From NCBI GenBank assembly GCA_003156805.1, contig PMHV01000045.1, forward strand, positions 239 through 64,238: 64,000 nucleotides of DNA, given 5' to 3'. Under the pieces are notes generated by a model. That model saw nothing but the letters and a program-made list of their open reading frames with translations. It did no database searches and was not told the DNA's origin. This DNA is from Acidobacteriaceae bacterium. Lineage in GTDB: Bacteria > Acidobacteriota > Terriglobia > Terriglobales > Acidobacteriaceae. Position 1 is the first letter of the stretch; every line of letters begins with the position of its first letter. The position numbers and the translations under genes are program-made. Shown here in pieces: positions 1-64,000 of this stretch.

Positions 1-66
1 ACTGAGGGGATGGATAAGGCACCAAGCCCCCTGCGTTGTTGTGTTTTCATGGATTTTGGCTTGCAT
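1..66 (-). CDS. 5' end of a divergent gene, cut by the window edge
   Basis: On the minus strand an ATG at 66-64 is preceded by a strong Shine-Dalgarno sequence, AAGGAG, seven bases upstream. The frame then stays open to the window edge (22 codons, beginning MQAKIHENTTTQG). I do not recognise the protein from this fragment. It faces the TetR gene at 167 across about 100 bp. TetR regulators commonly control the gene divergent to them, so this is the most likely local target, but that is inference. Confidence 0.5.
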   Translation of the reverse strand, partial: MQAKIHENTTTQGAWCLIHPLS

Positions 67-87
67 CGATTTTCTCCTTATGTGACA

Positions 88-100
88 TTTAACGTTACGC
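88..100. promoter_or_regulatory. Possible operator in the TetR divergent intergenic region
   Basis: The 100-bp gap between the two divergent starts is AT-rich compared with its surroundings and holds the perfect 8-bp palindrome TAACGTTA at 90-97. A palindrome between a TetR gene and a divergent gene is where an operator would be expected. It is short, and I see no longer flanking symmetry, so the call is tentative. Confidence 0.25.
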
Positions 101-166
101 ATAGTAAAGTATGGATTTTGGATGTCGCCAGTTTGCTTTACGACTCGTTAAGATAAACCTTATTTC

Positions 167-802
167 ATGCCCAAACGCCCGAGAACCATACGCAGAGGCC
201 GGCCTCGCAGCCGCGCCGCCGAATCACATGCCGCAATCATGGATGCGGTTTACGAACTGCTGCAGAAAAGGCCGGCAAGCGACCTGACTATGGAGGCAGT
301 AGCCACGCGGGCCAAAGTGGGCAAGCCGACCCTATACAAATGGTGGCCGTCAAAAGCGGCCCTCATCATGGCAATGTTTTATGAGCGGCTGGCCGGGAAG
401 CTGGAGGCGCCGAAGGCGGCGACGGCGGAAGGGGTCATCCGCGCGAAGATGCGTCATTTAATTAAGGAGTTTAACGGATTATTCGGCAAAGTCATGGCCG
501 ACCTCATTGCCGAGGGACAGAGCGACCCGTCCATCCTGAAGGAGTTGTACGAAGGGCACATAAAGCTCAGACGGGAGTCAACCGTGGCCGACATCGAGCG
601 TGGCAAGGCGAGTGGAGAGTTCGCAGCCGACATCGATCCTGAGCTGCTGATCGATTCGATGTTCGGTCCAATCTACTACCGGATGCTCTTGCGGCTGGGA
701 CCGCTGACCGAACAGTTTGGCAGTGATCTAATCAGTCAGACACTTCGCGGAGTGCGACCTGGTTCGACCAAATCTCACCGAGGAAAAGCGGCACGAGCCT
801 AG
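167..802 (+). CDS. TetR/AcrR family transcriptional regulator
   Basis: The 211-residue protein has the TetR layout: a basic N-terminal tail (RPRTIRRGRPRSRAA), then a helix-turn-helix at about residues 25-70 with the typical LTMEAVATRAKVGKPTLYKW and WWPSKAALI segments, followed by an all-helical C-terminal ligand-binding and dimerisation domain. Length is normal for the family. Such proteins repress a nearby gene until a small ligand binds. The probable target is the divergent gene at the window edge. The gene is convergent with the DJ-1/PfpI gene and the two share the tetranucleotide CTAG (799-802) as overlapping stop codons. The ligand cannot be predicted. Confidence 0.93.
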   Translation: MPKRPRTIRRGRPRSRAAESHAAIMDAVYELLQKRPASDLTMEAVATRAKVGKPTLYKWWPSKAALIMAMFYERLAGKLEAPKAATAEGVIRAKMRHLIKEFNGLFGKVMADLIAEGQSDPSILKELYEGHIKLRRESTVADIERGKASGEFAADIDPELLIDSMFGPIYYRMLLRLGPLTEQFGSDLISQTLRGVRPGSTKSHRGKAARA

Positions 803-1554
803 ACAGCGACGCCCAGAATGGCCGCGAACCGCCGCGCTTCGGCTTCCCTGGATACTGCGATTGCTGAATAGCTTTGGTTGAATGCTTGCAAAACCTCAGC
901 GGGAGCTGTATCAGGCATGCCACTGTGAAACACAGGGTTTGGCGCGTATTGGATGCTCAATTGAATTTGTTGGGCAATTGCGTCCTCACGCAACAACGAC
1001 GCGACAACCAAAGCAGCGTCGAGTCCTGCGGTAACGCCGGCAGCGGTGACCAGGTTGCCATCAACGACGACGCGCGACCTAATGGGTATGGCGCCGTAGT
1101 ATGGTAGCAGACTCCAGGTAGACCAGTGCGTGGTGGCCTGGCGTCCGCGCAGAATCCCCGCCGCACCGCACAGCAAAGCTCCCGTACAAACTGAGAACAC
1201 AAGTCTGCCCGCGGCAAAGTGATTTCGAATCAGGGAAAGCACCTCTTCGTCGTTCATAAGCTGCTGCTGTCCGTGGCCGCCAGGCACCAGCAGAACATCG
1301 ACTTCAGGTGTCTCGGCGATGCTCATATCGGGCGTCAGAACCAGCCCCTGAATATCGCGAACTGGAGAGTTCGTTTTCGCTATCACATGAATGGTTGAGT
1401 TTGGGATTCGCGATAGCACTTCGAATGGTCCGGTAAAGTCGATTTGGTCCATGCGGGGAAAAATCAAAGCACCGATGGTCAAATGCTTGTCTTGGCGTGC
1501 GGGCTTGTCTCTGTCTGAAATCGTGATTGGCGTGTCCATATCGTAGCTATTCAT
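799..1554 (-). CDS. DJ-1/PfpI family protein (GlxA/isonitrile hydratase-like)
   Basis: From the ATG at 1554 the protein is about 251 residues. It shows the glutamine-amidotransferase-like fold of the DJ-1/PfpI superfamily: a DFTGPFEVL segment near residue 40, LLVPGGHG near 90, and the nucleophile elbow VFSVCTGALLCGAAG with Cys123, followed by TTHWSTW. This set of motifs is typical of the branch containing isonitrile hydratase and the N-terminal domain of GlxA-type regulators, but no AraC domain follows here. The start overlaps the end of the XRE regulator gene by 8 bp, which suggests translational coupling in a three-gene operon. A longer frame starts at 1629 but would lie within the upstream gene. 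The substrate is unknown. Confidence 0.88.
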   Translation of the reverse strand: MNSYDMDTPITISDRDKPARQDKHLTIGALIFPRMDQIDFTGPFEVLSRIPNSTIHVIAKTNSPVRDIQGLVLTPDMSIAETPEVDVLLVPGGHGQQQLMNDEEVLSLIRNHFAAGRLVFSVCTGALLCGAAGILRGRQATTHWSTWSLLPYYGAIPIRSRVVVDGNLVTAAGVTAGLDAALVVASLLREDAIAQQIQLSIQYAPNPVFHSGMPDTAPAEVLQAFNQSYSAIAVSREAEARRFAAILGVAV

Positions 1555-2335
1555 ATTTGCTTTCCGATTCGAGTGGAAACATGCACTCGATCCGCATTTC
1601 TTGTGCGGTAATGGATTGCGGCGTACCAACCGTCGTGATGAGTGAAAAATAAGAAAGACGCTCGCTGCCTTTTACGAACGTGATAGGCAGTACCGGACTA
1701 TGAGTCCATGGAATCGTGCTTAGAGTCTTCACGCCAGGATACTTTTCGAGCTTCTTCAGGAGTTCCACCGTCTTTTGATCCACAATATGGCCAACGGATT
1801 CGCGACATACGCGCTGTAGAAGTCCAGCCGCAACTACCCCCCAATTGTCGACGAATGGCCGCATCCCTGCGGGATCAAACATGAGATCGAGCAGGTTGCG
1901 CGGGCGTGGGCGTGCCTCCAGATCAACAAAGGAGCCGAAGAAGCGTGGCGCGGCTTTATTGGTTCTGATCACATTCCAGTAGCGGTCCAACACGAGTGCA
2001 GGGTGCGGTTCCTGTTGGAGCAGCATTCGATCGATCGCCTCTGTAACCGCAGCCATCTCAGGAACCTCCCACGAGGATTCTTCGTAGATGGGGGCGTAGC
2101 CCGAAGCGAGCAGCAGGACATTCCGCTCGCGCAGCGGAATGTCCAACTTCTCTGAAACGATCGACAGCAAGTCTCTACTGGGCACGCTCCGGCCGCTCTC
2201 CACAAAGCTGAGGTGCCGTTGCGAGATCCCGGTATCAAGAGACAAATCAAGTTGACTCTTGCCCCGCTGGCGTCGCCAATAGCGGAGTAGATTGCCGAGT
2301 TCATGTTCCTGGAGGTGTTCCTGCGTTTGCATCAT
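1547..2335 (-). CDS. XRE-type HTH regulator with MmyB-like ligand domain
   Basis: The N-terminus carries a Cro/C1 helix-turn-helix (LGNLLRYWRRQRGKSQLDLS, then GISQRHLSFVESGRSVPS). The remainder has the features of the MmyB-like C-terminal domain, including LLLASGYAP, HPALVLDRYWNVIRTN, and NLLDLMFDP. MmyB-like domains are related to PAS domains and are found in regulators of antibiotic or redox genes. I chose the ATG at 2335 because it starts four bases after the stop of the upstream SnoaL-like gene; a frame opening further upstream would run into that gene. The order SnoaL-like, regulator, PfpI with almost no gaps indicates one transcript, perhaps autoregulated. Confidence 0.9.
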   Translation of the reverse strand: MMQTQEHLQEHELGNLLRYWRRQRGKSQLDLSLDTGISQRHLSFVESGRSVPSRDLLSIVSEKLDIPLRERNVLLLASGYAPIYEESSWEVPEMAAVTEAIDRMLLQQEPHPALVLDRYWNVIRTNKAAPRFFGSFVDLEARPRPRNLLDLMFDPAGMRPFVDNWGVVAAGLLQRVCRESVGHIVDQKTVELLKKLEKYPGVKTLSTIPWTHSPVLPITFVKGSERLSYFSLITTVGTPQSITAQEMRIECMFPLESESKYE

Positions 2336-2339
2336 TCCC

Positions 2340-2759
2340 TCAGAACTGGATGGGACCGACGGAACCAAACCACCGACGGACCTTGCTTGGGTCTTTCTCA
2401 TCCATGTAGAAGAAGTGCGTCATCACCGGCTTCACTACCGGTTTGCTTTTGTCATCCGGCGTCATCGTAACCGTACCGCGGAATACCTTCAACGAGCCAC
2501 CGTCCCAGTATTCGACCACCTCGTGCAGGGCGGTAAAGCCGGTATCGATGAAGGCACGCAGACCCTCGCGAATTTGCTCGCGTCCATGCCAATCCGCGAT
2601 GCCAAGGTTGCAAGTCGCGTCCTGGGTAAAGCAGTCGAAGCCTTTGCCGAACGTTTTGTCGTCAATTTCCTTCCAGAAAGCGAGCAGCCATTTCGGCGGC
2701 TCCGTTTTCGTCATGGTTCGGGTTGTCACTTCCTTCTCTTCGTGTATTAGGGTCGTCAT
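2340..2759 (-). CDS. SnoaL-like / NTF2-fold protein
   Basis: The protein is about 139 residues with a pattern typical of the nuclear-transport-factor-2-like fold: an early helix (WLLAFWKEIDDKTFGKG), a TQDATCNLG strand, DWHGREQIREGLRAFI, and late strands such as KVFRGTVTMT and VMTHFFYMDE. This fold serves as ketosteroid isomerases, polyketide cyclases and many uncharacterised small-molecule enzymes. The start at 2759 was chosen over 2774 because AGGAGA lies just upstream of it. It is the first gene of the operon with the XRE/MmyB regulator and the PfpI protein. Function beyond the fold is not determinable. Confidence 0.78.
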   Translation of the reverse strand: MTTLIHEEKEVTTRTMTKTEPPKWLLAFWKEIDDKTFGKGFDCFTQDATCNLGIADWHGREQIREGLRAFIDTGFTALHEVVEYWDGGSLKVFRGTVTMTPDDKSKPVVKPVMTHFFYMDEKDPSKVRRWFGSVGPIQF

Positions 2760-3127
2760 TTTGCTTCTCCTCATATCAGGCGGCTAGCGCCTTCAACACC
2801 CAATATGAGCTCAACTGGACACGGCCGCAATTACGTCTGAAGTAATAAAACACTGTAAGGAGCCGAAGATGGTGCGGAATTCATGGAAAAGCGGAATTCG
2901 CGCACTGGTTGGTTACCTTCGTGGCAGTCGATGGCACGCCGGTACTATTTACTGGTCGGTGGCTCTGGTCTAGTCTCGTTCTTGAGCAGCACTTGGGGGA
3001 GGGCTGATCAACATACGTCCCACGACTCAAACGAGTCCTGGGGCGTTTTGTTTTGCGCTGCAATCCTCCCGTAACCACACCAAACCAGCCTTAGTTCATC
3101 TACCGGGGGCGTTGCGATGTGTCCGGA
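2760..3127. other. Gene-free stretch with a terminator-like hairpin
   Basis: These 368 bp separate the divergent SnoaL-like operon from the end of the hemerythrin gene. Short open frames occur on both strands but none has a convincing ribosome binding site or recognisable protein. The one clear structure is a hairpin plus T-tract at 3019-3054, listed separately. Confidence 0.5.
3019..3054 (+). terminator. Orphan rho-independent terminator-like hairpin
   Basis: CCCA (3019-3022) pairs with TGGG (3039-3042), and GACTC (3024-3028) with GAGTC (3033-3037), around a 4-base AAAC loop and one C-C mismatch. The stem is followed by GCGTTTTGTTTT. On the plus strand this looks like an intrinsic terminator, yet no plus-strand gene lies directly upstream. 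It could end an unannotated small RNA, or it could be chance. Confidence 0.35.
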
Positions 3128-3622
3128 CTATTTTGCGGGCCGCAGCTTAGTGGTTTCATTGGGCAGCGCGCAGGCCTGGGTCGCCTCCTTGAGGGCATCT
3201 TCCAGCCGCGCGCCCAGAGCGGCGAGTTCTTCCGGCTTCATCAATTCCTGCAGGCGTTCGAAGAGTTGGCGTTCTTCTTTGCGGATGTGGACGGAGAGTC
3301 GCTGGGCGAAGGCCAGCAGATGGTTTGCCGACATGGTGCCGCTCTCGGCGCGGGCAAAGTCTTCGCTCAGTTGGGCGTGATCGGCCAGCAATTCTTCCAC
3401 CAAGGCGGCGAGTTCGGGGAAGTTGCGCGCAACGGGAAACACCAGCCGCTCTTCCGCTGCGAAATGTACTTTGATCTCCTGCAGGAAGAGCCGCGCGATC
3501 TCCGATTGCCAGGCCGGCAAATTTTCCCCGGAGATGGGCTGGGCTCGATCAATGCGCACGCACAGCGCCAGCGCCCGCTGGTGCTGATGCGAGAGCGGAA
3601 TCAAGCTTTTATCGCGCAGCAT
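3128..3622 (-). CDS. Hemerythrin-like HHE cation-binding protein
   Basis: The 164-residue protein is a helical bundle with the metal-ligand pattern of bacterial hemerythrin-like domains: His12/His14 at the N-terminus, His53 with Glu57 in KVHFAAEERLVFP, His82 in LLADHAQL, and His112 with Glu116 in VHIRKEERQLFERL. These are the expected ligands of a non-haem di-iron centre that binds O2, NO or senses redox state. There is no signal peptide, so it should be cytoplasmic. It lies 21 bp downstream of the HAD phosphatase gene on the same strand and may be cotranscribed with it. The exact role is unknown. Confidence 0.88.
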   Translation of the reverse strand: MLRDKSLIPLSHQHQRALALCVRIDRAQPISGENLPAWQSEIARLFLQEIKVHFAAEERLVFPVARNFPELAALVEELLADHAQLSEDFARAESGTMSANHLLAFAQRLSVHIRKEERQLFERLQELMKPEELAALGARLEDALKEATQACALPNETTKLRPAK

Positions 3623-3643
3623 AGAGATACTGTTGTGGCGAGA

Positions 3644-4486
3644 TCAGGCCACACCAGCGGGTTCTACTGGTTGTTCCTCCACGGCGGGACGGAGGGTGAG
3701 CCAGTCAGTACGGACGCGCTCCCACTCCTGAATCAACATGCCATGAGACTCAAAAAGCGCGCGGATGCGGGGGCGGTCCCAGCCGACGATATCCTCGACG
3801 ATGGGCGCCAGCACGGCGAGGGCGCTCTTGCTGAGCACGGTGCGTTTAGCGATTTGGGAAACGTGGCGCGATTCGGAGACGGCGATGGTATAGCCGTCGC
3901 GGGCATTGACATGAAGCATGACGTGAACGTCGCTGCTGCCGTCGCCCACGTAAATGACGTGGTCGGGACCGGCAACATGCTGTGTGAGCAAGTTATCCAG
4001 CACGGCAACCTTGCCGTAGCCTGCGGTGGCGCGAATCAGAGAGTCGACTTCTCCGGAGGGTTTGTAGCGGAACTGAGTGCCATAGATGTGATCCTCGGGA
4101 ACCACGCCTTCGAGCGCGGCGCGAATCACTTCGACGGGCGAAGCTGAGAGCACGTAGAAATCGAAAATATGGCCGTCGATGCCAGTCTCAAGAATCTTAT
4201 AGAGCAGGGGAATGTTTTCCTTGAGGCGAATGCGCTTGCCAACTTCGTAGAGATGCTCCTTGCGAACTTTTTCTTTGAATTCGGGATCGTGAAGCAGCAG
4301 GTAGGCGAGTTCTCCGCCTTGCTGCACGAGGTTTAGCTTGGCCATGCCCTGCGCTTTGCGCTCGAACTCAGAGGTGGGAATGTCCACCAGCTCGGAGAGC
4401 ACATAGCCGGAGTCGTTGAAGGTCAGCGTCTGATCGAAGTCGCTGGCGAAGATATAACGCTTTAAGAGCTTATCAGCCATAAGCAT
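3644..4486 (-). CDS. HAD-superfamily phosphatase, phosphoserine-phosphatase-like
   Basis: The haloacid dehalogenase motifs are all visible in this 280-residue protein. Motif I is SDFDQTLT (nucleophile Asp16, acid/base Asp18), motif II is the FYVLSASP segment, motif III a lysine in the YGKVAVLD region, and motif IV is [12 protein letters not shown] with its acidic Mg2+ ligands. A helical cap lies between motifs I and II. This is the layout of phosphoserine-phosphatase-like enzymes, but no serine-pathway neighbour is present and the substrate cannot be assigned. The hemerythrin gene follows on the same strand 21 bp later. Confidence 0.88.
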
Positions 4487-4507
4487 TAGATTGCAGGGCC
4501 GCGCGAA

Positions 4508-4541
4508 TGGCTCATGAAAAACGCCGCTGGCTCATGAAAAA
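4508..4541. repeat. Direct repeat, 14-bp word at 20-bp spacing
   Basis: TGGCTCATGAAAAA occurs at 4508-4521 and again at 4528-4541, separated by CGCCGC. It lies just upstream of the HAD gene, so it could be a double regulator site or a small duplication. Confidence 0.6.
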
Positions 4542-4657
4542 GATTGATCGGGATTATACGCGCTGGAGTTTTAACTTGTTGTTAACACAGGGCGGCTGCG
4601 CGGGATTGCGTCTGCGTGGATCCTTTCTGGTGGTGGGTCGGTTCGAAATGCCCCGCG

Positions 4658-4702
4658 CGAGATCCCTCGCCCCGCTGGTGAAAGCGCGGGGCTTCGGGAT
4701 GA
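4658..4702. repeat. REP-like palindromic element, CAGGATGAC family
   Basis: The element runs from GAGATCCCTCG through a CCCCGC/GCGGGG hairpin to CTTCGGGATGAC. The end resembles those of the elements at 7553-7611 and 63397-63531, both of which finish in CAGGATGAC, so all three look like copies or halves of one dispersed intergenic repeat. Confidence 0.55.
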
Positions 4703-4854
4703 CGGCCTTTGGAATAAGGGTCACACAAACCCGCTGCTCCAGTCCTGCGTGCCTTTACTAAATTCACGCGCGCGTCCAGAATAGATGGTCTGGGCGACGG
4801 CGAGAATTTGAAGCGTCGCAGCCGGGCCAGAGTCCGAATTCGACAGGAGTCCTC

Positions 4855-5043
4855 ATGTTAGCAAGTGGTGAACTGATCCGTTCGATGAACTATGTGGATG
4901 ATATTACGACCACGGTGCGGCGCATTCTGATTTCGATTCCCGGCATGGGCGTGGAGGAACGCCAGCGGTTGGCGGAGTATTTGCGCGTGGCCAACGCCTC
5001 GATCACGGACGCGTTGCAGCAGTTAGACAAGGCGGGCAAGTAG
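4855..5043 (+). CDS. Small conserved-looking protein upstream of the hydroxybutyryl-CoA dehydrogenase
   Basis: This 62-residue frame begins at an ATG preceded by CAGGAGTCCTC, a good ribosome binding site. Its TAG stop is followed immediately by the GTG start of the dehydrogenase gene, a coupling arrangement that supports it being real. The sequence is mostly helical and mildly acidic, with GMGVEERQRLAEYLRVANAS in the middle, and has no signal peptide or membrane segment. I do not recognise the family. It might regulate or assist the next gene product, but nothing in the sequence proves this. Confidence 0.65.
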   Translation: MLASGELIRSMNYVDDITTTVRRILISIPGMGVEERQRLAEYLRVANASITDALQQLDKAGK

Positions 5044-5970
5044 GTGGCGCAGGTAAGAACCATCGCCGTGATTGGCGCGGGCATTATGGGGCGCGGCATT
5101 GCCCACGCGGCGGCGCTGGGCGGCTACCGCACGGTGCTGGAAGATCTTTTGCCCGGGGCGCTGCGCAAGGCGGAGAGCGAGATTCGTACGAATCTCGACA
5201 AGGCGGTGGAACTGGGCAAGGTGGCGGCTCCGGATGCCGATGCCGCATTTCAGCGGCTCGAATATGCGGGATCAGTGGAGCAGGCGGCGCGCGAGGCGGA
5301 CCTGGTGATTGAGGCGGTTCCGGAGGAGATGGAGTCGAAGATTGAAATCTTCACCCTGCTCGATAAGATTTGCCGGCCGGCGACGGTGCTCGCGTCGAAT
5401 ACTTCTTCGCTGAGCGTGACCGAGATCGCCAGCGTGACCTACCGCGCGAAGAAATGCGTGGGGATGCATTTTTTCAATCCCGTTCACAAGATGAAGCTGC
5501 TCGAAGTGGTGCGCGCGCTCGAGACCGACGACGACACGCTGGCGACCGTTGTTGATGTTGGGCAGCGCATGAAGAAAGAAGTGGTGGTGATCAAGGAGTC
5601 GCCTGGATTTGTTACCAGCCGCATCAATGCCATGATTGGCAACGAAGCGTTTTACATGCTGCAGGAGGGGATTGCCTCGGCGGCCGACATCGACAAGGCG
5701 CTGAAGCTTGGGCTCAATCATCCCATGGGGCCGTTTGAGTTGGTGGATCTTGTGGGCCTCGACACGCGGCTTAACATTCTCGAGTACCTGCACAAATCGC
5801 TGGGAGAAAAATATCGGCCCGCGCCGCTGCTGGTGCAATACGTGAAGGCGGGACGGTTGGGGCGGAAGTCGGGGCGCGGAGTGTATGAGTATCCTGAGGC
5901 GACTGGGAAAGTTGAAACGAGAGCCCGTGAATCCGAGGCGGTTGGCGCGGCGCAGAAGATACGCCGGTAG
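5044..5970 (+). CDS. 3-hydroxybutyryl-CoA dehydrogenase
   Basis: The enzyme interconverts 3-hydroxyacyl-CoA and acetoacetyl-type CoA with NAD(P). The 308-residue protein has the N-terminal Rossmann fold with IGAGIMGRGIA at residues 10-20, the NTSSLS and GMHFFNPVHKMKLLEVV catalytic segments (the His in HFFNPVH is the family's catalytic base), ESPGFVTSRI, and the C-terminal domain with NHPMGPFELVDLVGLD. This layout matches single-function Hbd/PaaH enzymes rather than the large FadB fusion. The start codon is GTG, directly after the stop of the small upstream gene. The role is in fatty acid or butyrate/polyhydroxyalkanoate metabolism. Confidence 0.93.
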   Translation: MAQVRTIAVIGAGIMGRGIAHAAALGGYRTVLEDLLPGALRKAESEIRTNLDKAVELGKVAAPDADAAFQRLEYAGSVEQAAREADLVIEAVPEEMESKIEIFTLLDKICRPATVLASNTSSLSVTEIASVTYRAKKCVGMHFFNPVHKMKLLEVVRALETDDDTLATVVDVGQRMKKEVVVIKESPGFVTSRINAMIGNEAFYMLQEGIASAADIDKALKLGLNHPMGPFELVDLVGLDTRLNILEYLHKSLGEKYRPAPLLVQYVKAGRLGRKSGRGVYEYPEATGKVETRARESEAVGAAQKIRR

Positions 5971-5979
5971 AATCCTGCT

Positions 5980-7161
5980 CTAGCGTGAAGTTTCGTCTCG
6001 ACCGAAACTCAGTCCAGAGAGGGCCGAAACTTTTTCCTTTTCAATTCCCTTACTCGTAATCAGAACGTGAAAGCTCTCGCCCATGCCCGCGGGCGTGACC
6101 AGATGTTTGAGTTGCAGCGCGACTTTGGCGCGCTCCTGCGGCAGACGGCACTCTTCGAAGGCGTCGGCAAACTGGTTGGCCTCGCCGATGCCCAATAGAA
6201 ACTGCGATTGAGTTACGAGTCTCTGCGTTTTCATGCCGTGAGCTTCGGCGGTGGCGGCGAGGGTGGTGAAGTTTACGTCGGCGGTGATGTCTTGTTCTCC
6301 AGGAGCTTCGTATGGATTCGTGCCGAGGGAATGGTGGCGGAAAGTTTTCAACGTTCCGCGATGGCGGCCAGCGAGTTGTTCTTCGCGGGTGTAGCCATAG
6401 TCGATGGCGACGAAGAATCCGCACTGGATCGTAGATGCGATGCGGCGCATGTAGTGTTGCGCGGTGAGGGCAGCTTCGAGGCGTTCACCGGGTTCGGGAT
6501 GGACGGCGTAACGGTCAAGGAATTCAAGTTCTTGCGCCGAAGACGGGACCCAGGTTTCGACGAAACGCCCGTCACGCGCGGCGATGCGCAGGGAGCCTTC
6601 GGGGCTGAAGATCTCGACGGGGAGCGCGTCGAAGAATTCGTTGGCGAAGAAGATCGTGGGAAGGTCGGCGTCAAGCGCCGCTAGCGAAACCGAATCCGCT
6701 TCTTGCGAGGGCCCGGCAGCCGGAGGATCGAACGAACCCAGCTTCGCGCGTCCTGATTTCAGGTGATGCGACAAAGTGGTGCGCAATCGTGCGCGCAGAG
6801 CAGCTGAGCGCTCGACCGGAACATATTGCAGAGCGCGGAAGAAAGCGGGAAACTTCTTCTCGGACCAATCAAGCACATCTTGCGCGAATAAGCCGCGGCC
6901 AGGTCCGAGTTCGACGAGTTCGATTTTCACCGGCGAACCGAGCGCGCACCATATTTCGTCGAACTGCCGCGCCAGAAGCCGGCCGAAGACGGCGTGCACG
7001 TCGCTCGACGTATAGAAGTCACCGCCTTTGCCGAACTGCTCGGCGTTGCGGGAATAGTAGCCGAATTCGGCGTCGTAGAGGCAAAGCTCCATGTAGCGCG
7101 AAAAGGGAATCGGGCCGCGCTCGCGGATTTCTTGCTCGATCTTTTGGCGGAGAGCATTCAT
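5980..7161 (-). CDS. SAM-dependent methyltransferase, MidA/NDUFAF7 family
   Basis: The 393-residue protein opens with IPFSRYMELCLYDAEFGYYS, the hallmark of the MidA (COG1565) family, followed by GKGGDFYTSSDVHAVFGRLL and the SAM-binding loop VELGPGRGLFAQDVL. The segment FFANEFFDALPVE matches the conserved family core. In mitochondria the homologue NDUFAF7 dimethylates an arginine of a complex I subunit, and a bacterial counterpart on NADH dehydrogenase is plausible, but no nuo gene is nearby. It converges with the dehydrogenase gene (9 bp apart) and follows the 100-residue protein at 7178-7480 by 16 bp, so the two minus-strand genes are probably cotranscribed. Confidence 0.9.
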   Translation of the reverse strand: MNALRQKIEQEIRERGPIPFSRYMELCLYDAEFGYYSRNAEQFGKGGDFYTSSDVHAVFGRLLARQFDEIWCALGSPVKIELVELGPGRGLFAQDVLDWSEKKFPAFFRALQYVPVERSAALRARLRTTLSHHLKSGRAKLGSFDPPAAGPSQEADSVSLAALDADLPTIFFANEFFDALPVEIFSPEGSLRIAARDGRFVETWVPSSAQELEFLDRYAVHPEPGERLEAALTAQHYMRRIASTIQCGFFVAIDYGYTREEQLAGRHRGTLKTFRHHSLGTNPYEAPGEQDITADVNFTTLAATAEAHGMKTQRLVTQSQFLLGIGEANQFADAFEECRLPQERAKVALQLKHLVTPAGMGESFHVLITSKGIEKEKVSALSGLSFGRDETSR

Positions 7162-7177
7162 TTGTTTCTAGCGAGGT

Positions 7178-7480
7178 TCACAATCCCTTCTCGCGGCGAT
7201 CAGCGCGGTCCTGCGGAGTGCGGATGAACATCTCGACGAAGTAGTCGTGCAGGGCGTCGTAAAGCTGGCGCTGGAAGCTCCACTCGAATTGCGGATGGTC
7301 GAGATCGCGAGGATGAAGATCGAAATAGTATGTGTGTACGGGAACGGACGTGTCTTTGAACTGGATAACGATCTCAGCTCCTTCACCTTTGGCGCGCGCG
7401 GAGAAGTTCAAGAGCGGATGCTCGTAGAGACGCAGTTGAGCGAGGACGCGATCGAGGCGGGCGTTGGGGGTTTCGGACAC
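7178..7480 (-). CDS. Hypothetical protein, 100 residues
   Basis: A GTG-started frame on the same strand as, and 16 bp before, the MidA gene. The protein is soluble with no signal peptide; the central segment HTYYFDLHPRDLDHPQFEW is rich in aromatic and acidic residues and looks like a conserved fold rather than random translation. The C-terminus is basic. I do not recognise a domain. Position suggests an operon with the methyltransferase. Confidence 0.7.
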   Translation of the reverse strand: MSETPNARLDRVLAQLRLYEHPLLNFSARAKGEGAEIVIQFKDTSVPVHTYYFDLHPRDLDHPQFEWSFQRQLYDALHDYFVEMFIRTPQDRADRREKGL

Positions 7481-7552
7481 GCAAGGATTCTATCGGAATG
7501 GGGAAAGAAGCAAACACGCGGTCGTCGGGCCGAAGGTAATGTTGAGCTGCGA

Positions 7553-7611
7553 GGGATCTTCGACTCCGTGACTGCTTCGCTTTGCGGAGCAGTCGCTGCG
7601 CTCAGGATGAC
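7553..7611. repeat. REP-like palindromic element, CAGGATGAC family
   Basis: Between the 100-residue gene and the permease gene there is GGATCTTCGACTCC, a hairpin with arms GACTGCT (7570-7576) and AGCAGTC (7588-7594), and the terminal CTCAGGATGAC. The same terminal word occurs in the longer element at 63397-63531. Confidence 0.6.
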
Positions 7612-7626
7612 ATTCACAATAGAAAT

Positions 7627-8865
7627 CTATTCGTAGCGCAGCGCTTCGATGGGATTGAGCCGCGCGGCTTTGATGGCCGGCAACATGCCGCTGACGATGC
7701 CGACGAAGCTTAGGATCACCGTGGACCAGATCAGCGTAGCGGAATTAATGTAGAGGTGAATGTCGCCTTCGCTGGCATTTTCCTCGAACGCGCTCCATAG
7801 CGTGAGCGAGCCCACGCCCCAGGAAACGAGATAAGCCAGGATCACGCCCAACAGGCCGCCGAGCGCGGTAATCACCAGCGCTTCAGCAAGAAACTGAAAA
7901 AGAATGTGCCAGCGGCGCGCGCCCAGGGCTTTTTCCACGCCGATTTCACGAGTGCGCTGCGTCACCGAGACCAGCATAATATTCATCAGTCCAACGCCGC
8001 CGATGCCGAGGGTGAGCAGTCCGATGAAACCGAGCAGAATCTTGATGCCGGTAGTGATGACCTGAAGATCGAGCAGGTCGGCGAAGACGTCGAAGACGAA
8101 AATTGCGCGCTGATCCTTGGGATCGAAGTTGTGATGAAAGCCCATGGAAGCGCGCACGGCCTTAACCACTTTGGCGTGGTCGCCTTCGTACTCCATGACG
8201 ATCGAGCTCAGGTAGTAGGTGTTGATCAGGTCGCTCATGGCGCTAAAGGGGACGTAGACGTGCTCGTTGAGGTTGTCGTCGCCGTTCTGCACCTGATGCT
8301 TGAGCACGCCCACGATCTGGTAAGAGATGCCATCGAGCCGGATGGTTTCGCCGATGGCGTTCTGGCCGGAAAAAAGTTTCTTCTTTGCGTCGGCGCCGAT
8401 GACGGCGACCCGCGTGTGGGTGAAATCGTCGGCCTCGCCGAAGAAACTGCCCTCGGCGACATCCATGCGCCTCATGCGGGCATAGTCGGCATAGACCCCG
8501 CTGACGCCGTAGTTTGCGCTGCGCGTGCCAAAGACTACGAGGGACTGCTTGAAAGCTTCCGGGGAGACGCGCTTGAGCAAAGGAACTTCGGCGCGGATAT
8601 AGTCGAGATCGTTGATGGTCAGGCGAACTTGGGTTCCCGCTTTGGTGCCTCCGGCTTGGAGTTCGGTGCGGCCGGGAAAAATCAGAACCAGGTTGGTGCC
8701 GAAGGAGCGGAACGCAGCCCACAGTCCGCGCTCGAAGCCCGCGCCATACGCCAGCAAAAGCACTACCGTGGCAATGCCCCACGCCATGCCTAACATGGTG
8801 AGGACGCTGCGGCGCCGGTTGTGGTGGAGGGCGTTGTAGGCTTGCGTGGCGAGGTCGATGATCAC
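7627..8865 (-). CDS. ABC transporter permease, MacB/FtsX type
   Basis: The 412-residue protein has the MacB layout: an N-terminal membrane segment (SVLTMLGMAWGIATVVLLLAY), a large periplasmic core of about 220 residues, and three C-terminal membrane segments forming the FtsX domain, including the conserved GIGGVGLMNIMLVSVTQRTREIG motif region and a PIEALRYE terminus. MacB-type permeases transmit mechanical force to move peptides, lipids or antibiotics across the envelope. Here no ATPase domain is fused and no ATPase gene is adjacent, so the partner must be elsewhere. The start is GTG. A related permease gene lies directly upstream on the same strand. Confidence 0.92.
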   Translation of the reverse strand: MIIDLATQAYNALHHNRRRSVLTMLGMAWGIATVVLLLAYGAGFERGLWAAFRSFGTNLVLIFPGRTELQAGGTKAGTQVRLTINDLDYIRAEVPLLKRVSPEAFKQSLVVFGTRSANYGVSGVYADYARMRRMDVAEGSFFGEADDFTHTRVAVIGADAKKKLFSGQNAIGETIRLDGISYQIVGVLKHQVQNGDDNLNEHVYVPFSAMSDLINTYYLSSIVMEYEGDHAKVVKAVRASMGFHHNFDPKDQRAIFVFDVFADLLDLQVITTGIKILLGFIGLLTLGIGGVGLMNIMLVSVTQRTREIGVEKALGARRWHILFQFLAEALVITALGGLLGVILAYLVSWGVGSLTLWSAFEENASEGDIHLYINSATLIWSTVILSFVGIVSGMLPAIKAARLNPIEALRYE

Positions 8866-8872
8866 GAAAAAC

Positions 8873-8914
8873 AGCTCCTGGCTTCCAGCTCTTAGCTTCT
8901 AGCTTAGAACTCTT
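8873..8914. repeat. Heptamer tandem repeat, TTYTAGC word family
   Basis: Six units of exactly 7 bp: AGCTCCT, GGCTTCC, AGCTCTT, AGCTTCT, AGCTTAG, AACTCTT. Rotated, the words read TTCCAGC, TCTTAGC, TTCTAGC, the same type as at 12621 and 60450. It fills part of the gap between the two permease genes. Confidence 0.65.
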
Positions 8915-8977
8915 GGATCCGATACATTCACTCTCCGGATCATGCTTCCATTTCTCAAGTGACGCCTCACAGAAATT

Positions 8978-10225
8978 TCACTCTTGGCGCAGAGCGTCTA
9001 CCGGCGCCATCAAAGCTGCCTTGCGCGCGGGATAGAGGCCGGCGGCTATGCCGGAGATTCCCAGCGAAGCAATCGCTGCAAACGCCGAGGCGGGAATGAT
9101 ACGCGGCGTATCGAATCCATCGGGCGCGGGCAGCATGGCGAGCAAGGTGACAAATCCCGTAGCCAGCGCCAGACCGATGCCTCCGCTGAACGCGGTGAGA
9201 AACGCCCCCTCGATGAAAAATTGCGTGAGGACGTTGCGATGGGTTGCGCCCAGCGCCTTGCGCAGGCCAATTTCTTTTGTTCGCTCGGTGACCGAGACCA
9301 GCATAATGTTGATGATGCCGATCGCGCCGAGCCCCAGCGTGACCACCCCTACCACGCCCAGGAACCAATCCATGGCGTCGAAAATCTTGCCGACGCGCTG
9401 CATGTTTTCAATGGTGTCCCAGTCTTCGAAAGCGTCCTGCAGCTTGGGATCGAAGCCGTGCCGGCGGGCGATGATCTGGTGAATCTCATTCTTGGCTTCT
9501 GCGTGCAGATCTTTGCGAATGGGCTGATAGTTGAGAAACGAGATAGCATCTTCGGAATTTGCCTTGACCAGCGGAAACAGATTGCGCATGGTGTCGATGG
9601 GGATGAAGACGCGCGAGTTGGTGCCGTTATTGCCGTCGCGGCCTACCTTGGCGACCACGCCGACAACGTCGAAGCTGATGCCGTTCAGAAGAATGGACGA
9701 GCCAATCGCCGGACGCCCAGGGAACATGTTTTTCAGCAGTTCCCAGCCGACGATGGCGACGCGGCGGCGGTCGGCATTGTCCTGGTGATTGAACCAGCGG
9801 CCGGGGCTGATGGCCACGTTGCGAATCTGGTTGTAATCCGGAGCGACGCCGAAGACTTGGCCATTGGTTGAGCCGTAATCGCTGACGGCGCGAATATCTT
9901 CGCGATTCAGAACCGGCGACAAGGCGCCGACAAACCGCGCCTGTTCGCGCACTGCCGAATAATCCTTGTACGTGAAGTAGTAGGTCTGGCCGGATTGTGC
10001 GCTGCCCTCGACCGCGGGAATGCGCCCGGGAAACATAAACATTATGTTTTGCCCGAGAGTGGCGAGTTGCCTTTCCTGGCCGCTGCGGAAGCCTTCGCCC
10101 AGACCCACCAAAAGCAGCAGCGAGCCTACGCCCCAGGCGATGCCGAACATGGTGAGGAAGGAGCGCAGCTTGTGCGCCCACAGCGTGGACAGCGACTGGC
10201 GCACGATGTCGAGAAGCATTCGCAT
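8978..10225 (-). CDS. ABC transporter permease, MacB/FtsX type
   Basis: A paralogue of the downstream permease (about 415 residues from the chosen start, MRMLLDIVRQSLSTLW). It has an N-terminal membrane segment (SFLTMFGIAWGVGSLLLLVG), a periplasmic MacB core, and an FtsX domain with GAIGIINIMLVSVTERTKEIGLRKALG and a PVDALRQE end. Two related permeases in tandem suggest a heteromeric pair; the ATPase and any membrane fusion partner are not in the window. A frame open to 10285 would begin inside a GC-rich hairpin and its first 20 residues do not look like protein, so I start at 10225. Confidence 0.9.
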   Translation of the reverse strand: MRMLLDIVRQSLSTLWAHKLRSFLTMFGIAWGVGSLLLLVGLGEGFRSGQERQLATLGQNIMFMFPGRIPAVEGSAQSGQTYYFTYKDYSAVREQARFVGALSPVLNREDIRAVSDYGSTNGQVFGVAPDYNQIRNVAISPGRWFNHQDNADRRRVAIVGWELLKNMFPGRPAIGSSILLNGISFDVVGVVAKVGRDGNNGTNSRVFIPIDTMRNLFPLVKANSEDAISFLNYQPIRKDLHAEAKNEIHQIIARRHGFDPKLQDAFEDWDTIENMQRVGKIFDAMDWFLGVVGVVTLGLGAIGIINIMLVSVTERTKEIGLRKALGATHRNVLTQFFIEGAFLTAFSGGIGLALATGFVTLLAMLPAPDGFDTPRIIPASAFAAIASLGISGIAAGLYPARKAALMAPVDALRQE

Positions 10226-10234
10226 AAGAACACG

Positions 10235-10264
10235 CCCCCACGCCTCCGGGGAGGAGCGTGGGGG
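10235..10264. repeat. GC-rich hairpin just upstream of the permease start
   Basis: CCCCCACGC (10235-10243) and GCGTGGGGG (10256-10264) form a 9-bp perfect stem with an inner CTCC/GGAG match. It lies in the probable 5' leader of the permease mRNA. It could be a REP-like element or a structure that affects translation. Confidence 0.5.
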
Positions 10265-10506
10265 CCCCGGGTAACATTCAGGCAAGGGGTCTCAATCCTG
10301 CCTTAAGTCTGATCAGTAGTACGCAGCCGGGTTATGCGAAGTTCCCTGCTGTGCTTGATTGATTAGACCGTGAGAAGGGAAAAAAGGTTAGCTGACCATA
10401 CAAATCTTGGCCCGAACATTCCAATTCCGGTTTGGGTTTGGCGCTTGAATCGGATCGCGGTCATCGGGTCCCCGTCAAAGGAAGCATTGCGCTTCAGCGG
10501 GATCGT

Positions 10507-12561
10507 CTACTGCTGTCTTTCCTTGGGCCGCTCGAAAGCTTTCTGCATGTATTTCCGAGCTTCTTCGAGGGCGCCGAAGGTATCGTCGTTGGTCTGAACG
10601 GCCTGGCGGTATTCGCCGATGGCGCGCTCGCGCTGGCCGGTGATGTCGAAAATCTTGCCGAGCTGAATGTGGCTCCAAACCTCGGTCCAGCGCGGCTCGC
10701 CGTCGCCGTTGAGCGACGAGCGGTAAGCGTTGGCCGAAGATTGATAGTTTCTCTGGATGAAGAAAACTTCGGCGATGCGGTAGTGGGCGAGGGAGCTGTT
10801 CTTGTTGAGATCGAGCGCTTTGTTGAATTCCGCGAGCGCGGCCGCCAGGTCGCCCTGCTGTTGCAGCGCCTGTCCGCGCAGAATGGACGAGCGCAGCTTC
10901 ACGTCGCTTGAGTTGGTGAGAACGCGATGGTCGGGATCGATGGAAATTCGGCGGGGACGGCCGAAGGTCTCCACGGCGAATGGCGAGTTCGTGCCCACAA
11001 CTTCGATCTTCTTGTCTTCGGTTTTACCGTCGGTGTCGATGCGCAGATCGATCGGCATGCGGAACAGGTCGAGGTCTTGCGAAATCTCTCCGGTCACGCG
11101 GAAACCCTTGTTGCTGCCGAGGCGGTAGGTGGTGTATTTCAATTTGAATTCGGGCGCGCCCGTGGAATCGAGCCACTGGGAAAAGAACCAAGTGAGCTGC
11201 TCGCCGTAGTTTTTCTCGGCGAGCTCGCGGAAGTCGTCCATGCTGGCGGACTTTCCGGCGAACTCGGTCGCAAACTGGCGCATGGTCTTCAGATATTTGT
11301 CTTCGCCCATCACCCAGCGCAGCATGTGCAGGATCATGGCTCCTTTGTCGGTGGCCAGCGACTGAAATTCGGTGGAAAATAAATCGAGCTTGCTGGCACT
11401 GGAGAGCGGCACGGTGTCGTAGGCCAGCGCGCCCACCGACATGTCCTTTACAGCTTCTTCGAGGCCCGCACCGCCGGCGGCGTTCTCGACGTACATGGCT
11501 TCGGAGTAGCGCGAGAAGCCGTCGCTCAGCCACCAATCGTCTTTGGATGCGGGACTCACCGAAACTCCCCACCACTGGTGGGCGATCGCATTCGCGAGCA
11601 GTCGATAATTGGTTTTCTCGGTGATCGAGGGACCGGCAAGGCCCGCAATTTCCGGCGCCCAAGCGTAGGGGACGGTGTCGCCGGGCAGTTCGACGACGTT
11701 GAGCTTCTGCGAGGGCGGCAGACCGTAGAGCGTAATGAAGTAAGTGAATTCCTGAACCGCCGTCGTAGTGTATTCCGGAGCCAGTTTTTCGTGAGTGGGC
11801 TTGAAGAAAACGTGAAGATCCATGCCGGCTTCGTCGCTTTTGTACTCCTGAAAGATTCCGGCGACGATGGTTGCGGGAAAGCTGGGCTTGGTTGAGACAA
11901 AAGTGAAAGTCTTGGTCGGCAGACCGTTGGAGTTCGGTTTTTTCGATGGCGGATTGTCGGTGACCGTGGTTTTTCCGCTGCCGATCGCGACCATGTGCGC
12001 GGGCACGGTGACACTGATGGTCGAAGTGAAGCGATTCAAGCCGTAGCCGCTCACGGGAAACCAGCGTCCGGCATAGAGAAGATAGCTGGTGTCATCGCCG
12101 ATGTAGGCGAGTTTGAGTCCGGGAACGGGGCTGTTATCGGCGGTTTCGAGCTCGCCTTCATATTCGAAGGTGAGCGTGGTAGATGCGTCTTTCGCCAGAC
12201 CGGCGGGCAGCGGCACACGCACGGTGGAATCCTGGGTGACGCGCTCGGCGGAGAGCGGCTGATTGTTGGCGTCGAGAACCCGGGTGACGCGGAGATCGTT
12301 GTGAAGCTCGAAGACGGCGACGCTCAGATCCTGCAGCGCGGTGAATTTGACCGTGGCTCGCGCGGAAATCTGGTGGAGATGAGGGGTGAGTTCGGCCTCA
12401 ATCTGGTAGTCGTCGACGCGGAGGCGGGTTTTTTCCGCGGCCCAGGACGGCAGCGCAGCCAAAAATACCAACAAAAGAGGCAGGGAACTCTTGAAGACGC
12501 TCGGGACGCGCCGAAACTGAATCGACATTAAGGAGAGTCTCCCGGAAATGGGCCTAACCAT
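10507..12561 (-). CDS. M1-peptidase-like protein with degenerate zinc site and C-terminal TPRs
   Basis: An exported 684-residue protein. After a signal peptide (SLPLLLVFLAALPSWAAE) come the beta-rich N-terminal and central domains of M1 aminopeptidases and then the region of the catalytic motif, here LANAIAHQWWG followed by WWLSDGFSRYSE. Active M1 enzymes read HExxHQWWG and WLNEGF. The first zinc His is Asn, the catalytic Glu is Ala and the third ligand Glu is Asp, and no GAMEN-type loop is seen, so peptidase activity is unlikely. Residues of about 555-670 form roughly three tetratricopeptide repeats (GDLAAALAEFNKALDLNKNS and later). A binding or scaffold role is plausible. An alternative start is the Met at 12528. 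Confidence 0.85.
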   Translation of the reverse strand: MVRPISGRLSLMSIQFRRVPSVFKSSLPLLLVFLAALPSWAAEKTRLRVDDYQIEAELTPHLHQISARATVKFTALQDLSVAVFELHNDLRVTRVLDANNQPLSAERVTQDSTVRVPLPAGLAKDASTTLTFEYEGELETADNSPVPGLKLAYIGDDTSYLLYAGRWFPVSGYGLNRFTSTISVTVPAHMVAIGSGKTTVTDNPPSKKPNSNGLPTKTFTFVSTKPSFPATIVAGIFQEYKSDEAGMDLHVFFKPTHEKLAPEYTTTAVQEFTYFITLYGLPPSQKLNVVELPGDTVPYAWAPEIAGLAGPSITEKTNYRLLANAIAHQWWGVSVSPASKDDWWLSDGFSRYSEAMYVENAAGGAGLEEAVKDMSVGALAYDTVPLSSASKLDLFSTEFQSLATDKGAMILHMLRWVMGEDKYLKTMRQFATEFAGKSASMDDFRELAEKNYGEQLTWFFSQWLDSTGAPEFKLKYTTYRLGSNKGFRVTGEISQDLDLFRMPIDLRIDTDGKTEDKKIEVVGTNSPFAVETFGRPRRISIDPDHRVLTNSSDVKLRSSILRGQALQQQGDLAAALAEFNKALDLNKNSSLAHYRIAEVFFIQRNYQSSANAYRSSLNGDGEPRWTEVWSHIQLGKIFDITGQRERAIGEYRQAVQTNDDTFGALEEARKYMQKAFERPKERQQ

Positions 12562-12620
12562 TTCCTATGATGAAGATTCTTACCCAAAAGATGCTGGGAG
12601 CACAAGGTTTAGAAGGCAGC

Positions 12621-12648
12621 CATCGGCTTTTAGCGTTTAGCCTTTAGC
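12621..12648. repeat. Heptamer tandem repeat across the lpxB stop codon
   Basis: Four 7-bp units: CATCGGC, TTTTAGC, GTTTAGC, CTTTAGC. The lpxB stop codon (TTA on this strand, 12630-12632) lies inside the second unit, so the last lpxB residues (LKAKR) are encoded by the repeat. Confidence 0.65.
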
Positions 12649-13826
12649 CCCAAACCTCGATTCGGCAGGGCCAGGATGATCTCGGCGGCGCGCTCGGCTG
12701 GATCCTGCGCGGCTGGGCCAGAGCCGGTGCCTTGCGGCGGGCGGAGCCGGGCTTTCACCTGGGTCAGGCCTTCCAGCATGCGGTCGCGAGCGGGACCGTC
12801 GGGCTGGATCGCTTTGACCTGCGCGACAACGTTCTCGGCGGTGAAGTCGTGTTGCACGAGCTCTGGCACGACTTCCTCTCCGGCGATCAGGTTGACCATA
12901 GCGAAGCGCGGGACTTTGACTTGCGGCTTGCCCAGCAGGTAAGTGAGAACCGAGACGCGGTAGACCATCACGAAGGGAGTGTTCATCATGGCCGCCTCCA
13001 CCGTAGCGGTGCCGCTGGCGACGATGCCGGCGCGCGAATGCCAGAGCGCGGGCAGGGATTCGGGGACGAGTGTGACTTCTTGGCTGCCGATCGTTTTTTG
13101 GTCGAGCGCGCCTCGGTTAATCAGACTTTGCAGGAAGGCGCGGTCGAGCGTGGGCGCGACCGGCAGCAGGAATTCATAGGCGTCGCCGAGTAGCGCGGCA
13201 GCGTCGAGGATAGTGGGCAGGTTCATGCGCACTTCCTTGACACGGCTGCCGGGCATGAGCGTTATCCATGGCTTAGCCGGATCGAGATGGAATTGCGCGG
13301 CATAGTCGCCGCGCTCGATTGCCGGATGCGGTAATTCGGCCAGGGGATGGCCGACGAAGGTCGCGTCCACGCCACGGTCGCGGTAGAACTTTTCTTCGAA
13401 GGGAAAAATCACCAGCGCCTTGTCGATGTATTTGCGCAGCAGGTGGACGCGTCCCTGGCGCCACGCCCAGAATTGGGGAGCGACGTAATAAACTACGGGG
13501 ATGCCGCGCTTCTTCATCTGGCGGGCCACGCGCCAGTTGAAGGCGGGGGAGTCGATGATGATGGCGAGATCGGGCTTGCGCTTGTCGGCTTCTTTGATCA
13601 GGCGCTGGTACAGACCGTAAATTTTCGGCAGATGGCTGAGGATTTCGGCGATGCCGACGACCGAGAGATATTTGGCGTCGACGACAGTGTCGCAGCCGGC
13701 GGCTCGCATTTTGTCGCCACCGACGCCGAAGAATTCGAGCTGCGGGTCGCGGCGGCGCAACGCTTCGATGAGCTGCGCGCCGTACATTTCTCCGGAAGCT
13801 TCGCCGGCTGAGATCAGGATTCGCAA
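12630..13826 (-). CDS. lpxB: Lipid-A-disaccharide synthase
   Basis: LpxB joins UDP-2,3-diacylglucosamine and 2,3-diacylglucosamine-1-phosphate to form the lipid A disaccharide at the inner face of the cytoplasmic membrane. The 398-residue protein matches from the start: ILISAGEASGEMYGAQLIEAL, the FGVGGDKMRAAGCD segment, AIIIDSPAFNWRVARQMKKR, VVYYVAPQFWAWRQGR, and the GT-B C-terminal half with LMPGSRVKEVRMNLP and IVASGTATVEAAMMNTPFV. Length is normal. The start codon appears to be TTG at 13826 with no clear Shine-Dalgarno sequence, which suggests modest translation. An MsbA-like exporter, a likely partner in lipid A transport, is encoded just upstream past the tRNA gene. Confidence 0.95.
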   Translation of the reverse strand: MRILISAGEASGEMYGAQLIEALRRRDPQLEFFGVGGDKMRAAGCDTVVDAKYLSVVGIAEILSHLPKIYGLYQRLIKEADKRKPDLAIIIDSPAFNWRVARQMKKRGIPVVYYVAPQFWAWRQGRVHLLRKYIDKALVIFPFEEKFYRDRGVDATFVGHPLAELPHPAIERGDYAAQFHLDPAKPWITLMPGSRVKEVRMNLPTILDAAALLGDAYEFLLPVAPTLDRAFLQSLINRGALDQKTIGSQEVTLVPESLPALWHSRAGIVASGTATVEAAMMNTPFVMVYRVSVLTYLLGKPQVKVPRFAMVNLIAGEEVVPELVQHDFTAENVVAQVKAIQPDGPARDRMLEGLTQVKARLRPPQGTGSGPAAQDPAERAAEIILALPNRGLGLKAKR

Positions 13827-13936
13827 GAGAGCATTGTAAAGCCAGAAGCGCGCCGCTAATGGTGGGTGTAGAATCGACGCCGCAGGTTCGCCATGCGGTT
13901 AGTGCAATGCGAGCTTGCACAAAGCGATTGCTAAAC

Positions 13937-14013
13937 GGCCCCGTAGCTCAACTGGATAGAGCATCAGACTTCGGATCTGAGGGTTGGGGGTTCGACTCCC
14001 TCCGGGGTCGCCA
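13937..14013 (+). tRNA. tRNA-Arg(TCG)
   Basis: A full cloverleaf is readable. The acceptor arm GGCCCCG pairs with CGGGGTC (one G-T pair), the D-arm is GCTCAACTGGATAGAGC, the anticodon stem TCAGA/TCTGA encloses CTTCGGA (anticodon TCG), and the T-arm is GGGGGTTCGACTCCC. The discriminator is G and the CCA end is encoded at 14011-14013. It reads CGA codons for arginine. It sits alone on the plus strand between two minus-strand genes. No integrase or attachment-site duplication is seen next to it. Confidence 0.95.
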
Positions 14014-14085
14014 CTTCCTGAGCTGGGAGTGGCCTCTGGAATCCGTCTCTGAATCGCGCGCGGGGGTGTCCGCGGGACCCAAGCT

Positions 14086-16149
14086 TTAGTCGTCCGCGCT
14101 GGCGGTGACTTCGGGCTGCTGGAAGCCTTCCGAACCATTCGCGGGCGTGGCCTGCCCTGAGCCTGGTCGAAGGGGCGCCCGCGCCACGTTGATCTCCTGG
14201 TCCTTGTATTGCAGCTGATACAGCTTGAAGTAAATCCCACGCTGGGCGAGGAGTTGCTGGTGCGTGCCCGTTTCGCGGACCTGGCCTTTGTGCATGACGA
14301 TGATGTTATCTGCGCGCTGCACGGTGGAGAGCCGGTGGGCGATGATCAGCGACGTGCGTCCCTCGACCATGTGGCTGAGCGCGTCGCGCACGCGGAATTC
14401 AGTTTCGGTATCGACGCTGGATGTGGCTTCGTCGAGAATCAAAATCTTCGGTTCGTGAGCCAGGGCGCGGGCGAATGAGATGAGCTGCTTCTGGCCGGTG
14501 GAGAGAGTCGAGCCGCGCTCGCGGACTTCTTCATTAAAGCCGTTGGGCAGGGCGCGGATGAAATCGGCAAGGTTCACGTCTTCGGCGGCTTTTTCGACGT
14601 CTGCGTCCGTGATCCGGCGTGTTCCCATGCGGATGTTCCCGCCGACCGTGCCGCTGAACAGGAACGGATCCTGCAACACCACGCCGAAGCGGCTGCGCAA
14701 ATCGACGAGGTCCATGTCTTTGACGTCGACGCCGTCGATGCGGACCGCGCCTTTCTGAACATCGTAAAAACGCAGCAGGAGCGAGATGAGCGTGGTCTTG
14801 CCCGCGCCGGTGTGGCCTACGATGGCGGCGGTTTCTCCCGGTTCGATGGAGAAGCTGACGTCGCGGAGCACCCAGTCGGGGGCCGAGGAAGCACCCGAGC
14901 TTTGCTCAACCTGGACGGGCGAGGCGCCGGTCCCCACACGTTCCTTGCGGGGTTCCGTCGAAATTTCGCGATACGCGAACCAGACATGATCGAACTCGAT
15001 TCGGCCCAAGCCTTGCGGTCGCTTCACCACCGCGGGCGAAACCACTTGCACCGGCGTATCCAGCAGCTTGAAGATGCGCTCACTGGCGGCCATGGCCGAC
15101 TGCAGGATGTTGTATTTCTCGCTGAAGTCCATGATGGGGCGGAAGAAGCGCAGCGAGTACTGGATGAAAGCGACCAGCACGCCCAACGATGCCACGGTCG
15201 GAACCAGGCGGAATGCGACCAGCGTTTTCCAGTTGAACTGCACGGCCACGCTGCTGGCCGTAATCCCGCGCATGATCCCGTTGCCGCCGAACCAGATGAC
15301 GCAGGCAATCGCGATTGAAGAAAGAATCTCGATCACGGGATAGTAAACTGAGTAAGCCATGATCGCGTCTTTGAATGCGTCCATGTGGCTGCGGTTGATT
15401 TCCGAAAAGCGGTTGTAGGCCTTGCGCTCGCGATTGAACAGTTGCAGCACCATCATGCCGCTGACATGCTCCTGCAAATAGGCGTTGATGCGCGCAATGG
15501 CCACGCGAATGCGCCGGTAGGAATCGCGCACGCGGTCGCGGAAAATCTTTGTGGAATAAACGATGACTGGCAGCACGGCGAAGGTGATCAGCGCCAGCTT
15601 CCAGTTCATGCACAGCATGACGCCCACAATCCCGGCGAGCACAAAGAGATCTTCAAAAATGGAGACCACGCCCGAGGTGAACATTTCGTTCAAGGCGTCC
15701 ACGTCGGTGGTGACCCGGGTTACCAGGCGGCCTACTGGATTGTGGTCGTAAAAAGCGACGTGCATGCGCTGCAGCAGGCGGAAGATCTGGCTGCGCAGAT
15801 CGAACATTACTTTCTGGCCGGTCCACTGCATGAAGTAGGTCTGCAGGAACTCAAGCAGAAAACTGAACACAAGCAGGCCCACGTAAATGACCGCGATCTG
15901 CAAGACGCCGGTAAGCGGGCGGGAGCTGAGCCAGTTCCACATGCCGGCAGATGCGCCTTTGGTCGGCGAAAGATAGCGGTCAATGGCAACCTTGGTGAGA
16001 TACGGCCCCAGCACGTCGGCAAATGACTTGAGGACAATCGAAGCCAGTGCAATCACGACCTGCCAGCGGTACGGGCGCAGATAGGTCAGCAGCCGCCGCA
16101 TGAGGCGGCTGTCGTAGGCTTTGCCTAATATTTCTTCTTCCTGGGCCAT
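14086..16149 (-). CDS. ABC exporter, fused permease and ATPase, MsbA-like
   Basis: A 687-residue half-transporter with six membrane segments (about residues 20-330) and one nucleotide-binding domain: Walker A GHTGAGKTTLISL, signature STGQKQLISFARAL, Walker B ILILDEATSSVD and the H-loop His in IIAHRLSTV. It should work as a homodimer that exports lipid or drug. Closeness to lpxB makes lipid A flipping attractive, but this is inference. Two stretches look inserted. A linker near residues 405-430 (VGTGASPVQ) matches a repeat found elsewhere in the window, and the C-terminal tail (LRPGSGQATPANG) lies on a palindromic repeat. Both are in frame. Confidence 0.92.
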   Translation of the reverse strand: MAQEEEILGKAYDSRLMRRLLTYLRPYRWQVVIALASIVLKSFADVLGPYLTKVAIDRYLSPTKGASAGMWNWLSSRPLTGVLQIAVIYVGLLVFSFLLEFLQTYFMQWTGQKVMFDLRSQIFRLLQRMHVAFYDHNPVGRLVTRVTTDVDALNEMFTSGVVSIFEDLFVLAGIVGVMLCMNWKLALITFAVLPVIVYSTKIFRDRVRDSYRRIRVAIARINAYLQEHVSGMMVLQLFNRERKAYNRFSEINRSHMDAFKDAIMAYSVYYPVIEILSSIAIACVIWFGGNGIMRGITASSVAVQFNWKTLVAFRLVPTVASLGVLVAFIQYSLRFFRPIMDFSEKYNILQSAMAASERIFKLLDTPVQVVSPAVVKRPQGLGRIEFDHVWFAYREISTEPRKERVGTGASPVQVEQSSGASSAPDWVLRDVSFSIEPGETAAIVGHTGAGKTTLISLLLRFYDVQKGAVRIDGVDVKDMDLVDLRSRFGVVLQDPFLFSGTVGGNIRMGTRRITDADVEKAAEDVNLADFIRALPNGFNEEVRERGSTLSTGQKQLISFARALAHEPKILILDEATSSVDTETEFRVRDALSHMVEGRTSLIIAHRLSTVQRADNIIVMHKGQVRETGTHQQLLAQRGIYFKLYQLQYKDQEINVARAPLRPGSGQATPANGSEGFQQPEVTASADD
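14141..14182. repeat. REP-like palindrome inside the 3' end of the ABC exporter gene
   Basis: GCGGGCG (14141-14147) and CGCCCGC (14176-14182) are perfect inverted arms around CCTGCCCTGAGC and CTGGTCGAAGGGG. The centre has the look of a dispersed repeat. It encodes the low-complexity tail of the transporter in frame. Confidence 0.55.
14913..14940. repeat. Intragenic copy of a dispersed 28-bp repeat
   Basis: This stretch matches the intergenic sequence at 30077-30104 at 23 of 28 positions by eye (shared cores GGAC, CGAGGCG and GTCCCCACA). It encodes the linker between membrane and ATPase domains of the ABC exporter. Confidence 0.5.
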
Positions 16150-16316
16150 CGGCTTCTTGCGGACCGGGCGGTAAAGAGGCGCCAGCGGCGCTGCTCATAG
16201 CGTACTTCAATTAGACGGCGGAGGCAGGCGAAAGGATAGAAAACGTTTGAGCCGATGTTGCAGATAGAGTGGATGGAAAAGTTCGAAGGGATAGTCCGAT
16301 GGGATAATAGTCGGAT

Positions 16317-17516
16317 ATGGCCCTGGGCATCTACATCTCGGTTCCGTTCTGCCGCACCAAGTGCAGCTACTGCAACTTCGCGTCTGACGTGTTTTCGCGG
16401 GCAGTCTTCGAGCGTTACGTCGAACGGGTGTGCGCGGACATCGAGAATGCGGAGCGGATTGCCCGAGAAGCGGGCGAGCACATGGAACGCGCGGTGGATT
16501 CCATTTACCTCGGCGGAGGAACGCCGACCGTGCTTGAGGCCACGCAACTGGAGCGAATCTTCGCGACCGTGCGGTCGGAGTTTGATGTTCTGCGCGATGC
16601 GGAGATCACGGTCGAATGCGCTCCTGGCACGCTGACCCCGGCCATGCTCGATTGCCTTCTTCGCTGCGGCGTGAATCGCGTCAGCCTGGGTGTGCAATCG
16701 TTTGTAGACCAGGAAGCGGCCGCCGTCGGAAGGTTGCACAAGCGCACCACCGTGCTCGAAGACGTTGCCCGCCTGCGCGCAGCGGGAATCACGAACATCA
16801 ATATCGACCTGATCGCGGGGCTGCCGCACCAAACCGCCGACGGTTGGGAGTTCTCGCTGGCTGAGGCCATTGCCACCGGCGCGCCGCATGTGAGCGTTTA
16901 CATGCTCGAAGTGGACGAAGATTCGCGGCTGGGGCGCGAGTTGATGGCCGGCGGCACGCGCTATCATGCGCATTTCACGCCCGACGACGATGCAACCGCG
17001 GATTTTTATCTCGTCGCTGGTGAGCGCCTTGAAGCGGCCGGCATCGCGCGGTACGAGATCTCCAACTTCGCGCGGCCGGGTTTCGATTCGCGGCACAACT
17101 TAAAATACTGGAAGCGGCAGCCGTATATGGGTTTTGGCGTGGACGCGCATTCGATGCTTGCGTGTTCGGATCGTGGCGCGGAGGATGGCATGGTCGCAGT
17201 GCGATTCGCGACTGTCGACTCACTCGAACGATATATTTCCGGAGAGCCTTTGCCGCGCACTGTGGTGAACCCGAAGATGGCCCTCGAAGAAGCTTTTTTC
17301 CTCGGTCTGCGACTGACGCGAGGCGTTAATTTGCAGGAGATCGCGGCCGAATTTGGCGAAGAAGCCGTGAAAACTTTCCGCGACGCGATCGCCGAATCTC
17401 TTAACGATGAACTCCTGCAGCGCGACGGCGACGTCTTGCGCCTGAGCCCGCGCGGCAGATTGCTGTCCAACGAGGTGTTTCAGCGATTTCTCTCCGCGCC
17501 CGCCGCCGCGCAGTAA
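16317..17516 (+). CDS. hemW: HemW-type radical SAM protein (coproporphyrinogen III oxidase-like)
   Basis: The 399-residue protein begins with IYISVPFCRTKCSYCNF, giving the CxxxCxxC cluster motif (Cys11, Cys15, Cys18) of radical SAM enzymes in the HemN/HemW group. It also has YLGGGTPTVL, GVNRVSLGVQSF, NINIDLIAGLPHQT and the C-terminal HemN domain (YEISNFARPG, NLKYWKRQPYMGFGVDAHS). HemW proteins act as haem chaperones and generally lack coproporphyrinogen oxidase activity; the early start with no N-terminal extension before the cluster fits HemW rather than HemN. It is divergent from the ABC exporter gene. Confidence 0.9.
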   Translation: MALGIYISVPFCRTKCSYCNFASDVFSRAVFERYVERVCADIENAERIAREAGEHMERAVDSIYLGGGTPTVLEATQLERIFATVRSEFDVLRDAEITVECAPGTLTPAMLDCLLRCGVNRVSLGVQSFVDQEAAAVGRLHKRTTVLEDVARLRAAGITNINIDLIAGLPHQTADGWEFSLAEAIATGAPHVSVYMLEVDEDSRLGRELMAGGTRYHAHFTPDDDATADFYLVAGERLEAAGIARYEISNFARPGFDSRHNLKYWKRQPYMGFGVDAHSMLACSDRGAEDGMVAVRFATVDSLERYISGEPLPRTVVNPKMALEEAFFLGLRLTRGVNLQEIAAEFGEEAVKTFRDAIAESLNDELLQRDGDVLRLSPRGRLLSNEVFQRFLSAPAAAQ

Positions 17517-17776
17517 CCGTAACGGAAGCAAACGCAGATGCTGCCACCGAACGGCAGACACGGGAAGTCTCATATTTTTCCAGACCATCCGGTCGGTTGG
17601 CGTAGTCGCGGCAACGCGCGCCCGCGTCAGTATTCATGCGGCTTCCTGCATCTTCGTCCAGATCGCCCCTCGGGTAACTTTTCCCGCCCGCTTCGCTATG
17701 TTCTAATCGAGAATCCGCATTCGCTCTGCAGAGCAAATGGGATGACTGACGAATGCGGCCCCTGGCCGGAGGCAAA

Positions 17777-18919
17777 TTGGATTTTCAACTCAACGACGAG
17801 CAGTTGCAACTGAAGAAAAGCGTGCGCGAGTTCGCCGAACGCGAAATTCTACCCAACGTCATGAAATGGGACGAGGCCGGCGAATTCCCCCTGGCCACCA
17901 TCAAGGAACTGGGCAAGCTGGGACTGATGGGCGCGATATTTCCCGCGGAATATGCGGGCGCGGGCATGGGTTATGTGGAATACGTTACCGCCATCGAAGA
18001 ACTTTCGCGAGTGGATGGTTCGGTGGGCATCATCGTGGCGGCGCACACGTCGCTGTGCTCGAATCACATTTTTCTCGCCGGCAACGAGACGCAAAAGAAA
18101 AAATACGTCAGCAAGCTGGCCACGGGCGAATTCATCGGCGCCTGGGGTCTGACCGAGCCCTCTTCCGGTTCAGACGCAGGCAGCGCGCGCATGACCGCGG
18201 TGCGCAAAGGAAATAACTGGGTGCTCAACGGCACCAAGACATTCATCACCAATGGGCACTATGCCGACGTAATCGTCGCGATCGCCGTCACCGACCGCGC
18301 CGCGCACACCCACGGGCTTTCGGCGTTCGTCGTGGAAAAGGGAGCCAAGGGATTCCGTCCCGGCAAGAAAGAAAACAAACTGGGGCTGCGGGCCAGCGAC
18401 ACCGCCGAATTAATTTTCGAAGACTGCACCATCCCTGTGGAAAATCTGCTGGGCCAGGAAGGCGACGGATTCGTCGACTCCATGCGCGTGCTGGATGGCG
18501 GCCGCATTTCGATTGCGGCGCTGTCGCTGGGCATGGCGCAAGGCGCGTACGAAGCGGCGCTCCGCTATTCCAAAGAGCGCAGGCAATTCGGCAAGGCCAT
18601 CGGCGAATTCCAGGCCATTCAGTGGAAGCTGGCCGACATGGCCACCGAGATCGACGCCGCCCGCCTGCTCACCATGCGCGCCGCTTCCATGAAAGACGCA
18701 GGCATGAAGACCACGCTGGAATCCTCCATGGCGAAACTTTACGCCAGCGAAGTGGCGGTGAAGTGCGCCAACGAAGGCGTGCAGATTCACGGCGGCTACG
18801 GGTTCATCAAAGACTATCCCGCCGAAAAGTTCTACCGCGACGTGAAGCTGTGCACCATTGGCGAAGGCACGAGTGAGATTCAGCGGATGGTGATTGCGAG
18901 ACAGTTGCTGAAAGACTAG
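17777..18919 (+). CDS. Acyl-CoA dehydrogenase
   Basis: The flavoenzyme oxidises acyl-CoA to the enoyl-CoA. It has the three-domain layout: an N-terminal helical part ([20 protein letters not shown]), the beta domain with [14 protein letters not shown], and a C-terminal helical part ending [17 protein letters not shown] then [19 protein letters not shown]. The Glu of IGEGTSEIQ is the expected catalytic base of short-chain enzymes. I chose the TTG at 17777 because GGAGG lies four bases before it and the protein then starts MDFQLNDEQ, as family members do. An ATG at 17753 is in frame but has no ribosome binding site. With meaB and mce following, branched-chain or odd-chain acyl-CoA breakdown is likely. 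Confidence 0.92.
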
Positions 18920-18971
18920 ACCCCCTCGCAGCGGACTTCTTCTTCCTCGTCCACTGCTTTACACTGACAGT

Positions 18972-19958
18972 TTGAACCAACCCATCCACATCTGGATTGA
19001 TCAGCTTCGCTCCGGCGACACTCGCGCTTTGGCGCGCGCCATCAGCATGGTGGAGAATCGCGCGCCGGGATCGTCCGAGCTGCTGAAAGCGTTGTTTCCC
19101 TCCACCGGCCACGCTCGCATCATTGGCCTGACTGGCGCTCCCGGAGCGGGCAAAAGCACGCTGGTCGACCAACTTGCGCGCTTCTATCGCCGGGGTGCAG
19201 ATAACGAAAATCGCACCGTGGGCATCGTCGCGGTCGATCCGACCAGTCCCTACACCGGCGGAGCGATTCTCGGCGATCGCATCCGCATGCAAGAACATTT
19301 CTCCGACCCTGGCATCTACATTCGCAGCATGGCCACGCGCGGCTCGCTGGGCGGCTTGGCCCGCACCACGGCCGATGTGGCCACCCTGCTCGACGCTTCC
19401 GGCCGCGACCTGATTCTGATCGAAACCGTCGGCGTGGGCCAGGACGAAATCGAAATCGTTCGCCTCGCCGATGTCACCATCGTGATCCTCGTGCCCGGCA
19501 TGGGCGACGACGTGCAGAGCATCAAGGCCGGCATCATGGAGATCGCCGATATCTTCGTCATCAACAAGAGCGACCACGACGGCGCCGACCGCGTGGAGCG
19601 CGAGATTCGCGCCCTGCAGTCGCTGGTTTTGCGCCACGATGGCTGGACTCCGTCCATCGTCAAAACTGTGGCCACTGAGGGATCTGGCGTGCCGGAACTG
19701 GCTGCGGCGATCGCGGAATATGAGGCGTATCTCAAGCGGGAAAACTTGGCGCTGAAAAAAAGCGCGCAGAATTGGCAGGAGCGGCTAGTTGAGATGCTGC
19801 GCGACGCCATGCTGGAAAAAGTTCGCCGGCAGTTCGGCGATGGCGAACTGTCGCGGTATGCGGCCGAAGTGGCTGAGCACAAACGCGATCCGTATACGCT
19901 GATTGAAGAGCTTGTAGAGGAGGCCGGGAAAAGTGATAAAGAACAGATTCCTCCCTAG
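18972..19958 (+). CDS. meaB: Methylmalonyl-CoA mutase-associated GTPase MeaB
   Basis: MeaB is a G3E GTPase that gates cofactor loading and protects B12-dependent methylmalonyl-CoA mutase. The 328-residue protein has the P-loop GLTGAPGAGKSTLVDQL, VGIVAVDPTSPYTGGAILGDR, the family hallmark MATRGSLGGLARTT, DLILIETVGVGQDEIEI, and VINKSD for guanine recognition. The start shown is TTG. The mutase genes are not in the window, but methylmalonyl-CoA epimerase follows 88 bp downstream and an acyl-CoA dehydrogenase precedes, so this is part of the propionyl-CoA to succinyl-CoA route. Confidence 0.94.
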   Translation: MNQPIHIWIDQLRSGDTRALARAISMVENRAPGSSELLKALFPSTGHARIIGLTGAPGAGKSTLVDQLARFYRRGADNENRTVGIVAVDPTSPYTGGAILGDRIRMQEHFSDPGIYIRSMATRGSLGGLARTTADVATLLDASGRDLILIETVGVGQDEIEIVRLADVTIVILVPGMGDDVQSIKAGIMEIADIFVINKSDHDGADRVEREIRALQSLVLRHDGWTPSIVKTVATEGSGVPELAAAIAEYEAYLKRENLALKKSAQNWQERLVEMLRDAMLEKVRRQFGDGELSRYAAEVAEHKRDPYTLIEELVEEAGKSDKEQIPP

Positions 19959-20046
19959 TCCCCGTTGCTTGCGCAGTCGCAGACGGCTCGGAACGACAAA
20001 ACGTAGAATGTCAGAACAGAATGAAACAATATTAGGAACATGAATT

Positions 20047-20448
20047 GTGGATTTCTCGATTGATCATCTCGGCATTGCGGTGAAGTCGCTGGCGGCGGCG
20101 CAGTCGATCTACGAAAAGCTGGGATTGAGCGTCTCGCCGGTTGAAACCGTCGAGCAGGAGCAGGTGCGCCTGGTGATGGTTCAGGTTGGCGACAGTCGTC
20201 TGGAATTGCTGGAAGCGACTTCGGAAGACTCTACCATCGCGAAGTTTATTTCCAAGCGCGGCGAGGGCCTGCACCATGTTTGTTTGCGCGTTCCAGACTT
20301 GCCCGCAGCCGTCGCGCGGCTCAAGAAAGATGGAGTGCGCCTGGTTTCCGAAGAGATCAAGACCGGAGCGGGCGGACACCAATATGTTTTCGTGCATCCC
20401 GCGAGCACAGGCGGTGTCCTATTGGAGCTGGTACAGGAAGAGGAATAA
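20047..20448 (+). CDS. mce: Methylmalonyl-CoA epimerase
   Basis: This 133-residue glyoxalase-fold enzyme interconverts the (S) and (R) isomers of methylmalonyl-CoA. It shows the paired beta-alpha-beta-beta-beta modules and expected metal ligands: His7 in IDHLGIAVKSL, the His in GEGLHHVCLRV, and the Glu in GGVLLELVQEE; RLELLEATS is also typical. The start codon is GTG, with AGGAACATGAATT upstream. It lies directly after meaB, in keeping with its pathway role. Confidence 0.92.
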   Translation: MDFSIDHLGIAVKSLAAAQSIYEKLGLSVSPVETVEQEQVRLVMVQVGDSRLELLEATSEDSTIAKFISKRGEGLHHVCLRVPDLPAAVARLKKDGVRLVSEEIKTGAGGHQYVFVHPASTGGVLLELVQEEE

Positions 20449-20528
20449 GTTAAAACAGAAACTGGCCACGGATTTTCACGGATCGTCACAGATCGACCAG
20501 GAAAACTCGCGACGAATACGACCAGGAC

Positions 20529-21224
20529 ATGCTTCTTCTCGCCATCGATACTTCGGGTAGAGACGGCAGCGTCGCGCTGGCGCAGGCCGGGGAGCATTGC
20601 GCTGACGTCAACCATGTTGAAACCGTCGAGACCGTGCCGTTGTCCGGCGGAACGTTTTCCGCGCAACTGGTGCCGCAGATCGCCGCGCTTCTGGCGCAAC
20701 ACAGTTTCACCAGGGATGATATCGGTGCATTCGCCGTGGCTTCCGGGCCGGGATCGTTTACCGGCTTGCGAGTGGGGCTGGCGGCCATTAAGGCGCTGGC
20801 TGAGATTTTGGGCAAGCCCATCGCCGCGGTTTCGCTGCTGGAAGTGGTCGCGCTCGCGGGCGGGTTGCTCGACGGGCCGCAGGGAAAGATCATGTCGCTT
20901 CTGGATGCGGGGCGCGGTGAAGTCTACGCCGGAGAATATGAGGTCGCGGGCGATGTTGCGCGGCGTTTGAGCGAACAACTTCTGTCCATGAGTGAATTTC
21001 TGGCACGGGCGCAGGGCAGCAACGTCCTGACGCCCGATGTGAACCTGGCGGCTGCGGCTCGCGCCGCCGGCTTGCCGGTCTCAATCGTCGATCCGATTTC
21101 CGCCGCCGCCATCGCTCGGCTGGGCTGGCGCAGGATTCATTCGGCTGAAACCGTAACGCCCGAGCAGTTAGAGGCAAACTACATTCGCCGATCCGATGCG
21201 GAAGTGATTGCCAAAATCAGCTAG
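20529..21224 (+). CDS. tsaB: tRNA threonylcarbamoyladenosine biosynthesis protein TsaB
   Basis: TsaB is the partner that activates TsaD in making the universal t6A modification at position 37 of ANN-decoding tRNAs. The 231-residue protein carries the ASKHA-fold start LLAIDTSGRDGSVAL and the diagnostic SGPGSFTGLRVGLAAIKAL segment near residue 75. Length is normal. The rimI gene follows almost at once, a very common bacterial pairing. tsaD and tsaE are not in the window. Confidence 0.95.
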   Translation: MLLLAIDTSGRDGSVALAQAGEHCADVNHVETVETVPLSGGTFSAQLVPQIAALLAQHSFTRDDIGAFAVASGPGSFTGLRVGLAAIKALAEILGKPIAAVSLLEVVALAGGLLDGPQGKIMSLLDAGRGEVYAGEYEVAGDVARRLSEQLLSMSEFLARAQGSNVLTPDVNLAAAARAAGLPVSIVDPISAAAIARLGWRRIHSAETVTPEQLEANYIRRSDAEVIAKIS

Positions 21225-21276
21225 CAGCCGTGTGGCGCAGCTCTGCGCAGCGGCTGAATCGCAGCCTGAAATCACG

Positions 21277-21801
21277 ATGCTTCGCCTCGCCACTGCCGCC
21301 GACATCCCTGCAATCATGAATCTGGAGCGGCAATCCGCCGCCGCCGCCCACTGGACTGCGCAACACTACGAACTCCTCTTCGAGTTTGCGCCCAGCCCGC
21401 AAGCCGCATCATATCGTGCTGCCCTCCAGCATCTTGGGCTCGTGGTGCAAGCTGCGGGACCAGACGCGCTCGCAGCACAGCAGCCCAACACTGGCTTGAT
21501 CGCCGCGCCCCCGATTCTTGCCTTCCTGATCGCGCGCCGGATCGAGGCTGAATGGGAACTGGAAAATCTGGTGGTAGCCGAAGCCGCGCGCCGGGGTGGA
21601 CTGGGCAAGCGGCTGGTGAACGAGTTGATCGCGCGTGCGGCCGCAACCGGAGCCCGGGCCATCTTCCTGGAAGTGCGCGAATCCAATGCTGCCGCGCGTT
21701 CCCTTTATCACAGCGCCGGCTTCGAACTATCCGGACGCCGCGAAAACTACTACGCCAATCCTCACGAAGATGCAATCCTGTATCGCCTGTACCTTTCTTG
21801 A
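21277..21801 (+). CDS. rimI: Ribosomal-protein-alanine N-acetyltransferase RimI-like
   Basis: A GNAT-fold acetyltransferase of about 174 residues from the ATG at 21277. It has the N-terminal LRLATAADIPAIMNLE strand-helix, the acetyl-CoA loop VVAEAARRGGLGKRLVNELI, and ATGARAIFLEVRESNAAARS with LYHSAGFELSGRRENYY, the usual RimI ending. In other bacteria RimI acetylates the N-terminus of ribosomal protein S18. The frame is open upstream from a TTG at 21208 that overlaps tsaB, but the ATG gives a standard-length protein. Its position after tsaB supports the assignment. Confidence 0.9.
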   Translation: MLRLATAADIPAIMNLERQSAAAAHWTAQHYELLFEFAPSPQAASYRAALQHLGLVVQAAGPDALAAQQPNTGLIAAPPILAFLIARRIEAEWELENLVVAEAARRGGLGKRLVNELIARAAATGARAIFLEVRESNAAARSLYHSAGFELSGRRENYYANPHEDAILYRLYLS

Positions 21802-21919
21802 ATTCTTCTCAAAACGAGACTGAACCAAGCCAAAAAACTGCACCAAGATTTGTCATTGAACCACTTTCCGGGCTATGGTAGCTTGAAGCCGTAAAATCCC
21901 CCGGTTGGAGGTCTGCTGG

Positions 21920-22150
21920 ATGATGACTCCGAGAGACCATCTCCTGACTTCGCACGACGAATTTCGCAAGTTAGTTCAGGAGCATACGCAGTATTCTTCC
22001 CGTCTCGATACTCTCACCCAAAAGCGTTATCTCAGCGACGACGAAAAACTAGAGGAAGTCCGGCTTAAGAAGCTGAAGCTGCGGCTCAAAGATCAAATGG
22101 AGTCCATTGAGCGGCAGTTCCGGCAGCAATTCGACGCGCACGTGGCATAA
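21920..22150 (+). CDS. YdcH/DUF465-like small helical protein
   Basis: A 76-residue, highly charged, all-helical protein with HDEFRKLVQEHTQYSSRLD followed by LSDDEKLEEVRLKKLKLRLKDQ, the pattern of the YdcH (DUF465) family. The strong GGAGG at 21907-21911 is eight bases upstream of the ATG at 21920, which decides the start. Members are small coiled-coil proteins of unknown function. Confidence 0.82.
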   Translation: MMTPRDHLLTSHDEFRKLVQEHTQYSSRLDTLTQKRYLSDDEKLEEVRLKKLKLRLKDQMESIERQFRQQFDAHVA

Positions 22151-22233
22151 TTCCCACCATTTGAGCGCGGCCGTCGCCGCGAAGGGATTTCTTTATCTTC
22201 CACATGGCGCTCGCTAGCCCCTTTCTTTGTTTA

Positions 22234-22303
22234 GACTTGCGATATTTGGAATTTAGATTCGCCATATTCGGACTTGCGATTTGCGCTTGCGCAATTTCCC
22301 GTT
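22234..22303. repeat. Degenerate heptamer-spaced repeat upstream of psd
   Basis: Words GACTTGC, GATATTT, GGAATTT, AGATTCG, CCATATT, CGGACTT, GCGATTT, GCGCTTG follow at 7-bp steps, with GACTTGC and GATTTGC recurring. It is weaker than the other heptamer arrays. Just downstream, GCTCTATAAT occurs twice at 18-bp spacing (22330-22362). Confidence 0.4.
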
Positions 22304-22374
22304 GAATCTTCGGCAGGCCTTGCCCATGCCCGCTCTATAATCGGCGCCTGCTCTATAATTGGGACTTCTTCCCC

Positions 22375-23040
22375 ATGGTCCGTGACGGCTACCTTTACGC
22401 GCTGGCTTTAATTGCGGCTGGGATTCTGGTTGGGTGGCTCGCGCAACCGGCCTGGGCTGTGCTGCCGGTGTGGCTGGCATTGTTCCTCCTCTGGTTTTTC
22501 CGCGATCCTGAGCGGGTCATACCGGATTCTCCCGGCGCTGTGGTTTCTCCTGCCGATGGCACAGTCACGTTGGTTTCGCCGGTCGTCGTGAGCGGCGAGA
22601 AGCACACCCGCATCAGCATCTTCCTCAGCGTTTTCGATGTACACGTTAACCGCACTCCTATCGGCGGAGTGATCCGCGATATTCGCTATCAGCGCGGAAA
22701 ATTTCTCAATGCCATGAACCCGGCGTCGGCGGAACTCAACGAACAGAATGCGGTGACCGTCGAAGGCGATGGCCAGGTGGTGATCTTCAAGCAGATCGCC
22801 GGCCTGCTGGCCCGGCGCATCGTGTTCCGTCCCAGAGTCGGCGAGCGAGTGGAACGCGGGCAGCGGGTGGGGCTCATCAAGTTTGGCTCGCGCGTGGACG
22901 TGCTGCTCGACGCGTCCGCCAGCCTGCAGGTAGCCGCAGGAGATCGCGTTCGCGGCGGCGCCAGCGTTCTGGCGTACCTGCAACCCAAGCCGGAACTGGT
23001 GGCCGCGGGCACGCGTTCCGCAACCGGAGGCTCGAGTTGA
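22375..23040 (+). CDS. psd: Phosphatidylserine decarboxylase, short form
   Basis: The enzyme makes phosphatidylethanolamine from phosphatidylserine at the membrane. This 221-residue form has an N-terminal hydrophobic stretch (two membrane helices), [39 protein letters not shown] with its catalytic His, and [10 protein letters not shown] near residue 172. The Gly-Ser there is the self-cleavage site that forms the pyruvoyl group. The length and FGS motif mark the short bacterial type. The next gene, pssA, makes its substrate and overlaps it by one base. Confidence 0.94.
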
Positions 23041-23915
23041 TGGATCTTGCTATCCCCCCACCGAAGCGCGACCCGCAGCGCCAGCGCAGCATGCGCAAGG
23101 GAATGTACATCCTGCCCTCGCTGTTCACCACGGGCAACATTGCGGCGGGATTCTACGCCATCATGCAAATCATGCATGCCACGTCCACCGAGTTCTATCA
23201 TCTGGATTATGCGGCCAAGGCGATCGGCTTCGCGGTGCTGTTCGACGGCCTCGATGGCCGCATCGCGCGCATGACCGGCACCAGCAGCGACTTCGGCAAA
23301 GAACTCGACTCCCTGGCCGATGTCATCACCTTCGGCGTGGCTCCGGCCATGCTGGCCTGGGCCTGGGGCTTCAACCTGATGCCTTCAGTCCTCCCGACCG
23401 GGAGCATCAACATTAAATTGACGCAATTGGGGTCGATTGCCTGCTTCCTGTTTCTGATGGCAGGGGCCAGCCGCCTGGCGCGTTTCAACATCACCACCAA
23501 TCCCCAGCCTTCCAATCCCGGGCGTCCGGGCAAGAAATATTTTGTCGGCATGCCGATTCCTGCCGGAGCTGGCGTGATTGCCGCGGTAGTCCACTTCGAA
23601 GGCGGCGATCCCGTCCAATCCTGGTACACCGCGCTTACCTGGCTGGCGATGGTGGTGGCCGTGGGCTATCTGATGGTGAGCACCTGGCGCTTTTACAGTT
23701 TCAAGGATATCGACTTCCGGTCGCGCCATCCCTTCCGCGTGATCATCCTGCTGGCCGCACTCGTCGCCGGCATCTGGGTTTTCTCCGGGCCTGTGCTGTT
23801 CGGGGTTGCGCTGCTATACATGTTTTCCGGCGTGCTCTGGCGTTTGCAGTGGATCTTCCGCCGCCATGGCGACCCGCCGCCGCCCAGTTACAAACAAGCT
23901 TCGCAGACTTCATGA
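23040..23915 (+). CDS. pssA: CDP-diacylglycerol-serine O-phosphatidyltransferase
   Basis: The enzyme forms phosphatidylserine from CDP-diacylglycerol and serine. The CDP-alcohol phosphotransferase motif is complete: DGLDGRIARMTGTSSDFGKE followed by LDSLAD (near residues 70-95). Six to eight hydrophobic segments make it an integral membrane protein of about 291 residues. The ATG at 23040 overlaps the psd TGA (TGATG), so the two genes are translationally coupled and together form the PE synthesis route. Confidence 0.94.
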   Translation: MDLAIPPPKRDPQRQRSMRKGMYILPSLFTTGNIAAGFYAIMQIMHATSTEFYHLDYAAKAIGFAVLFDGLDGRIARMTGTSSDFGKELDSLADVITFGVAPAMLAWAWGFNLMPSVLPTGSINIKLTQLGSIACFLFLMAGASRLARFNITTNPQPSNPGRPGKKYFVGMPIPAGAGVIAAVVHFEGGDPVQSWYTALTWLAMVVAVGYLMVSTWRFYSFKDIDFRSRHPFRVIILLAALVAGIWVFSGPVLFGVALLYMFSGVLWRLQWIFRRHGDPPPPSYKQASQTS

Positions 23916-25015
23916 GCGCGCCTCCCAAACCCGTCATTATTCCGCATGGAACCAGCGCCCGCGGCAACCTCTACCGCGCGGCCATCGTGGGCGCGGCCAC
24001 GCTGAAAGGGAAAGAAGTCGCCGAAGTGCTCACCGAGCGCAACTTTCCCACCGTGGATGTGCGCCTGCTCGATGACGACGACTCCATCGGCCAGCTCGAG
24101 GCCATGGGCGATGAGATTAACTTTATTCAGAGCGTGCGCACCGAGCAATTCGGCCGCGTAGATTTTACTTTCTTCGCCGGCGATGCCGAGAGCACGCGCA
24201 AGAACTGGAAGACGGCGCGCAATGCGGGCAGCGCCATCATCGATCTTTCCGGCGTGCTCGAAGAGGAACCTGGCGCCACCGTGCGTTCGGTGTGGCTGGA
24301 GCGCGAGCGCGGACACGTCCTCGCTCCCGAGTTGCAGCCGGGACCGTGCGTAGCCGCCCATCCGGCCGCGGTGATGCTGGCTTTGCTTTTGTTGCGGGCG
24401 CGAAAAGCGGGCGCCATTCGCCGCGCCGTTGCTACCGTTTTCGAGCCGGCCTCGGAGCGCGGACAGAAAGGCATGGACGAGTTGCATCGGCAAACGGTGA
24501 ACTTGCTTTCGTTCCAGCCTCTGCCCAAAGACATTTACGACGCGCAGGTAGCCTTCAATCTGCTGGCGAGCTGTGGGCAAGGCTCACGGCCCGCGCTGGC
24601 ATCGCTGGAAGCGCGCGTGCTTCGCCATTACGGCAAGATCGCGGACAAGCTCGCCGGAGAAAACATCGCCGGAGAAGATCCGCCGTGGCCTTCGCTGATG
24701 TTGTTGCAAGCCCCGGTGTTCCACGGTTATGCGCTGGCAATCTTTCTAGAGATGGAGCAGGCATCGGATCGCGAGCGGGTATCGCTCGTGCTGGCCGGAG
24801 ATCACGTGACCATTGCGGGCGCGGACGATGAACTCCCCAATAACGTGAATTCGGCGGGACAGGCTGACATTCTGGTCTCGGTGAAGAACGACGCCGACCA
24901 GCCCGCCGGAGTCTGGCTGTGGGCCGCGGCCGACAACCTGCGCATCGCCGCCACGAATGCGGTGGAATGCGCCGAAACCATGATCGCCACTCGCCCTCTG
25001 GGAAAAATTCAGTGA
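23912..25015 (+). CDS. Aspartate-semialdehyde-dehydrogenase-like protein without the catalytic cysteine
   Basis: The 367-residue protein has the Asd/ArgC layout: an N-terminal nucleotide-binding domain (YRAAIVGAATLKGKEVAEVL) and a dimerisation domain (GQKGMDELHRQTVNLLSFQ, then APVFHGYALAIFLEME). Where active enzymes read NPNCST, this one has VAAHPAAVML, so the nucleophilic Cys appears to be Ala. The same loss is known in the Usg-1 paralogues of Asd. It is therefore probably not a true semialdehyde dehydrogenase. The start overlaps the pssA stop as ATGA, and the lptE start overlaps its stop as GTGA, so it is locked into an envelope operon. Its role is unknown. Confidence 0.82.
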   Translation: MSAPPKPVIIPHGTSARGNLYRAAIVGAATLKGKEVAEVLTERNFPTVDVRLLDDDDSIGQLEAMGDEINFIQSVRTEQFGRVDFTFFAGDAESTRKNWKTARNAGSAIIDLSGVLEEEPGATVRSVWLERERGHVLAPELQPGPCVAAHPAAVMLALLLLRARKAGAIRRAVATVFEPASERGQKGMDELHRQTVNLLSFQPLPKDIYDAQVAFNLLASCGQGSRPALASLEARVLRHYGKIADKLAGENIAGEDPPWPSLMLLQAPVFHGYALAIFLEMEQASDRERVSLVLAGDHVTIAGADDELPNNVNSAGQADILVSVKNDADQPAGVWLWAAADNLRIAATNAVECAETMIATRPLGKIQ

Positions 25016-25566
25016 GTTCGGGGTGGAATCCAGTGAAGCCGCGCCGGACTTGGCCGGTTAACGTTTGGTCGGTTCTGTTTTTGCTGGCCGCCACCGGCTG
25101 CGGCTACCACACCGCCGGCCACGCCGTGCAGCTTCCGGAAAATATCAAAACCATCGCCATTCCCGCCTTCGTCAATGACACAAACACGTACCGCATCGAG
25201 CAGATGCTGACCGCTTCCGTGGTGCGCGAATTTACAACCCGCACGCATTACCACTTGCTGAACGATACCAGCGAAGCCGCCGACGCCACGCTGCGCGGCA
25301 CCGTGCTCTCGACTTCAGCCTCGCCCCTTACCTACAACAACGCCACCGGACAGGCTGCGAGCGTTCTGGTGGTCGTGAGCATGAAGGTTGAGCTTACGGA
25401 CCGCCAGGGCAAGGTGCTCTACCAGAATCCTGTGTACCTGTTTCGCGAGCAGTATGAAGTCTCGCAGGATCTGGCCAGTTTCTTTGAGGAAGATTCGCCG
25501 GCGTTCCGCCGCTTGTCGCAGGATTTTGCCCGCACCCTCGTCTCGAATATTCTGGAAGGCTTTTAG
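25012..25566 (+). CDS. lptE: LPS assembly lipoprotein LptE
   Basis: LptE plugs the LptD barrel that inserts LPS into the outer membrane. The 184-residue protein starts at a GTG overlapping the previous stop, has a short basic N-terminus and hydrophobic stretch ending in the lipobox-like LAATGC, and then GYHTAGHAVQLPENIKTIAI, characteristic of the LptB-interacting LptE family. IEQMLTASVVREFTTRTHY and LTDRQGKVLYQN are further family segments. The holA gene follows after 644 bp, reflecting a widespread lptE-holA order. Confidence 0.9.
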   Translation: MSSGWNPVKPRRTWPVNVWSVLFLLAATGCGYHTAGHAVQLPENIKTIAIPAFVNDTNTYRIEQMLTASVVREFTTRTHYHLLNDTSEAADATLRGTVLSTSASPLTYNNATGQAASVLVVVSMKVELTDRQGKVLYQNPVYLFREQYEVSQDLASFFEEDSPAFRRLSQDFARTLVSNILEGF

Positions 25567-26210
25567 GACAGGTGACCAAGTGAAGAGATCGTCTACGTCT
25601 TTAGATGTGGAGAAGGTTATCTGCCAGCAATATCGGTGAAGTCGGCGGAAAATCCCCGTGGTGGAGATTCCAAAAACGCTATCCGCCTGTCACCGGGAAA
25701 CCCCCGCCATGCGATTTGTAGCACCCATAGAGCGACGAAAACGATCCCAGACATCCTGGAGGTCACCTCGGCACTTTCTACGCAGCCACGCGCTTGGAAA
25801 ATCGATTTGCCTCCACGTTTCTTTAGAATCAATCACTTACCATGCCTTGTGTATAACTACTGGAAATACAATATGTTAGGCATCGACAGAGTGTACCGCT
25901 CACGGAAAATCAACAACTTACGGGTGCCGCTCAGAGGCGAAGCGGATGTTTTCGGCTCGCCATCCATGTGCGACTCTGAGATGAACGTCTCCTTGCGGGA
26001 GGCTATCCGGCCCATCATTCCGCACCATGACGGACACTCTTCCAGGGCTGAACTTCTCCACCGAGTCCACACGTTCTCCTAGCAGACGCATTACAATACT
26101 GGCGGAACGAACATGACTGTTGCGAACACGATTTGCGCGAACACAATTTGCGCGAAGACGACTAGAGGAACGAACATGCTGTGCGCTCTGCATAATCTGG
26201 AGAGTCTTTG
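25567..26210. other. 644-bp gene-free stretch, lower GC, with a 15-bp repeat at its end
   Basis: This gap between lptE and holA is less GC-rich than its surroundings. Frames of 80-150 codons exist on both strands but none starts after a ribosome binding site or resembles a protein. The 3' part (26107-26166) is a 15-bp tandem repeat. The rest may be remnant sequence. Confidence 0.5.
26107..26166. repeat. 15-bp tandem repeat upstream of holA
   Basis: Four units: a diverged ACGAACATGACTGTT, then GCGAACACGATTTGC, GCGAACACAATTTGC and GCGAAGACGACTAGA, each exactly 15 bp. A further related word, ACGAACATG, recurs at 26170-26178. Confidence 0.7.
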
Positions 26211-27335
26211 ATGCGGGCCTTCGCCCAGGCCGATCGCTTCGTGAGCGAGCTTGAATCGCGCAAGCTGCGCGCGGCGTACGTATTCGTGGGCGACGAAGCC
26301 TTTTTCCGCAAGCGCTTTCGCGACGCCATTCTCGAACACCTGGTTCCCGCCGATCTGCGCGACTTCAGCTTGTTCGAGTTCGATCTCGCCGAGAACGATC
26401 TGGCGGAAGTTCTCGACCGCGCCCGCACGCCTTCGCTGATGGCGCCGTTTCAGGTTTTCTTTGTGCGCGGGGTGAAGAATCTGTTTGGCCGCGGCTCGAA
26501 TGAAGAGAAGCTGGCCGCGATTGAAGAGTATTGCAGGAACCCGAATCCCGATGCGCTGATTGTCTTTGTCGCCGACCACATCAGCATTCCCGCCGACGTG
26601 CGCCGCATGGAGATGCAAGACAAAGAGCGCTACCAGCGCATCCGCGAAACCATGGGCCAGTATTGCGGAATCGTCGAACTGGCGCGTGTGGAAGAAGGCG
26701 AAGCCGTGCGCTGGATCGCCGAATACTGCGCCGGCCGCGGCGTGAAGGTCGAGTCGGACGGCGCGCGCGAACTGGTGGACGCGCTCGGCGGCGACATGAT
26801 GATGATTTCGAACGAGTTGGAGAAGCTGATTCTCTACGTGGGCGAGAAAAAGCGCATCACGCTGGGCGACGTGGAAACCATGGTTCTGGCCGCGAAACAG
26901 CGGTCGTTGTATGAGTTGACCGACGCGATCTCGGCAAAAGAGCGCGTGCGCGCGCTGGAAGTGCTGGATGCGATGCTTTCTTCGGGCGATGGCGAAGAAG
27001 CCGCCATCGGCCATATCTATATGCTGGCCAAGACTTTCCGGCAGATGCTGGTGATTCTTGAACGCAACGTACGCGACCAGCGCATGTTGTGGGCGGCGCT
27101 GTGGCAAGGCTTTCGCGTGCCTCCGTTTGCCGCCGACGACATTATCAAACAGGCCCGCCGCTACAAATCGCGCCGCGATCTGACGCGTGCGATTCGCTTG
27201 GTGGCCAAGGCAGATTTGGCTTTGCGTTCCAATCCCGTGAGCAAGCGCATGGTGCTGGAACGTCTGGTGATGGATTTGACCACCGAACCCAAGCTGGAAG
27301 CGCCGGGATGGATGCAGGATCAGTTGCCGGTGTGA
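26211..27335 (+). CDS. holA: DNA polymerase III delta subunit
   Basis: HolA is the clamp-loader subunit that opens the beta sliding clamp. The 374-residue protein shows AAYVFVGDEAFFRKRFRDAI (degenerate AAA+ start), FQVFFVRGVKNLF, ALIVFVADHISIPADV, VRWIAEYCAGRGVKVESDGA and a helical C-terminal collar domain including EEAAIGHIYMLAKTFRQML. The ATG at 26211 follows CTGGAGAGTCTTTG, a good ribosome binding site, one codon after a TTG at 26208. Length is normal. Confidence 0.92.
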   Translation: MRAFAQADRFVSELESRKLRAAYVFVGDEAFFRKRFRDAILEHLVPADLRDFSLFEFDLAENDLAEVLDRARTPSLMAPFQVFFVRGVKNLFGRGSNEEKLAAIEEYCRNPNPDALIVFVADHISIPADVRRMEMQDKERYQRIRETMGQYCGIVELARVEEGEAVRWIAEYCAGRGVKVESDGARELVDALGGDMMMISNELEKLILYVGEKKRITLGDVETMVLAAKQRSLYELTDAISAKERVRALEVLDAMLSSGDGEEAAIGHIYMLAKTFRQMLVILERNVRDQRMLWAALWQGFRVPPFAADDIIKQARRYKSRRDLTRAIRLVAKADLALRSNPVSKRMVLERLVMDLTTEPKLEAPGWMQDQLPV

Positions 27336-27384
27336 AGTACTTCTAGTCGACTCCCACGGGATTAAGTGAGTCTTGGAGCCCATT

Positions 27385-27909
27385 ATGACGACGGGAATCA
27401 AATTCAGGCACAGTGCTGGATTTGGACGCCGGATGGAATACTGGCTGATCGGGCGGATGTTGCGCGAGGGGCTAGATGTCTACGTCCCCTTAGTCGATGA
27501 TTTCGGCATCGACGCGGTGATACGTAAGCAGGACAACGAGTTCATAGAGGTTCAGATCAAAGCGCGATCTGAGACGGTCAAAGAAGGCGACGCCGCACTC
27601 TTCGCGGCCATCGAACACCCCAAACTCCGAAAGAATTATTATTTTGTGTTTTACTCCGAGCGCCTTGACGCCATGTGGATCGTGTCGTCAGAGGAATTGA
27701 TCTCTGAAGCTAATCAAAATAAGAAGGGAAAGAACAAGGGCAAGCGCTCGATTTGGTTCAACGGTAGGAAGACCGACAAGGCAACAGGGAACAAGATAGA
27801 GTATCCCTACCCCAAGTTCGAAAAATACCGAGCGACGAATTTCTCCATTTTCCGGCAGGTGACGGGTTTAGTCGTAAAGCCCTCACCAGAGCTCACGACC
27901 GAGCCCTAA
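27385..27909 (+). CDS. PD-(D/E)XK-like (restriction-endonuclease-fold) protein of unknown role
   Basis: A 174-residue protein with the core of the restriction-endonuclease-like fold: an early helix with Glu18 (GRRMEYWLIGRMLREGLDVY), then DDFGIDAVI with Asp43, then FIEVQIKAR with Glu55, Gln57 and Lys59. The GID...EVQIK pattern is the one seen in Mrr/Holliday-resolvase-like and DUF4365-like families. A lysine-rich insert (KKGKNKGKR) follows. The start is decided by GGAG six bases before the ATG at 27385. The gene has lower GC than its neighbours, stands alone, and ends four bases from the rpsT stop, suggesting an acquired gene. A partner methylase or ATPase is not seen. Confidence 0.68.
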   Translation: MTTGIKFRHSAGFGRRMEYWLIGRMLREGLDVYVPLVDDFGIDAVIRKQDNEFIEVQIKARSETVKEGDAALFAAIEHPKLRKNYYFVFYSERLDAMWIVSSEELISEANQNKKGKNKGKRSIWFNGRKTDKATGNKIEYPYPKFEKYRATNFSIFRQVTGLVVKPSPELTTEP

Positions 27910-27913
27910 AGCG

Positions 27914-28177
27914 CTACTTCATCGCGTTGACGCGGGCGCCGAGGCGGGACTTGTAGCGCGAGGCGGTGTTTTCGTGCAGCGTACCTTTTTGGATGGCCTT
28001 GTCGAGCACGGAGACGGTGGCGCGGTAGGTCTGCTCGGCGGTTTTCTTGTCGCCTTTTTCGATGGTCTCGCGCAGATCGCGCAACGCGCCGCGCAGACGG
28101 GAGGTGTTGGCGCGATTGGTGGCGGTTCGTTTTACGGTCTGGCGGGCGCGCTTCAGCGCCGAATGATGATTAGCCAT
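27914..28177 (-). CDS. rpsT: 30S ribosomal protein S20
   Basis: The 87-residue basic protein begins [21 protein letters not shown] and ends with [19 protein letters not shown], the S20 signature. S20 binds 16S rRNA early in 30S assembly. The ATG at 28177 gives the normal length. It is divergent from the AAA ATPase gene and convergent with the nuclease-fold gene. Confidence 0.97.
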
Positions 28178-28268
28178 GTGTGATTCGTTACCTTCGTGTG
28201 TACAGCGAGATATTCGGTGAGTGCCGAATAAGTTATTGTACGGGAGTAAGTCTCGACTGGTCAAACAC

Positions 28269-29888
28269 ATGGCACGGCCTCTTGTGGCGGATCCGCTGGC
28301 GCGTATGAAGGTCCTGCTCGATTCCTCGACGCCCATTGTGGCGATTGAGACGGTCGAAGAAGTCCGCGCGGTTCGGCTTGTGCACGCGGCATGCGCGGCG
28401 CTGAACCTCGCGGTATTCGAGTGGACGATTGCCAGCGGCCTTGTCCGCTGTGGCAGCGAGGTAGGTGAAGTAGTGGCCGAAAGCCGGGGCTCGACTGCGG
28501 CCTATGGCGCTGCGGCTCAGGAGGCGCCAGCCAACTCAAAAGCCATCTACCACAGCCAGGAGCCCGCGCAAATGCTCGCAAACCTCGAGGGCATTTCGGT
28601 TGGTGCGGCGTTCATTCTGAAAGACCTGCACCGCCATATGGACGAGCCGGTGGTGGTTCGGCGGTTGCGCGATGTCGGGCAGAAATTTTCTGAGAACCGG
28701 CGCACTATTATTCTGACCTCGCCGAAGATTGAGATTCCTCCCGAGTTGAGCGGGCTCGTGGAGTTTCTTGAGCTGCCTTTACCGGACCGGCTGCGATTGC
28801 GCCAGATCGTTGACGAGGTTGTGGTCAGAATCTCCAGGAACCACACCCTGCAACGGAAACTCGACGGCAACGGTTTTGACGCTCTGGTCGAAAGCCTGAG
28901 CGGCCTGACGGAGGAAGAATCAGAGCGCGCCCTGTCTCAAGCTCTAGTGGCGCGGTATGCCTTGTGCCCTGAGATTGCGAGCGATGTGCTCGAGACCAAG
29001 AAATCTTTGCTGCGGCGCTCTGAAATGCTGGAGTTCGTGGAAGCGGACGCAGCTTTTTCCAGCGTGGGCGGAATGGATCATTTGAAACGGTGGCTCGTGC
29101 AGAGGCGAGGCTCATGGGGGGACTCAGCGCGCGATTTTGGGCTGGAGCCGCCGCACGGCATGATCATCCTGGGTGTGCAGGGATGCGGAAAGTCGCTGTG
29201 TGCGCGGGCCGTAGCGGGAGAGTGGGACCTGCCGCTGGTGAAGTTCGATACCGCAGCGGTCTACGACAAATACATCGGCGAAACGGAGAAACGAATGCGC
29301 AAGGTCTTCGAGGTTGCCGAAGGACTTGCACCGTGCGTGCTCTGGATTGATGAGTTGGAGAAAATATTTGCCGGCAGTGGGCCGGATTCGGCATCGGCCG
29401 ACGCTGGAGTTTCTTCACGGCTGCTGGCGTCGTTCCTCTCCTGGATGCAGGATCGCAAGGCGCCCGTATTCGTGGCTGCCACATGCAACAATGTGACGAT
29501 CCTGCCTCCGGAACTGATCCGCAAAGGCCGGTTTGATGAACTTTTCTTCGTTGATCTGCCGGATCAGGCGGAGCGCAAGCAGATCTTCTCTATTGAATTG
29601 GCGAGGAGAAAACGCAATCCCGCGGAGTTTGACCTGGATCACGTTGCTGCGGCTGCGAAAGGATATTCCGGTGCGGAAATCGATGCCGCCGTACAGACGG
29701 GACTCTATGCTGCATTTTCCGAGAAGACGCAACTGACGACTCCGTTGTTGCTGGACGCCCTGGCGCAGACTGTACCGCTCTCAACTACGCGTGCGGAGGA
29801 GGTTCAAGCTTTGCGCCAATGGGCAAAGACGCGAGCGGTGCCAGCATCGCCGGCGATGTCAGCATCGACGGCGGGCGAGGGCGGATAG
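28269..29888 (+). CDS. AAA+ ATPase, Ycf46-like
   Basis: A 539-residue protein with an N-terminal helical region of about 240 residues and one AAA+ module. Walker A is [14 protein letters not shown], Walker B is [12 protein letters not shown], with FVAATCNN (sensor 1) and [18 protein letters not shown] (arginine finger region), followed by the AAA lid with [12 protein letters not shown]. The N-terminal segments [16 protein letters not shown] and [19 protein letters not shown] are typical of the Ycf46 family, named from plastids and cyanobacteria. Homologues in non-photosynthetic bacteria have no settled function. I start at the ATG 28269; a GTG at 28221 is also in frame. Confidence 0.85.
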
Positions 29889-30076
29889 GCCCAGGCTGCC
29901 ATTGACTCCCACTCCGCGCCGGGGTAGGCTTTAGGGCAATGGTTGTGGCTTGCCCTAAGGGCATGACTATTCCGGGTGGTTCCGTCTCCAAGCACAATCT
30001 TGTTTTGTCCGCGCTCGGGCTGAGGTGTAAGTGTTTTCTGAGGATTGGCGACAGAAGCGCCTCGCTGCGCTCGGCT

Positions 30077-30104
30077 GGACAGCCGAGGCGGCTGTCCCCA
30101 CATG
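30077..30104. repeat. Intergenic copy of a dispersed 28-bp repeat
   Basis: It resembles 14913-14940 inside the ABC exporter gene at 23 of 28 positions. Here it lies between the AAA ATPase and phoH genes and runs straight into the 15-bp array. The surrounding 29889-30076 has hairpin-like GC-rich text but no gene. Confidence 0.5.
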
Positions 30105-30173
30105 GTTCATCTCCACCCAGTTCATCTCCCCATGTCTCATCTCCACATGGTTTATCTCCACATGGTTCCATCT
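30099..30173. repeat. 15-bp tandem repeat directly upstream of phoH
   Basis: Five exact 15-bp units: CACATGGTTCATCTC, CACCCAGTTCATCTC, CCCATGTCTCATCTC, CACATGGTTTATCTC, CACATGGTTCCATCT. The last unit ends 11 bases before the phoH ATG, so the array occupies the probable promoter or 5' leader. Confidence 0.85.
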
Positions 30174-30184
30174 AAAGAGACTGA

Positions 30185-31270
30185 ATGAAGAAAAGTATCG
30201 GGATTAGTCCCAACATCGAGACGTTGTTCGGCACGCGCGACGAGAACGTGCGTGTGCTGGAAGACGGGCTGAACATCGCCATCAATTTGCGGTCGAACAG
30301 CATCGAACTGGAGGGCGCGGCGCGCGATGTGGCGCGCGCGGAACAGGTTTTTGCCGACTACGAGAACCTGCAACGCTCCGGATATGGCTTCAACAATGGC
30401 GATCTCAACAGCATGTTGCGCGTGCTGACGGCGGACCCCAGCGCGACTCTGCGCGGACTGGCCGATGCCGGGAAGCAACGCTCGATGGGGCGGCGCACGG
30501 TGCAGCCCAAGAGCCCGAATCAGCGGCGCTATCTGGAAGCGATCGAGAAGCACGACATGGTATTTGGCATTGGCCCGGCCGGGACGGGCAAGACTTATCT
30601 GGCGGTGGCGATGGCGATTTCGGCGCTGATGGCCAAGCGCGTGAACCGAATTATTCTGGCGCGGCCGGCGGTGGAAGCGGGCGAGCGCCTGGGATTTTTG
30701 CCGGGCACGATACAGGATAAGATCGATCCTTATCTGCGGCCGCTATATGACGCGTTGTACGACATGCTGGACCCGGAAAAGGTCGATCGCTATCTGGAAA
30801 GAAACGTGATCGAAATCGCTCCGATTGCATTTATGCGGGGGCGCACGTTGAACGATTCGTTCGTGATTCTGGACGAGGCGCAGAATACGACGTCGGAGCA
30901 GATGAAGATGTTCGTCACGCGGCTGGGGTTCAACTCGAAAGCGGTAATTACCGGCGACATCACGCAGATTGACTTGCCCAACGCGCGGCGCAGCGGTTTG
31001 CTCGAAGTGCTGGACGTGCTGAAGAGCGTGGAAGGTCTGGCGTTTGTGCACTTCGACGAATCGGATGTGGTGCGGCACCATCTGGTGCAGCGCATCATTC
31101 GCGCCTATGACGAGCACAAGATGCGCGCCGCCGAGCAGATGGCGCTGCCAGGCGAAAGCAAGCGCGCGGAAAGCAAGCGCGCGGGCGCAGTTGCGGATGG
31201 GAGCGAACGACCCGCAGCGAATAGATCCCGGAACGAGCCGAAGCCGGAATCTGCCGAAGCTGAGGGATAG
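30185..31270 (+). CDS. phoH: PhoH family ATPase
   Basis: The 361-residue protein has an N-terminal KH-like region, then the P-loop domain: [17 protein letters not shown] (Walker A), [16 protein letters not shown], and [20 protein letters not shown] (Walker B with the DEAQN signature), then GDITQIDLP. PhoH/YbeZ proteins partner YbeY, which is encoded next, in rRNA and ribosome maturation. The C-terminal tail is low-complexity and includes a perfect 15-bp duplication (31154-31183) encoding ESKRA twice. The tail is probably dispensable. Confidence 0.93.
31154..31183. repeat. 15-bp perfect duplication in the 3' end of phoH
   Basis: GAAAGCAAGCGCGCG is repeated exactly at 31154-31168 and 31169-31183, encoding the pentapeptide ESKRA twice in frame. 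Confidence 0.85.
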
Positions 31271-31409
31271 AAACGGGAGTGCGCAGACGGAGGGCTCTGA
31301 CTCGGGCCCTCCGGTTTGTTTTGGTGGAGGTTCCGAGAATAAGTTCGGCGGGTGAGCGGTTGGAGCGACGGGGATGTAGAGAGAAATCGCAGAGGTCGCT
31401 GAGAACAAC

Positions 31410-31982
31410 GTGGTCATTTTGCGCAAGCGAGTTGCGGGGCTGAGCGAGACGGCGCTGGAACGCTTTGTGCTGCGGGCCAGGCGCGCCGTCCGCCTGAAGG
31501 GCACGGTGAATGTGCTGGTGACGGGCGGCGGCGAGGTGCGAGCATTGAACCGCAAGTTTCGCGGCAAGAACATTACCACGGATGTTTTGTCGTTTCCTGC
31601 GTCGTCGGCTGGAGCGCGCGGAGCGGGACGGCTGGCGGGCGAGATTGCGATTTCCGCCGAGATTGCGGCGCGAAACGCGGACCAGTTAGGGCATTCCGCG
31701 GCCGATGAGGTGAAGATTCTGACGCTGCACGGAATCCTTCATTTGGCGGGGTTCGATCATGAGCGCGATAATGGCGAGATGGCGCGCCGGGAAATTCGAT
31801 TGCGACAACAACTGAGGTTGCCAGTGGGGCTGATTGAAAGAGCGCTGAGTGAAAGAGCGGCGACTGAAAGAGCGGAGATGGCCGCGGAAAACACCTGGAA
31901 CCACAGAGGACGTGCGGGTTCCGGGAGGCGCCGGGCGCGCACATCAACATCGGGTGCAGCCGGGGCGCGGAGGACGCGATGA
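31410..31982 (+). CDS. ybeY: Endoribonuclease/rRNA maturation factor YbeY
   Basis: YbeY is a zinc-dependent enzyme for 16S rRNA 3'-end maturation and 70S quality control. The zinc motif HGILHLAGFDHERD (HxxxHxxxxxH) lies near residue 111, preceded by ITTDVLSFP. The start is GTG. The core should end near residue 142, but about 45 further residues follow, made of three 5-residue repeats (ERALS, ERAAT, ERAEM) and an Arg/Ser/Ala-rich tail. The extension coincides with a 15-bp DNA repeat at 31835-31879. The stop overlaps the start of the CorC-like gene as ATGA. Confidence 0.93.
   Translation: MVILRKRVAGLSETALERFVLRARRAVRLKGTVNVLVTGGGEVRALNRKFRGKNITTDVLSFPASSAGARGAGRLAGEIAISAEIAARNADQLGHSAADEVKILTLHGILHLAGFDHERDNGEMARREIRLRQQLRLPVGLIERALSERAATERAEMAAENTWNHRGRAGSGRRRARTSTSGAAGARRTR
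31835..31879. repeat. 15-bp tandem repeat in the 3' end of ybeY
   Basis: Three units: TGAAAGAGCGCTGAG, TGAAAGAGCGGCGAC, TGAAAGAGCGGAGAT. Being five codons long, each unit keeps the frame and adds one pentapeptide to YbeY. Confidence 0.85.
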
Positions 31983-33244
31983 ATCTGGCCGTCGGCATCG
32001 CGCTATTTTTCCTGATCGCATTGCTGGCGCTGGTCTCTTATGTGGACCGCGTGTACCAGGAGGTGGGCAAGTTTCTTTCGCGGGAGTTTCAGGCCAACAT
32101 CGACGTGTTCGAGCAGAAGGTTGAGCCGGCGCTGCGGGTAAGCCGGCAACGCGCCGCTCTCTCGATGGCAGTGCTGACGCAGTTAACCATGGCTGCGATC
32201 GGGCTGCTGGCGGGCTTTGTGGTGTTCGGCGATCAGCACTGGAGCGCGTACGAGGTTCTGCAAGCGAGCATTAGCCTGGTGCTGGTAGTGGTGATCTGCA
32301 ACCGGTTTGTGCCGTTTGTTTTCTTCTCGCGCACCGATGGCGCGTGGCTCGTGCGCTGGACCTGGCTCTTGAGAGTTCTGATTTACCTGGCGATGCCGGC
32401 GACGATCATTCTTGGTTTTCTGCGGTCGGTTGCGGCGCTGACCCGGCACAATACGGGCGAACAACCGGAAAGCGCGGCGGAAGCGGTGGATGCGCTGATT
32501 GAAGCAGGACAGGAAGAAGGGATTATCCAGGAGGGCGACCGGGATCTGATTCAGTCGGTGGTGGAGTTCAGCGGCAAGACAGTGCGCGAGGCGATGAAGC
32601 CGCGTCCGGAGATGTTTGCCGTGCCGATGGAAACCACGGTGGAACGGTTCATCGACATGTTGCGCACCAGGCGCTACTCGCGGGTGCCGGTGTATGAAGA
32701 AAGCATTCACAACATCAAAGGCATCGTGTATGCGCAGGACGTGCTGCAGGTGCCCGACAGCGAAGCGCCTCAGCGCACGCTGCGCACGCTGATGCGGAGC
32801 GACGTGTATTTCGTGCCGGAGAGCAAACTGGGCAGCGATTTGTTGCGCGAGATGCAGAAAAACAATATCCGCATCGCGATTGTGGTGGATGAATACGGCG
32901 GCGTGGCCGGGCTGGTGACGATTGAAGATCTGGTGGAAGAAATTGTCGGCGAAATCCGCGACGAGCATGAGAAGCCGGAAATCCTGCGGGAGAGCGACCA
33001 TTCGTATGTGGTTTCCGGAGGAATGGATGTGGATCGCCTGGCCGAACTTTTCGGGGCGCGGCCGGAGGGCGGGGAATCGGCTACGGTGGCGGGTTTGGTG
33101 AACGAACTCGCCGGACACATTCCGCAGCGGGGTGAAGTGGTGGAAGACGATGGTTTGCGCTTTGAAGTTTTGGAATCGACCGACCGCAAAGTGGAGCGGG
33201 TGCGAATTACGGCGGTGCAGCCGCAGCAGTTGAAGCTGATATAG
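31979..33244 (+). CDS. CorC/HlyC-type membrane protein with CBS pair
   Basis: A 421-residue protein with four N-terminal membrane helices (a loose DUF21/CNNM domain), a pair of CBS domains (MKPRPEMFAVPMETTVERFI and RIAIVVDEYGGVAGLVTIED) and the C-terminal CorC_HlyC domain (YVVSGGMDVDRLAELF, VAGLVNELAGHIPQRGE). Such proteins are associated with Mg2+/Co2+ efflux. The gene overlaps ybeY by four bases and precedes era, a common bacterial order (phoH-ybeY-corC-era). Confidence 0.9.
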   Translation: MNLAVGIALFFLIALLALVSYVDRVYQEVGKFLSREFQANIDVFEQKVEPALRVSRQRAALSMAVLTQLTMAAIGLLAGFVVFGDQHWSAYEVLQASISLVLVVVICNRFVPFVFFSRTDGAWLVRWTWLLRVLIYLAMPATIILGFLRSVAALTRHNTGEQPESAAEAVDALIEAGQEEGIIQEGDRDLIQSVVEFSGKTVREAMKPRPEMFAVPMETTVERFIDMLRTRRYSRVPVYEESIHNIKGIVYAQDVLQVPDSEAPQRTLRTLMRSDVYFVPESKLGSDLLREMQKNNIRIAIVVDEYGGVAGLVTIEDLVEEIVGEIRDEHEKPEILRESDHSYVVSGGMDVDRLAELFGARPEGGESATVAGLVNELAGHIPQRGEVVEDDGLRFEVLESTDRKVERVRITAVQPQQLKLI

Positions 33245-33260
33245 TCGAAAATCGGGCGTC

Positions 33261-33337
33261 GGACCTCGGACCTCAGACCTTGGACCTTTCCGAGTGAGGT
33301 CCGAGGTCTGAGGTCTAAGGTCCGCGGTCTGGCGTCC
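33261..33337. repeat. Heptamer tandem repeat forming a 27-bp hairpin
   Basis: Eleven exact 7-bp units: GGACCTC, GGACCTC, AGACCTT, GGACCTT, TCCGAGT, GAGGTCC, GAGGTCT, GAGGTCT, AAGGTCC, GCGGTCT, GGCGTCC. Units 1-4 are the reverse complement of units 6-9, so 33261-33287 pairs with 33297-33323 at 24 of 27 positions around a 9-base loop. It fills the gap between the CorC-like gene and era. Confidence 0.85.
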
Positions 33338-33370
33338 TGGTCGTGCATTGGGAAGCCTGAAAGCCAAGCC

Positions 33371-34363
33371 ATGCCCTTTCGCTCCGGTTTCGTGTGTATT
33401 CTCGGGCGCCCGAATGCGGGCAAGTCCACGCTGCTGAATGCGCTGGTGGGCGAGAAGCTGGCCATCATTTCGCGCAAACCGCAAACCACGCGAAATCGGA
33501 TTCAAGGCGTGGTCCATCTACCGAAGCGCAAGGGGCGAGACGGCGCGCAGATCGTGCTGATCGACACGCCGGGCGTCCACAAGCCGGATAGTTCTCTGGG
33601 CCGGAAAATGATGGTGGAAGTGCGCGAGGCGCTGGAGGGCTGCGACCTTGTGCTCGTGATTATGGATGCGGCGCGCAAGTTCGAAACTCGCGACCAGTAT
33701 GCGCTCGACTTGTTGAAGCAATCTCGAACTCCCGCTTTTCTCATCCTGAATAAAGTCGATCTGATCCGCGACAAAGAAAAACTTCTGCCGCTGATCGAGG
33801 AATATCGCAAGCTGCACGACTTTCGCGAAGTGATTCCGATTTCAGCACTGAAGCGGGACGGGCTCGAAGCGCTGCTGAAAAAAGTAGTGGCGGCGCTGCC
33901 GGCGGGGCCGGCATATTTTGGAGAAGATCAGGTCACCGATCAGCCGGCACGATTCATGACAGCGGAAATCATCCGCGAACAGATACTGCAGGGAACCGAA
34001 GAAGAGATTCCTTATGCGACTACAGTGATGATCGACAGTTTCGAGGAGGGCGCGAAGCTCACCCGGATTGCAGCCACAATCTATTGCGAACGTGCGGGGC
34101 AAAAAGGAATTCTGGTGGGGAAGCGCGGGCAGATGCTCAAGAAAATCGGCAGCGCGGCACGTTGGCAGATCGAGCGCATGGTGGGAACCAAGGTTTATCT
34201 GGAACTCTACGTCAAGGTGCAGCCGGGTTGGCGCGATTCCCGAGGGTTTGTGGAAGAGCTGGATTGGAGAAGGCAGTTGGAGCAGTTGACCGGGCGGCCG
34301 GCGGAACACACTAAACAGTTCGAGAATTCTAAGTTCGCGGCGCACAACAATCACTCCAAATGA
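33371..34363 (+). CDS. era: GTPase Era
   Basis: Era couples GTP hydrolysis to 16S rRNA folding in 30S assembly. The 330-residue protein has G1 GRPNAGKSTLLNAL, an effector segment (RKPQTTRNRIQGV), G3 IDTPGVHK, G4 NKVD, G5 ISALK, and a C-terminal KH domain with GKRGQMLKKIGSAARWQIE and LKVQPGWRD-like ending. It is slightly longer than usual because of a 30-residue tail. It belongs to the phoH-ybeY-corC-era series, all connected with ribosome maturation. Confidence 0.96.
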   Translation: MPFRSGFVCILGRPNAGKSTLLNALVGEKLAIISRKPQTTRNRIQGVVHLPKRKGRDGAQIVLIDTPGVHKPDSSLGRKMMVEVREALEGCDLVLVIMDAARKFETRDQYALDLLKQSRTPAFLILNKVDLIRDKEKLLPLIEEYRKLHDFREVIPISALKRDGLEALLKKVVAALPAGPAYFGEDQVTDQPARFMTAEIIREQILQGTEEEIPYATTVMIDSFEEGAKLTRIAATIYCERAGQKGILVGKRGQMLKKIGSAARWQIERMVGTKVYLELYVKVQPGWRDSRGFVEELDWRRQLEQLTGRPAEHTKQFENSKFAAHNNHSK

Positions 34364-34480
34364 CAATTTGTCTGGTCCCGCCGGGAGCGCCGTTCCGTGA
34401 TGGAATTTGTCGCATCCGGGTTTCGCGGCTAGAATTGAGATCTATAGGGCTAATCCGAATTCTGGAACGAGCCTAAACTC

Positions 34481-34942
34481 ATGCCATCTGGAGATTCTCC
34501 CGAGCAGCATTTTCCCGAGCAGGACTTTGATCCCAGTCGATTGACGCTGTGTTTGCAGAGAACACTGGTGGCCCAGCGGACGGCGATCGAACCGGTCGTG
34601 CAAGAGGTGATGGAAGCAGTCCGGCAGGCGAAGTGCGTCGACGGCAAGGAAGACGCGATCGAACTGGCGCTGCAGGAAGCGCTGGCCAATGCCGTGATTC
34701 ACGGCGCCAAGGAGGACCCGACGAAGACGGTGGAGTGTGTGGTGGCGTGCGATAGTGGGAAGGGCATTCTGATTATTGTGCGGGACCCGGGGACGGGATT
34801 CCGTCCTGAGACGATCGCCAGTTGCACGGTGGGAGAAAACGTCTATTCCAATCATGGCCGCGGGATATTTCTCATCAGCCAGCTCATGGATGAAGTGAAG
34901 TTCCGCAAAAACGGGGCTGAGATTCACATGGTCAAGCGGTAG
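34481..34942 (+). CDS. RsbW/SpoIIAB-like anti-sigma kinase (HATPase_c_2)
   Basis: A 153-residue GHKL-type ATPase. The N box is ELALQEALANAVIHGAK, the G1 box is IIVRDPGTGF, and the G2 region is NHGRGIFLISQLMDEV. This small single-domain form is used by serine kinases that act as anti-sigma factors or switch an anti-anti-sigma protein. No STAS partner or sigma factor is adjacent, so the target is unknown. There is no membrane segment. Confidence 0.88.
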   Translation: MPSGDSPEQHFPEQDFDPSRLTLCLQRTLVAQRTAIEPVVQEVMEAVRQAKCVDGKEDAIELALQEALANAVIHGAKEDPTKTVECVVACDSGKGILIIVRDPGTGFRPETIASCTVGENVYSNHGRGIFLISQLMDEVKFRKNGAEIHMVKR

Positions 34943-34950
34943 ATAAGCCC

Positions 34951-35049
34951 GGACCTTGGACCTCGGACTTCAGACCTTGGACCTCGGACCTTGGACTTCA
35001 GCCGTCCTCCACCCCAGACCGCGGCAGCTGAGGTCCCAAGTCTGAGGTG
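34951..35049. repeat. Heptamer tandem repeat, two opposing arms
   Basis: Seven exact units at 34951-34999 (GGACCTT, GGACCTC, GGACTTC, AGACCTT, GGACCTC, GGACCTT, GGACTTC), then a 29-bp spacer and three inverted units near 35029-35049 (TGAGGTC, CCAAGTC, TGAGGTG). It lies between two convergent genes and could fold as a hairpin. Confidence 0.8.
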
Positions 35050-35062
35050 CGATGCCCGCTTT

Positions 35063-36421
35063 TTATTCTTTTGCAGCGATGCCCAAAGTTTTCATCTTGC
35101 GGTAGAGATGGCTGCGCTCAAGCCCCAGCACCTCGGCGGCGCGGGTGACGTTGCCGTGGTTTTCGTCGAGCTTCTTGAGAATGTAATCGCGCTCATAGGA
35201 ATCGCGGGCCTGGTGCAGGGTAGAGAACTCGCTGCGTGAGACGCGCCGGTTGCCATCGCGGTAGACCAGAGGCGGCAGATGCTTGCGTTCGAAGCGCGCG
35301 GTGGTTGGGTTCATGATCACGATGCGCTCGATCACGTTGCGCAGCTCACGCACGTTGCCCGGCCACGGGTAACGCATCAGCACCTCGATGGCATCGTCGG
35401 TGATCTCGCGCGGGCGGCGGCCGTAGGTTGCGGCGAACTCCTTGAGAAAGTGCCGGGCAAAAAGCGGGATGTCCTCCTTGCGTTCGCGCAGCGGCGGGAC
35501 GAAGAAGGGAATCACGTTCAGCCGGTAAAACAGGTCTTCGCGAAAGTTCCCCTTGGAGATTTCTTCTTCCAGGTCTTTGTTGGTGGAAGCGATGACGCGA
35601 ACGTCGACGGTGATGGTTTCTTCGCTGCCCAAAGGAGTGAAGCTCTGCTCATCGAGAGTGCGCAGCACCTTGGATTGGGTTTTCAGGCTCATATCGCCGA
35701 CTTCGTCGAGAAACAAGGTTCCGCCGTTGGCCTTCTGGAATTTGCCTTCCTTGTCCGTCTGCGCGCCGGGGAACGATCCCTTGCGATGGCCGAACAGCTC
35801 GCTCTCGATGAGATCTTCCGGGATGGCGGCGCAATTGACCTCTACAAAAGTTTCATCCTTGCGCAGGCTCTGCACGCGAATCGCGTGGGCTACCAATTCC
35901 TTGCCCGTGCCGGACTCGCCATAGATGAGAACGCGGCCGTTGGTGGGCGCCATGAGGCCAATCTGCTGGCGCAGAGCTTTCATGGGAATGCTGTCGCCGA
36001 CAATCACGCTCTTGGGATGCAGCTGTTTTTTCAGGTCGACGTTTTCGCGGCGAAGCTTTTTCGACTCGATTGCATTCTTGAGCAGGATTAGGGTCTTGTC
36101 GATGGAAAGCGGCTTCTCGAGAAAATCGTAGGCCCCCAGCTTGGTGGCCCGCACTGCGGTTTCGATGGTGCCATGGCCGGAGATCATGACCACTTCGGGC
36201 GGGTTATCGAGCTCACGGATTCTCTCCAGCGTTTCCAGCCCGTCGATTCCGGGCAGCCAGACGTCGAGCAAAACCACATCGTAACTGTGCCGGCGCCGGA
36301 GCAGTTCGAGGCACTCCTCGCCGTTTTCCACCGAGGCAGAATCGTAGCCCTCGTCGGCCAGTACGCCTTCGAGCGATTCGCGGATGCCGGTTTCATCGTC
36401 AACGATGAGAATGCTAGGCAT
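35063..36421 (-). CDS. NtrX-like sigma-54-type response regulator
   Basis: The 452-residue protein has a receiver domain (ILIVDDETGIRES, phospho-Asp in VVLLDVWLPGIDG, KPLSIDK), a AAA+ domain (YGESGTGKELVAHAI; FLDEVGDMSLKTQSKVL) and a Fis-type HTH end (NHGNVTRAAEVLGLERSHLY). The loop that contacts sigma-54, normally GAFTGA, reads GSFPGA here, so normal sigma-54 activation is doubtful. The ATG at 36421 overlaps the kinase gene end by 8 bp. Receiver-AAA-Fis order plus the NtrY-like kinase point to an NtrYX-type system. Confidence 0.9.
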   Translation of the reverse strand: MPSILIVDDETGIRESLEGVLADEGYDSASVENGEECLELLRRRHSYDVVLLDVWLPGIDGLETLERIRELDNPPEVVMISGHGTIETAVRATKLGAYDFLEKPLSIDKTLILLKNAIESKKLRRENVDLKKQLHPKSVIVGDSIPMKALRQQIGLMAPTNGRVLIYGESGTGKELVAHAIRVQSLRKDETFVEVNCAAIPEDLIESELFGHRKGSFPGAQTDKEGKFQKANGGTLFLDEVGDMSLKTQSKVLRTLDEQSFTPLGSEETITVDVRVIASTNKDLEEEISKGNFREDLFYRLNVIPFFVPPLRERKEDIPLFARHFLKEFAATYGRRPREITDDAIEVLMRYPWPGNVRELRNVIERIVIMNPTTARFERKHLPPLVYRDGNRRVSRSEFSTLHQARDSYERDYILKKLDENHGNVTRAAEVLGLERSHLYRKMKTLGIAAKE

Positions 36422-38618
36422 GTTGAACCGTAACTTCCGGGTTCGCGGTTTCGACCACGACCGGCAGTTCCACCACAAAGCGGGCGCCGATCGGCTTGTT
36501 TTCTTCGACGCGGATGGAGCCGTGATGTTCTTCGATCACGCGGCTGACGATGGCCAGGCCCAGGCCGGTGCCGCGCTTCTTGGTCGAGAAATAAGGGAGG
36601 AAGAGCCTTTCCTTGAGTTCGCGGGTGACGCCGTGGCCAGTGTCGGCCACTATGATTTCGACGGCGTCGCGGCTGGCCACCAGCGCAGTGGAAATCTGGA
36701 TTTCGCGCACTTGCGAAGCCTGCAGCGCCTCGGCGGCGTTATCGACCAGATTCGCGACTGCGCGTTTGAGGGCCTCGGCGTCGGCCATGACCTTGGGCAA
36801 ATCCGCAGCCAGCGACTTCTGCAGCGTGATTCCCACCAGCCTTCCATGGAACATGGCCACCGCGCTCTCCACAATTTCATTGAGGTCGGCGGGCTGCGGA
36901 GTAGAAGCGGGGAATCGGGCCAGAGTGGAAAATTCATCCACCAGGCGGCGCACGGTTTCCACAGCGCCGGCGATGGTTTCGGCACAGGAGCGAACGATTT
37001 CAAGAGAAGCCGCTTGCGGAGGCGTGCTGCGCTCGAGATGCCGCCGGATGCGCTCGGCCGACAGGGCGATGGGGGTGAGCGGATTCTTGATTTCATGGGC
37101 CACGCGCCGCGCCACTTCGCGCCACGCCGCCTGCTTCTGCGCTCTCAGCAGATCGGAAAGATCTTCCAGCACAATCACATATCCGGATGGCTCACCCTGA
37201 AGCTGCAGCGTAGACACAGTGACCGCCACGTTCAAGGGAGCGCGGGGCAGAGGCATCTCCATTTGGCTGGTGGTCATGCCCATACGATCGGCGCGGCGCA
37301 ACAGGAGTTCGAGATCCTGCAGCACTTCGCCCGAGAACACGTCCGTCAAGTGCGCGCCCCGCAACACCCGCGGTTCGGTGGGAGGACCGTCAGGATAAAA
37401 CATCCGCAACAGCGCCTGGTTGGCATGGGTCACGCGCCGCGAGGCGTCGAGCGAGAGCACGCCCGTGGGAATGCTTTCGAGAATGGTTTCCATCTGGCGG
37501 CGGGAAGATTCGGTTTGCCGGCGACTGGTCTCAAGCTCTTCCGCCATGCGATTGAAGGAGCGGACGAGATCGCCAATTTCATCGGCGGCGCTGACATCCA
37601 CGCGATAATCGAGGCGTCCGCGGGAAATCTCCTCCATCGCTTCCGCCAGGGCGGCCACGGGACGCGTTACCAGTTTCGACAAAAACAGCGCCAGCCAGGT
37701 CGTGACAAAAAGCACCATCATGGTAAGCAACAGAAGCAGACCCATATAGGTCTGACGAACGTGTTTGCGCTCGCGGCTGAGCTGAAGGTAACGGAGCTGA
37801 CTGGCCTCCACCTGCTTGACCGTCTGGGAGAATTCTTTCGGCAAGGGGATAGCAACGAGGATCAGACCGTCTATGCCGACAGGTGCGCTACCCAATGTGT
37901 ATTCCGTCTGCTCCCAGGTGAAGCGGGCGGGTCGGCTGGCGATCGCATCTTGCAAAGGCAATCTGGATTTTAAGAGGGCCCACGAGGCCGGCGCGTTCAG
38001 ATCAGCCTGCGCGTTGCCCGCCTGCAATGCCAAGGCAAACCCGCCCTGCAAGGTGAGTTCGTGATTGTGAAATTCGCTTAACAGCGACGAAAAATCTCCG
38101 GCAGAAAAATCGCGCTGCGTCTCCGGGGAGGCGGCAATGGAAAGCGCTTCAGCGCGCGCGTTCTGTGCCGCATAGCTGGCCAGCAGCGAAGCCATGGCGT
38201 CAGTATCCGCGCGAACCTCCTCCACCGGAGCGGAGAACCATTTGTCAATGGAGCGGTTCATCAGGCCGTAGGAGAACCAATACATCACCATGACCGGGGC
38301 GAAAGAAAGCAGCAGCGCGCCAACTACCATGCGCGTGCGGAACTTCGAGCCCAACACTCCCAGGCGGCGCTCGGCAAACAGCTTCAGCAGATTGCGCGCC
38401 AGCACGAAGGTAAGAGCAACGAACAGAAGAGAAATCAGCAGTGAGAGGGCATAAAAAACCACGACCTGCTGGTTGGTATCAGGGCTGAGTATTGTCTGGT
38501 TAAACGCAGTTTGGGAAACCAGAACGGCAAGCAGAAGGAAGACCGGAATTGACAGCAGAATAATCGCGCGCTTGCGGTTGGAGGTCTTTTGCGGACGGGT
38601 TGGCGCCGGTTGAGACAC
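36414..38618 (-). CDS. NtrY-like sensor histidine kinase
   Basis: A membrane kinase of about 734 residues from a GTG at 38618. It has a basic N-terminus with several membrane helices, an extracytoplasmic sensor region, a further membrane helix and HAMP (LVTRPVAALAEAMEEISRGR), a PAS domain (SIPTGVLSLDASRRVTHANQ), HisKA with phospho-His in RVAHEIKNPLTPIALSAERI, and HATPase (VANLVDNAAEAL, ADTGHGV, GTGLGLAIV). AHEIKNPLTPI followed by SAERI is typical of NtrY. The frame is open to a TTG at 38723; the start is uncertain. Its partner follows with an 8-bp overlap. Confidence 0.9.
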   Translation of the reverse strand: MSQPAPTRPQKTSNRKRAIILLSIPVFLLLAVLVSQTAFNQTILSPDTNQQVVVFYALSLLISLLFVALTFVLARNLLKLFAERRLGVLGSKFRTRMVVGALLLSFAPVMVMYWFSYGLMNRSIDKWFSAPVEEVRADTDAMASLLASYAAQNARAEALSIAASPETQRDFSAGDFSSLLSEFHNHELTLQGGFALALQAGNAQADLNAPASWALLKSRLPLQDAIASRPARFTWEQTEYTLGSAPVGIDGLILVAIPLPKEFSQTVKQVEASQLRYLQLSRERKHVRQTYMGLLLLLTMMVLFVTTWLALFLSKLVTRPVAALAEAMEEISRGRLDYRVDVSAADEIGDLVRSFNRMAEELETSRRQTESSRRQMETILESIPTGVLSLDASRRVTHANQALLRMFYPDGPPTEPRVLRGAHLTDVFSGEVLQDLELLLRRADRMGMTTSQMEMPLPRAPLNVAVTVSTLQLQGEPSGYVIVLEDLSDLLRAQKQAAWREVARRVAHEIKNPLTPIALSAERIRRHLERSTPPQAASLEIVRSCAETIAGAVETVRRLVDEFSTLARFPASTPQPADLNEIVESAVAMFHGRLVGITLQKSLAADLPKVMADAEALKRAVANLVDNAAEALQASQVREIQISTALVASRDAVEIIVADTGHGVTRELKERLFLPYFSTKKRGTGLGLAIVSRVIEEHHGSIRVEENKPIGARFVVELPVVVETANPEVTVQHA

Positions 38619-38739
38619 GATGATTTTCTGCTGCGGCAAACGCACAAGCGCACAATTGCGGGCGATTCGCCAGGCGGAACAATTATAGACGCTCAGGAAG
38701 CGGGGAATTAGCTCCTGTAGCAATGTCGGTCAACGTCGG

Positions 38740-39807
38740 TCAACGCGGAACTGAACGTCCGGCGGAAAGCGCATCGAGCACGGCACGATAGGCAGGCTTT
38801 GGGTCGTAGTTTCGGTCAAAAGGCAATGCCCAGCCGCGAGTGTGACGCGAGAACGAGCCGATCCATGAATACTTGTCGGTAAATCCCCAGGTTTGAATCG
38901 CGGTGCAACCCGGATACTGAAGGCAGGTCTGCACGATGCCGCGATAGATTTCCGCTTGCCGATTCACGTCGTCGGGATGAAGCAAGCCGCCAGAAGAGTC
39001 AACGGGCAACGAGACATCGAGTTCGGTGACGTGGATTTGTACTCCGAGTGCGGTAAGCCGGGCGATGTTGGCGGCGATCGCCGCGATATCTACGTCGGGT
39101 TTGGAAATGTGCAACTGCAACCCGATACCGTTGATTGGAACGCCGCGTTGCTTGAAGTCTTTCACCATGGCGTAGACTGCATCTGACTTGCGGCCGAGGC
39201 CTTCCCCTTCGGCTTCGTTGTAGAAGAGCAGGGCGTGCTTATCGGCTCGGTGCGCCCAGCGAAATACCCGCTCAATGTAGGCCGTTCCCTCGCCCTGCAA
39301 CCCGATGCCGGGCCGGTTGTACCAGAGCGAATCCCGCACATTGCCATGCTCGTCGAGAGCTTCGTTGACGACGTCCCAAGCGAAAACCTCGCCCGCGTAG
39401 TGCTTCATCACTTTGGTGATGTGTTCATGCAGCAGGTGGGCTAATTGCCGGTCCGTGAAGTGAGCCTGCGTGAGCCACTTCGGGTTGTATTGCGCCCAGA
39501 CCAGGCAGTGGCCGCGCACTTTCATCTGATGCGCTTGCGCGAAGCGGACGATTTCATCGCCCTGGCGAAAATCGTAGGTGCCGGCGTCGGGGCGTAGAAT
39601 CCACCATTTCATGGCGTCTTCCGCTTCGAGCATGTTGAATTCCCGGGCCAGCGTGGAGACGTATGCGGTTTCAGATAACTGCGCGGGACGAACTGCCGTG
39701 CCCACAAGCAAGCTGGCGTTGTCCGCCTCTTGCCGAAGCGTTTGAGCGCCGCAGACGGATGCGAACGACAATGTCAGGATGCAGGACCAGCAGAAACGCT
39801 TGAGCAT
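38740..39807 (-). CDS. Secreted endo-1,4-beta-xylanase, GH10
   Basis: A 355-residue glycoside hydrolase family 10 enzyme that cuts xylan. A signal peptide (FCWSCILTLSFASVCGAQ) precedes a TIM barrel with the GH10 landmarks: FNMLEAEDAMKWW, VRGHCLVWAQYNPKWL, the acid/base Glu in WDVVNEALDEHG, GIGLQLHISKP and the nucleophile Glu in IHVTELDVSLP, then IQTWGFTDKYSWI. The start at 39807 follows GAGGG. No carbohydrate-binding module is attached. It fits a soil bacterium that degrades plant polymers. No other hemicellulase gene is nearby. Confidence 0.94.
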   Translation of the reverse strand: MLKRFCWSCILTLSFASVCGAQTLRQEADNASLLVGTAVRPAQLSETAYVSTLAREFNMLEAEDAMKWWILRPDAGTYDFRQGDEIVRFAQAHQMKVRGHCLVWAQYNPKWLTQAHFTDRQLAHLLHEHITKVMKHYAGEVFAWDVVNEALDEHGNVRDSLWYNRPGIGLQGEGTAYIERVFRWAHRADKHALLFYNEAEGEGLGRKSDAVYAMVKDFKQRGVPINGIGLQLHISKPDVDIAAIAANIARLTALGVQIHVTELDVSLPVDSSGGLLHPDDVNRQAEIYRGIVQTCLQYPGCTAIQTWGFTDKYSWIGSFSRHTRGWALPFDRNYDPKPAYRAVLDALSAGRSVPR

Positions 39808-39839
39808 CGAACCCTCGAGCAATGACTCTTATGTAGCCT

Positions 39840-40640
39840 CTAGTGCCTGGATTCAGGCAGGAATTTCTGTAAGGGGCAATTGTCACATCGAGCCTGCGAC
39901 TTTCGACAATAATTTTTTCCCACGCCGACGATGAGTCCGTGCATTTCGTTGTAAACCTGAGCCAGATTTGACCGCTGGGCAGTGCTCATGCGTGATGGTG
40001 GATGGACCGCGCCGCGAGGTCCGGCGTCGAAGTCATTCTCTTGCATCCCATTTTCTATCATCGATGGGGAAGTGGCGAAGGCTTGGTTCGAAAGACGCGC
40101 CAAGGCGTCCTCGAAGAGCTCACGAATCTGGTTGTACTCCGTGTTCTCCGGCAGAATCCCGTGCCGATGCAGAATCCGCCGAGTGTAAGCATCCACCACG
40201 AAGACCGGATGATTCCCGGCATAGAGAAGAATGGAGTCGGCGGTCTCCGGGCCTACGCCGTTCAGACGCAACAGTTCCTCGCGCAACTTAGGGGTCGGCT
40301 GCGAAAACATCCCGCTGAGAGAGCCGTTGTAGCGCCGATCCAGGAACGCGACAAAAGTCTTGAGCCGGCCGGCCTTCTGGCGGAAATAACCGGCCGGTCG
40401 AATCAGGCGTTCCAACTTGGCGAGCGGCGTACGGCGCATGCCTGCAAGGCTGAGCTGGCGAGCCGCGCGTAAATTCGCTAGCGCGCGCTCCACGTTCGTC
40501 CACGCCGTATTCTGCGTCAGGTAAGTTCCAACAATGACTTCGAACGGGCTTTGCGCCGGCCACCAGTGTTGTAGCCCCCAAGCGTCGGCGAGCGTTCGGT
40601 AGTAAGTTCGAATCGCTTCCTTTTTTTCTTCTGCCCGCAA
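39840..40640 (-). CDS. Endonuclease III-like HhH-GPD DNA glycosylase (COG2231/MagIII-like)
   Basis: The protein has PFEVIVGTYLTQNTAWTNVE, typical of the MagIII/COG2231 branch, the helix-hairpin-helix LNGVGPETADSILLYA, and the catalytic Asp in FVVDAYTRRIL. The C-terminus has YCRKSQARCDNCPL, giving three cysteines spaced as in the endonuclease III iron-sulfur loop, but the fourth is absent, so a cluster may not form or may be atypical. Start is uncertain; the TTG at 40640 follows GAACGAGGA and leaves 266 residues, while an earlier frame from 40832 encodes unlikely sequence. Role is base-excision repair, perhaps of alkylated bases. Confidence 0.82.
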   Translation of the reverse strand: MRAEEKKEAIRTYYRTLADAWGLQHWWPAQSPFEVIVGTYLTQNTAWTNVERALANLRAARQLSLAGMRRTPLAKLERLIRPAGYFRQKAGRLKTFVAFLDRRYNGSLSGMFSQPTPKLREELLRLNGVGPETADSILLYAGNHPVFVVDAYTRRILHRHGILPENTEYNQIRELFEDALARLSNQAFATSPSMIENGMQENDFDAGPRGAVHPPSRMSTAQRSNLAQVYNEMHGLIVGVGKNYCRKSQARCDNCPLQKFLPESRH

Positions 40641-40863
40641 GTTAGAAAGTCCTCGTTCGTCGAGTGTACGCCCGCGACCAGCGGCGCTCCATTGCGAGAA
40701 GCCGTGCTCGATCGAGCTTACCGAAGTGCATGTACCTCGGCCGGGCCGATTGTGCCTAGCTGCCGAAAAAGGGCACTTTGCGCGGGTTCCGAAAAAATGT
40801 CTGTAGCCTGCGCGGCTCGGCGACAAGTCCAAGTACTAAAGTTACTGGTGCGGTAACCCGCTT

Positions 40864-40886
40864 GCGTTGACAATTTATGTCAACGC
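40864..40886. promoter_or_regulatory. Perfect inverted repeat upstream of pilB
   Basis: GCGTTGAC (40864-40871) and GTCAACGC (40879-40886) flank the 7-base AATTTAT. A TTGACA lies within it (40868-40873), so the site could be an operator over a -35 element, about 100 bp before pilB. I do not see a matching -10, and no GG-N10-GC sigma-54 promoter is evident. Confidence 0.4.
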
Positions 40887-40983
40887 GAATGGGCTGCGTT
40901 TTCTCTTCCAACAAAAGCCAGTCCTTCGCGTAAAAGATACAAGTTTCTGATGTCGTTCCACCACGTGGATAGGAGAGCGAAGT

Positions 40984-42699
40984 ATGTCTCAACGGCTGGG
41001 TGATCTTCTTGTCAAAGAGAAGATTATTTCCCCAGAGCAGTTGGAACAAGCGACCAAGGTGCAGAAGGAGTCGAACTGCCGCCTGGGCTCTGCCCTGGTG
41101 AAGCTCGGTTTCCTGACGGATGAAGACGTCACGAATTTTCTGTCCCGGCAGTATGGCGTTCCGGCCATCAACCTTTCCTACTTTGAGATTGACCCAACCG
41201 TCGTCAAACTGATTCCATTTGAAACCGCCAAACGCTATCAGATTCTTCCTCTGAGCCGCGTCGGCGCTTCGCTCACCATCGCCATGGTCGATCCGACCAA
41301 CGTCTTCGCCATGGACGATATCAAGTTCATGACCGGCTTCAACATTGAGCCGGTGGTCGCGTCCGAAAGCTCCATTCAGGCGGGCATCGACAAGGCCTAC
41401 GGCGGCGCCAAAGAAGAAGATCTCGAAACCGTAATGCAGTCGATGTCGGAGATGAACGAAAGCGACGTCGAACTGCAGGCCGAAGCGCAGGAGATGGAAC
41501 TCTCCCAGCTGGAGAAAGCTGCGGACGAAGCTCCCGTGGTCAAACTGGTCAATCTGGTGCTCACCGACGCGGTGAAGCGCGGGGCCAGCGACATTCACAT
41601 GGAACCCTACGAAAAAGAATTTCGCGTGCGTTTCCGCATCGATGGCGTGCTGCAGTCGATCATGTCTCCGCCGCTGAAACTGAAAGATGCGATCACCTCG
41701 CGCCTCAAGATCATGTCCAAGCTGGACATCAGCGAGAAGCGCCTGCCGCAAGACGGCCGCATCATGCTCAAGATGAACATTGGCGGCCGCAAGAAGCAGC
41801 TCGACTTCCGCGTCAGCACGCTGCCCACGCTATGGGGCGAGAAGATCGTGCTGCGCTTGCTCGATAAAGAGAACTTGCGCCTGGATATGACCAAGCTCGG
41901 CTTTGAGCCGGAGTCGCTGGTCAAGTTCGAGAAGGCCATCTTGAAGCCTTACGGCATGGTGCTGGTGACCGGTCCAACCGGGTCGGGCAAAACCAACACG
42001 CTGTATTCGTCTATTTCACGGCTCAACCAGCCCGATACCAACATTATGACCGCGGAAGATCCGGTCGAGTTCCAGCTGGGCGGGGTCAATCAGGTGCAGA
42101 TGAAAGAGCAGATCGGATTGAACTTCGCTGCGGCTCTGCGATCGTTCCTGCGGCAAGACCCGAACATCATCCTGGTGGGCGAAATTCGCGACTTTGAAAC
42201 CGCGGAAATCGCCATTAAAGCGGCCCTTACAGGCCATCTGGTGCTCTCTACGCTCCACACCAACGGCGCGCCCGAAACCATCACGCGCTTGATGAACATG
42301 GGCATCGAGCCCTTCCTGGTGGCGACGTCGGTTCATCTGATCTGCGCCCAGCGCCTGATTCGGCGTATCTGCAAAGAATGCACTGAGACCGTAGAGGTTC
42401 CGGTGCAAACCCTGATCGAAGAGGGATTCACGCCGGACGAAGCCAAGACGATCAAGATCCAGAAAGGCAAGGGCTGTGGAGTCTGCAACAACACTGGCTA
42501 CAAAGGCCGCTGCGGTCTCTATGAGGTGATGGAAGTGGACGACGAGATCAGGGAACTGGTGCTGGTGGGGGCATCGGCAGTGGAGTTGAAGAAAAAGGCG
42601 ATTGAGCGCGGCATGATCACGCTGCGTCGCAGCGGATTGATCAAAGTTGCGGCCGGTATCACGACGCTGGAAGAAGTGGCGCGCGAAACCATTCATTAA
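40984..42699 (+). CDS. pilB: Type IV pilus assembly ATPase PilB
   Basis: PilB is the cytoplasmic hexameric motor that drives pilus extension. The 571-residue protein has an N-terminal MshEN-type domain (RLGDLLVKEKIISPEQLEQA), Walker A near residue 329 (GPTGSGKTNTLY), Asp box and Walker B (LVGEIRDFETAEIA), His box (TGHLVLSTLHTNGAPE), and a zinc site of four cysteines near 462-510 (CKEC, CGVCNNTGYKGRCGLYE). It starts after GGATAGGAGAGCGAAGT and leads the pilus operon pilB-pilT-pilC. Confidence 0.95.
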   Translation: MSQRLGDLLVKEKIISPEQLEQATKVQKESNCRLGSALVKLGFLTDEDVTNFLSRQYGVPAINLSYFEIDPTVVKLIPFETAKRYQILPLSRVGASLTIAMVDPTNVFAMDDIKFMTGFNIEPVVASESSIQAGIDKAYGGAKEEDLETVMQSMSEMNESDVELQAEAQEMELSQLEKAADEAPVVKLVNLVLTDAVKRGASDIHMEPYEKEFRVRFRIDGVLQSIMSPPLKLKDAITSRLKIMSKLDISEKRLPQDGRIMLKMNIGGRKKQLDFRVSTLPTLWGEKIVLRLLDKENLRLDMTKLGFEPESLVKFEKAILKPYGMVLVTGPTGSGKTNTLYSSISRLNQPDTNIMTAEDPVEFQLGGVNQVQMKEQIGLNFAAALRSFLRQDPNIILVGEIRDFETAEIAIKAALTGHLVLSTLHTNGAPETITRLMNMGIEPFLVATSVHLICAQRLIRRICKECTETVEVPVQTLIEEGFTPDEAKTIKIQKGKGCGVCNNTGYKGRCGLYEVMEVDDEIRELVLVGASAVELKKKAIERGMITLRRSGLIKVAAGITTLEEVARETIH

Positions 42700-42728
42700 T
42701 CACGAACGATGAAGAAGAGGTCACATTT

Positions 42729-43865
42729 ATGGGTTTGTCCTTAAGCGATCTGCTCAAACGAATGCTGGAGATGTCCGGCAGCGATCTCCACATCACTACC
42801 AATTCGCCGCCGCAGATTCGCGTACACGGCCATTTGAATCCGCTCGATCTGCCGCAGATGACGCCGGCCGAAACCAAGCAACTGGCCTACAGCGTCATGA
42901 CCGATTCGCAGAAGCACCGTTTCGAGGAAAGCCTCGAACTCGACTTCTCGTTCGGTCTGAAGGGCCTGGCCCGCTTCCGCGCCAACGTGTTCAATCAGCG
43001 CGGCGCGACCGCTGCCGTCTTTCGTCTGATCCCCTTTGAGATCAAGTCCTTTAACCAGCTCGGCCTGCCGGCGGTGGTGAGCAAACTCTGCGACAAACCG
43101 CGCGGCCTGGTGCTGGTTACCGGTCCCACAGGATCGGGCAAGTCCACCACGCTGGCGGCCATGATCGACAAGATCAACAGCGAGCGCCACGACCACATTC
43201 TTACCATTGAGGATCCGATCGAATTCGTCCACATGAACAAGAATTGCCTGGTCAATCAGCGTGAGCTGCACGCCGATACCAAGAGCTTTACTGACGCCTT
43301 GCGCGCCGCGCTCCGCGAAGACCCGGACGTGGTGCTGATCGGCGAAATGCGCGATTTGGAGACGATCGAGTCAGCGCTGCGCATCGCCGAAACCGGACAC
43401 TTGACCTTCGGAACGCTGCACACCAACTCGACTATCTCCACGATCAACCGCATCATCGACGTGTTTCCCGCGCACCAGCAGCCGCAAATCCGCGCGCAGC
43501 TTTCGCTGGTGCTGGAAGGCATTTTGTGCCAAACCCTGCTGCCCAAGATCGATGGCAGAGGCCGCGCCATGGTGATGGAGATCATGGTGCCCAATCCGGC
43601 GATTCGCAACCTGATTCGCGAGGACAAGATCCATCAGATCTACTCCTCGATGCAGGCTGGGCAGGACAAGTTTGGCATGCAAACCTTCAACCAGGCGCTG
43701 GCCACCTCCTATTTCCAGAAACAGATTTCGCTTGAGGTCGCCATGCAACGGTCGAGTAATCAGGATGAGTTGCAGGAAATGATCAACCGTGGCGCAAGCC
43801 TCGCGAACCGGCCCACCACGGCTGGAACTACATTGGCGCGAGGAGCAGCGCCGGCGAAACGCTAG
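42729..43865 (+). CDS. pilT: Type IV pilus retraction ATPase PilT
   Basis: PilT powers pilus retraction and twitching motility. The 378-residue protein starts with LLKRMLEMSGSDLHITTNSP, has Walker A near residue 132 (GPTGSGKSTTLAAMID), Walker B (LIGEMRDLETIESAL), and the C-terminal AIRNLIRE motif that distinguishes PilT and is needed for retraction. A low-complexity Thr/Ala tail follows. It lies 29 bp after pilB. Confidence 0.95.
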   Translation: MGLSLSDLLKRMLEMSGSDLHITTNSPPQIRVHGHLNPLDLPQMTPAETKQLAYSVMTDSQKHRFEESLELDFSFGLKGLARFRANVFNQRGATAAVFRLIPFEIKSFNQLGLPAVVSKLCDKPRGLVLVTGPTGSGKSTTLAAMIDKINSERHDHILTIEDPIEFVHMNKNCLVNQRELHADTKSFTDALRAALREDPDVVLIGEMRDLETIESALRIAETGHLTFGTLHTNSTISTINRIIDVFPAHQQPQIRAQLSLVLEGILCQTLLPKIDGRGRAMVMEIMVPNPAIRNLIREDKIHQIYSSMQAGQDKFGMQTFNQALATSYFQKQISLEVAMQRSSNQDELQEMINRGASLANRPTTAGTTLARGAAPAKR

Positions 43866-43973
43866 CGGTTTTGAAGCACATCGCGTCCGGCGGCGCCGCG
43901 ATGAGCAGGGAACTGCGGGATCAGCCGCCAGGGATTTGCTGAATCAGCACGACAGTGAGGAGAGGTCAATACC

Positions 43974-45182
43974 ATGCCAGTTTTCACATTTTCGGGCAAG
44001 GACGCCGGCGGACAAAAGATCTCCGGTGAGCGGAATGCCGCCAACAAACAAGTGCTGTCGCAGCAGTTGCGGCGCGAGCGGATCACTCCGGGGGCGATCC
44101 GGGAAAAGGGCAAGGAGTTTGCCATGCCCACGTTCGGTTCGGGCAAGGTCAACACCAAGGACATCGCCATTTTCTTCCGCCAGTTCTCGGTCATGATCGA
44201 TGCCGGTCTGCCGCTGGTGCAATGTCTGGAAATCCTGGCGGCAAACCAGGAGAACCAGGCATTTCAGAAGACGCTCAACGGGGTGCGGACCACGGTGGAA
44301 GGCGGCGCGACCCTGGCCAACGCCATGCGTCAATACCCCAACGTTTTCGATGACCTTACCACCAACATGATCGAAGCGGGCGAAACCGGCGGTATTCTCG
44401 ACATTATTCTGCAACGGCTTGCGACCTATGTGGAAAAGGCCGTTCGCCTCAGATCGGCGGTGAAATCGGCGTTGATCTATCCCGTTGCGGTTGTGTCGAT
44501 TGCTGGTTTGATCGTGGGCGCCCTGCTCAAATGGGTGGTGCCGATTTTCGCCAACCTGTTCGCGGGCCTCAACGTGGCTCTGCCTCTTCCCACTCGCATT
44601 GTCATGGGCCTGAGCTCGTTTGTGCAGAATTTCTGGTGGCTGGCCCTGGGAGGGAGCATCGGTCTGGTGTTCGGCATCAAGCAGATTCGCAAGCATCCCC
44701 GCGGGCGCTATTACTTCGACAAGATGCTGCTGAAGCTGCCCGTCGTCGGGCCGCTGCTGCGCAAGATCGCCGTGGGCCGGTTCACCCGTACTCTGGGAAC
44801 CCTGATTACTTCGGGTGTTCCCATTCTCGAAGGCCTGGCCATCACCGCCAAGACTTCCGGCAACGCGGTGCTGGAAGAAGCCCTGATGAAAGTGCGGAAA
44901 GCCATTGAAGAAGGCCGCACCATCGTGGATCCGCTGAGAGAATGCGGCGTATTTCCCAACATGGTGACGCAGATGATCGGGGTGGGTGAAGCCACCGGCG
45001 CCATGGACAACATGCTGCAGAAGATTGCCGACTTCTACGAAGAAGAAGTCGATGCGGCCACCAAAGACATGCTGGCCATGCTGGAACCCGTCATTATCGG
45101 CGTGCTGGGAGTGGTGATCGGCGGCATCGTGATCTCGCTCTACATGCCATTGTTCGCCATGATCGCCAAGCTGGCTGGCTAA
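43974..45182 (+). CDS. pilC: Type IV pilus inner-membrane platform protein PilC
   Basis: PilC is the integral membrane platform on which PilB and PilT act. The 402-residue protein has two copies of the T2SSF domain (IAIFFRQFSVMIDAGLPLVQ and VGRFTRTLGTLITSGVPILE), each followed by NMIEAGETGG or MIGVGEATGA, and three membrane helices near residues 165-185, 215-235 and 375-395. The ribosome binding site is GAGGAGAGG. It completes the PilB-PilT-PilC engine; no pilin gene is in the window. Confidence 0.94.
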   Translation: MPVFTFSGKDAGGQKISGERNAANKQVLSQQLRRERITPGAIREKGKEFAMPTFGSGKVNTKDIAIFFRQFSVMIDAGLPLVQCLEILAANQENQAFQKTLNGVRTTVEGGATLANAMRQYPNVFDDLTTNMIEAGETGGILDIILQRLATYVEKAVRLRSAVKSALIYPVAVVSIAGLIVGALLKWVVPIFANLFAGLNVALPLPTRIVMGLSSFVQNFWWLALGGSIGLVFGIKQIRKHPRGRYYFDKMLLKLPVVGPLLRKIAVGRFTRTLGTLITSGVPILEGLAITAKTSGNAVLEEALMKVRKAIEEGRTIVDPLRECGVFPNMVTQMIGVGEATGAMDNMLQKIADFYEEEVDAATKDMLAMLEPVIIGVLGVVIGGIVISLYMPLFAMIAKLAG

Positions 45183-45310
45183 GAAAACAATCTGCCGGAA
45201 GGCTGTCCACGCCTGCGTGGGCGGCCGCCGGCCTCGAAAGAACCTGTCGTCCAGCGGCAGGTGAAGATCTGGTCCGGCGCAAGAAATCTTCGGGGCGTCA
45301 GTTCTTCGGG

Positions 45311-47041
45311 ATGATCGGGGCCTCAATGCAATCGACGTTTGACGATCGGAATTGGCTGGCCTGGCTGGTCAAGGTACGGATCCTGATCCTGACGTTCCTG
45401 CTCGGCATCCAACTCGCCGTTGCGTATTTGGCTCCGACACCACTTCCCCTGCGCCTTTTCGTCAGCACTATCCTCTTGTGGTACACGGTTTCGTTGTTCT
45501 ACGTGCTTCTGCTTTCTTTCTGGCAAGAGCATCGCCTGCAGGCCACGTTGCAGGTGGTCACCGATCTGGTGTTGGTCAGTCTGGTGGTGCACGAAACTGG
45601 AGGCTGGGATAGTTCGCTGAACTTCCTGTATCCGCTGGTGATCATCGTGGCCAGCATTCTGCTGCCGCGCATCTGGGCGTATCTGGTCGCGGCCCTGGCC
45701 TTCATTCTGTACGGCACGGTCCTGGAGTTGAACTACTACGGAGTAGTGCGCTCCTACTGCACCACCCATCCCGGACTCAAAGCGCTGCAGGCGATCATCC
45801 TCGTAAACCTGTTTGCCTTCCTCGCCGTGGCCTATCTGGCGGGGCTGCTGGCGGCCAAGCTGCGCCAGGCGGGCGTGCAATTGAAGCACGCCAGCGGAGC
45901 GCTGGAAAACCTGCAGGTTCTGCACGAGAACATCATTCAATCTATCAGCAGCGGACTGATCACGACCGGCCTCGACGGGCGCATCACTCTCATCAACAAC
46001 GCTGCGCAGAAACTGTTGGAGCGGAACTCCGACCAAATACTGGGCACCCCGGTTGCGGATCTGTTTCTCGATGCTCTGCCGAACGTTGAGTCTGCGCAAG
46101 CGCACGGGGAAGTCCGCTTCGATACGCCGAAAAGCTTTCGCAAAACCTGCCGCGTAAGAGTGGCTGCCCTCAGCGTGCCCGAGCGCGGTGTTCTCGGCTA
46201 TGTCTATGCGCTGGACGATCTTACCGAAATCCGGCGACTGGAGCGGGAAGTCCGCATGCAGGACCGTCTGGCTGCGGTCGGGCGCCTGGCTGCAGCCATC
46301 GCTCACGAGATTCGCAATCCGCTGACTTCCATTGCCGGCTCGGTCAGCATGCTGGCCGGCGCACCGGAACTGGGCGACGAACATCGCCGCCTGCTCGAGA
46401 TCGTCACCCGCGAATCGCAGCGTCTGAACGCCATCATCACCGACTTTCTGGCTTACTCCCGCAACAAGCAATATCACTTCGACAAAGCCGATCTTGTGCA
46501 CTTGCTGGAAGACACGCTCACACTGATGCAGCATCGCATGACGGCGGAAGACACCGGCATCATCATCGACCGCCGGTTTTCGGTTCGTGAGGCCTGGACG
46601 CTCGCCGACGGCGACAAGATCAAGCAGGTATTTTGGAACTTCTGCGAAAACGCGGTCCGCGCCATGCGCCACGGAGGCACTCTGACGGTGGCCCTCGAAT
46701 CCCTGGGAGACGACTGGCAGGTGAGCTTTACCGACACCGGAACAGGCATGTCGCCACAGCAAACAGAAAAGATCTTCGAGCCGTTCCAATCGAACTTCGA
46801 GGGCGGCACCGGACTTGGGTTGGCCATCGTTTATCAGATTACGCAAGCCCATGAAGGCAAGGTCTGGGCACGGTCCAAACAGGGCCAGGGTACGACTTTT
46901 GTTTTGCGGCTGCGGCGGCTTGACACGGAGAAATCGTCCTCCACGCCAGCCGGGCGAGGCGGCAGCGTCGCTTTGACGCTCCAGGCCGCCTCCGCAGGCC
47001 AACTTGCGGCAGTGGCGTCGGGAGGGAGGGCCCGTGGCTAA
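45311..47041 (+). CDS. pilS: PilS-like membrane sensor histidine kinase
   Basis: The 576-residue kinase has about six N-terminal membrane helices (residues 20-190), a PAS domain (SISSGLITTGLDGRITLINN), HisKA with the phospho-His in AAIAHEIRNPLTSIAGS, and HATPase (FWNFCENAVRAM, FTDTGTGMSP, GGTGLGLAIVYQIT). PilS senses pilin or envelope state and controls PilR. The direct sequence pilC, pilS, pilR supports the name. Its stop overlaps the pilR start by eight bases. Confidence 0.9.
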   Translation: MIGASMQSTFDDRNWLAWLVKVRILILTFLLGIQLAVAYLAPTPLPLRLFVSTILLWYTVSLFYVLLLSFWQEHRLQATLQVVTDLVLVSLVVHETGGWDSSLNFLYPLVIIVASILLPRIWAYLVAALAFILYGTVLELNYYGVVRSYCTTHPGLKALQAIILVNLFAFLAVAYLAGLLAAKLRQAGVQLKHASGALENLQVLHENIIQSISSGLITTGLDGRITLINNAAQKLLERNSDQILGTPVADLFLDALPNVESAQAHGEVRFDTPKSFRKTCRVRVAALSVPERGVLGYVYALDDLTEIRRLEREVRMQDRLAAVGRLAAAIAHEIRNPLTSIAGSVSMLAGAPELGDEHRRLLEIVTRESQRLNAIITDFLAYSRNKQYHFDKADLVHLLEDTLTLMQHRMTAEDTGIIIDRRFSVREAWTLADGDKIKQVFWNFCENAVRAMRHGGTLTVALESLGDDWQVSFTDTGTGMSPQQTEKIFEPFQSNFEGGTGLGLAIVYQITQAHEGKVWARSKQGQGTTFVLRLRRLDTEKSSSTPAGRGGSVALTLQAASAGQLAAVASGGRARG

Positions 47042-48428
47042 CATTCTGGTTTGCGACGACGAGCGCTCCATCTGCGAAATGCTCGATATTGCCCTGCGCC
47101 GCGACGGGCACCGCGTGGAAACCGTGCAGTCGGGCCATGCCGCGAAGAACAAGATCGACGGTGCGCTCTACGACGTGATCGTCACCGATATCAAAATGCC
47201 GAACATCGACGGCATTGAAGTGCTGCGCCATGCGCATCGCGTCTCCCCGGATTCTCCGGTGATTCTGATTACCGCGGTGGACGACTACGAAGCCGCCGTG
47301 GAAGCGGTAAAAGCTGGCGGCGCGTCCGACTACATCCGCAAAAGTCCCGGCCTGGTGGATGAGATTAAGCTGGCCATCAATCGCGTCCTCGAAAAGCTGG
47401 TTCTTAGCAAGCAGAACTTTGCCTTGCGCCGGGATGCTGCAACCCGCAACTCGCTCGACAACATCATCGGTTCCAGTCCCGCCATGGAGAAGCTGAAGCA
47501 GACGGTCCGCACCGTCGCTTCCACCGCCAGCACTGTGCTGATCAATGGCGAAAGCGGAACCGGCAAGGAACTCGTCGCCCGGGCGGTGCATATTTGCTCG
47601 CCGCGCGCAACCGAGCCGTTTGTGTCGGTGAACTGCGGCGCGTTCCCGGAAACACTTCTGGAAAGCGAACTCTTCGGTTATTTGAAAGGTGCTTTCACCG
47701 GTGCAAACCAGAATAAGCGCGGGCTGTTTGAAGTGGCCGGCGGCGGCACCATCTTCCTCGATGAAATCAGTGAAATGACGCTGGCCATGCAGGTGAAACT
47801 CCTCCGCGTATTGCAGGAACGCACTGTACGGCCCGTCGGCGGCACCAGCGAAATCTCCATTGATGTGCGGGTCATCGCCGCCACCAACCGCAATCTCGAC
47901 AAAGCGGTCGCCGAAAATCTTTTTCGCGAAGATCTCTACTACCGGCTCAACGTGATCCCGGTGCGCGTCCCGCCGCTGCGCGAGCGGCCGGAGGATATTC
48001 CGCTGCTGGCGAATCACTTCCTCAAGAAATACGCGGCGGCCGCAAGCCGCAGCATCCTGCGTCTCGAAAAGGATTCGCTGCAAGCTCTTTGCGGCTACGA
48101 GTGGCCTGGCAATGTCCGCCAACTGGAGAACACGATCGAGCGCGCCGTGGCCCTCGAAACTACCGACGAGCTGCACCTGGAACTGCCCGCGGAACGGCCC
48201 AAAGCCCGCGCCGCCGCAGCAGCGGCCGGCGCTGGTTCCACTTTGTCTGAAAGCGGCAGTGCGGTTTTACCCGAAGGCATGGGCATGGAGAGTTATGTCG
48301 CCAACATCGAGCGCTCGCTGCTGCAGAATGCGCTCGAATGTTCCAACGGTGTGCAGACCAAAGCGGCCGACTTGCTGGGAATTTCTTACCGCTCGTTCCG
48401 GCACTTGATGAAGAAGTATGAGCTGTAG
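47034..48428 (+). CDS. pilR: PilR-like sigma-54-dependent response regulator
   Basis: The 464-residue protein has a receiver domain (ILVCDDERSICEML; phospho-Asp in VIVTDIKMPNIDG), an AAA+ domain with Walker A NGESGTGKELVARA, an intact GAFTGA loop (YLKGAFTGANQ), FLDEISEMTLAMQVKLL and GYEWPGNVRQLENTI, and a Fis HTH (GVQTKAADLLGISYRSFRHL). It should activate sigma-54 promoters, classically that of the pilin gene. The start is the GTG at 47034, directly after GGGAGGGAGGGCCC. The intact loop contrasts with the NtrX-like protein at 35063. Confidence 0.92.
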   Translation: MANILVCDDERSICEMLDIALRRDGHRVETVQSGHAAKNKIDGALYDVIVTDIKMPNIDGIEVLRHAHRVSPDSPVILITAVDDYEAAVEAVKAGGASDYIRKSPGLVDEIKLAINRVLEKLVLSKQNFALRRDAATRNSLDNIIGSSPAMEKLKQTVRTVASTASTVLINGESGTGKELVARAVHICSPRATEPFVSVNCGAFPETLLESELFGYLKGAFTGANQNKRGLFEVAGGGTIFLDEISEMTLAMQVKLLRVLQERTVRPVGGTSEISIDVRVIAATNRNLDKAVAENLFREDLYYRLNVIPVRVPPLRERPEDIPLLANHFLKKYAAAASRSILRLEKDSLQALCGYEWPGNVRQLENTIERAVALETTDELHLELPAERPKARAAAAAAGAGSTLSESGSAVLPEGMGMESYVANIERSLLQNALECSNGVQTKAADLLGISYRSFRHLMKKYEL

Positions 48429-48473
48429 CTGTCCGCTCTCGGCCATCCGCTAACACCCGGAATGTGCCCGGCC

Positions 48474-48508
48474 GATGTCCGAGGTCCGAGGTCTAAGGTC
48501 CGAGGTCT
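48474..48508. repeat. Heptamer tandem repeat at the 3' end of the TPR gene
   Basis: Five exact units: GATGTCC, GAGGTCC, GAGGTCT, AAGGTCC, GAGGTCT, the same word family as 33261, 34951 and 61331. It runs into the stop codon of the minus-strand TPR gene. Confidence 0.8.
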
Positions 48509-48857
48509 AGCTCTTCTTCAATTGCTGCTTCCACCCCAAAATCCTTGCCTTGTTTGCTTCCGCTTCCGCCTCCGGAATCATCCCCTTTTTCTGGTACAAC
48601 ATCGAGAGACTGGTGTGCGCGAGAACGTCATCCGGGTCCAGTTCGGCGATTCGTTGTGCAACTTCGATCGCCTCATCGTAGCGCTGCAGATCCTGCAGCG
48701 CGCGCGCCAGTCCGTGCATAGCTTCGGTGAATGTCGGATCTGCAGCCAGTGACTCGCGATACGCGGCAACTGCCGGTTCCAGTTTTCCATCCGCCATCAA
48801 ATCAAGCGCGGCATAGTAGTGGTCTTCGGCCTTCTGGCGGGCATCTGCATCGGACAT
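48507..48857 (-). CDS. Small tetratricopeptide-repeat protein
   Basis: A 116-residue protein that is almost wholly TPR: AEDHYYAALDLMADGKLEPAV, YRESLAADPTFTEAMHGLAR, LQRYDEAIEVAQRIAELDPD and VLAHTSLSMLYQKKGMIPEA give about three repeats. It has no signal peptide and should bind a protein partner. The partner is unknown. It is divergent from the 83-residue gene at 48892 with only 34 bp between starts, so the two may share a control region. Confidence 0.85.
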   Translation of the reverse strand: MSDADARQKAEDHYYAALDLMADGKLEPAVAAYRESLAADPTFTEAMHGLARALQDLQRYDEAIEVAQRIAELDPDDVLAHTSLSMLYQKKGMIPEAEAEANKARILGWKQQLKKS

Positions 48858-48891
48858 GGAAGGAAGTTCCTGGCGGAGAGAGGATTCTAAC

Positions 48892-49143
48892 ATGGGTTAT
48901 TATGATGCCATGCGCTACACGCTTCGCTTTCTCTGGAACGCGACCAAAGGCCATCGCCTGGCTCCGTGGCGCAGCCCGTATTTGTTGTGGCGGATCGAAA
49001 CCTATTGCGGCGTGAAGATGACGCAGATTGGCTTTCTGGAATTCTGGGAGTTCGCCCTGCGGGAGAGAGCCAATCTCTGGCGCTTTCTGAAGTGGACGGC
49101 CGAGATGGAGCGCTACGTCCATCCCAAGGCGAAGAGTTCATAA
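48892..49143 (+). CDS. Hypothetical 83-residue protein
   Basis: A small basic, Trp/Tyr-rich protein beginning MGYYDAMRYTLRFLWNATKG and containing WRSPYLLWRIETYCGVK and FLEFWEFALRERANLWRFLKW. AGAGAGGA precedes the ATG at a good distance. It looks like a compact helical fold conserved among relatives, but I do not recognise it. Confidence 0.72.
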   Translation: MGYYDAMRYTLRFLWNATKGHRLAPWRSPYLLWRIETYCGVKMTQIGFLEFWEFALRERANLWRFLKWTAEMERYVHPKAKSS

Positions 49144-49168
49144 AGGCTTGCACGCTTTCGTCGAGTCG

Positions 49169-49726
49169 CTACCGCGCCAGCCGCCGCGTCCAGTCCACCA
49201 GGTTCTGCAAGAGTTGCTGAATCAGTTTCTTCGAAGCCTCGTCGATAAGGTTGCCGCTCGCGTCGAACTTTTCGTGCGCTTTTGCGATCATCACCTCGGG
49301 TTGGTTGACTGTGTGCATGTTCAGAAACGTCAGCAGAGGCCGCAGCAGCAGTTGTGCCCGTGCAGTGCCTAGAAGTCCCGGCGACGCACCCATGATGGCT
49401 ACCGGTTTGTCATTCCACGAATTGTCGCCATAAGGACGCGATGCCCAATCGATGGCGTTTTTCAGAACGCCGGGCAGGTTGTAGCTGTACTCCGGGGTCG
49501 CGAACAGAATCGCGTCTGCGGCGCGAATGCGCCGCTTGAAATCGGTAACGATCGCGGGCGGAGTCAGTTCCTGGTCCTGGTTGAACAGCGGAATACCCTG
49601 CAAATCGAAGATCTCGATCTTCGCGTCTTCGGGAACAAGCTGTTGCGCCGCTCGCAGCGCCATGCGGTTATACGAGGCCTGCCGCAAACTTCCGGCAATG
49701 CCGAGAATGGTCAGGGAAGAGCTCAT
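49169..49726 (-). CDS. NADPH-dependent FMN reductase
   Basis: A 185-residue flavodoxin-like enzyme. LTILGIAGSLRQASYNRMAL provides the FMN phosphate loop and FATPEYSYNLPGVLKNAIDW the isoalloxazine-binding region, both typical of the FMN reductase/chromate and azo-reductase (ChrR-like) family. GGATCGAAGACG precedes the ATG at 49726. It reduces FMN or quinones with NAD(P)H and may protect from oxidative stress. The gene is convergent with the 83-residue gene. Confidence 0.9.
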   Translation of the reverse strand: MSSSLTILGIAGSLRQASYNRMALRAAQQLVPEDAKIEIFDLQGIPLFNQDQELTPPAIVTDFKRRIRAADAILFATPEYSYNLPGVLKNAIDWASRPYGDNSWNDKPVAIMGASPGLLGTARAQLLLRPLLTFLNMHTVNQPEVMIAKAHEKFDASGNLIDEASKKLIQQLLQNLVDWTRRLAR

Positions 49727-49847
49727 CGTCTTCGATCCTTTGCTAAGAACTTCTTGAGGGCTTCTGTTTCGATTCCGCAAGTTGCCAGGGGGTGCAAGTT
49801 TTGTGCGCCGTATCAGCGTCAAATCGAATCTTTCTGTCCCGCGTTAC

Positions 49848-49882
49848 ACTGGCAACTGGCCACTAATCATTGGCAACTGGTC
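49848..49882. repeat. Heptamer tandem repeat just before the MoaD-MoaE start
   Basis: Five 7-bp units: ACTGGCA, ACTGGCC, ACTAATC, ATTGGCA, ACTGGTC. The ATG of the next gene is at 49885, two bases after the array, so it takes the place of a normal ribosome binding site. Confidence 0.65.
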
Positions 49883-49884
49883 CT

Positions 49885-50601
49885 ATGCGCGTGCGCATTC
49901 TCTTTTTCGGCGTGTTGAAAGATCTCGCGGGAAAATCCAGCGACTGGATTGAGTTGCGTGAAAACGCATCAGTCGGCGATGTGCTGGCTCATTATGTGTC
50001 GCTGGATCCACGCCTGAAAGAATCGCTGCCCTCGATCGCGGTGGCGGTGAATCAGCAGTATGCAGGAGCGGAGACCAAACTGAAGCCGGACGATGAGGTC
50101 GCGTTGCTGCCGCCGGTAAGCGGCGGATCGGGAAAAGCCGCGGGAGGTGCAGCCCGTTCCTCCCTCGTCCGCTATCGCATCGACACGCAGAGCGTCCTGG
50201 CCAGCCTCAAGCGCGGCGAGGATGGTGCGGCCGTGGTCTTCGAGGGGGTGGTCCGCAACCAGACTCGTGGCCGCAGGACGCTCTATCTCGACTATGAGGC
50301 CTATGAGGAAATGGCGCTGCGGCAGATGGAGGGCCTGGCCGAGCAGGCGCTGCAACAGTTCCAAATCCGCGATGTTGCCATCGTGCACCGCCTGGGACGC
50401 CTGGAGATCGGTGAAACCAGCGTCTTGATCGTAGTGGCCGCTGCCCATCGCGCCGCCGCCTTCGACGCTTGTCGCTGGCTGATCGACACCCTCAAACGCG
50501 CTGTCCCCATCTGGAAGAAAGAACATTTCGAAGACGGCGCCGTCTGGGCCGACGGCGAGCCGTTCCCCGCCGAAATTCCCCGGCCCAAGGCAGCCCCATA
50601 G
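49885..50601 (+). CDS. MoaD-MoaE fusion (molybdopterin synthase)
   Basis: Molybdopterin synthase adds sulfur to cyclic pyranopterin monophosphate. Residues 1-81 are a ubiquitin-like MoaD (ILFFGVLKDLAGKSSDWIEL to EVALLPPVSGG), and residues of about 95-238 are MoaE (AAVVFEGVVRNQTRGRRTLY, EAYEEMALRQME, VAIVHRLGRLEIGE, VPIWKKEHFEDGAVW). The Gly80-Gly81 that must be a free C-terminus for thiocarboxylation is internal, joined to MoaE by a short Gly/Ala linker. A similar fusion in Mycobacterium (MoaX) is cleaved after this diglycine. The same is inferred here. No other moa gene is nearby. Confidence 0.93.
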   Translation: MRVRILFFGVLKDLAGKSSDWIELRENASVGDVLAHYVSLDPRLKESLPSIAVAVNQQYAGAETKLKPDDEVALLPPVSGGSGKAAGGAARSSLVRYRIDTQSVLASLKRGEDGAAVVFEGVVRNQTRGRRTLYLDYEAYEEMALRQMEGLAEQALQQFQIRDVAIVHRLGRLEIGETSVLIVVAAAHRAAAFDACRWLIDTLKRAVPIWKKEHFEDGAVWADGEPFPAEIPRPKAAP

Positions 50602-50781
50602 CGGGCCCTGCATCTAAGTGAGCGATGTGCCGCGTGTTTTGTGGCCGGCACTTCTTCGCGATCTCAGCAATTGGACAGATTTCGTTGGCAGACTGGGCAG
50701 ACTGGGTGACTTTACCTTGGGCGTTGGGCCAGCATGTGCCGCGAGGGCTGCTCTGCCGCGAAGGTATACTTCTTTTGCCGA

Positions 50782-51711
50782 ATGAGAAAATCCGCAACGC
50801 TGGTTCCGCTGGTCTTGCTTTGCGCCCTGGCTTACGCGCAGCAGAGTCCTCCATCTTCCGGACCGGCCACCACCCTCAAAGTCGACGTCAGACTGGTCAA
50901 CGTCTATGTGACGGTCTCCGACGCCCACGGGGCGCCGGTTGGGGGTCTCAAGAAGGAAAACTTCACCCTGCAGGAAGATGGCCGCGATCAAAAGATCGCT
51001 GTGTTCGACAAAGAATCTGCCCTGCCGCTTTCCATCGCGCTGGCGGTGGACACGAGCTTGAGCACGCGTCACGATCTGCCGTTGGAACTGGCCTCAGCCA
51101 AGCGCTTTGCCCACGCCATTCTGCGGCCCATCGACGCGCTTTCGGTCTACGGTTTCAACGAAATCGTACACCAGTCCGTGGGTTTCACTTCTGACCTCAA
51201 ACGCATCGACGAGGGCATCGATCACATCCGTCTGGGCGCGGCTACGGCGCTCTACGACGCGATTTATGTTACCTCCCGATCACTAGACCGCCGCCAGGGA
51301 CGCAAAATCATCGTGCTGATTACCGATGGCGGCGACACCGTCAGCAAGGTAGATTACAAAGAAGCCCTGCGCGCTGCCGAAGAGGCCGAAGCGCTGGTCT
51401 ACAGCATCATCATTGTCCCCATCGAGAGCAGCGCCGGACGAGAAACCGGGGGCGAACACGCCCTGATCCAGCTCTCCGAAGACACCGGCGGAAAGTATTA
51501 CTATGCGACCTCGATGGCGCAGCTCGACGATGCCTTCCGCAAGATCAGCGACGAGCTCCGCACTCAGTATCTGCTGGCTTACTATCCCTCGCAGCGCACA
51601 TCGTTCTCCGACTTTCGCAGGATTCAGGTCGGCATCGCTGGCGTGGCGGATTCCGCAGCGTATCGAGTGCGGCATCGAGCGGGGTACTACACCGTCAAGT
51701 CGGACTTTTGA
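50782..51711 (+). CDS. Exported VWA protein of the acidobacterial type
   Basis: A 309-residue protein with a signal peptide (TLVPLVLLCALAYAQ), the LKVDVRLVNVYVTVSDAHG and FTLQEDGRDQKI segments typical of the VWFA-related Acidobacterial domain, and a von Willebrand A fold with the MIDAS start AVDTSLSTRHD and IVLITDGGDTVS. These proteins occur in many copies in Acidobacteriota genomes. They are thought to bind proteins or metal at the cell surface or in the periplasm, but specific roles are unknown. Confidence 0.92.
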   Translation: MRKSATLVPLVLLCALAYAQQSPPSSGPATTLKVDVRLVNVYVTVSDAHGAPVGGLKKENFTLQEDGRDQKIAVFDKESALPLSIALAVDTSLSTRHDLPLELASAKRFAHAILRPIDALSVYGFNEIVHQSVGFTSDLKRIDEGIDHIRLGAATALYDAIYVTSRSLDRRQGRKIIVLITDGGDTVSKVDYKEALRAAEEAEALVYSIIIVPIESSAGRETGGEHALIQLSEDTGGKYYYATSMAQLDDAFRKISDELRTQYLLAYYPSQRTSFSDFRRIQVGIAGVADSAAYRVRHRAGYYTVKSDF

Positions 51712-52025
51712 TTGATTCACTGATGCGGACGATTTCATTTATCTACATCGAAGATATGAGATCCCGTATCGCCGCGAGGTGAAATGCTCAATGGTATGGC
51801 GCAAGGCGACTGAGAACACCATGGCTGATGATCGGGCGCCGCGGTTCTCGGCTGGCGAACATGTTGGCCTGTATAATCGCCGGTACTCGCCCAATCGTGA
51901 GCTTCAGTCAGTTCAAGCTAGCCTCGGCTTGCGAGCAGCGCTGCATCGGTAGGTCTTCGATCGGGAGCTTCGTGGCATTGATGGATTTCATGGGTGGGAC
52001 AAACATGCTAGAAGGAAGGTGCAGT
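51712..52025. other. 314-bp stretch upstream of the TonB receptor
   Basis: The receptor frame is open back to 51828, but its first 66 codons look unlike protein, with no ribosome binding site before any earlier start. I therefore regard this as non-coding leader. I see no riboswitch fold or clear promoter pair in it. Confidence 0.45.
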
Positions 52026-55000
52026 ATGTTGTCGGTTAGCGGCTTGCTCCAGCGCAGGCCATGGAGTTGTCTTGCGTCCGTCTCTCTTCTGTCCGTTCTG
52101 CTGTGGTGTGTCCTGCTTTGCCCTTTGACTTCGCTTGCGCAGACAACCATTTCTACCGGCAGCATTCAGGGTCTGGTCACGGACCCCTCTGGCGCGGTCG
52201 TGAGCGGCGCAAAAATATCCATTAGCGATAAGGCTACGGGACGTGTGATAAAGACCGCGACCACTTCTGCGGGAGCATATACATCGGGCGCGTTGACTCC
52301 CGGGGATTACACATTGCGAGTCGAAGCTCAAGGATTCAAGACATCCGAGGTTGCGGTAACGGTGCAGGTGGGTGTGACTGCGCCGGGAAACATAAAATTG
52401 CAGGTGGGACAAACCTCTCAAGTGGTTGAGGTAAAAGGCACCGAGATCGCGGTGAACACCGAACAGGCCACGGTGCAAGGCGTCCTGACCACGCAGCAAA
52501 TCGAGAATCTGCCCATCAACGGGCGGAATTTTCTCGACCTGGCGCAGTTGGAACCGGGAGTGCAGATCCAGGATGGCGGCAACTTTGACCCCACCAAGAA
52601 CGGGTTTTCTTCCATTTCATTCGGCGGCCGATTCGGGCGCACGGCCCGCATCGAAGTGGACGGATTGGACATCAGCGACGAAACGGTAGGCACCACCACG
52701 CAAAACGTGCCCGAGGGCGCTATTCAGGAATTTCAAATTCAGCAGTCGTCGCTCGATCTCTCCACCGAACTCACGTCTTCCGGTTCGGTGAACGTAACCA
52801 CCAAATCGGGCACGAACGCTTACCATGGCGAGGGATACTACTCTTTCCGCGATCAATCCCTGGATGCCGACCTGCCCGGCGGAACCGACAATCCTTTCCA
52901 GCGCAATCAATTCGGCGGCAATTTCGGCGGAGCCATCCTGAAAGATAAGCTGTTTTTCTTCGCCGACGCCGAACGGACCAAGCAGGATTTGCTCGATCCG
53001 GTTCTATCGAGCGGCCCCTTTTCCGCGATAACCGGCAGTTTCAACTCGCCCTTTCGCGAATCGGAAGCGGTGGGGCGCCTCGACTGGCAGATTAACAATA
53101 ACTATAAGTTCTTCTACCGCTTTTCCTATGACGAGAACAAAAGCGTTCTGGCCATCATTCCCAACTCGTTCCAGCCTTTTGCGAATGTGAACCACACGCC
53201 CGTTCATGCCATGGGGCTGGATTTCAGTACAGGCAGTTATACCCACAGCATTCGCTTCGGCTATACGAAATTCCGCAATGGAATCGTGGACGCAACGATT
53301 GGAACCGGCATCTACGACCCCCTGCCCAGCATTGAGTTGGCGATTGGCGGCGATCCGGATTGCCTGACCTCGGGCGCGGACTCGTTTTGTTCCGGTCCAA
53401 GCTTCCTGGCGCCGCAGCAAACCTATCAGTCCGACCATCAGATCAAATACGACGGCAGCAAAGCAATCGGCGCGCACATTCTTCGTTATGGCGGCGGGTG
53501 GAACCACATCTTCGGCGGAGGCTTTGCCAGTTTCCTGGCGCTGGCGCCGGCGGTGGGAGCGGAAATAACCGATTGCGGCACTGCGTGCATGGGTCTACCT
53601 GGCGGAGCAAGCAACCCGCTGAACTACCCGGCAAGCACCGTGGCCCTGGGAAATGGACAAGGCTACGACTCAGAAATACCAGCTTTTGGGTTTCCCGCGG
53701 GCGGCAGCGGCCCGGACAATCGGATTTCGCTCTATATCGGGGACGCCTGGAAATTCAGACCAAATTTCACCATCACCTACGGTTTGCGTTATGTGCGGGA
53801 CTCGGGCCGCACCGACAGCGACCTGGGCTCCATTCCCGCGCTGGCTCAGTTCGACAATCAGTTTTATTCGGGTCTGGAAAATCGAGTGCACCAACCCGAC
53901 CTCAACTTCGCGCCGCAATTGGGTATTGCATGGGATCCGGGCAAGAAAGGAAAGACAGTATTTCGCGGCGGCATTGGCCTCTTCTACGAGAACTCGATCT
54001 GGAACAACATCGAATTCGACCGGCCAGCTCGGTTGCAGACGGGATTGTTCCTGGCCAACCCAACGGTGTGCACAAACGGCCAGCCCGCCACAGGTTTTAC
54101 GCTGCCGAACGGGCAGGTGCCAGACCTATCGTTTTGCGGTGAGCCCATCGGACAAGCGGCGCCGGCTATCGCCGCATTGCAAGCTCAATATCAGGTTAGC
54201 ACTGCCTCGGTAGGTTCATCGGCTCCCAATCCCTCGTACATCGGAACGGCCCTGGCGGATGGTCTGGACGCTACGGGTACGGACCTGTTAGCGCCAGGCT
54301 ATGTCAGCCCGCGCTCGGTGCAAATGAACATCGGCATCCAGCATGAGATAAAGCCGGGAGTGGTTTTTACGGCAGACTATCTGCGCAACATTGAAACCCA
54401 CACGCTGCTGGCGATTGATACCAACCATGTGGGCGATGCGCGCTTCCCCAACGTGGCGAACGCCGAAGCTGCTATTTCAGCTACAAACCAGCAGTTCAAT
54501 TGCGGTGCCGGATTTGATCAGGCGTCCATTCAATGCGCCATCCAGGCGGGCGCGACCATCAGCAGCTATGCCTCGAACGGACTCGATTCCGGTTATTCAT
54601 TCTGCGGCGGAAGTCCATGTCCGACTGCCGCCTTCCCCGGCATTAACCAGAATCTCGGCGCCAACCAGATGCTCTTTCCCATCGGTTACGCGAAGAATAC
54701 AGCGGTTCAGGTGTCACTGAAACAACACTTGGAGCACCCGTTTCCCGCTATTACAAACTTTGATCTGCAAGCGTCCTATCAGTTGCAGCGCTATATCGCG
54801 TCGGCGACCGACAATGATTTCGTTACCATCGCCACGGACTTCAACACTCCGCAGCGGTACTTGGGGCCGAATGGGCTCGACCGCAAACACCAGATTTCTT
54901 TCGGCGGCACCATGGATCTGCCCTTTCACTTCCGCCTGGGCATGATTGGCCATTTCTACAGCCCGCTGCCGGTGACGCTCACCCTGAGTCCAAGCGGAAA

Positions 55001-55574
55001 CCCGGGCGGTATCTTCGTGACCGATATCACCGGCGACGGCACTGGCGACGGCAGTTTTGCCTCCAACGGTTCCGGCGGAGACGTGCTTCCGGGCACCAAC
55101 ATCGGCTCGTTCGGACACCAAGTGAATGCCGACAACCTCAACCAGGTGATCAGCAATTACAACCACAGGTTTGCCGGTCAGCCTACTCCTGCCGGGCAGC
55201 AGCTGCTCAACAGCGGCTTGTTTACCCTCGGGCAACTGCAGACCTTGGGTGGAGTGCAACAAGTTGTCCCTGCGGCTCCCTTCGACGAAGCCGGCATGGG
55301 CTGGCTGCGCGCTTTCGACGTCAGTTTGAACTGGATCTACAAGTTCCGGGAGTTGGTTCAGGTGCAGCCCGGGATTTCCTTCTTCAATGTGATGAATCTC
55401 TCGAATTTTGACGGACCGGGGAATCCGTTGAGTGGCGCCTTGAGCAACACTCCCGGATCGGTTAACGGCACCGCAGGCGAGCAACCCAGCAGCAATCGCT
55501 TGGGGCTGGGTTCCGGCGTGTTCGCTTTGGGCTCTCCCCGCGTGATTGAGTTCTCGTTGAAGGTGAGTTTCTGA
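52026..55574 (+). CDS. TonB-dependent outer-membrane receptor, Oar-like with carboxypeptidase-regulatory-like domain
   Basis: From the ATG at 52026 (preceded by GAAGGAAGGTGCAGT) the protein is 1182 residues. A signal peptide (LASVSLLSVLLWCVLLCPLT) leads to a carboxypeptidase-regulatory-like beta-sandwich (SIQGLVTDPSGAVVSGAKIS), a plug domain (NLPINGRNFLDLAQLEPGV, ARIEVDGLDISDE), and a long beta barrel ending in EFSLKVSF with a terminal Phe, the signal for barrel insertion. Proteins of this build are the dominant TonB-type receptors of Acidobacteriota and are thought to take up large oligosaccharides or peptides. The ligand is unknown. Confidence 0.93.
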   Translation: MLSVSGLLQRRPWSCLASVSLLSVLLWCVLLCPLTSLAQTTISTGSIQGLVTDPSGAVVSGAKISISDKATGRVIKTATTSAGAYTSGALTPGDYTLRVEAQGFKTSEVAVTVQVGVTAPGNIKLQVGQTSQVVEVKGTEIAVNTEQATVQGVLTTQQIENLPINGRNFLDLAQLEPGVQIQDGGNFDPTKNGFSSISFGGRFGRTARIEVDGLDISDETVGTTTQNVPEGAIQEFQIQQSSLDLSTELTSSGSVNVTTKSGTNAYHGEGYYSFRDQSLDADLPGGTDNPFQRNQFGGNFGGAILKDKLFFFADAERTKQDLLDPVLSSGPFSAITGSFNSPFRESEAVGRLDWQINNNYKFFYRFSYDENKSVLAIIPNSFQPFANVNHTPVHAMGLDFSTGSYTHSIRFGYTKFRNGIVDATIGTGIYDPLPSIELAIGGDPDCLTSGADSFCSGPSFLAPQQTYQSDHQIKYDGSKAIGAHILRYGGGWNHIFGGGFASFLALAPAVGAEITDCGTACMGLPGGASNPLNYPASTVALGNGQGYDSEIPAFGFPAGGSGPDNRISLYIGDAWKFRPNFTITYGLRYVRDSGRTDSDLGSIPALAQFDNQFYSGLENRVHQPDLNFAPQLGIAWDPGKKGKTVFRGGIGLFYENSIWNNIEFDRPARLQTGLFLANPTVCTNGQPATGFTLPNGQVPDLSFCGEPIGQAAPAIAALQAQYQVSTASVGSSAPNPSYIGTALADGLDATGTDLLAPGYVSPRSVQMNIGIQHEIKPGVVFTADYLRNIETHTLLAIDTNHVGDARFPNVANAEAAISATNQQFNCGAGFDQASIQCAIQAGATISSYASNGLDSGYSFCGGSPCPTAAFPGINQNLGANQMLFPIGYAKNTAVQVSLKQHLEHPFPAITNFDLQASYQLQRYIASATDNDFVTIATDFNTPQRYLGPNGLDRKHQISFGGTMDLPFHFRLGMIGHFYSPLPVTLTLSPSGNPGGIFVTDITGDGTGDGSFASNGSGGDVLPGTNIGSFGHQVNADNLNQVISNYNHRFAGQPTPAGQQLLNSGLFTLGQLQTLGGVQQVVPAAPFDEAGMGWLRAFDVSLNWIYKFRELVQVQPGISFFNVMNLSNFDGPGNPLSGALSNTPGSVNGTAGEQPSSNRLGLGSGVFALGSPRVIEFSLKVSF

Positions 55575-55611
55575 TACAGAGTTTCTTGTAGCGGATTCGC
55601 CAGTTCCGATT

Positions 55612-55646
55612 CTTGTTGATGCCTGCTTGTTGATCCTTGCTTGACC
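55612..55646. repeat. 14-bp tandem repeat (two heptads) after the TonB receptor
   Basis: CTTGTTGATGCCTG (55612-55625), CTTGTTGATCCTTG (55626-55639) and a partial CTTGACC follow in tandem at a 14-bp period, twice the heptamer step. Confidence 0.6.
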
Positions 55647-55721
55647 TCCAGCGCAGCCTCATATCTAATCGCAATTCGGCGTCTTTCATACTCTAGTATC
55701 TCTTACAGGGCAGGGTGCAGA

Positions 55722-56603
55722 ATGCGAGTTGCTTTTTTGGGTCTGGGGATCATGGGGCACGCTATGGCGAGCAATCTGGCCAAGGCTGGCCATGAAGTCG
55801 CGGTGTGGAATCGAACTCCGGGGAAACAGGTGGAGGGTGCGCGCGATGCGGCAACTCCGGCGGCCGCGGCGCAGGGCGCGGAAGTAGTTTGGCTCTGCGT
55901 CTCGGACACGGCGGCTGTAGAGAGCGTTTTGTTCGGTCCCGACGGCGTGGAGAAGTCGCTGGCCGAAGGCATGATCATTGCCGATTCGAGCACCATCTCT
56001 CCTTCGGCCACAGTGAAGTTTGCCGAACGGGTCCGAGCGAAGGGCGTCGCCTACGTCGACGCGCCCATGACCGGCTCCAAAATCGGAGCCGGGAATGGAA
56101 CGTTGATTTTCATGGTCGGGGGAGACGAAGCAACCATCGAACGTCTCAAGCCCCTGTTCGCCGCCATGGGCAAGAAGATTTTCCGCATGGGCGACACCGG
56201 CAAGGGCCAGGCCACCAAGCTGGCCATGAATCTGCAGATTGCCCTCATTTTCGAAGGCTTTGCCGAGGCGCTGACTCTCGCCACCAAGCTCGGCGTCGAG
56301 CCGCAGCAACTGCTCTCGCTAATCGAAGCCACCATGGTGCGCTCCGGCGTGGTGGACTACAAAGGTCCGTTTGTTCTGCAGCGCGACTTCACTCCCAATT
56401 TTCCCCTTCGCCTGATGCACAAGGACATCCGGCTTACGCTGGAAGCCGCTAAAGAAGCGCGGGTCAAGCTGCCCGCTCTCGAAACCGTGGAGGAGATATA
56501 CGAAATGGCCACCGAAGACGGCCATCAGGATTTGGATTACGCCGCAACTCTCACCTTGCTCGAAAAGTGGGCCGGAGTGCAGGTGAAGGGCGAAGCCGCA
56601 TAG
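55722..56603 (+). CDS. NAD(P)-dependent 3-hydroxyisobutyrate-dehydrogenase-like oxidoreductase
   Basis: A 293-residue beta-hydroxyacid dehydrogenase. The Rossmann start is RVAFLGLGIMGHAMASNLAK, WNRTPGK follows at the cofactor ribose (Arg suggests NADPH), then DAPMTGSKIGAGNGTLIFMV for substrate binding, and GKGQATKLAMNLQIAL with the catalytic Lys. HKDIRLTLEAAKE and QDLDYAATLTLLEK are typical C-terminal segments. The NADP-type fingerprint and length fit glyoxylate/succinic semialdehyde reductase-like members as well as 3-hydroxyisobutyrate dehydrogenase. The substrate is not settled. Confidence 0.9.
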   Translation: MRVAFLGLGIMGHAMASNLAKAGHEVAVWNRTPGKQVEGARDAATPAAAAQGAEVVWLCVSDTAAVESVLFGPDGVEKSLAEGMIIADSSTISPSATVKFAERVRAKGVAYVDAPMTGSKIGAGNGTLIFMVGGDEATIERLKPLFAAMGKKIFRMGDTGKGQATKLAMNLQIALIFEGFAEALTLATKLGVEPQQLLSLIEATMVRSGVVDYKGPFVLQRDFTPNFPLRLMHKDIRLTLEAAKEARVKLPALETVEEIYEMATEDGHQDLDYAATLTLLEKWAGVQVKGEAA

Positions 56604-56781
56604 GAGAAATCGCGAAGGGTACAGTTTTTGCACCGCCTCCGCTATTTCATGGTCACACCGGCAACTTACTAACTCGAACGTCCCGCACTTATCACGACCG
56701 TACTCCACGGGGGTGACTGGGCCGCTACTCTCGAACTATCCCGCCCTTTCTCGTAAGATTTTCAGGAGCCCCACTTTGACA

Positions 56782-56809
56782 TTGACAACACCACCTTAGT
56801 ACATAGAAT
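56782..56809 (+). promoter_or_regulatory. Sigma-70-type promoter of the tyrosinase gene
   Basis: A perfect TTGACA (56782-56787), 16 bp, then TAGAAT (56804-56809), matching the -10 at five of six. A second TTGACA overlaps just upstream (56776-56781). Transcription from here would leave a leader of about 30 bases including the GAAGGAGATG ribosome binding site. Confidence 0.65.
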
Positions 56810-56845
56810 GTTCCTGATTTTCTTTCGCGAAGGAGATGAACCACT

Positions 56846-58288
56846 ATGTCGAGAGTATCGCGCCGCTCGTTTATGGCACGCATGGCTACGGTATCTGCCG
56901 GCCTTTGCTTTTCAAAATATGGATTTGCCTCGCCCACCGCTCGCGTTCGCTATGAGGCACGCACGCCCGAAGGCAAGCAGATGTTGAAGATCTATGCCGA
57001 TGCCGTCAACAATATGATGAACAGCATAAAAGAAGGGGACCCCAGAAACTGGATCTTCCAGTGGTACACCCACGCCGTGCCTCCCCAAGGTACCCCTCAA
57101 AACAAGACAGACAAGATTAACTCCACTTATCCCAGTCCCAGCCCGTACAAGGATCTCGCCAACGCGATGTGGAACACTTGCCAGGCGCATCGAGGCGGCG
57201 ATGTGGAAGACTACTTTCTTCCCTGGCATCGCATGTTTGTCTACTATTTCGAAGAGATCATCCGTTACGCCGCCAAGAACGATTCCTTCACGCTGCCTTA
57301 CTGGAATTACTCGGCCGGCCAGGACAGCGCCAAGATTCCGGATGAATTTCGTTCCGGAGTACTCTCCAAGACAAATCGCAATCCTGGAGTCAACACCGGA
57401 AGTCCCATCGCGCCCGATTACATACTGGACGCCAAGCCTTCCCTCGGGCAAGGAACCTACAGTCGCAATGGAGTCCAGCAAGGATTTAATTTGAAGCTCG
57501 ATTCCGGCTTACATGGCAACGTTCACGGGGCGGTCGGAAACACGACCAACATGGGCAGCGTTCCCTGGGCTGGGGGCGACCCGGTGTTCTGGATGCATCA
57601 CTGCAACATCGACCGGCTGTGGGCCAGTTGGAACAAGAATGGTGGCAAGAATCCCGGCGCTCCCTGGACCGGCAAAGAATTCACCTTCGCTGCTGCAGAT
57701 GGCAAACCGGTCAAGAAAAAAAATGGAGAGGTCGACGATATCGCCAAGCTGAGTTACAGCTATGACCGGTTGGAGCCTGCTCCACCGAATTTCCGGCCTG
57801 CGGCTAACATCGCCCTGTTGAACGCTCGTTTCGCCAATTTTGCGGAGGCAGCTTCTCCCAGCTTGGCGCTCGGCCGCGGACCCGTACGTCTCACGCTTGA
57901 GCACAGCCCCGGCAACAAGAACAGGCTGCTGGCTGACGAACTAAAGGCTCTCGGCACCCAAAAATCCCTCTACTTGGTCCTCAAGGATCTCCAAACCAAC
58001 GCGCAACCCGGAGTCTTGTACGACGTTTACCTCGATCTTCCCGAAGGCGCCCGAACCAACGGCGCAAACGACAATTACGTGGGCACGATCAACTTCTTTG
58101 ACGCCGAACATGCTCACACTGACGCCGCCAACCAGAAGTTCTACAGCTTCGACATCACCGATCTGGCGAAAAAGCTGCAATCGAAGGGCGGTGTGCCTGA
58201 AAAGCCAACCGTCACGATTGCCCCGGCCGGAGAAGTCGAAGGCGAGGCCAAACCCGTAGTCGGTCAGATCTCACTCGTAGAGCAGTAA
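56846..58288 (+). CDS. Tat-exported tyrosinase/polyphenol oxidase with C-terminal beta domain
   Basis: The 480-residue type 3 copper enzyme should oxidise phenols to quinones. The N-terminus VSRRSFMARMATVSAGL is a twin-arginine export signal, so it is folded with copper before export. Copper A ligands are probably His76, His115 (CQAHRGGD) and His128 (FLPWHRMF); copper B ligands His223, His227 (GLHGNVHGAVG) and His251 or 252 (DPVFWMHHCNIDRLWASW). The His115-His128 gap is 13, wider than the usual 9. Residues of about 345-480 form a separate domain (LYLVLKDLQTNAQPGVLYDV) like the KFDV domain of plant polyphenol oxidases. A close copy of that domain is encoded alone at 58488-59072. Confidence 0.93.
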   Translation: MSRVSRRSFMARMATVSAGLCFSKYGFASPTARVRYEARTPEGKQMLKIYADAVNNMMNSIKEGDPRNWIFQWYTHAVPPQGTPQNKTDKINSTYPSPSPYKDLANAMWNTCQAHRGGDVEDYFLPWHRMFVYYFEEIIRYAAKNDSFTLPYWNYSAGQDSAKIPDEFRSGVLSKTNRNPGVNTGSPIAPDYILDAKPSLGQGTYSRNGVQQGFNLKLDSGLHGNVHGAVGNTTNMGSVPWAGGDPVFWMHHCNIDRLWASWNKNGGKNPGAPWTGKEFTFAAADGKPVKKKNGEVDDIAKLSYSYDRLEPAPPNFRPAANIALLNARFANFAEAASPSLALGRGPVRLTLEHSPGNKNRLLADELKALGTQKSLYLVLKDLQTNAQPGVLYDVYLDLPEGARTNGANDNYVGTINFFDAEHAHTDAANQKFYSFDITDLAKKLQSKGGVPEKPTVTIAPAGEVEGEAKPVVGQISLVEQ

Positions 58289-58310
58289 TTTTCATCGTGT
58301 CATCTCGGAA

Positions 58311-58340
58311 CCGGAAGGGCTTGCACAAAGCCCCTTCCGG
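58311..58340 (+). terminator. Strong hairpin after the tyrosinase gene
   Basis: CCGGAAGGGCTT (58311-58322) pairs with AAGCCCCTTCCGG (58328-58340) with one bulged C and a 5-base loop, 22 bp after the stop codon. The following CTTGTTG is only weakly T-rich, so termination may be partial. It separates the tyrosinase from the paralogue downstream. Confidence 0.6.
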
Positions 58341-58487
58341 CTTGTTGCCTGCATTCAAGGAAGAATCGCTTTGTGGCTTCATCGTCTGCTGGTGTGGAGG
58401 TAAAATGGTCTAAGGCGGGTGACTTTCTGGACGATTTGGCGTCTAAGGAAATAGGGAGTCTCTTGGCAGCCAAGGGCAGGGCAGATC

Positions 58488-59072
58488 ATGAGAATCACAC
58501 ACACTGGCCTGATGGTCACCGCATCTCTCTTGTTCGGCTTGGCTTCGCGCGGTGAGATTCTCCGGGGCCAGGACACACGTGGTGGAGTAGAACCCGTGTC
58601 TTCCGCACCCGACTCCAAAAGGAAGATGCTTGCGGCTGCTCCGCTCCCGGTAAAGTTAGGCTCCGGCCCAATTACTTTGACCCTGGCTCCAGTTGACGCT
58701 GCTGAGGAATCGACACTTTCTGCGGCTCTCAAGAACTTGAAGCCAGAGGAGCACCTCTACCTTGTGATAAGGGATCTCAAAGCGTCTGAGCCTCCGGGCG
58801 TCTTCTATGACGTCTATCTGGATCTACCGCGGCGCGCTCACCCCAGGCTGGAGGATCCGCACATTGTCGGTACGCTTAATTTCTACAACTCGGTTGGAGT
58901 CTCGGCGGGCAATCCCGAATTTTTCTTTAGCTTTGACATCACCGACACCGCCAGATCGCTTCAGGTCCGTAACCTGCTCAGCGGCCGGACCACACTTACA
59001 ATTGTTCCTTCCGGAGATCCCGCAGCCAACGCCGAGGCAGTCGTTGGCCGAATTGAGTTGGTGAAGCAGTAA
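58488..59072 (+). CDS. Exported stand-alone homologue of the tyrosinase C-terminal domain
   Basis: A 194-residue protein. An N-terminal hydrophobic signal (GLMVTASLLFGLASRGEI) precedes a low-complexity stretch and then, from about residue 55, a domain that aligns end to end with residues 345-480 of the neighbouring tyrosinase. Shared blocks are GPITLTL/GPVRLTL, LYLVIRDL/LYLVLKDL, PPGVFYDVYLDLP/QPGVLYDVYLDLP, VGTLNFYN/VGTINFFD, SFDITD, TVTIAP/TLTIVP and VVGRIELVKQ/VVGQISLVEQ. It has no copper-binding histidine pattern. It lies 199 bp after the tyrosinase, beyond a hairpin. I know of no named function for the domain alone. A caddie, cover or partner of tyrosinase is possible. Confidence 0.82.
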   Translation: MRITHTGLMVTASLLFGLASRGEILRGQDTRGGVEPVSSAPDSKRKMLAAAPLPVKLGSGPITLTLAPVDAAEESTLSAALKNLKPEEHLYLVIRDLKASEPPGVFYDVYLDLPRRAHPRLEDPHIVGTLNFYNSVGVSAGNPEFFFSFDITDTARSLQVRNLLSGRTTLTIVPSGDPAANAEAVVGRIELVKQ

Positions 59073-59109
59073 GCAGGAAGGCGACGCTCTTGGCTCTCGG
59101 CTCGGAAAA

Positions 59110-60438
59110 CTAGTACGCCAGAAGAATCCGCAAATCGCGCAGATTGTTGCCGGTGGGTCCGGTTTCGATCGTATCGCCCAGTGCGCTGAATAACGGATAG
59201 GCGTCGAACCTGCTTAGCCCTGAGCTAACATCCAGGCCTTTCGCAAGCGCGCGCGCAGCCGTGCTGCCGTCGCAGACGGCGCCCGCCGCCGGACTGTTGC
59301 CATCCACTCCGTCGGTTCCAGCGCTCAACACCGTGATGTTTTCTCCGGCTATCTCTTTCGCGCAGGCCAGAGCAAACTGCTGGTTCCGTCCGCCCACTCC
59401 GCCGTTGCTGACCTTCACCGTCACTTCTCCTCCGGAAATCAGGCACACTCGCTCCGTTTCTCTTCTCAATACACGGACGCGGTCCAGCAAGTACTCGGCC
59501 GCGCGTTCATAGTCCCAGTCGTCACACGAGTTGTCCACATACGCCGTGAACCCCGCGGCTCTGGCCGCTGCGATCGCCTCCTCGACGGCAGTCTGACTTG
59601 AAAGTACCGGCCACCAGCGCGAACGGTGGAACGCCTGGTCGTCTGACTTCGGCGTTTCTTCCAGCGCCTGCCGCTCAAATAGTTCTTGTGTGGCAACCGG
59701 AAACTGCTGCAGAAGATCGTATTTCGCCGCGATGCGATAGCAATCTTCGGCTGTGCTCGAATCGGGCATGGTCGGCCCGGAAGCCAGGGCATCGGGCGTG
59801 CTGTCGGGAACGTCCGATACCAGCAGCGAAACCTGTTGCGCCGGAAACGCCGCCTGCGCCAACCGTCCGCCTTTTGTGGCAGAGAGATGCTTGCGAATCG
59901 TGTTGATCTCGGCGATGGGCGCACCCGAGTGCACCAGCGCGCGGTAGGTGGCGATCAAATCGTCGAGCGAGATTTCGTCGTCAATCGGCTTCTCCATGAT
60001 CGACGATCCCCCTCCGCTCAACAGAAAAATCACAAGCGAGGCTTGTGTTTGCGCCTGCAGCGCGCGCAGGGTAGCGCCGGCCGCCTGAATGGACTCCGCG
60101 TTCGGGGTCGGATGCCCGCCGCGAAAATAACGAAAACCGCGCACTTGCGATGAAGGCACAACCGAACTCGCCACGATGCCCTCGATTGCAGACGCTCCAA
60201 CCCGCTCGGCCAACGCTTCTACCATCGTGTGTCCAGCTTTTCCGATCGAGAGCACCAGCAGACGAGAATACGACTGAAGATCGTAAAGATCCTCGCAAAT
60301 TTGCAACACACCCCGTTCGCAATGCACGTGCCGCGCAAATGCCTTGGCAATCGAGGCTTCGGCCAGCGCATGGCGAAAGATTTCGCGTGCGACTGCGCGC
60401 ATGGAGCGGAATTCGTGGTCGCGATCGGCGTCGAGCAT
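59110..60438 (-). CDS. Glycerate 2-kinase (DUF4147/MOFRL)
   Basis: The enzyme phosphorylates glycerate to 2-phosphoglycerate. The 442-residue protein has the N-terminal DUF4147 domain (LLVLSIGKAGHTMVEALAER, GGHPTPNAES, FLLSGGGSSIME, NTIRKHLSATKGGRLA, SLLVSDVPDSTPDALASGPT) and the C-terminal MOFRL domain (CLISGGEVTVKV, GGVGGRNQQFALACA, SAGTDGVDGNSPAAGAVCDG). This build matches class II glycerate kinases (GckA). It could handle glyoxylate-derived glycerate from a nearby beta-hydroxyacid dehydrogenase at 55722, which is speculative. Confidence 0.93.
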   Translation of the reverse strand: MLDADRDHEFRSMRAVAREIFRHALAEASIAKAFARHVHCERGVLQICEDLYDLQSYSRLLVLSIGKAGHTMVEALAERVGASAIEGIVASSVVPSSQVRGFRYFRGGHPTPNAESIQAAGATLRALQAQTQASLVIFLLSGGGSSIMEKPIDDEISLDDLIATYRALVHSGAPIAEINTIRKHLSATKGGRLAQAAFPAQQVSLLVSDVPDSTPDALASGPTMPDSSTAEDCYRIAAKYDLLQQFPVATQELFERQALEETPKSDDQAFHRSRWWPVLSSQTAVEEAIAAARAAGFTAYVDNSCDDWDYERAAEYLLDRVRVLRRETERVCLISGGEVTVKVSNGGVGGRNQQFALACAKEIAGENITVLSAGTDGVDGNSPAAGAVCDGSTAARALAKGLDVSSGLSRFDAYPLFSALGDTIETGPTGNNLRDLRILLAY

Positions 60439-60449
60439 AAGGATTATAG

Positions 60450-60477
60450 AGACAGCTTTTAGCCGTCAGCCATCAGC
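60450..60477. repeat. Heptamer tandem repeat, NNTYAGC words
   Basis: Four units: AGACAGC, TTTTAGC, CGTCAGC, CATCAGC. Its words are the reverse complement of those at 60572, so the two arrays face each other across about 95 bp. Confidence 0.6.
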
Positions 60478-60568
60478 AAAAACCGTGATGCATCAAGAAA
60501 TCAAAGAAGGGGCGGGCTAGATTGTGCACGAGACAAGCACATTCCTCGAAAGCATTTCGAACCGCGGT

Positions 60569-61261
60569 TTAGCTGAGCGCTGACGGCTGATAGCTGACAG
60601 CTTGTCTCACCCATACTTCAATAGCCTCACGCAATTCGCGCAGCCGCCCCTCGAAGAAATGATCCGCGCCTTCAATCAAGACAAGTTGCTTCGGCTCCGG
60701 AGTCGACGCCACAAGCGCCTCCAGCCTGCCTCGGGGACCGAACTGATCTCGCGCCCCGCTGACAAATAATTTCGGCTTCCCACAGTCCCGCAGAAAATCG
60801 AAGTTGTACGTGCGCGGAGCTTCCGTATCCGCAGCCACAGGCGCCACGGGCGTTCCCACGCCGATCGCGGCTTTCACTCGTGCATCGGCACACGCCGCGC
60901 GCAAACCAACCGCGGCGCCGAATGAGAATCCCGCAAACATCAGCGGCAGGTGGAACTCCGCATCCAGCCAGTTGAGCGCCGAACTTACATCGTCCACTTC
61001 TCCTTCTCCGCGATCATGCTCTCCCTGGCTGAGTCCGGTACCACGAAAATTGAAGCGCAATACGGGAAAACCAAAACTATTCAATGCCTTCATCGTGTGA
61101 AACACAACTTTGTTGTGCAGCGTTCCGCCGAACATCGGATGAGGATGACAAACCAGCGCAGCATGGGTCGCATCCTCAGCGCCCGCATTGAGCAGCGCCT
61201 CCAGCCGCCCAACCGGGCCATCGAGAAAGAGCGAGCGAATCGTTGCGCCGGAAGAAATCAC
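60569..61261 (-). CDS. Alpha/beta hydrolase (COG2945-like)
   Basis: A 230-residue serine hydrolase. AALVCHPHPMFGGTLHNKVV and PVLRFNFRGTGLSQGEH are typical of the COG2945 dienelactone-hydrolase-like group; the nucleophile is the Ser in FAGFSFGAAVGL, with Asp in SGARDQFGP and His in EGADHFFEG completing the triad. There is no signal peptide. The final residues (SYQPSALS) come from the heptamer repeat at 60572. The substrate is unknown. Confidence 0.9.
   Translation of the reverse strand: MISSGATIRSLFLDGPVGRLEALLNAGAEDATHAALVCHPHPMFGGTLHNKVVFHTMKALNSFGFPVLRFNFRGTGLSQGEHDRGEGEVDDVSSALNWLDAEFHLPLMFAGFSFGAAVGLRAACADARVKAAIGVGTPVAPVAADTEAPRTYNFDFLRDCGKPKLFVSGARDQFGPRGRLEALVASTPEPKQLVLIEGADHFFEGRLRELREAIEVWVRQAVSYQPSALS
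60572..60606. repeat. Heptamer tandem repeat at the hydrolase 3' end
   Basis: Units GCTGAGC, GCTGACG, GCTGATA, GCTGACA, GCTTGTC. The array begins one base after the hydrolase stop (TTA, 60569-60571, on this strand) and encodes the last residues of the protein. Confidence 0.7.
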
Positions 61262-61330
61262 GTCTTCAGATTACACGGGATCGACGAATGGTATTAAGTC
61301 TGTTGATAAAGGAAGAGACTCGGTCCTGGA

Positions 61331-61393
61331 TCCGAAATCCGAAGTCCGAAGTCTGAGGCCCGAAGCCTGAAGTCTGAGGTCTGAGGTCTGAAG
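61331..61393. repeat. Heptamer tandem repeat, nine units
   Basis: Nine exact 7-bp units: TCCGAAA, TCCGAAG, TCCGAAG, TCTGAGG, CCCGAAG, CCTGAAG, TCTGAGG, TCTGAGG, TCTGAAG. The consensus TCYGARG equals the GAGGTCY family when rotated. It fills the gap between the divergent hydrolase and M20 peptidase genes. Confidence 0.85.
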
Positions 61394-61420
61394 TCAACCC
61401 ACCTCTGCTATCCTCTCCCC

Positions 61421-62431
61421 ATGGATGCCGTCGCGCTCACGCGCCAGCTTATCGACATCGAATCCATCAGCGGCAATGAAGCGCCGGTTGGACAATTCCT
61501 CTACCGCGAACTCTGCCGGCTGGGTTTCCAGACCAAGACCATGCCAGTGGAACGGGGCCGATTCAACCTCTATGCCGTCTCGCCCGAGCACGCACGTCCC
61601 GCCGTTATTTTTTCCACGCACATGGATACCGTTCCGCCCTTCATTCCCTCGTCCGAAGATGAGACGCGCATTTACGGCCGCGGCGCGTGCGATGCGAAGG
61701 GTATCATCGCCGCGCAGATCGCCGCTGCCCATCGTCTACGGCAAGAGGGGATTTTTACCGGTCTGCTTTTCGTGGTAGGCGAAGAGCGCGACAGCTTGGG
61801 CGCAACAGTAGCCAACGCGCAGATATTGGACAAACAAATACCAGCCAGCCGTTTTCTCGTCAATGGCGAGCCCACCGAGAATTGCATTGCGCTGGCCTCG
61901 AAAGGCACGCTGCGCGTCGAAGTGATCGCTTCGGGACGCATGGCGCATTCGGCGTATCCCGAACTCGGCGACTCCGCCATCGACAAGCTGGTCGAAGCCC
62001 TCACTCGCCTGCTCGCCATGCCCTTGCCCAACGATCCGGAGATCGGCCCCTGCACGCTGAACATCGGATTGATCGAAGGCGGTCGTGCACCCAACGTGAT
62101 TCCCGACAGCGCCCGCGCCGATCTGCTTTACCGTCTCATTGGCCCGTCGGACGAGTTGCGCCGCCAGATTGTCGCCACCGCGGGCGATCAGGTGAAAATC
62201 GAATTTCCTCTGGAGATTCCCTTCCTTCGCCTGCGCACCATCGAGGGCCTGCCCACCATGATCGCAGCTTTCACCACCGACATCCCTCAACTCGGCAACT
62301 GGGGCGAACCGCTACTGGTCGGCCCCGGCTCCATTCACGTGGCCCACACCGAAGGCGAGTACATCGAGAAACAGCAACTGGCCGAAGCGGTTGACCTTTA
62401 TTGTAAGGTCGCGAAGCATCTGGCGGGATAG
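61421..62431 (+). CDS. M20-family metallopeptidase (ArgE/DapE-like)
   Basis: A 336-residue zinc hydrolase. The metal and catalytic motifs are IFSTHMDTVPPF (His and Asp), GRGACDAKGIIAAQI (bridging Asp), FVVGEERDS (catalytic and ligand Glu) and VAHTEGEYIEK near the C-terminus (last His). A dimerisation domain with MAHSAYPELGDSAIDKLVEAL is inserted. Members deacylate N-acyl amino acids or cut dipeptides. No lysine or arginine genes are adjacent, so the substrate is open. Confidence 0.92.
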   Translation: MDAVALTRQLIDIESISGNEAPVGQFLYRELCRLGFQTKTMPVERGRFNLYAVSPEHARPAVIFSTHMDTVPPFIPSSEDETRIYGRGACDAKGIIAAQIAAAHRLRQEGIFTGLLFVVGEERDSLGATVANAQILDKQIPASRFLVNGEPTENCIALASKGTLRVEVIASGRMAHSAYPELGDSAIDKLVEALTRLLAMPLPNDPEIGPCTLNIGLIEGGRAPNVIPDSARADLLYRLIGPSDELRRQIVATAGDQVKIEFPLEIPFLRLRTIEGLPTMIAAFTTDIPQLGNWGEPLLVGPGSIHVAHTEGEYIEKQQLAEAVDLYCKVAKHLAG

Positions 62432-62489
62432 CGGCCCGAAGGCGGCCGGTGAACTTCACTACCCGCCGAACGCTAGCTTGGTTTTTCTC

Positions 62490-62517
62490 GCCGAAGCCTG
62501 AAAGCCTGAGCCCGAAG
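62490..62517. repeat. Heptamer tandem repeat, YCYGARG words
   Basis: Four units: GCCGAAG, CCTGAAA, GCCTGAG, CCCGAAG, between the M20 gene and the 3' end of the Ku gene. They match the family at 61331, with a small shift of phase between units. Confidence 0.55.
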
Positions 62518-62523
62518 CCCATT

Positions 62524-63369
62524 TCAACGTCCGCGCCGCCCCTTGCCTCCGGCGGCTGCGGCCGGCTCCTGATCTCTCGCCGCAGCGGCTGGCTTTTTCT
62601 TGCCTTCCATCTGCGCCAGGCTCTGCTTCAGCGCAGCCATCAGATCAATCACCGGAGCCAGTTTCTTCGGCTGCTCCACTGCGGCCACTTCTCCGCCTTC
62701 AAGCTTGGTTTCAATCAGCTTCTTCAGGTTTTCCTGGAAACTGTCTTTATACTTTTCCGGGTCCCACTCGTCGGCCAGAGCCTCAATCAACTGGTGCGCC
62801 ACTTTCACTTCAGCTTCTTTCAACTCCACATCCGGCGCGCCAAAGCCTTCCACCTTCTTCACTTCTTCGGCGTAGTACATGGTGTGCAGCATCATTCCGC
62901 CTTCGTGCGGCCGCAAAAACACTGTGTATTCGCGATTGTGCATGGTGATCTTGGCGATGGCCACGTATTCGCTTTCTTCCAGCGCTTTGGTCAGCAGCGC
63001 ATAAGGACGCCGTCCCGCCTCTTCCGGCATCATGTAATACGACGACTCGAAATACACCGGATCAACCTCAGCCGCCTTCACGAACTCCAAAATCTCCATG
63101 GTCTTGGCAGTCTGCGGCTCGATTTTCTTGATCTCTTCCGGCTCGATGATGATGTATTCGTCTTTGCGAAACTCGTAGCCCTTGACGATGTCTCCGCGAT
63201 CGACTACGACATTCTCGACCGGGCATATGTATTGCTGCTTTACCCGCACCTTATCCGTGCGATGCAGCATGTTGAACGAAATGCCGGAACTGCGCGCCCC
63301 CGAAAACAGTCGCACCGGCATGGAGATGAGTCCAAAAGTTAAGTGTCCAGACCAAACCGAAGCTGCCAT
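62524..63369 (-). CDS. ku: Non-homologous end-joining protein Ku
   Basis: Bacterial Ku is a homodimeric ring that binds DNA ends and recruits ligase LigD. From the ATG at 63369 (preceded by GAGAGGGATT) the 281-residue protein has AASVWSGHLTFGLISMPVRL, FNMLHRTDKVRVKQQYICP, KGYEFRKDEYIIIEPEEI, SSYYMMPEEAG and LRPHEGGMMLHTMYYAEEV, all typical of the Ku core. The C-terminus is a Lys/Ala-rich tail as in other soil bacteria. LigD is not in the window. Confidence 0.95.
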   Translation of the reverse strand: MAASVWSGHLTFGLISMPVRLFSGARSSGISFNMLHRTDKVRVKQQYICPVENVVVDRGDIVKGYEFRKDEYIIIEPEEIKKIEPQTAKTMEILEFVKAAEVDPVYFESSYYMMPEEAGRRPYALLTKALEESEYVAIAKITMHNREYTVFLRPHEGGMMLHTMYYAEEVKKVEGFGAPDVELKEAEVKVAHQLIEALADEWDPEKYKDSFQENLKKLIETKLEGGEVAAVEQPKKLAPVIDLMAALKQSLAQMEGKKKPAAAARDQEPAAAAGGKGRRGR

Positions 63370-63396
63370 AATCCCTCTCGTGTAAGTAATCACCAT

Positions 63397-63531
63397 GTCA
63401 TCCTGAGGAAGCGGAGTCTCTCGCGAAGCGAGAGACTCCCGACGAAGGACCTATGCATTTTGCTTGCACCACCGACGCCGCAGCGAGTACATAGGTCCTT
63501 CGCCCGCAGAAAGCGCGGGCTTCAGGATGAC
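63397..63531. repeat. 135-bp palindromic element (REP/MITE-like)
   Basis: Terminal inverted repeats GTCATCCTGA (63397-63406) and TCAGGATGAC (63522-63531) enclose further inverted pairs: TCTCTCGC/GCGAGAGA, CGAAGGACCTATG/CATAGGTCCTTCG, and CCCGC/GCGGG. The element carries no gene. Shorter relatives lie at 4658 and 7553. Confidence 0.8.
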
Positions 63532-63751
63532 AAACCGTAGGACGACAGTTCTCTACAGCAACTAGAAAACCGCCTAACCCACCCAGAATTGCGAGTTTAG
63601 CCCAAAACGCAACTTGGATGCACAAATCTTAGGGCGCGAGGAATCGAAATGCGAAGCCAGAGGAAATGGGGTCAGTCTCGCCTAAGCCCTAGGGGTTGTA
63701 GTTAACTGAGCGGGTTCCGGCCCCGGCTCCCGGAAAGTCGTTGAGGGACGG
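63532..63751. other. Gene-free stretch between the palindrome and the antitoxin gene
   Basis: I see no gene, hairpin terminator or promoter with confidence in these 220 bp. The last part holds a hexamer run (ATTTCA, ATTTCA, GTTTCA) that is continuous with the KLKLKL end of the antitoxin frame. Confidence 0.4.
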
Positions 63752-64000
63752 CTATAATTTCAATTTCAGTTTCACGCGATGTTGCCGCGTTTGCACAAAG
63801 GCTCGCAGCACATTGTTCATCAGGGTCTGGTAGCCTCTGCCGTTCTTCTTGAACCATTCCAAAACATCGTGGTCGATGCGGATATTGATATGGTCTTTGG
63901 GAGCCGGGATACCCATCACGCTCTGTGTCCAGTCGGGCTCGCCTCGCACGTCATCCACATCGGCGCGGATCGATGCTTCCAGCCCGGCGCCAGTCGTGGC
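63752..64000 (-). CDS. BrnA-like antitoxin, 5' end cut by the window edge
   Basis: The frame is open from the window edge to its stop at 63752. The visible part ends with a BrnA-type ribbon-helix-helix domain: HINIRIDHDVLEWFKKNGRG then YQTLMNNVLRAFVQTR. BrnA is the antitoxin of the BrnT/BrnA type II system; it binds the operon promoter and neutralises the RNase-like BrnT. BrnT is normally encoded just upstream, which would be beyond 64000. A GTG at 63958 is the first in-frame start in the window, but the true start is probably outside. Confidence 0.75.
   Translation of the reverse strand, partial: ATTGAGLEASIRADVDDVRGEPDWTQSVMGIPAPKDHINIRIDHDVLEWFKKNGRGYQTLMNNVLRAFVQTRQHRVKLKLKL

Follow-up and report, generated by a model that had tools for sequence, protein, structure and literature searches.

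We have found a bacterial tyrosinase that carries its own C-terminal lid and whose gene stands beside a second gene for a free, exported copy of that lid. The pair lies in the window, the whole 64,000-nucleotide stretch of DNA analysed here, and it points to an undescribed kind of tyrosinase partner protein. Our preferred reading, to which we assign a probability of about 0.42, is that the small protein (the partner) would serve as a dedicated, separately exported second lid of a lid-bearing tyrosinase, acting in trans. At the sequence level, the evidence is homology, side-by-side genes in several phyla, export-type N-termini and consistent differences between partners and fused lids. The features of the window that bear on this reading are as follows.

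56782-56809 (+): promoter-like site 5' of the tyrosinase gene (TTGACA, 16 nt, TAGAAT), from a promoter scan
56846-58288 (+): tyrosinase of 480 aa with Tat-type signal, copper core and fused C-terminal lid (ORF, Pfam)
57848-58285 (+): fused lid (DUF7868), tyrosinase residues 335-480 (BLASTP, Pfam, profile search)
58097-58099 (+): F418, inferred gatekeeper of the fused lid (published plant gatekeepers mapped)
58100-58147 (+): loop of the fused lid after F418, residues 419-434, DAEHAHTDAANQKFYS, with HxH
about 58311-58340 (+): intergenic stem-loop (predicted fold)
58488-59072 (+): stand-alone lid, the partner, of 194 aa with a hydrophobic, Sec-like N-terminus (ORF, BLASTP, Pfam)
58626-59069 (+): DUF7868 domain of the partner, residues 47-194 (Pfam)
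58884-58886 (+): Y133, the partner residue at the gatekeeper position (ungapped alignment)
58887-58931 (+): loop of the partner after Y133, residues 134-148, NSVGVSAGNPEFFFS, with neither His nor Met

Both reading frames are as an earlier sequence-only reading of this DNA had given them. It had also assigned a Tat signal to the enzyme and a Sec-like one to the small protein, and we read the two N-termini in the same way: the tyrosinase has the motif SRRSFM, and that of the partner is hydrophobic and Sec-like. The hairpin that it placed between the genes is present in the predicted fold. The intergenic stretch is, however, not unusually stable (z -0.87), and no terminator was called in it on the + strand, so these results lend no support to the suggestion that expression of the two could differ. 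The promoter-like site matches 11 of 12 consensus positions, which is no proof of a promoter, as the shuffled region gives a mean of 1.0 passing site. Elsewhere in the window, a large barrel protein of the outer membrane that carries a carboxypeptidase-regulatory-like domain (51828-55574, +) and a bacterial Ku protein (62524-63396, -) have no evident tie to the pair.

The partner (residues 49-194) and the tyrosinase (residues 335-480) share 62 of 148 identical positions by BLASTP (42%, E 3e-31). The claim that the small protein copies the C-terminal domain of its neighbour thus stands well above background, over a stretch that is slightly longer than first noted and begins at residue 335. Both proteins match Pfam DUF7868 (PF25271) above its cut-off of 25 bits, the tyrosinase with 46.8 bits and the partner with 39.1 bits, and the partner belongs to the family over profile positions 4-158 of 158. 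With a Pfam Tyrosinase match of 105.6 bits, a Tat motif and this domain, the window enzyme has the zymogen-type layout of copper core, fused C-terminal lid and signal peptide. The plant KFDV lid (PF12143) reaches the tyrosinase below threshold (15.8 bits against a cut-off of 26) and is absent from the partner's Pfam matches at E<=1, among which DUF7868 stands alone; neither the MelC1 family (PF06236) nor the PpoB2 family (PF09948, COG5486) is matched by the partner. A profile built from 68 partners and fused lids was then compared with solved structures. It matched the C-terminal domain of bacterial 8b74 (1.4e-16), apple polyphenol oxidase (PPO) 6elv, 6elt and 6els (2e-12 to 4e-11), 9wfm (4e-4) and tomato PPO 6hqi (0.0014). 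By profile similarity, the DUF7868 lid is remotely related to that of plant PPOs, yet it does not reach the KFDV family as such; kinship with that domain, as first proposed, is therefore borne out by the structures and falls short of the Pfam cut-off.

In order to see how widely such pairs occur, one genome each of 84,980 species was scanned with tyrosinase-derived patterns. The scan gave 209 relatives, the best 80 of which were kept as 79 loci; nine others brought the set to 88 loci, the window was added, and all were searched on both strands with an iterated DUF7868 profile. Stand-alone DUF7868 domains adjoin tyrosinases in many of these 88 loci (best 80 of 209 relatives plus nine). A tree of 91 tyrosinase cores places the window enzyme in a clade with support of 100/100, whose 44 members mostly bear Tat signals. 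Within this sample, 25 of the 44 are paired, 24 with the partner seen adjacent and one (L053) by inference: its partner frame ends 171 bases from its own contig end, its tyrosinase frame ends 336 bases from the end of another, and the order is intact in its close relative L016, for which reason we treat the gap as an assembly break. The remaining 19 are unpaired. Two of these (L025, L055) lie at contig edges and were left out of the judgement, so that no partner was seen in 17 of 42 judgeable members; 14 of them gave a single DUF7868 match each in a genome-wide search, namely the fused lid, and L013, L042 and L051 were scored from their flanks alone. Outside the clade, two further pairs occur (L090, L091).

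Named carriers of the pair belong to Pseudomonadota, Acidobacteriota (L020) and Nitrospirota (L023), and the rows are not independent, since closely related pairs are among them, five from Pseudomonas and three from Chromobacterium. A single origin of the partners is not rejected (AU p 0.056); the unconstrained tree, in which long branches meet, needs 9 changes. The genome of the window, 95% complete, has just two DUF7868 copies at E<=0.001, the tyrosinase and the partner. There were no matches in 36 other same-genus genomes of the relatives sample. Across the phylum, a sample of 396 genomes contained 6 with a match, counting that of the window. With so few carriers among the sampled relatives, the pair is sporadic in this lineage, a pattern that either acquisition by transfer or repeated loss could explain. 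A scan of viral contigs, and one for genome contigs with both domains of the window pair, gave no result.

All 26 adjacent pairs in these loci (from the best 80 of 209 relatives and others) have the partner on the tyrosinase strand at gaps of -38 to 270 bp, upstream in 19 and downstream in 7. Every one of the 26 partners has a hydrophobic, export-type N-terminus by a crude hydrophobicity score, the same score by which their start codons were picked. The paired tyrosinases, L053 included, pass a crude Tat rule in 26 of 27 cases, and in L050 the motif was found by eye. A loose lipobox pattern is matched by 9 of the 26 partners, about 6 of them canonical by eye, which makes the word diffusible doubtful as a rule in the earlier suggestion of a diffusible inhibitor. 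The lipobox would also suit a partner that anchors or targets the tyrosinase to the membrane, the cell wall or a polysaccharide, as would the nearest folds beyond the PPO lids, which PMC10526336 places in carbohydrate-binding or -processing proteins. However, 17 of the 26 partners match no lipobox, no binding site was identified in the partner, and the aromatic residue described below would stay unexplained. We consider such a targeting role quite improbable.

The partner might also be a lid duplicate without function that stays by chance. Its dN/dS exceeds that of its own tyrosinase in 11 of 11 comparisons, six of which fall among four near-identical Pseudomonas, and it is missing from many members of the clade. 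The ratio is nevertheless well below 1, at 0.185-0.364 in 10 of the 11; the value of 0.648 for L015/L019 is not relied on, nor is the comparison L018/L019, where dS is saturated at 2.0. Open frames, export-type N-termini and co-directional linkage across phyla in both gene orders also speak against a relic, and we regard this explanation as very improbable indeed.

Stand-alone lids away from tyrosinases would weaken the link between the two genes. Among 398 genomes drawn evenly from the phylum of G460, the genome of L024, with up to nine candidates scored per genome, nine had matches. Stand-alone frames were present in the centre genome and in that of L019, a known carrier, and adjoined a tyrosinase in each; the remaining seven matches fell in frames of tyrosinases, including one fragment. 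Two samples of the window's phylum, of 396 and 297 genomes, contained the window's own stand-alone frame and no other. In 36 genomes chosen for their tyrosinases, extra stand-alone frames occur in three Chromobacterium genomes, as parts of the split cassettes described below, and in the genome of L053; a 721-aa frame in G459 was left out of this survey. The expected tie of stand-alone copies to tyrosinase genes is seen in distant bacteria, and no orphan lid turned up in these genome samples, which form a weak test given their few carriers.

Three candidates were set aside. The frame at L012 (4704-5495, +, plasmid of Streptomyces sp. BHT-5-2) starts inside the tyrosinase core and is a 5'-truncated tyrosinase end beside transposase-like genes, and the 290-aa frame L129 in G740 is a tyrosinase piece with a CuB motif. 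At L010, in a genome of the window's family, a small secreted-type ORF 3' of the tyrosinase (2220-2705, +) resembles the partners in position and in a stretch reading VSTVGFYPAD; it shows no homology to them (hhalign probability 0.9%) and has no Pfam match.

The residue that plugs the active site of lidded enzymes gives the comparison between partner and fused lid its point. Table 2 of PMC10526336 lists the gatekeepers Ile456 (Coreopsis), Leu447 (tomato) and Val449 (apple). When counted in the chains, Ile456 and Leu447 lie exactly five residues after a conserved Gly (AGGFAQI-PH, AGSYTSL-PH), and so does Val449 (AGSFVSV-PH) if the chain begins with a two-residue tag remnant before Lys1. The automatic profile alignment is off by three residues from this count for apple and agrees with it for 9wfm (GSFEFF). 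In the bacterial family, the Gly is present in 83 of 85 tyrosinase rows, and both its column and the Gly+5 column are ungapped in all rows, which places F418 of the window tyrosinase and Y133 of the partner at the gatekeeper position. Fused or split lids have Phe there in 90 of 90 cases. The partners are aromatic at this position in 25 of 25, with Tyr in 14 and Phe in 11, and have switched between the two at least seven times on the tree. Retention of the fold and of an aromatic gatekeeper favours a second lid in trans, and it may also be compatible with the partner acting as an inhibitor or as a member of a complex.

The two kinds of lid differ in the loop that follows. In 43 fused lids of the clade, this loop has 16-28 residues (median 19), and His and Met make up 14.9% of it versus 1.9% elsewhere in the domain; among 2000 sets of randomly drawn stretches, the highest value was 6.8%. 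The loop of 25 partners has 7-19 residues (median 13) and is shorter than that of the partner's own tyrosinase in 23 of 24 pairs, the exception being L020, in which the partner's loop is the longer one. The window pair differs little in length (15 versus 16 residues). Two or more His/Met occur in this loop in 38 of the clade's 43 fused lids versus 1 of 25 partners; lids outside the clade show the trait less clearly, with 5 of 14 among those linked to PpoB2, 18 of 28 among others and 4 of 5 split lids. At least one loop His is present in 31 of 43 fused lids, and a single one is kept in 10 of 24 partners. Partner loops as a whole are also slightly enriched in His/Met, since 21 of 2000 random draws from these domains came out as high; these two observations argue against a clean loss of metal-type residues. 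The apple lid has the sequence HSHKH at the site that matches this loop. In tyrosinase lids generally, this loop may serve to handle copper.

These data bear on the idea, raised from the sequence alone, that the partner is a copper caddie which loads the exported apo-enzyme in the manner of MelC1. A small adjacent gene, as in melC, a Tyr at the gatekeeper position in 14 of 25 partners, as in MelC1, and the residual His with its slight enrichment would fit, as would the copper-chaperone gene found in the neighbouring slot of the sister type (below). MelC1, however, carries copper-binding residues, and it brings the Streptomyces tyrosinase to Tat, whereas the enzyme here has a signal of its own. 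Among 24 partners, His, Met and Cys each stay below 25% in every column, with no metal ligand conserved, and most of the His/Met loop is gone. A caddie is disfavoured on these grounds and now appears improbable.

The main rival is an activating exchange of lids, in which the partner would displace the fused lid, by replacing it or pairing with it, and leave the site open without proteolysis. The partner keeps the lid fold with a trimmed loop, as such an activator might, and PMC9454253 describes the lids as keeping such enzymes latent and their activation in vivo in bacteria as an open question. An aromatic gatekeeper in every partner suggests plugging more than opening, and we hold lid exchange to be unlikely.

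A sister type of tyrosinase has another gene in the slot of the partner. A DUF2182-type gene is present in 18 of the 88 loci (best 80 of 209 relatives plus nine), and that of L041, the sole one scanned, is Pfam PpoB2, the copper-chaperone family that includes the tyrosinase chaperone of Marinomonas (PMC2855505). With two loci added, 20 PpoB2-linked tyrosinases group in the tree with support of 74/50, and 19 of them with 98/82. Nineteen of the 20 have no Tat signal by the crude rule, and the one flagged (L014) appears by eye to be flagged wrongly. The division between partner and PpoB2-like gene follows the tree, so shared ancestry may lie behind it no less than function. Five of the PpoB2-linked loci hold split cassettes, in the order of a lid-less core, a separate DUF7868 gene and a PpoB2-like gene.

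L041: 1955-4214
L063: 537-3597
L093: 4887-7202
L133: 1972-4289
L134: 2344-4763

The loops of the split lids keep 20-21 residues and the gatekeeper Phe. A separate lid gene in five such cassettes indicates that a DUF7868 domain can serve in trans. The lid of L093 has a lipoprotein-like N-terminus, and no signal was seen on its core. No PpoB2-like gene was found in the flanks of members of the window clade except at L041, where a split cassette lies directly upstream of the clade tyrosinase; we assign the gene to the cassette because those of L133 and L134 stand on contigs of their own.

Tat exports folded protein and Sec unfolded protein. If the signals are rightly read, the partner is thus unable to chaperone the enzyme in the cytoplasm. 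As a second lid, the partner would leave the cell unfolded through Sec and meet an enzyme that had left folded through Tat outside the cytoplasm. It would dock at the enzyme's lid face, its Tyr or Phe facing the substrate pocket. Following the fused lid, or in its stead, it would occupy the active site as a placeholder that serves latency or maturation. It would not carry copper, the handling of which would be left to the His/Met loop of the fused lid. In V. spinosum tyrosinase, Phe453Ala gives higher activity with underloaded copper sites (PMC10526336), which ties copper content to plugging within a fused lid; here the two may be split between separate proteins. The Tyr of MelC1 that reaches into the active site becomes oxidised, which putatively frees the caddie (PMC11608171). 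Where the gatekeeper is Tyr, as in the window and similar to MelC1, the enzyme could oxidise it and thereby time the partner's release. The full version of this division of labour, in which the fused His/Met loop loads copper while the free lid plugs the site with its Tyr as a self-timed latch, would add a two-lid form to the bacterial tyrosinase architectures and is a doubtful extension.

Several points weigh against a second lid. The aromatic residue at the gatekeeper position could be structural, and loss of most of the loop could mean that the partner no longer plugs the site. The enzyme is already lidded, so another lid looks redundant, and the 17 judgeable clade members without a partner imply that the enzyme can work alone.

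How lidded tyrosinases are activated in cells, and which other roles their lids have, are described as open (PMC9454253, PMC5544008). With a natural second lid whose differences from the first lie mainly beside the active site, plugging and metal handling would become separable in a two-protein system; if the reading is true, part of DUF7868, an unnamed Pfam domain, would also gain a role. A part for tyrosinases in the storage of wetland carbon is under discussion (PMC9454253), so their switching matters beyond one genus. Three other loci bear on activation or fusion. At L037 (1458-6383, +), a 1642-aa frame ends in Tyrosinase and DUF7868 and also has a subtilase (Peptidase_S8) and a peptidoglycan-binding domain; with protease and zymogen in one frame, the product could be self-activating. 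A 1145-aa frame at L021 (2-3436, +) likewise ends in Tyrosinase and DUF7868, with peptidoglycan-binding and OmpA domains. On Sinorhizobium meliloti plasmid pEm1132a (L136, 549-5839, +), the genes after an unpaired clade tyrosinase encode a hypothetical protein and then an M4 metallopeptidase, a possible candidate for an activating protease.

The review PMC9454253 presents the bacterial architectures as caddie plus enzyme, fused lid and bare enzyme, and caddie and lid forms are also described in PMC11608171. No paper in the open literature searched contains the word DUF7868. In that literature we found no description of a fused-lid tyrosinase with an extra free lid, in agreement with the earlier impression, which is no proof of novelty.

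Among known systems, the fused lids of V. spinosum vsTyr, Ralstonia RsTyr and plant PPOs are homologous to the partner domain by profile and share its gatekeeper position five residues after the conserved Gly. Unlike them, the partner is an extra exported copy on top of a fused lid, its loop is short and poor in His/Met, and its gatekeeper is often Tyr. MelC1 of Streptomyces resembles the partner as a separate small protein encoded beside a tyrosinase, as in the 26 adjacent pairs, and as one with an aromatic, frequently Tyr in the partners, at the gatekeeper position. It differs in that the partner has no MelC1 Pfam match, no conserved metal ligands and a Sec-like signal, while its enzyme has a lid and a Tat signal of its own. 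PpoB2, known from the Marinomonas operon, is likewise a neighbour of tyrosinases whose lids belong to the same domain family, but it is an integral membrane protein, is not homologous to the partner, and is linked here to tyrosinases without a Tat signal. The split-lid cassettes also have DUF7868 as a gene of its own beside a tyrosinase core; unlike in the window pair, that core bears no lid of its own, and the lid beside it retains the long loop and the Phe.
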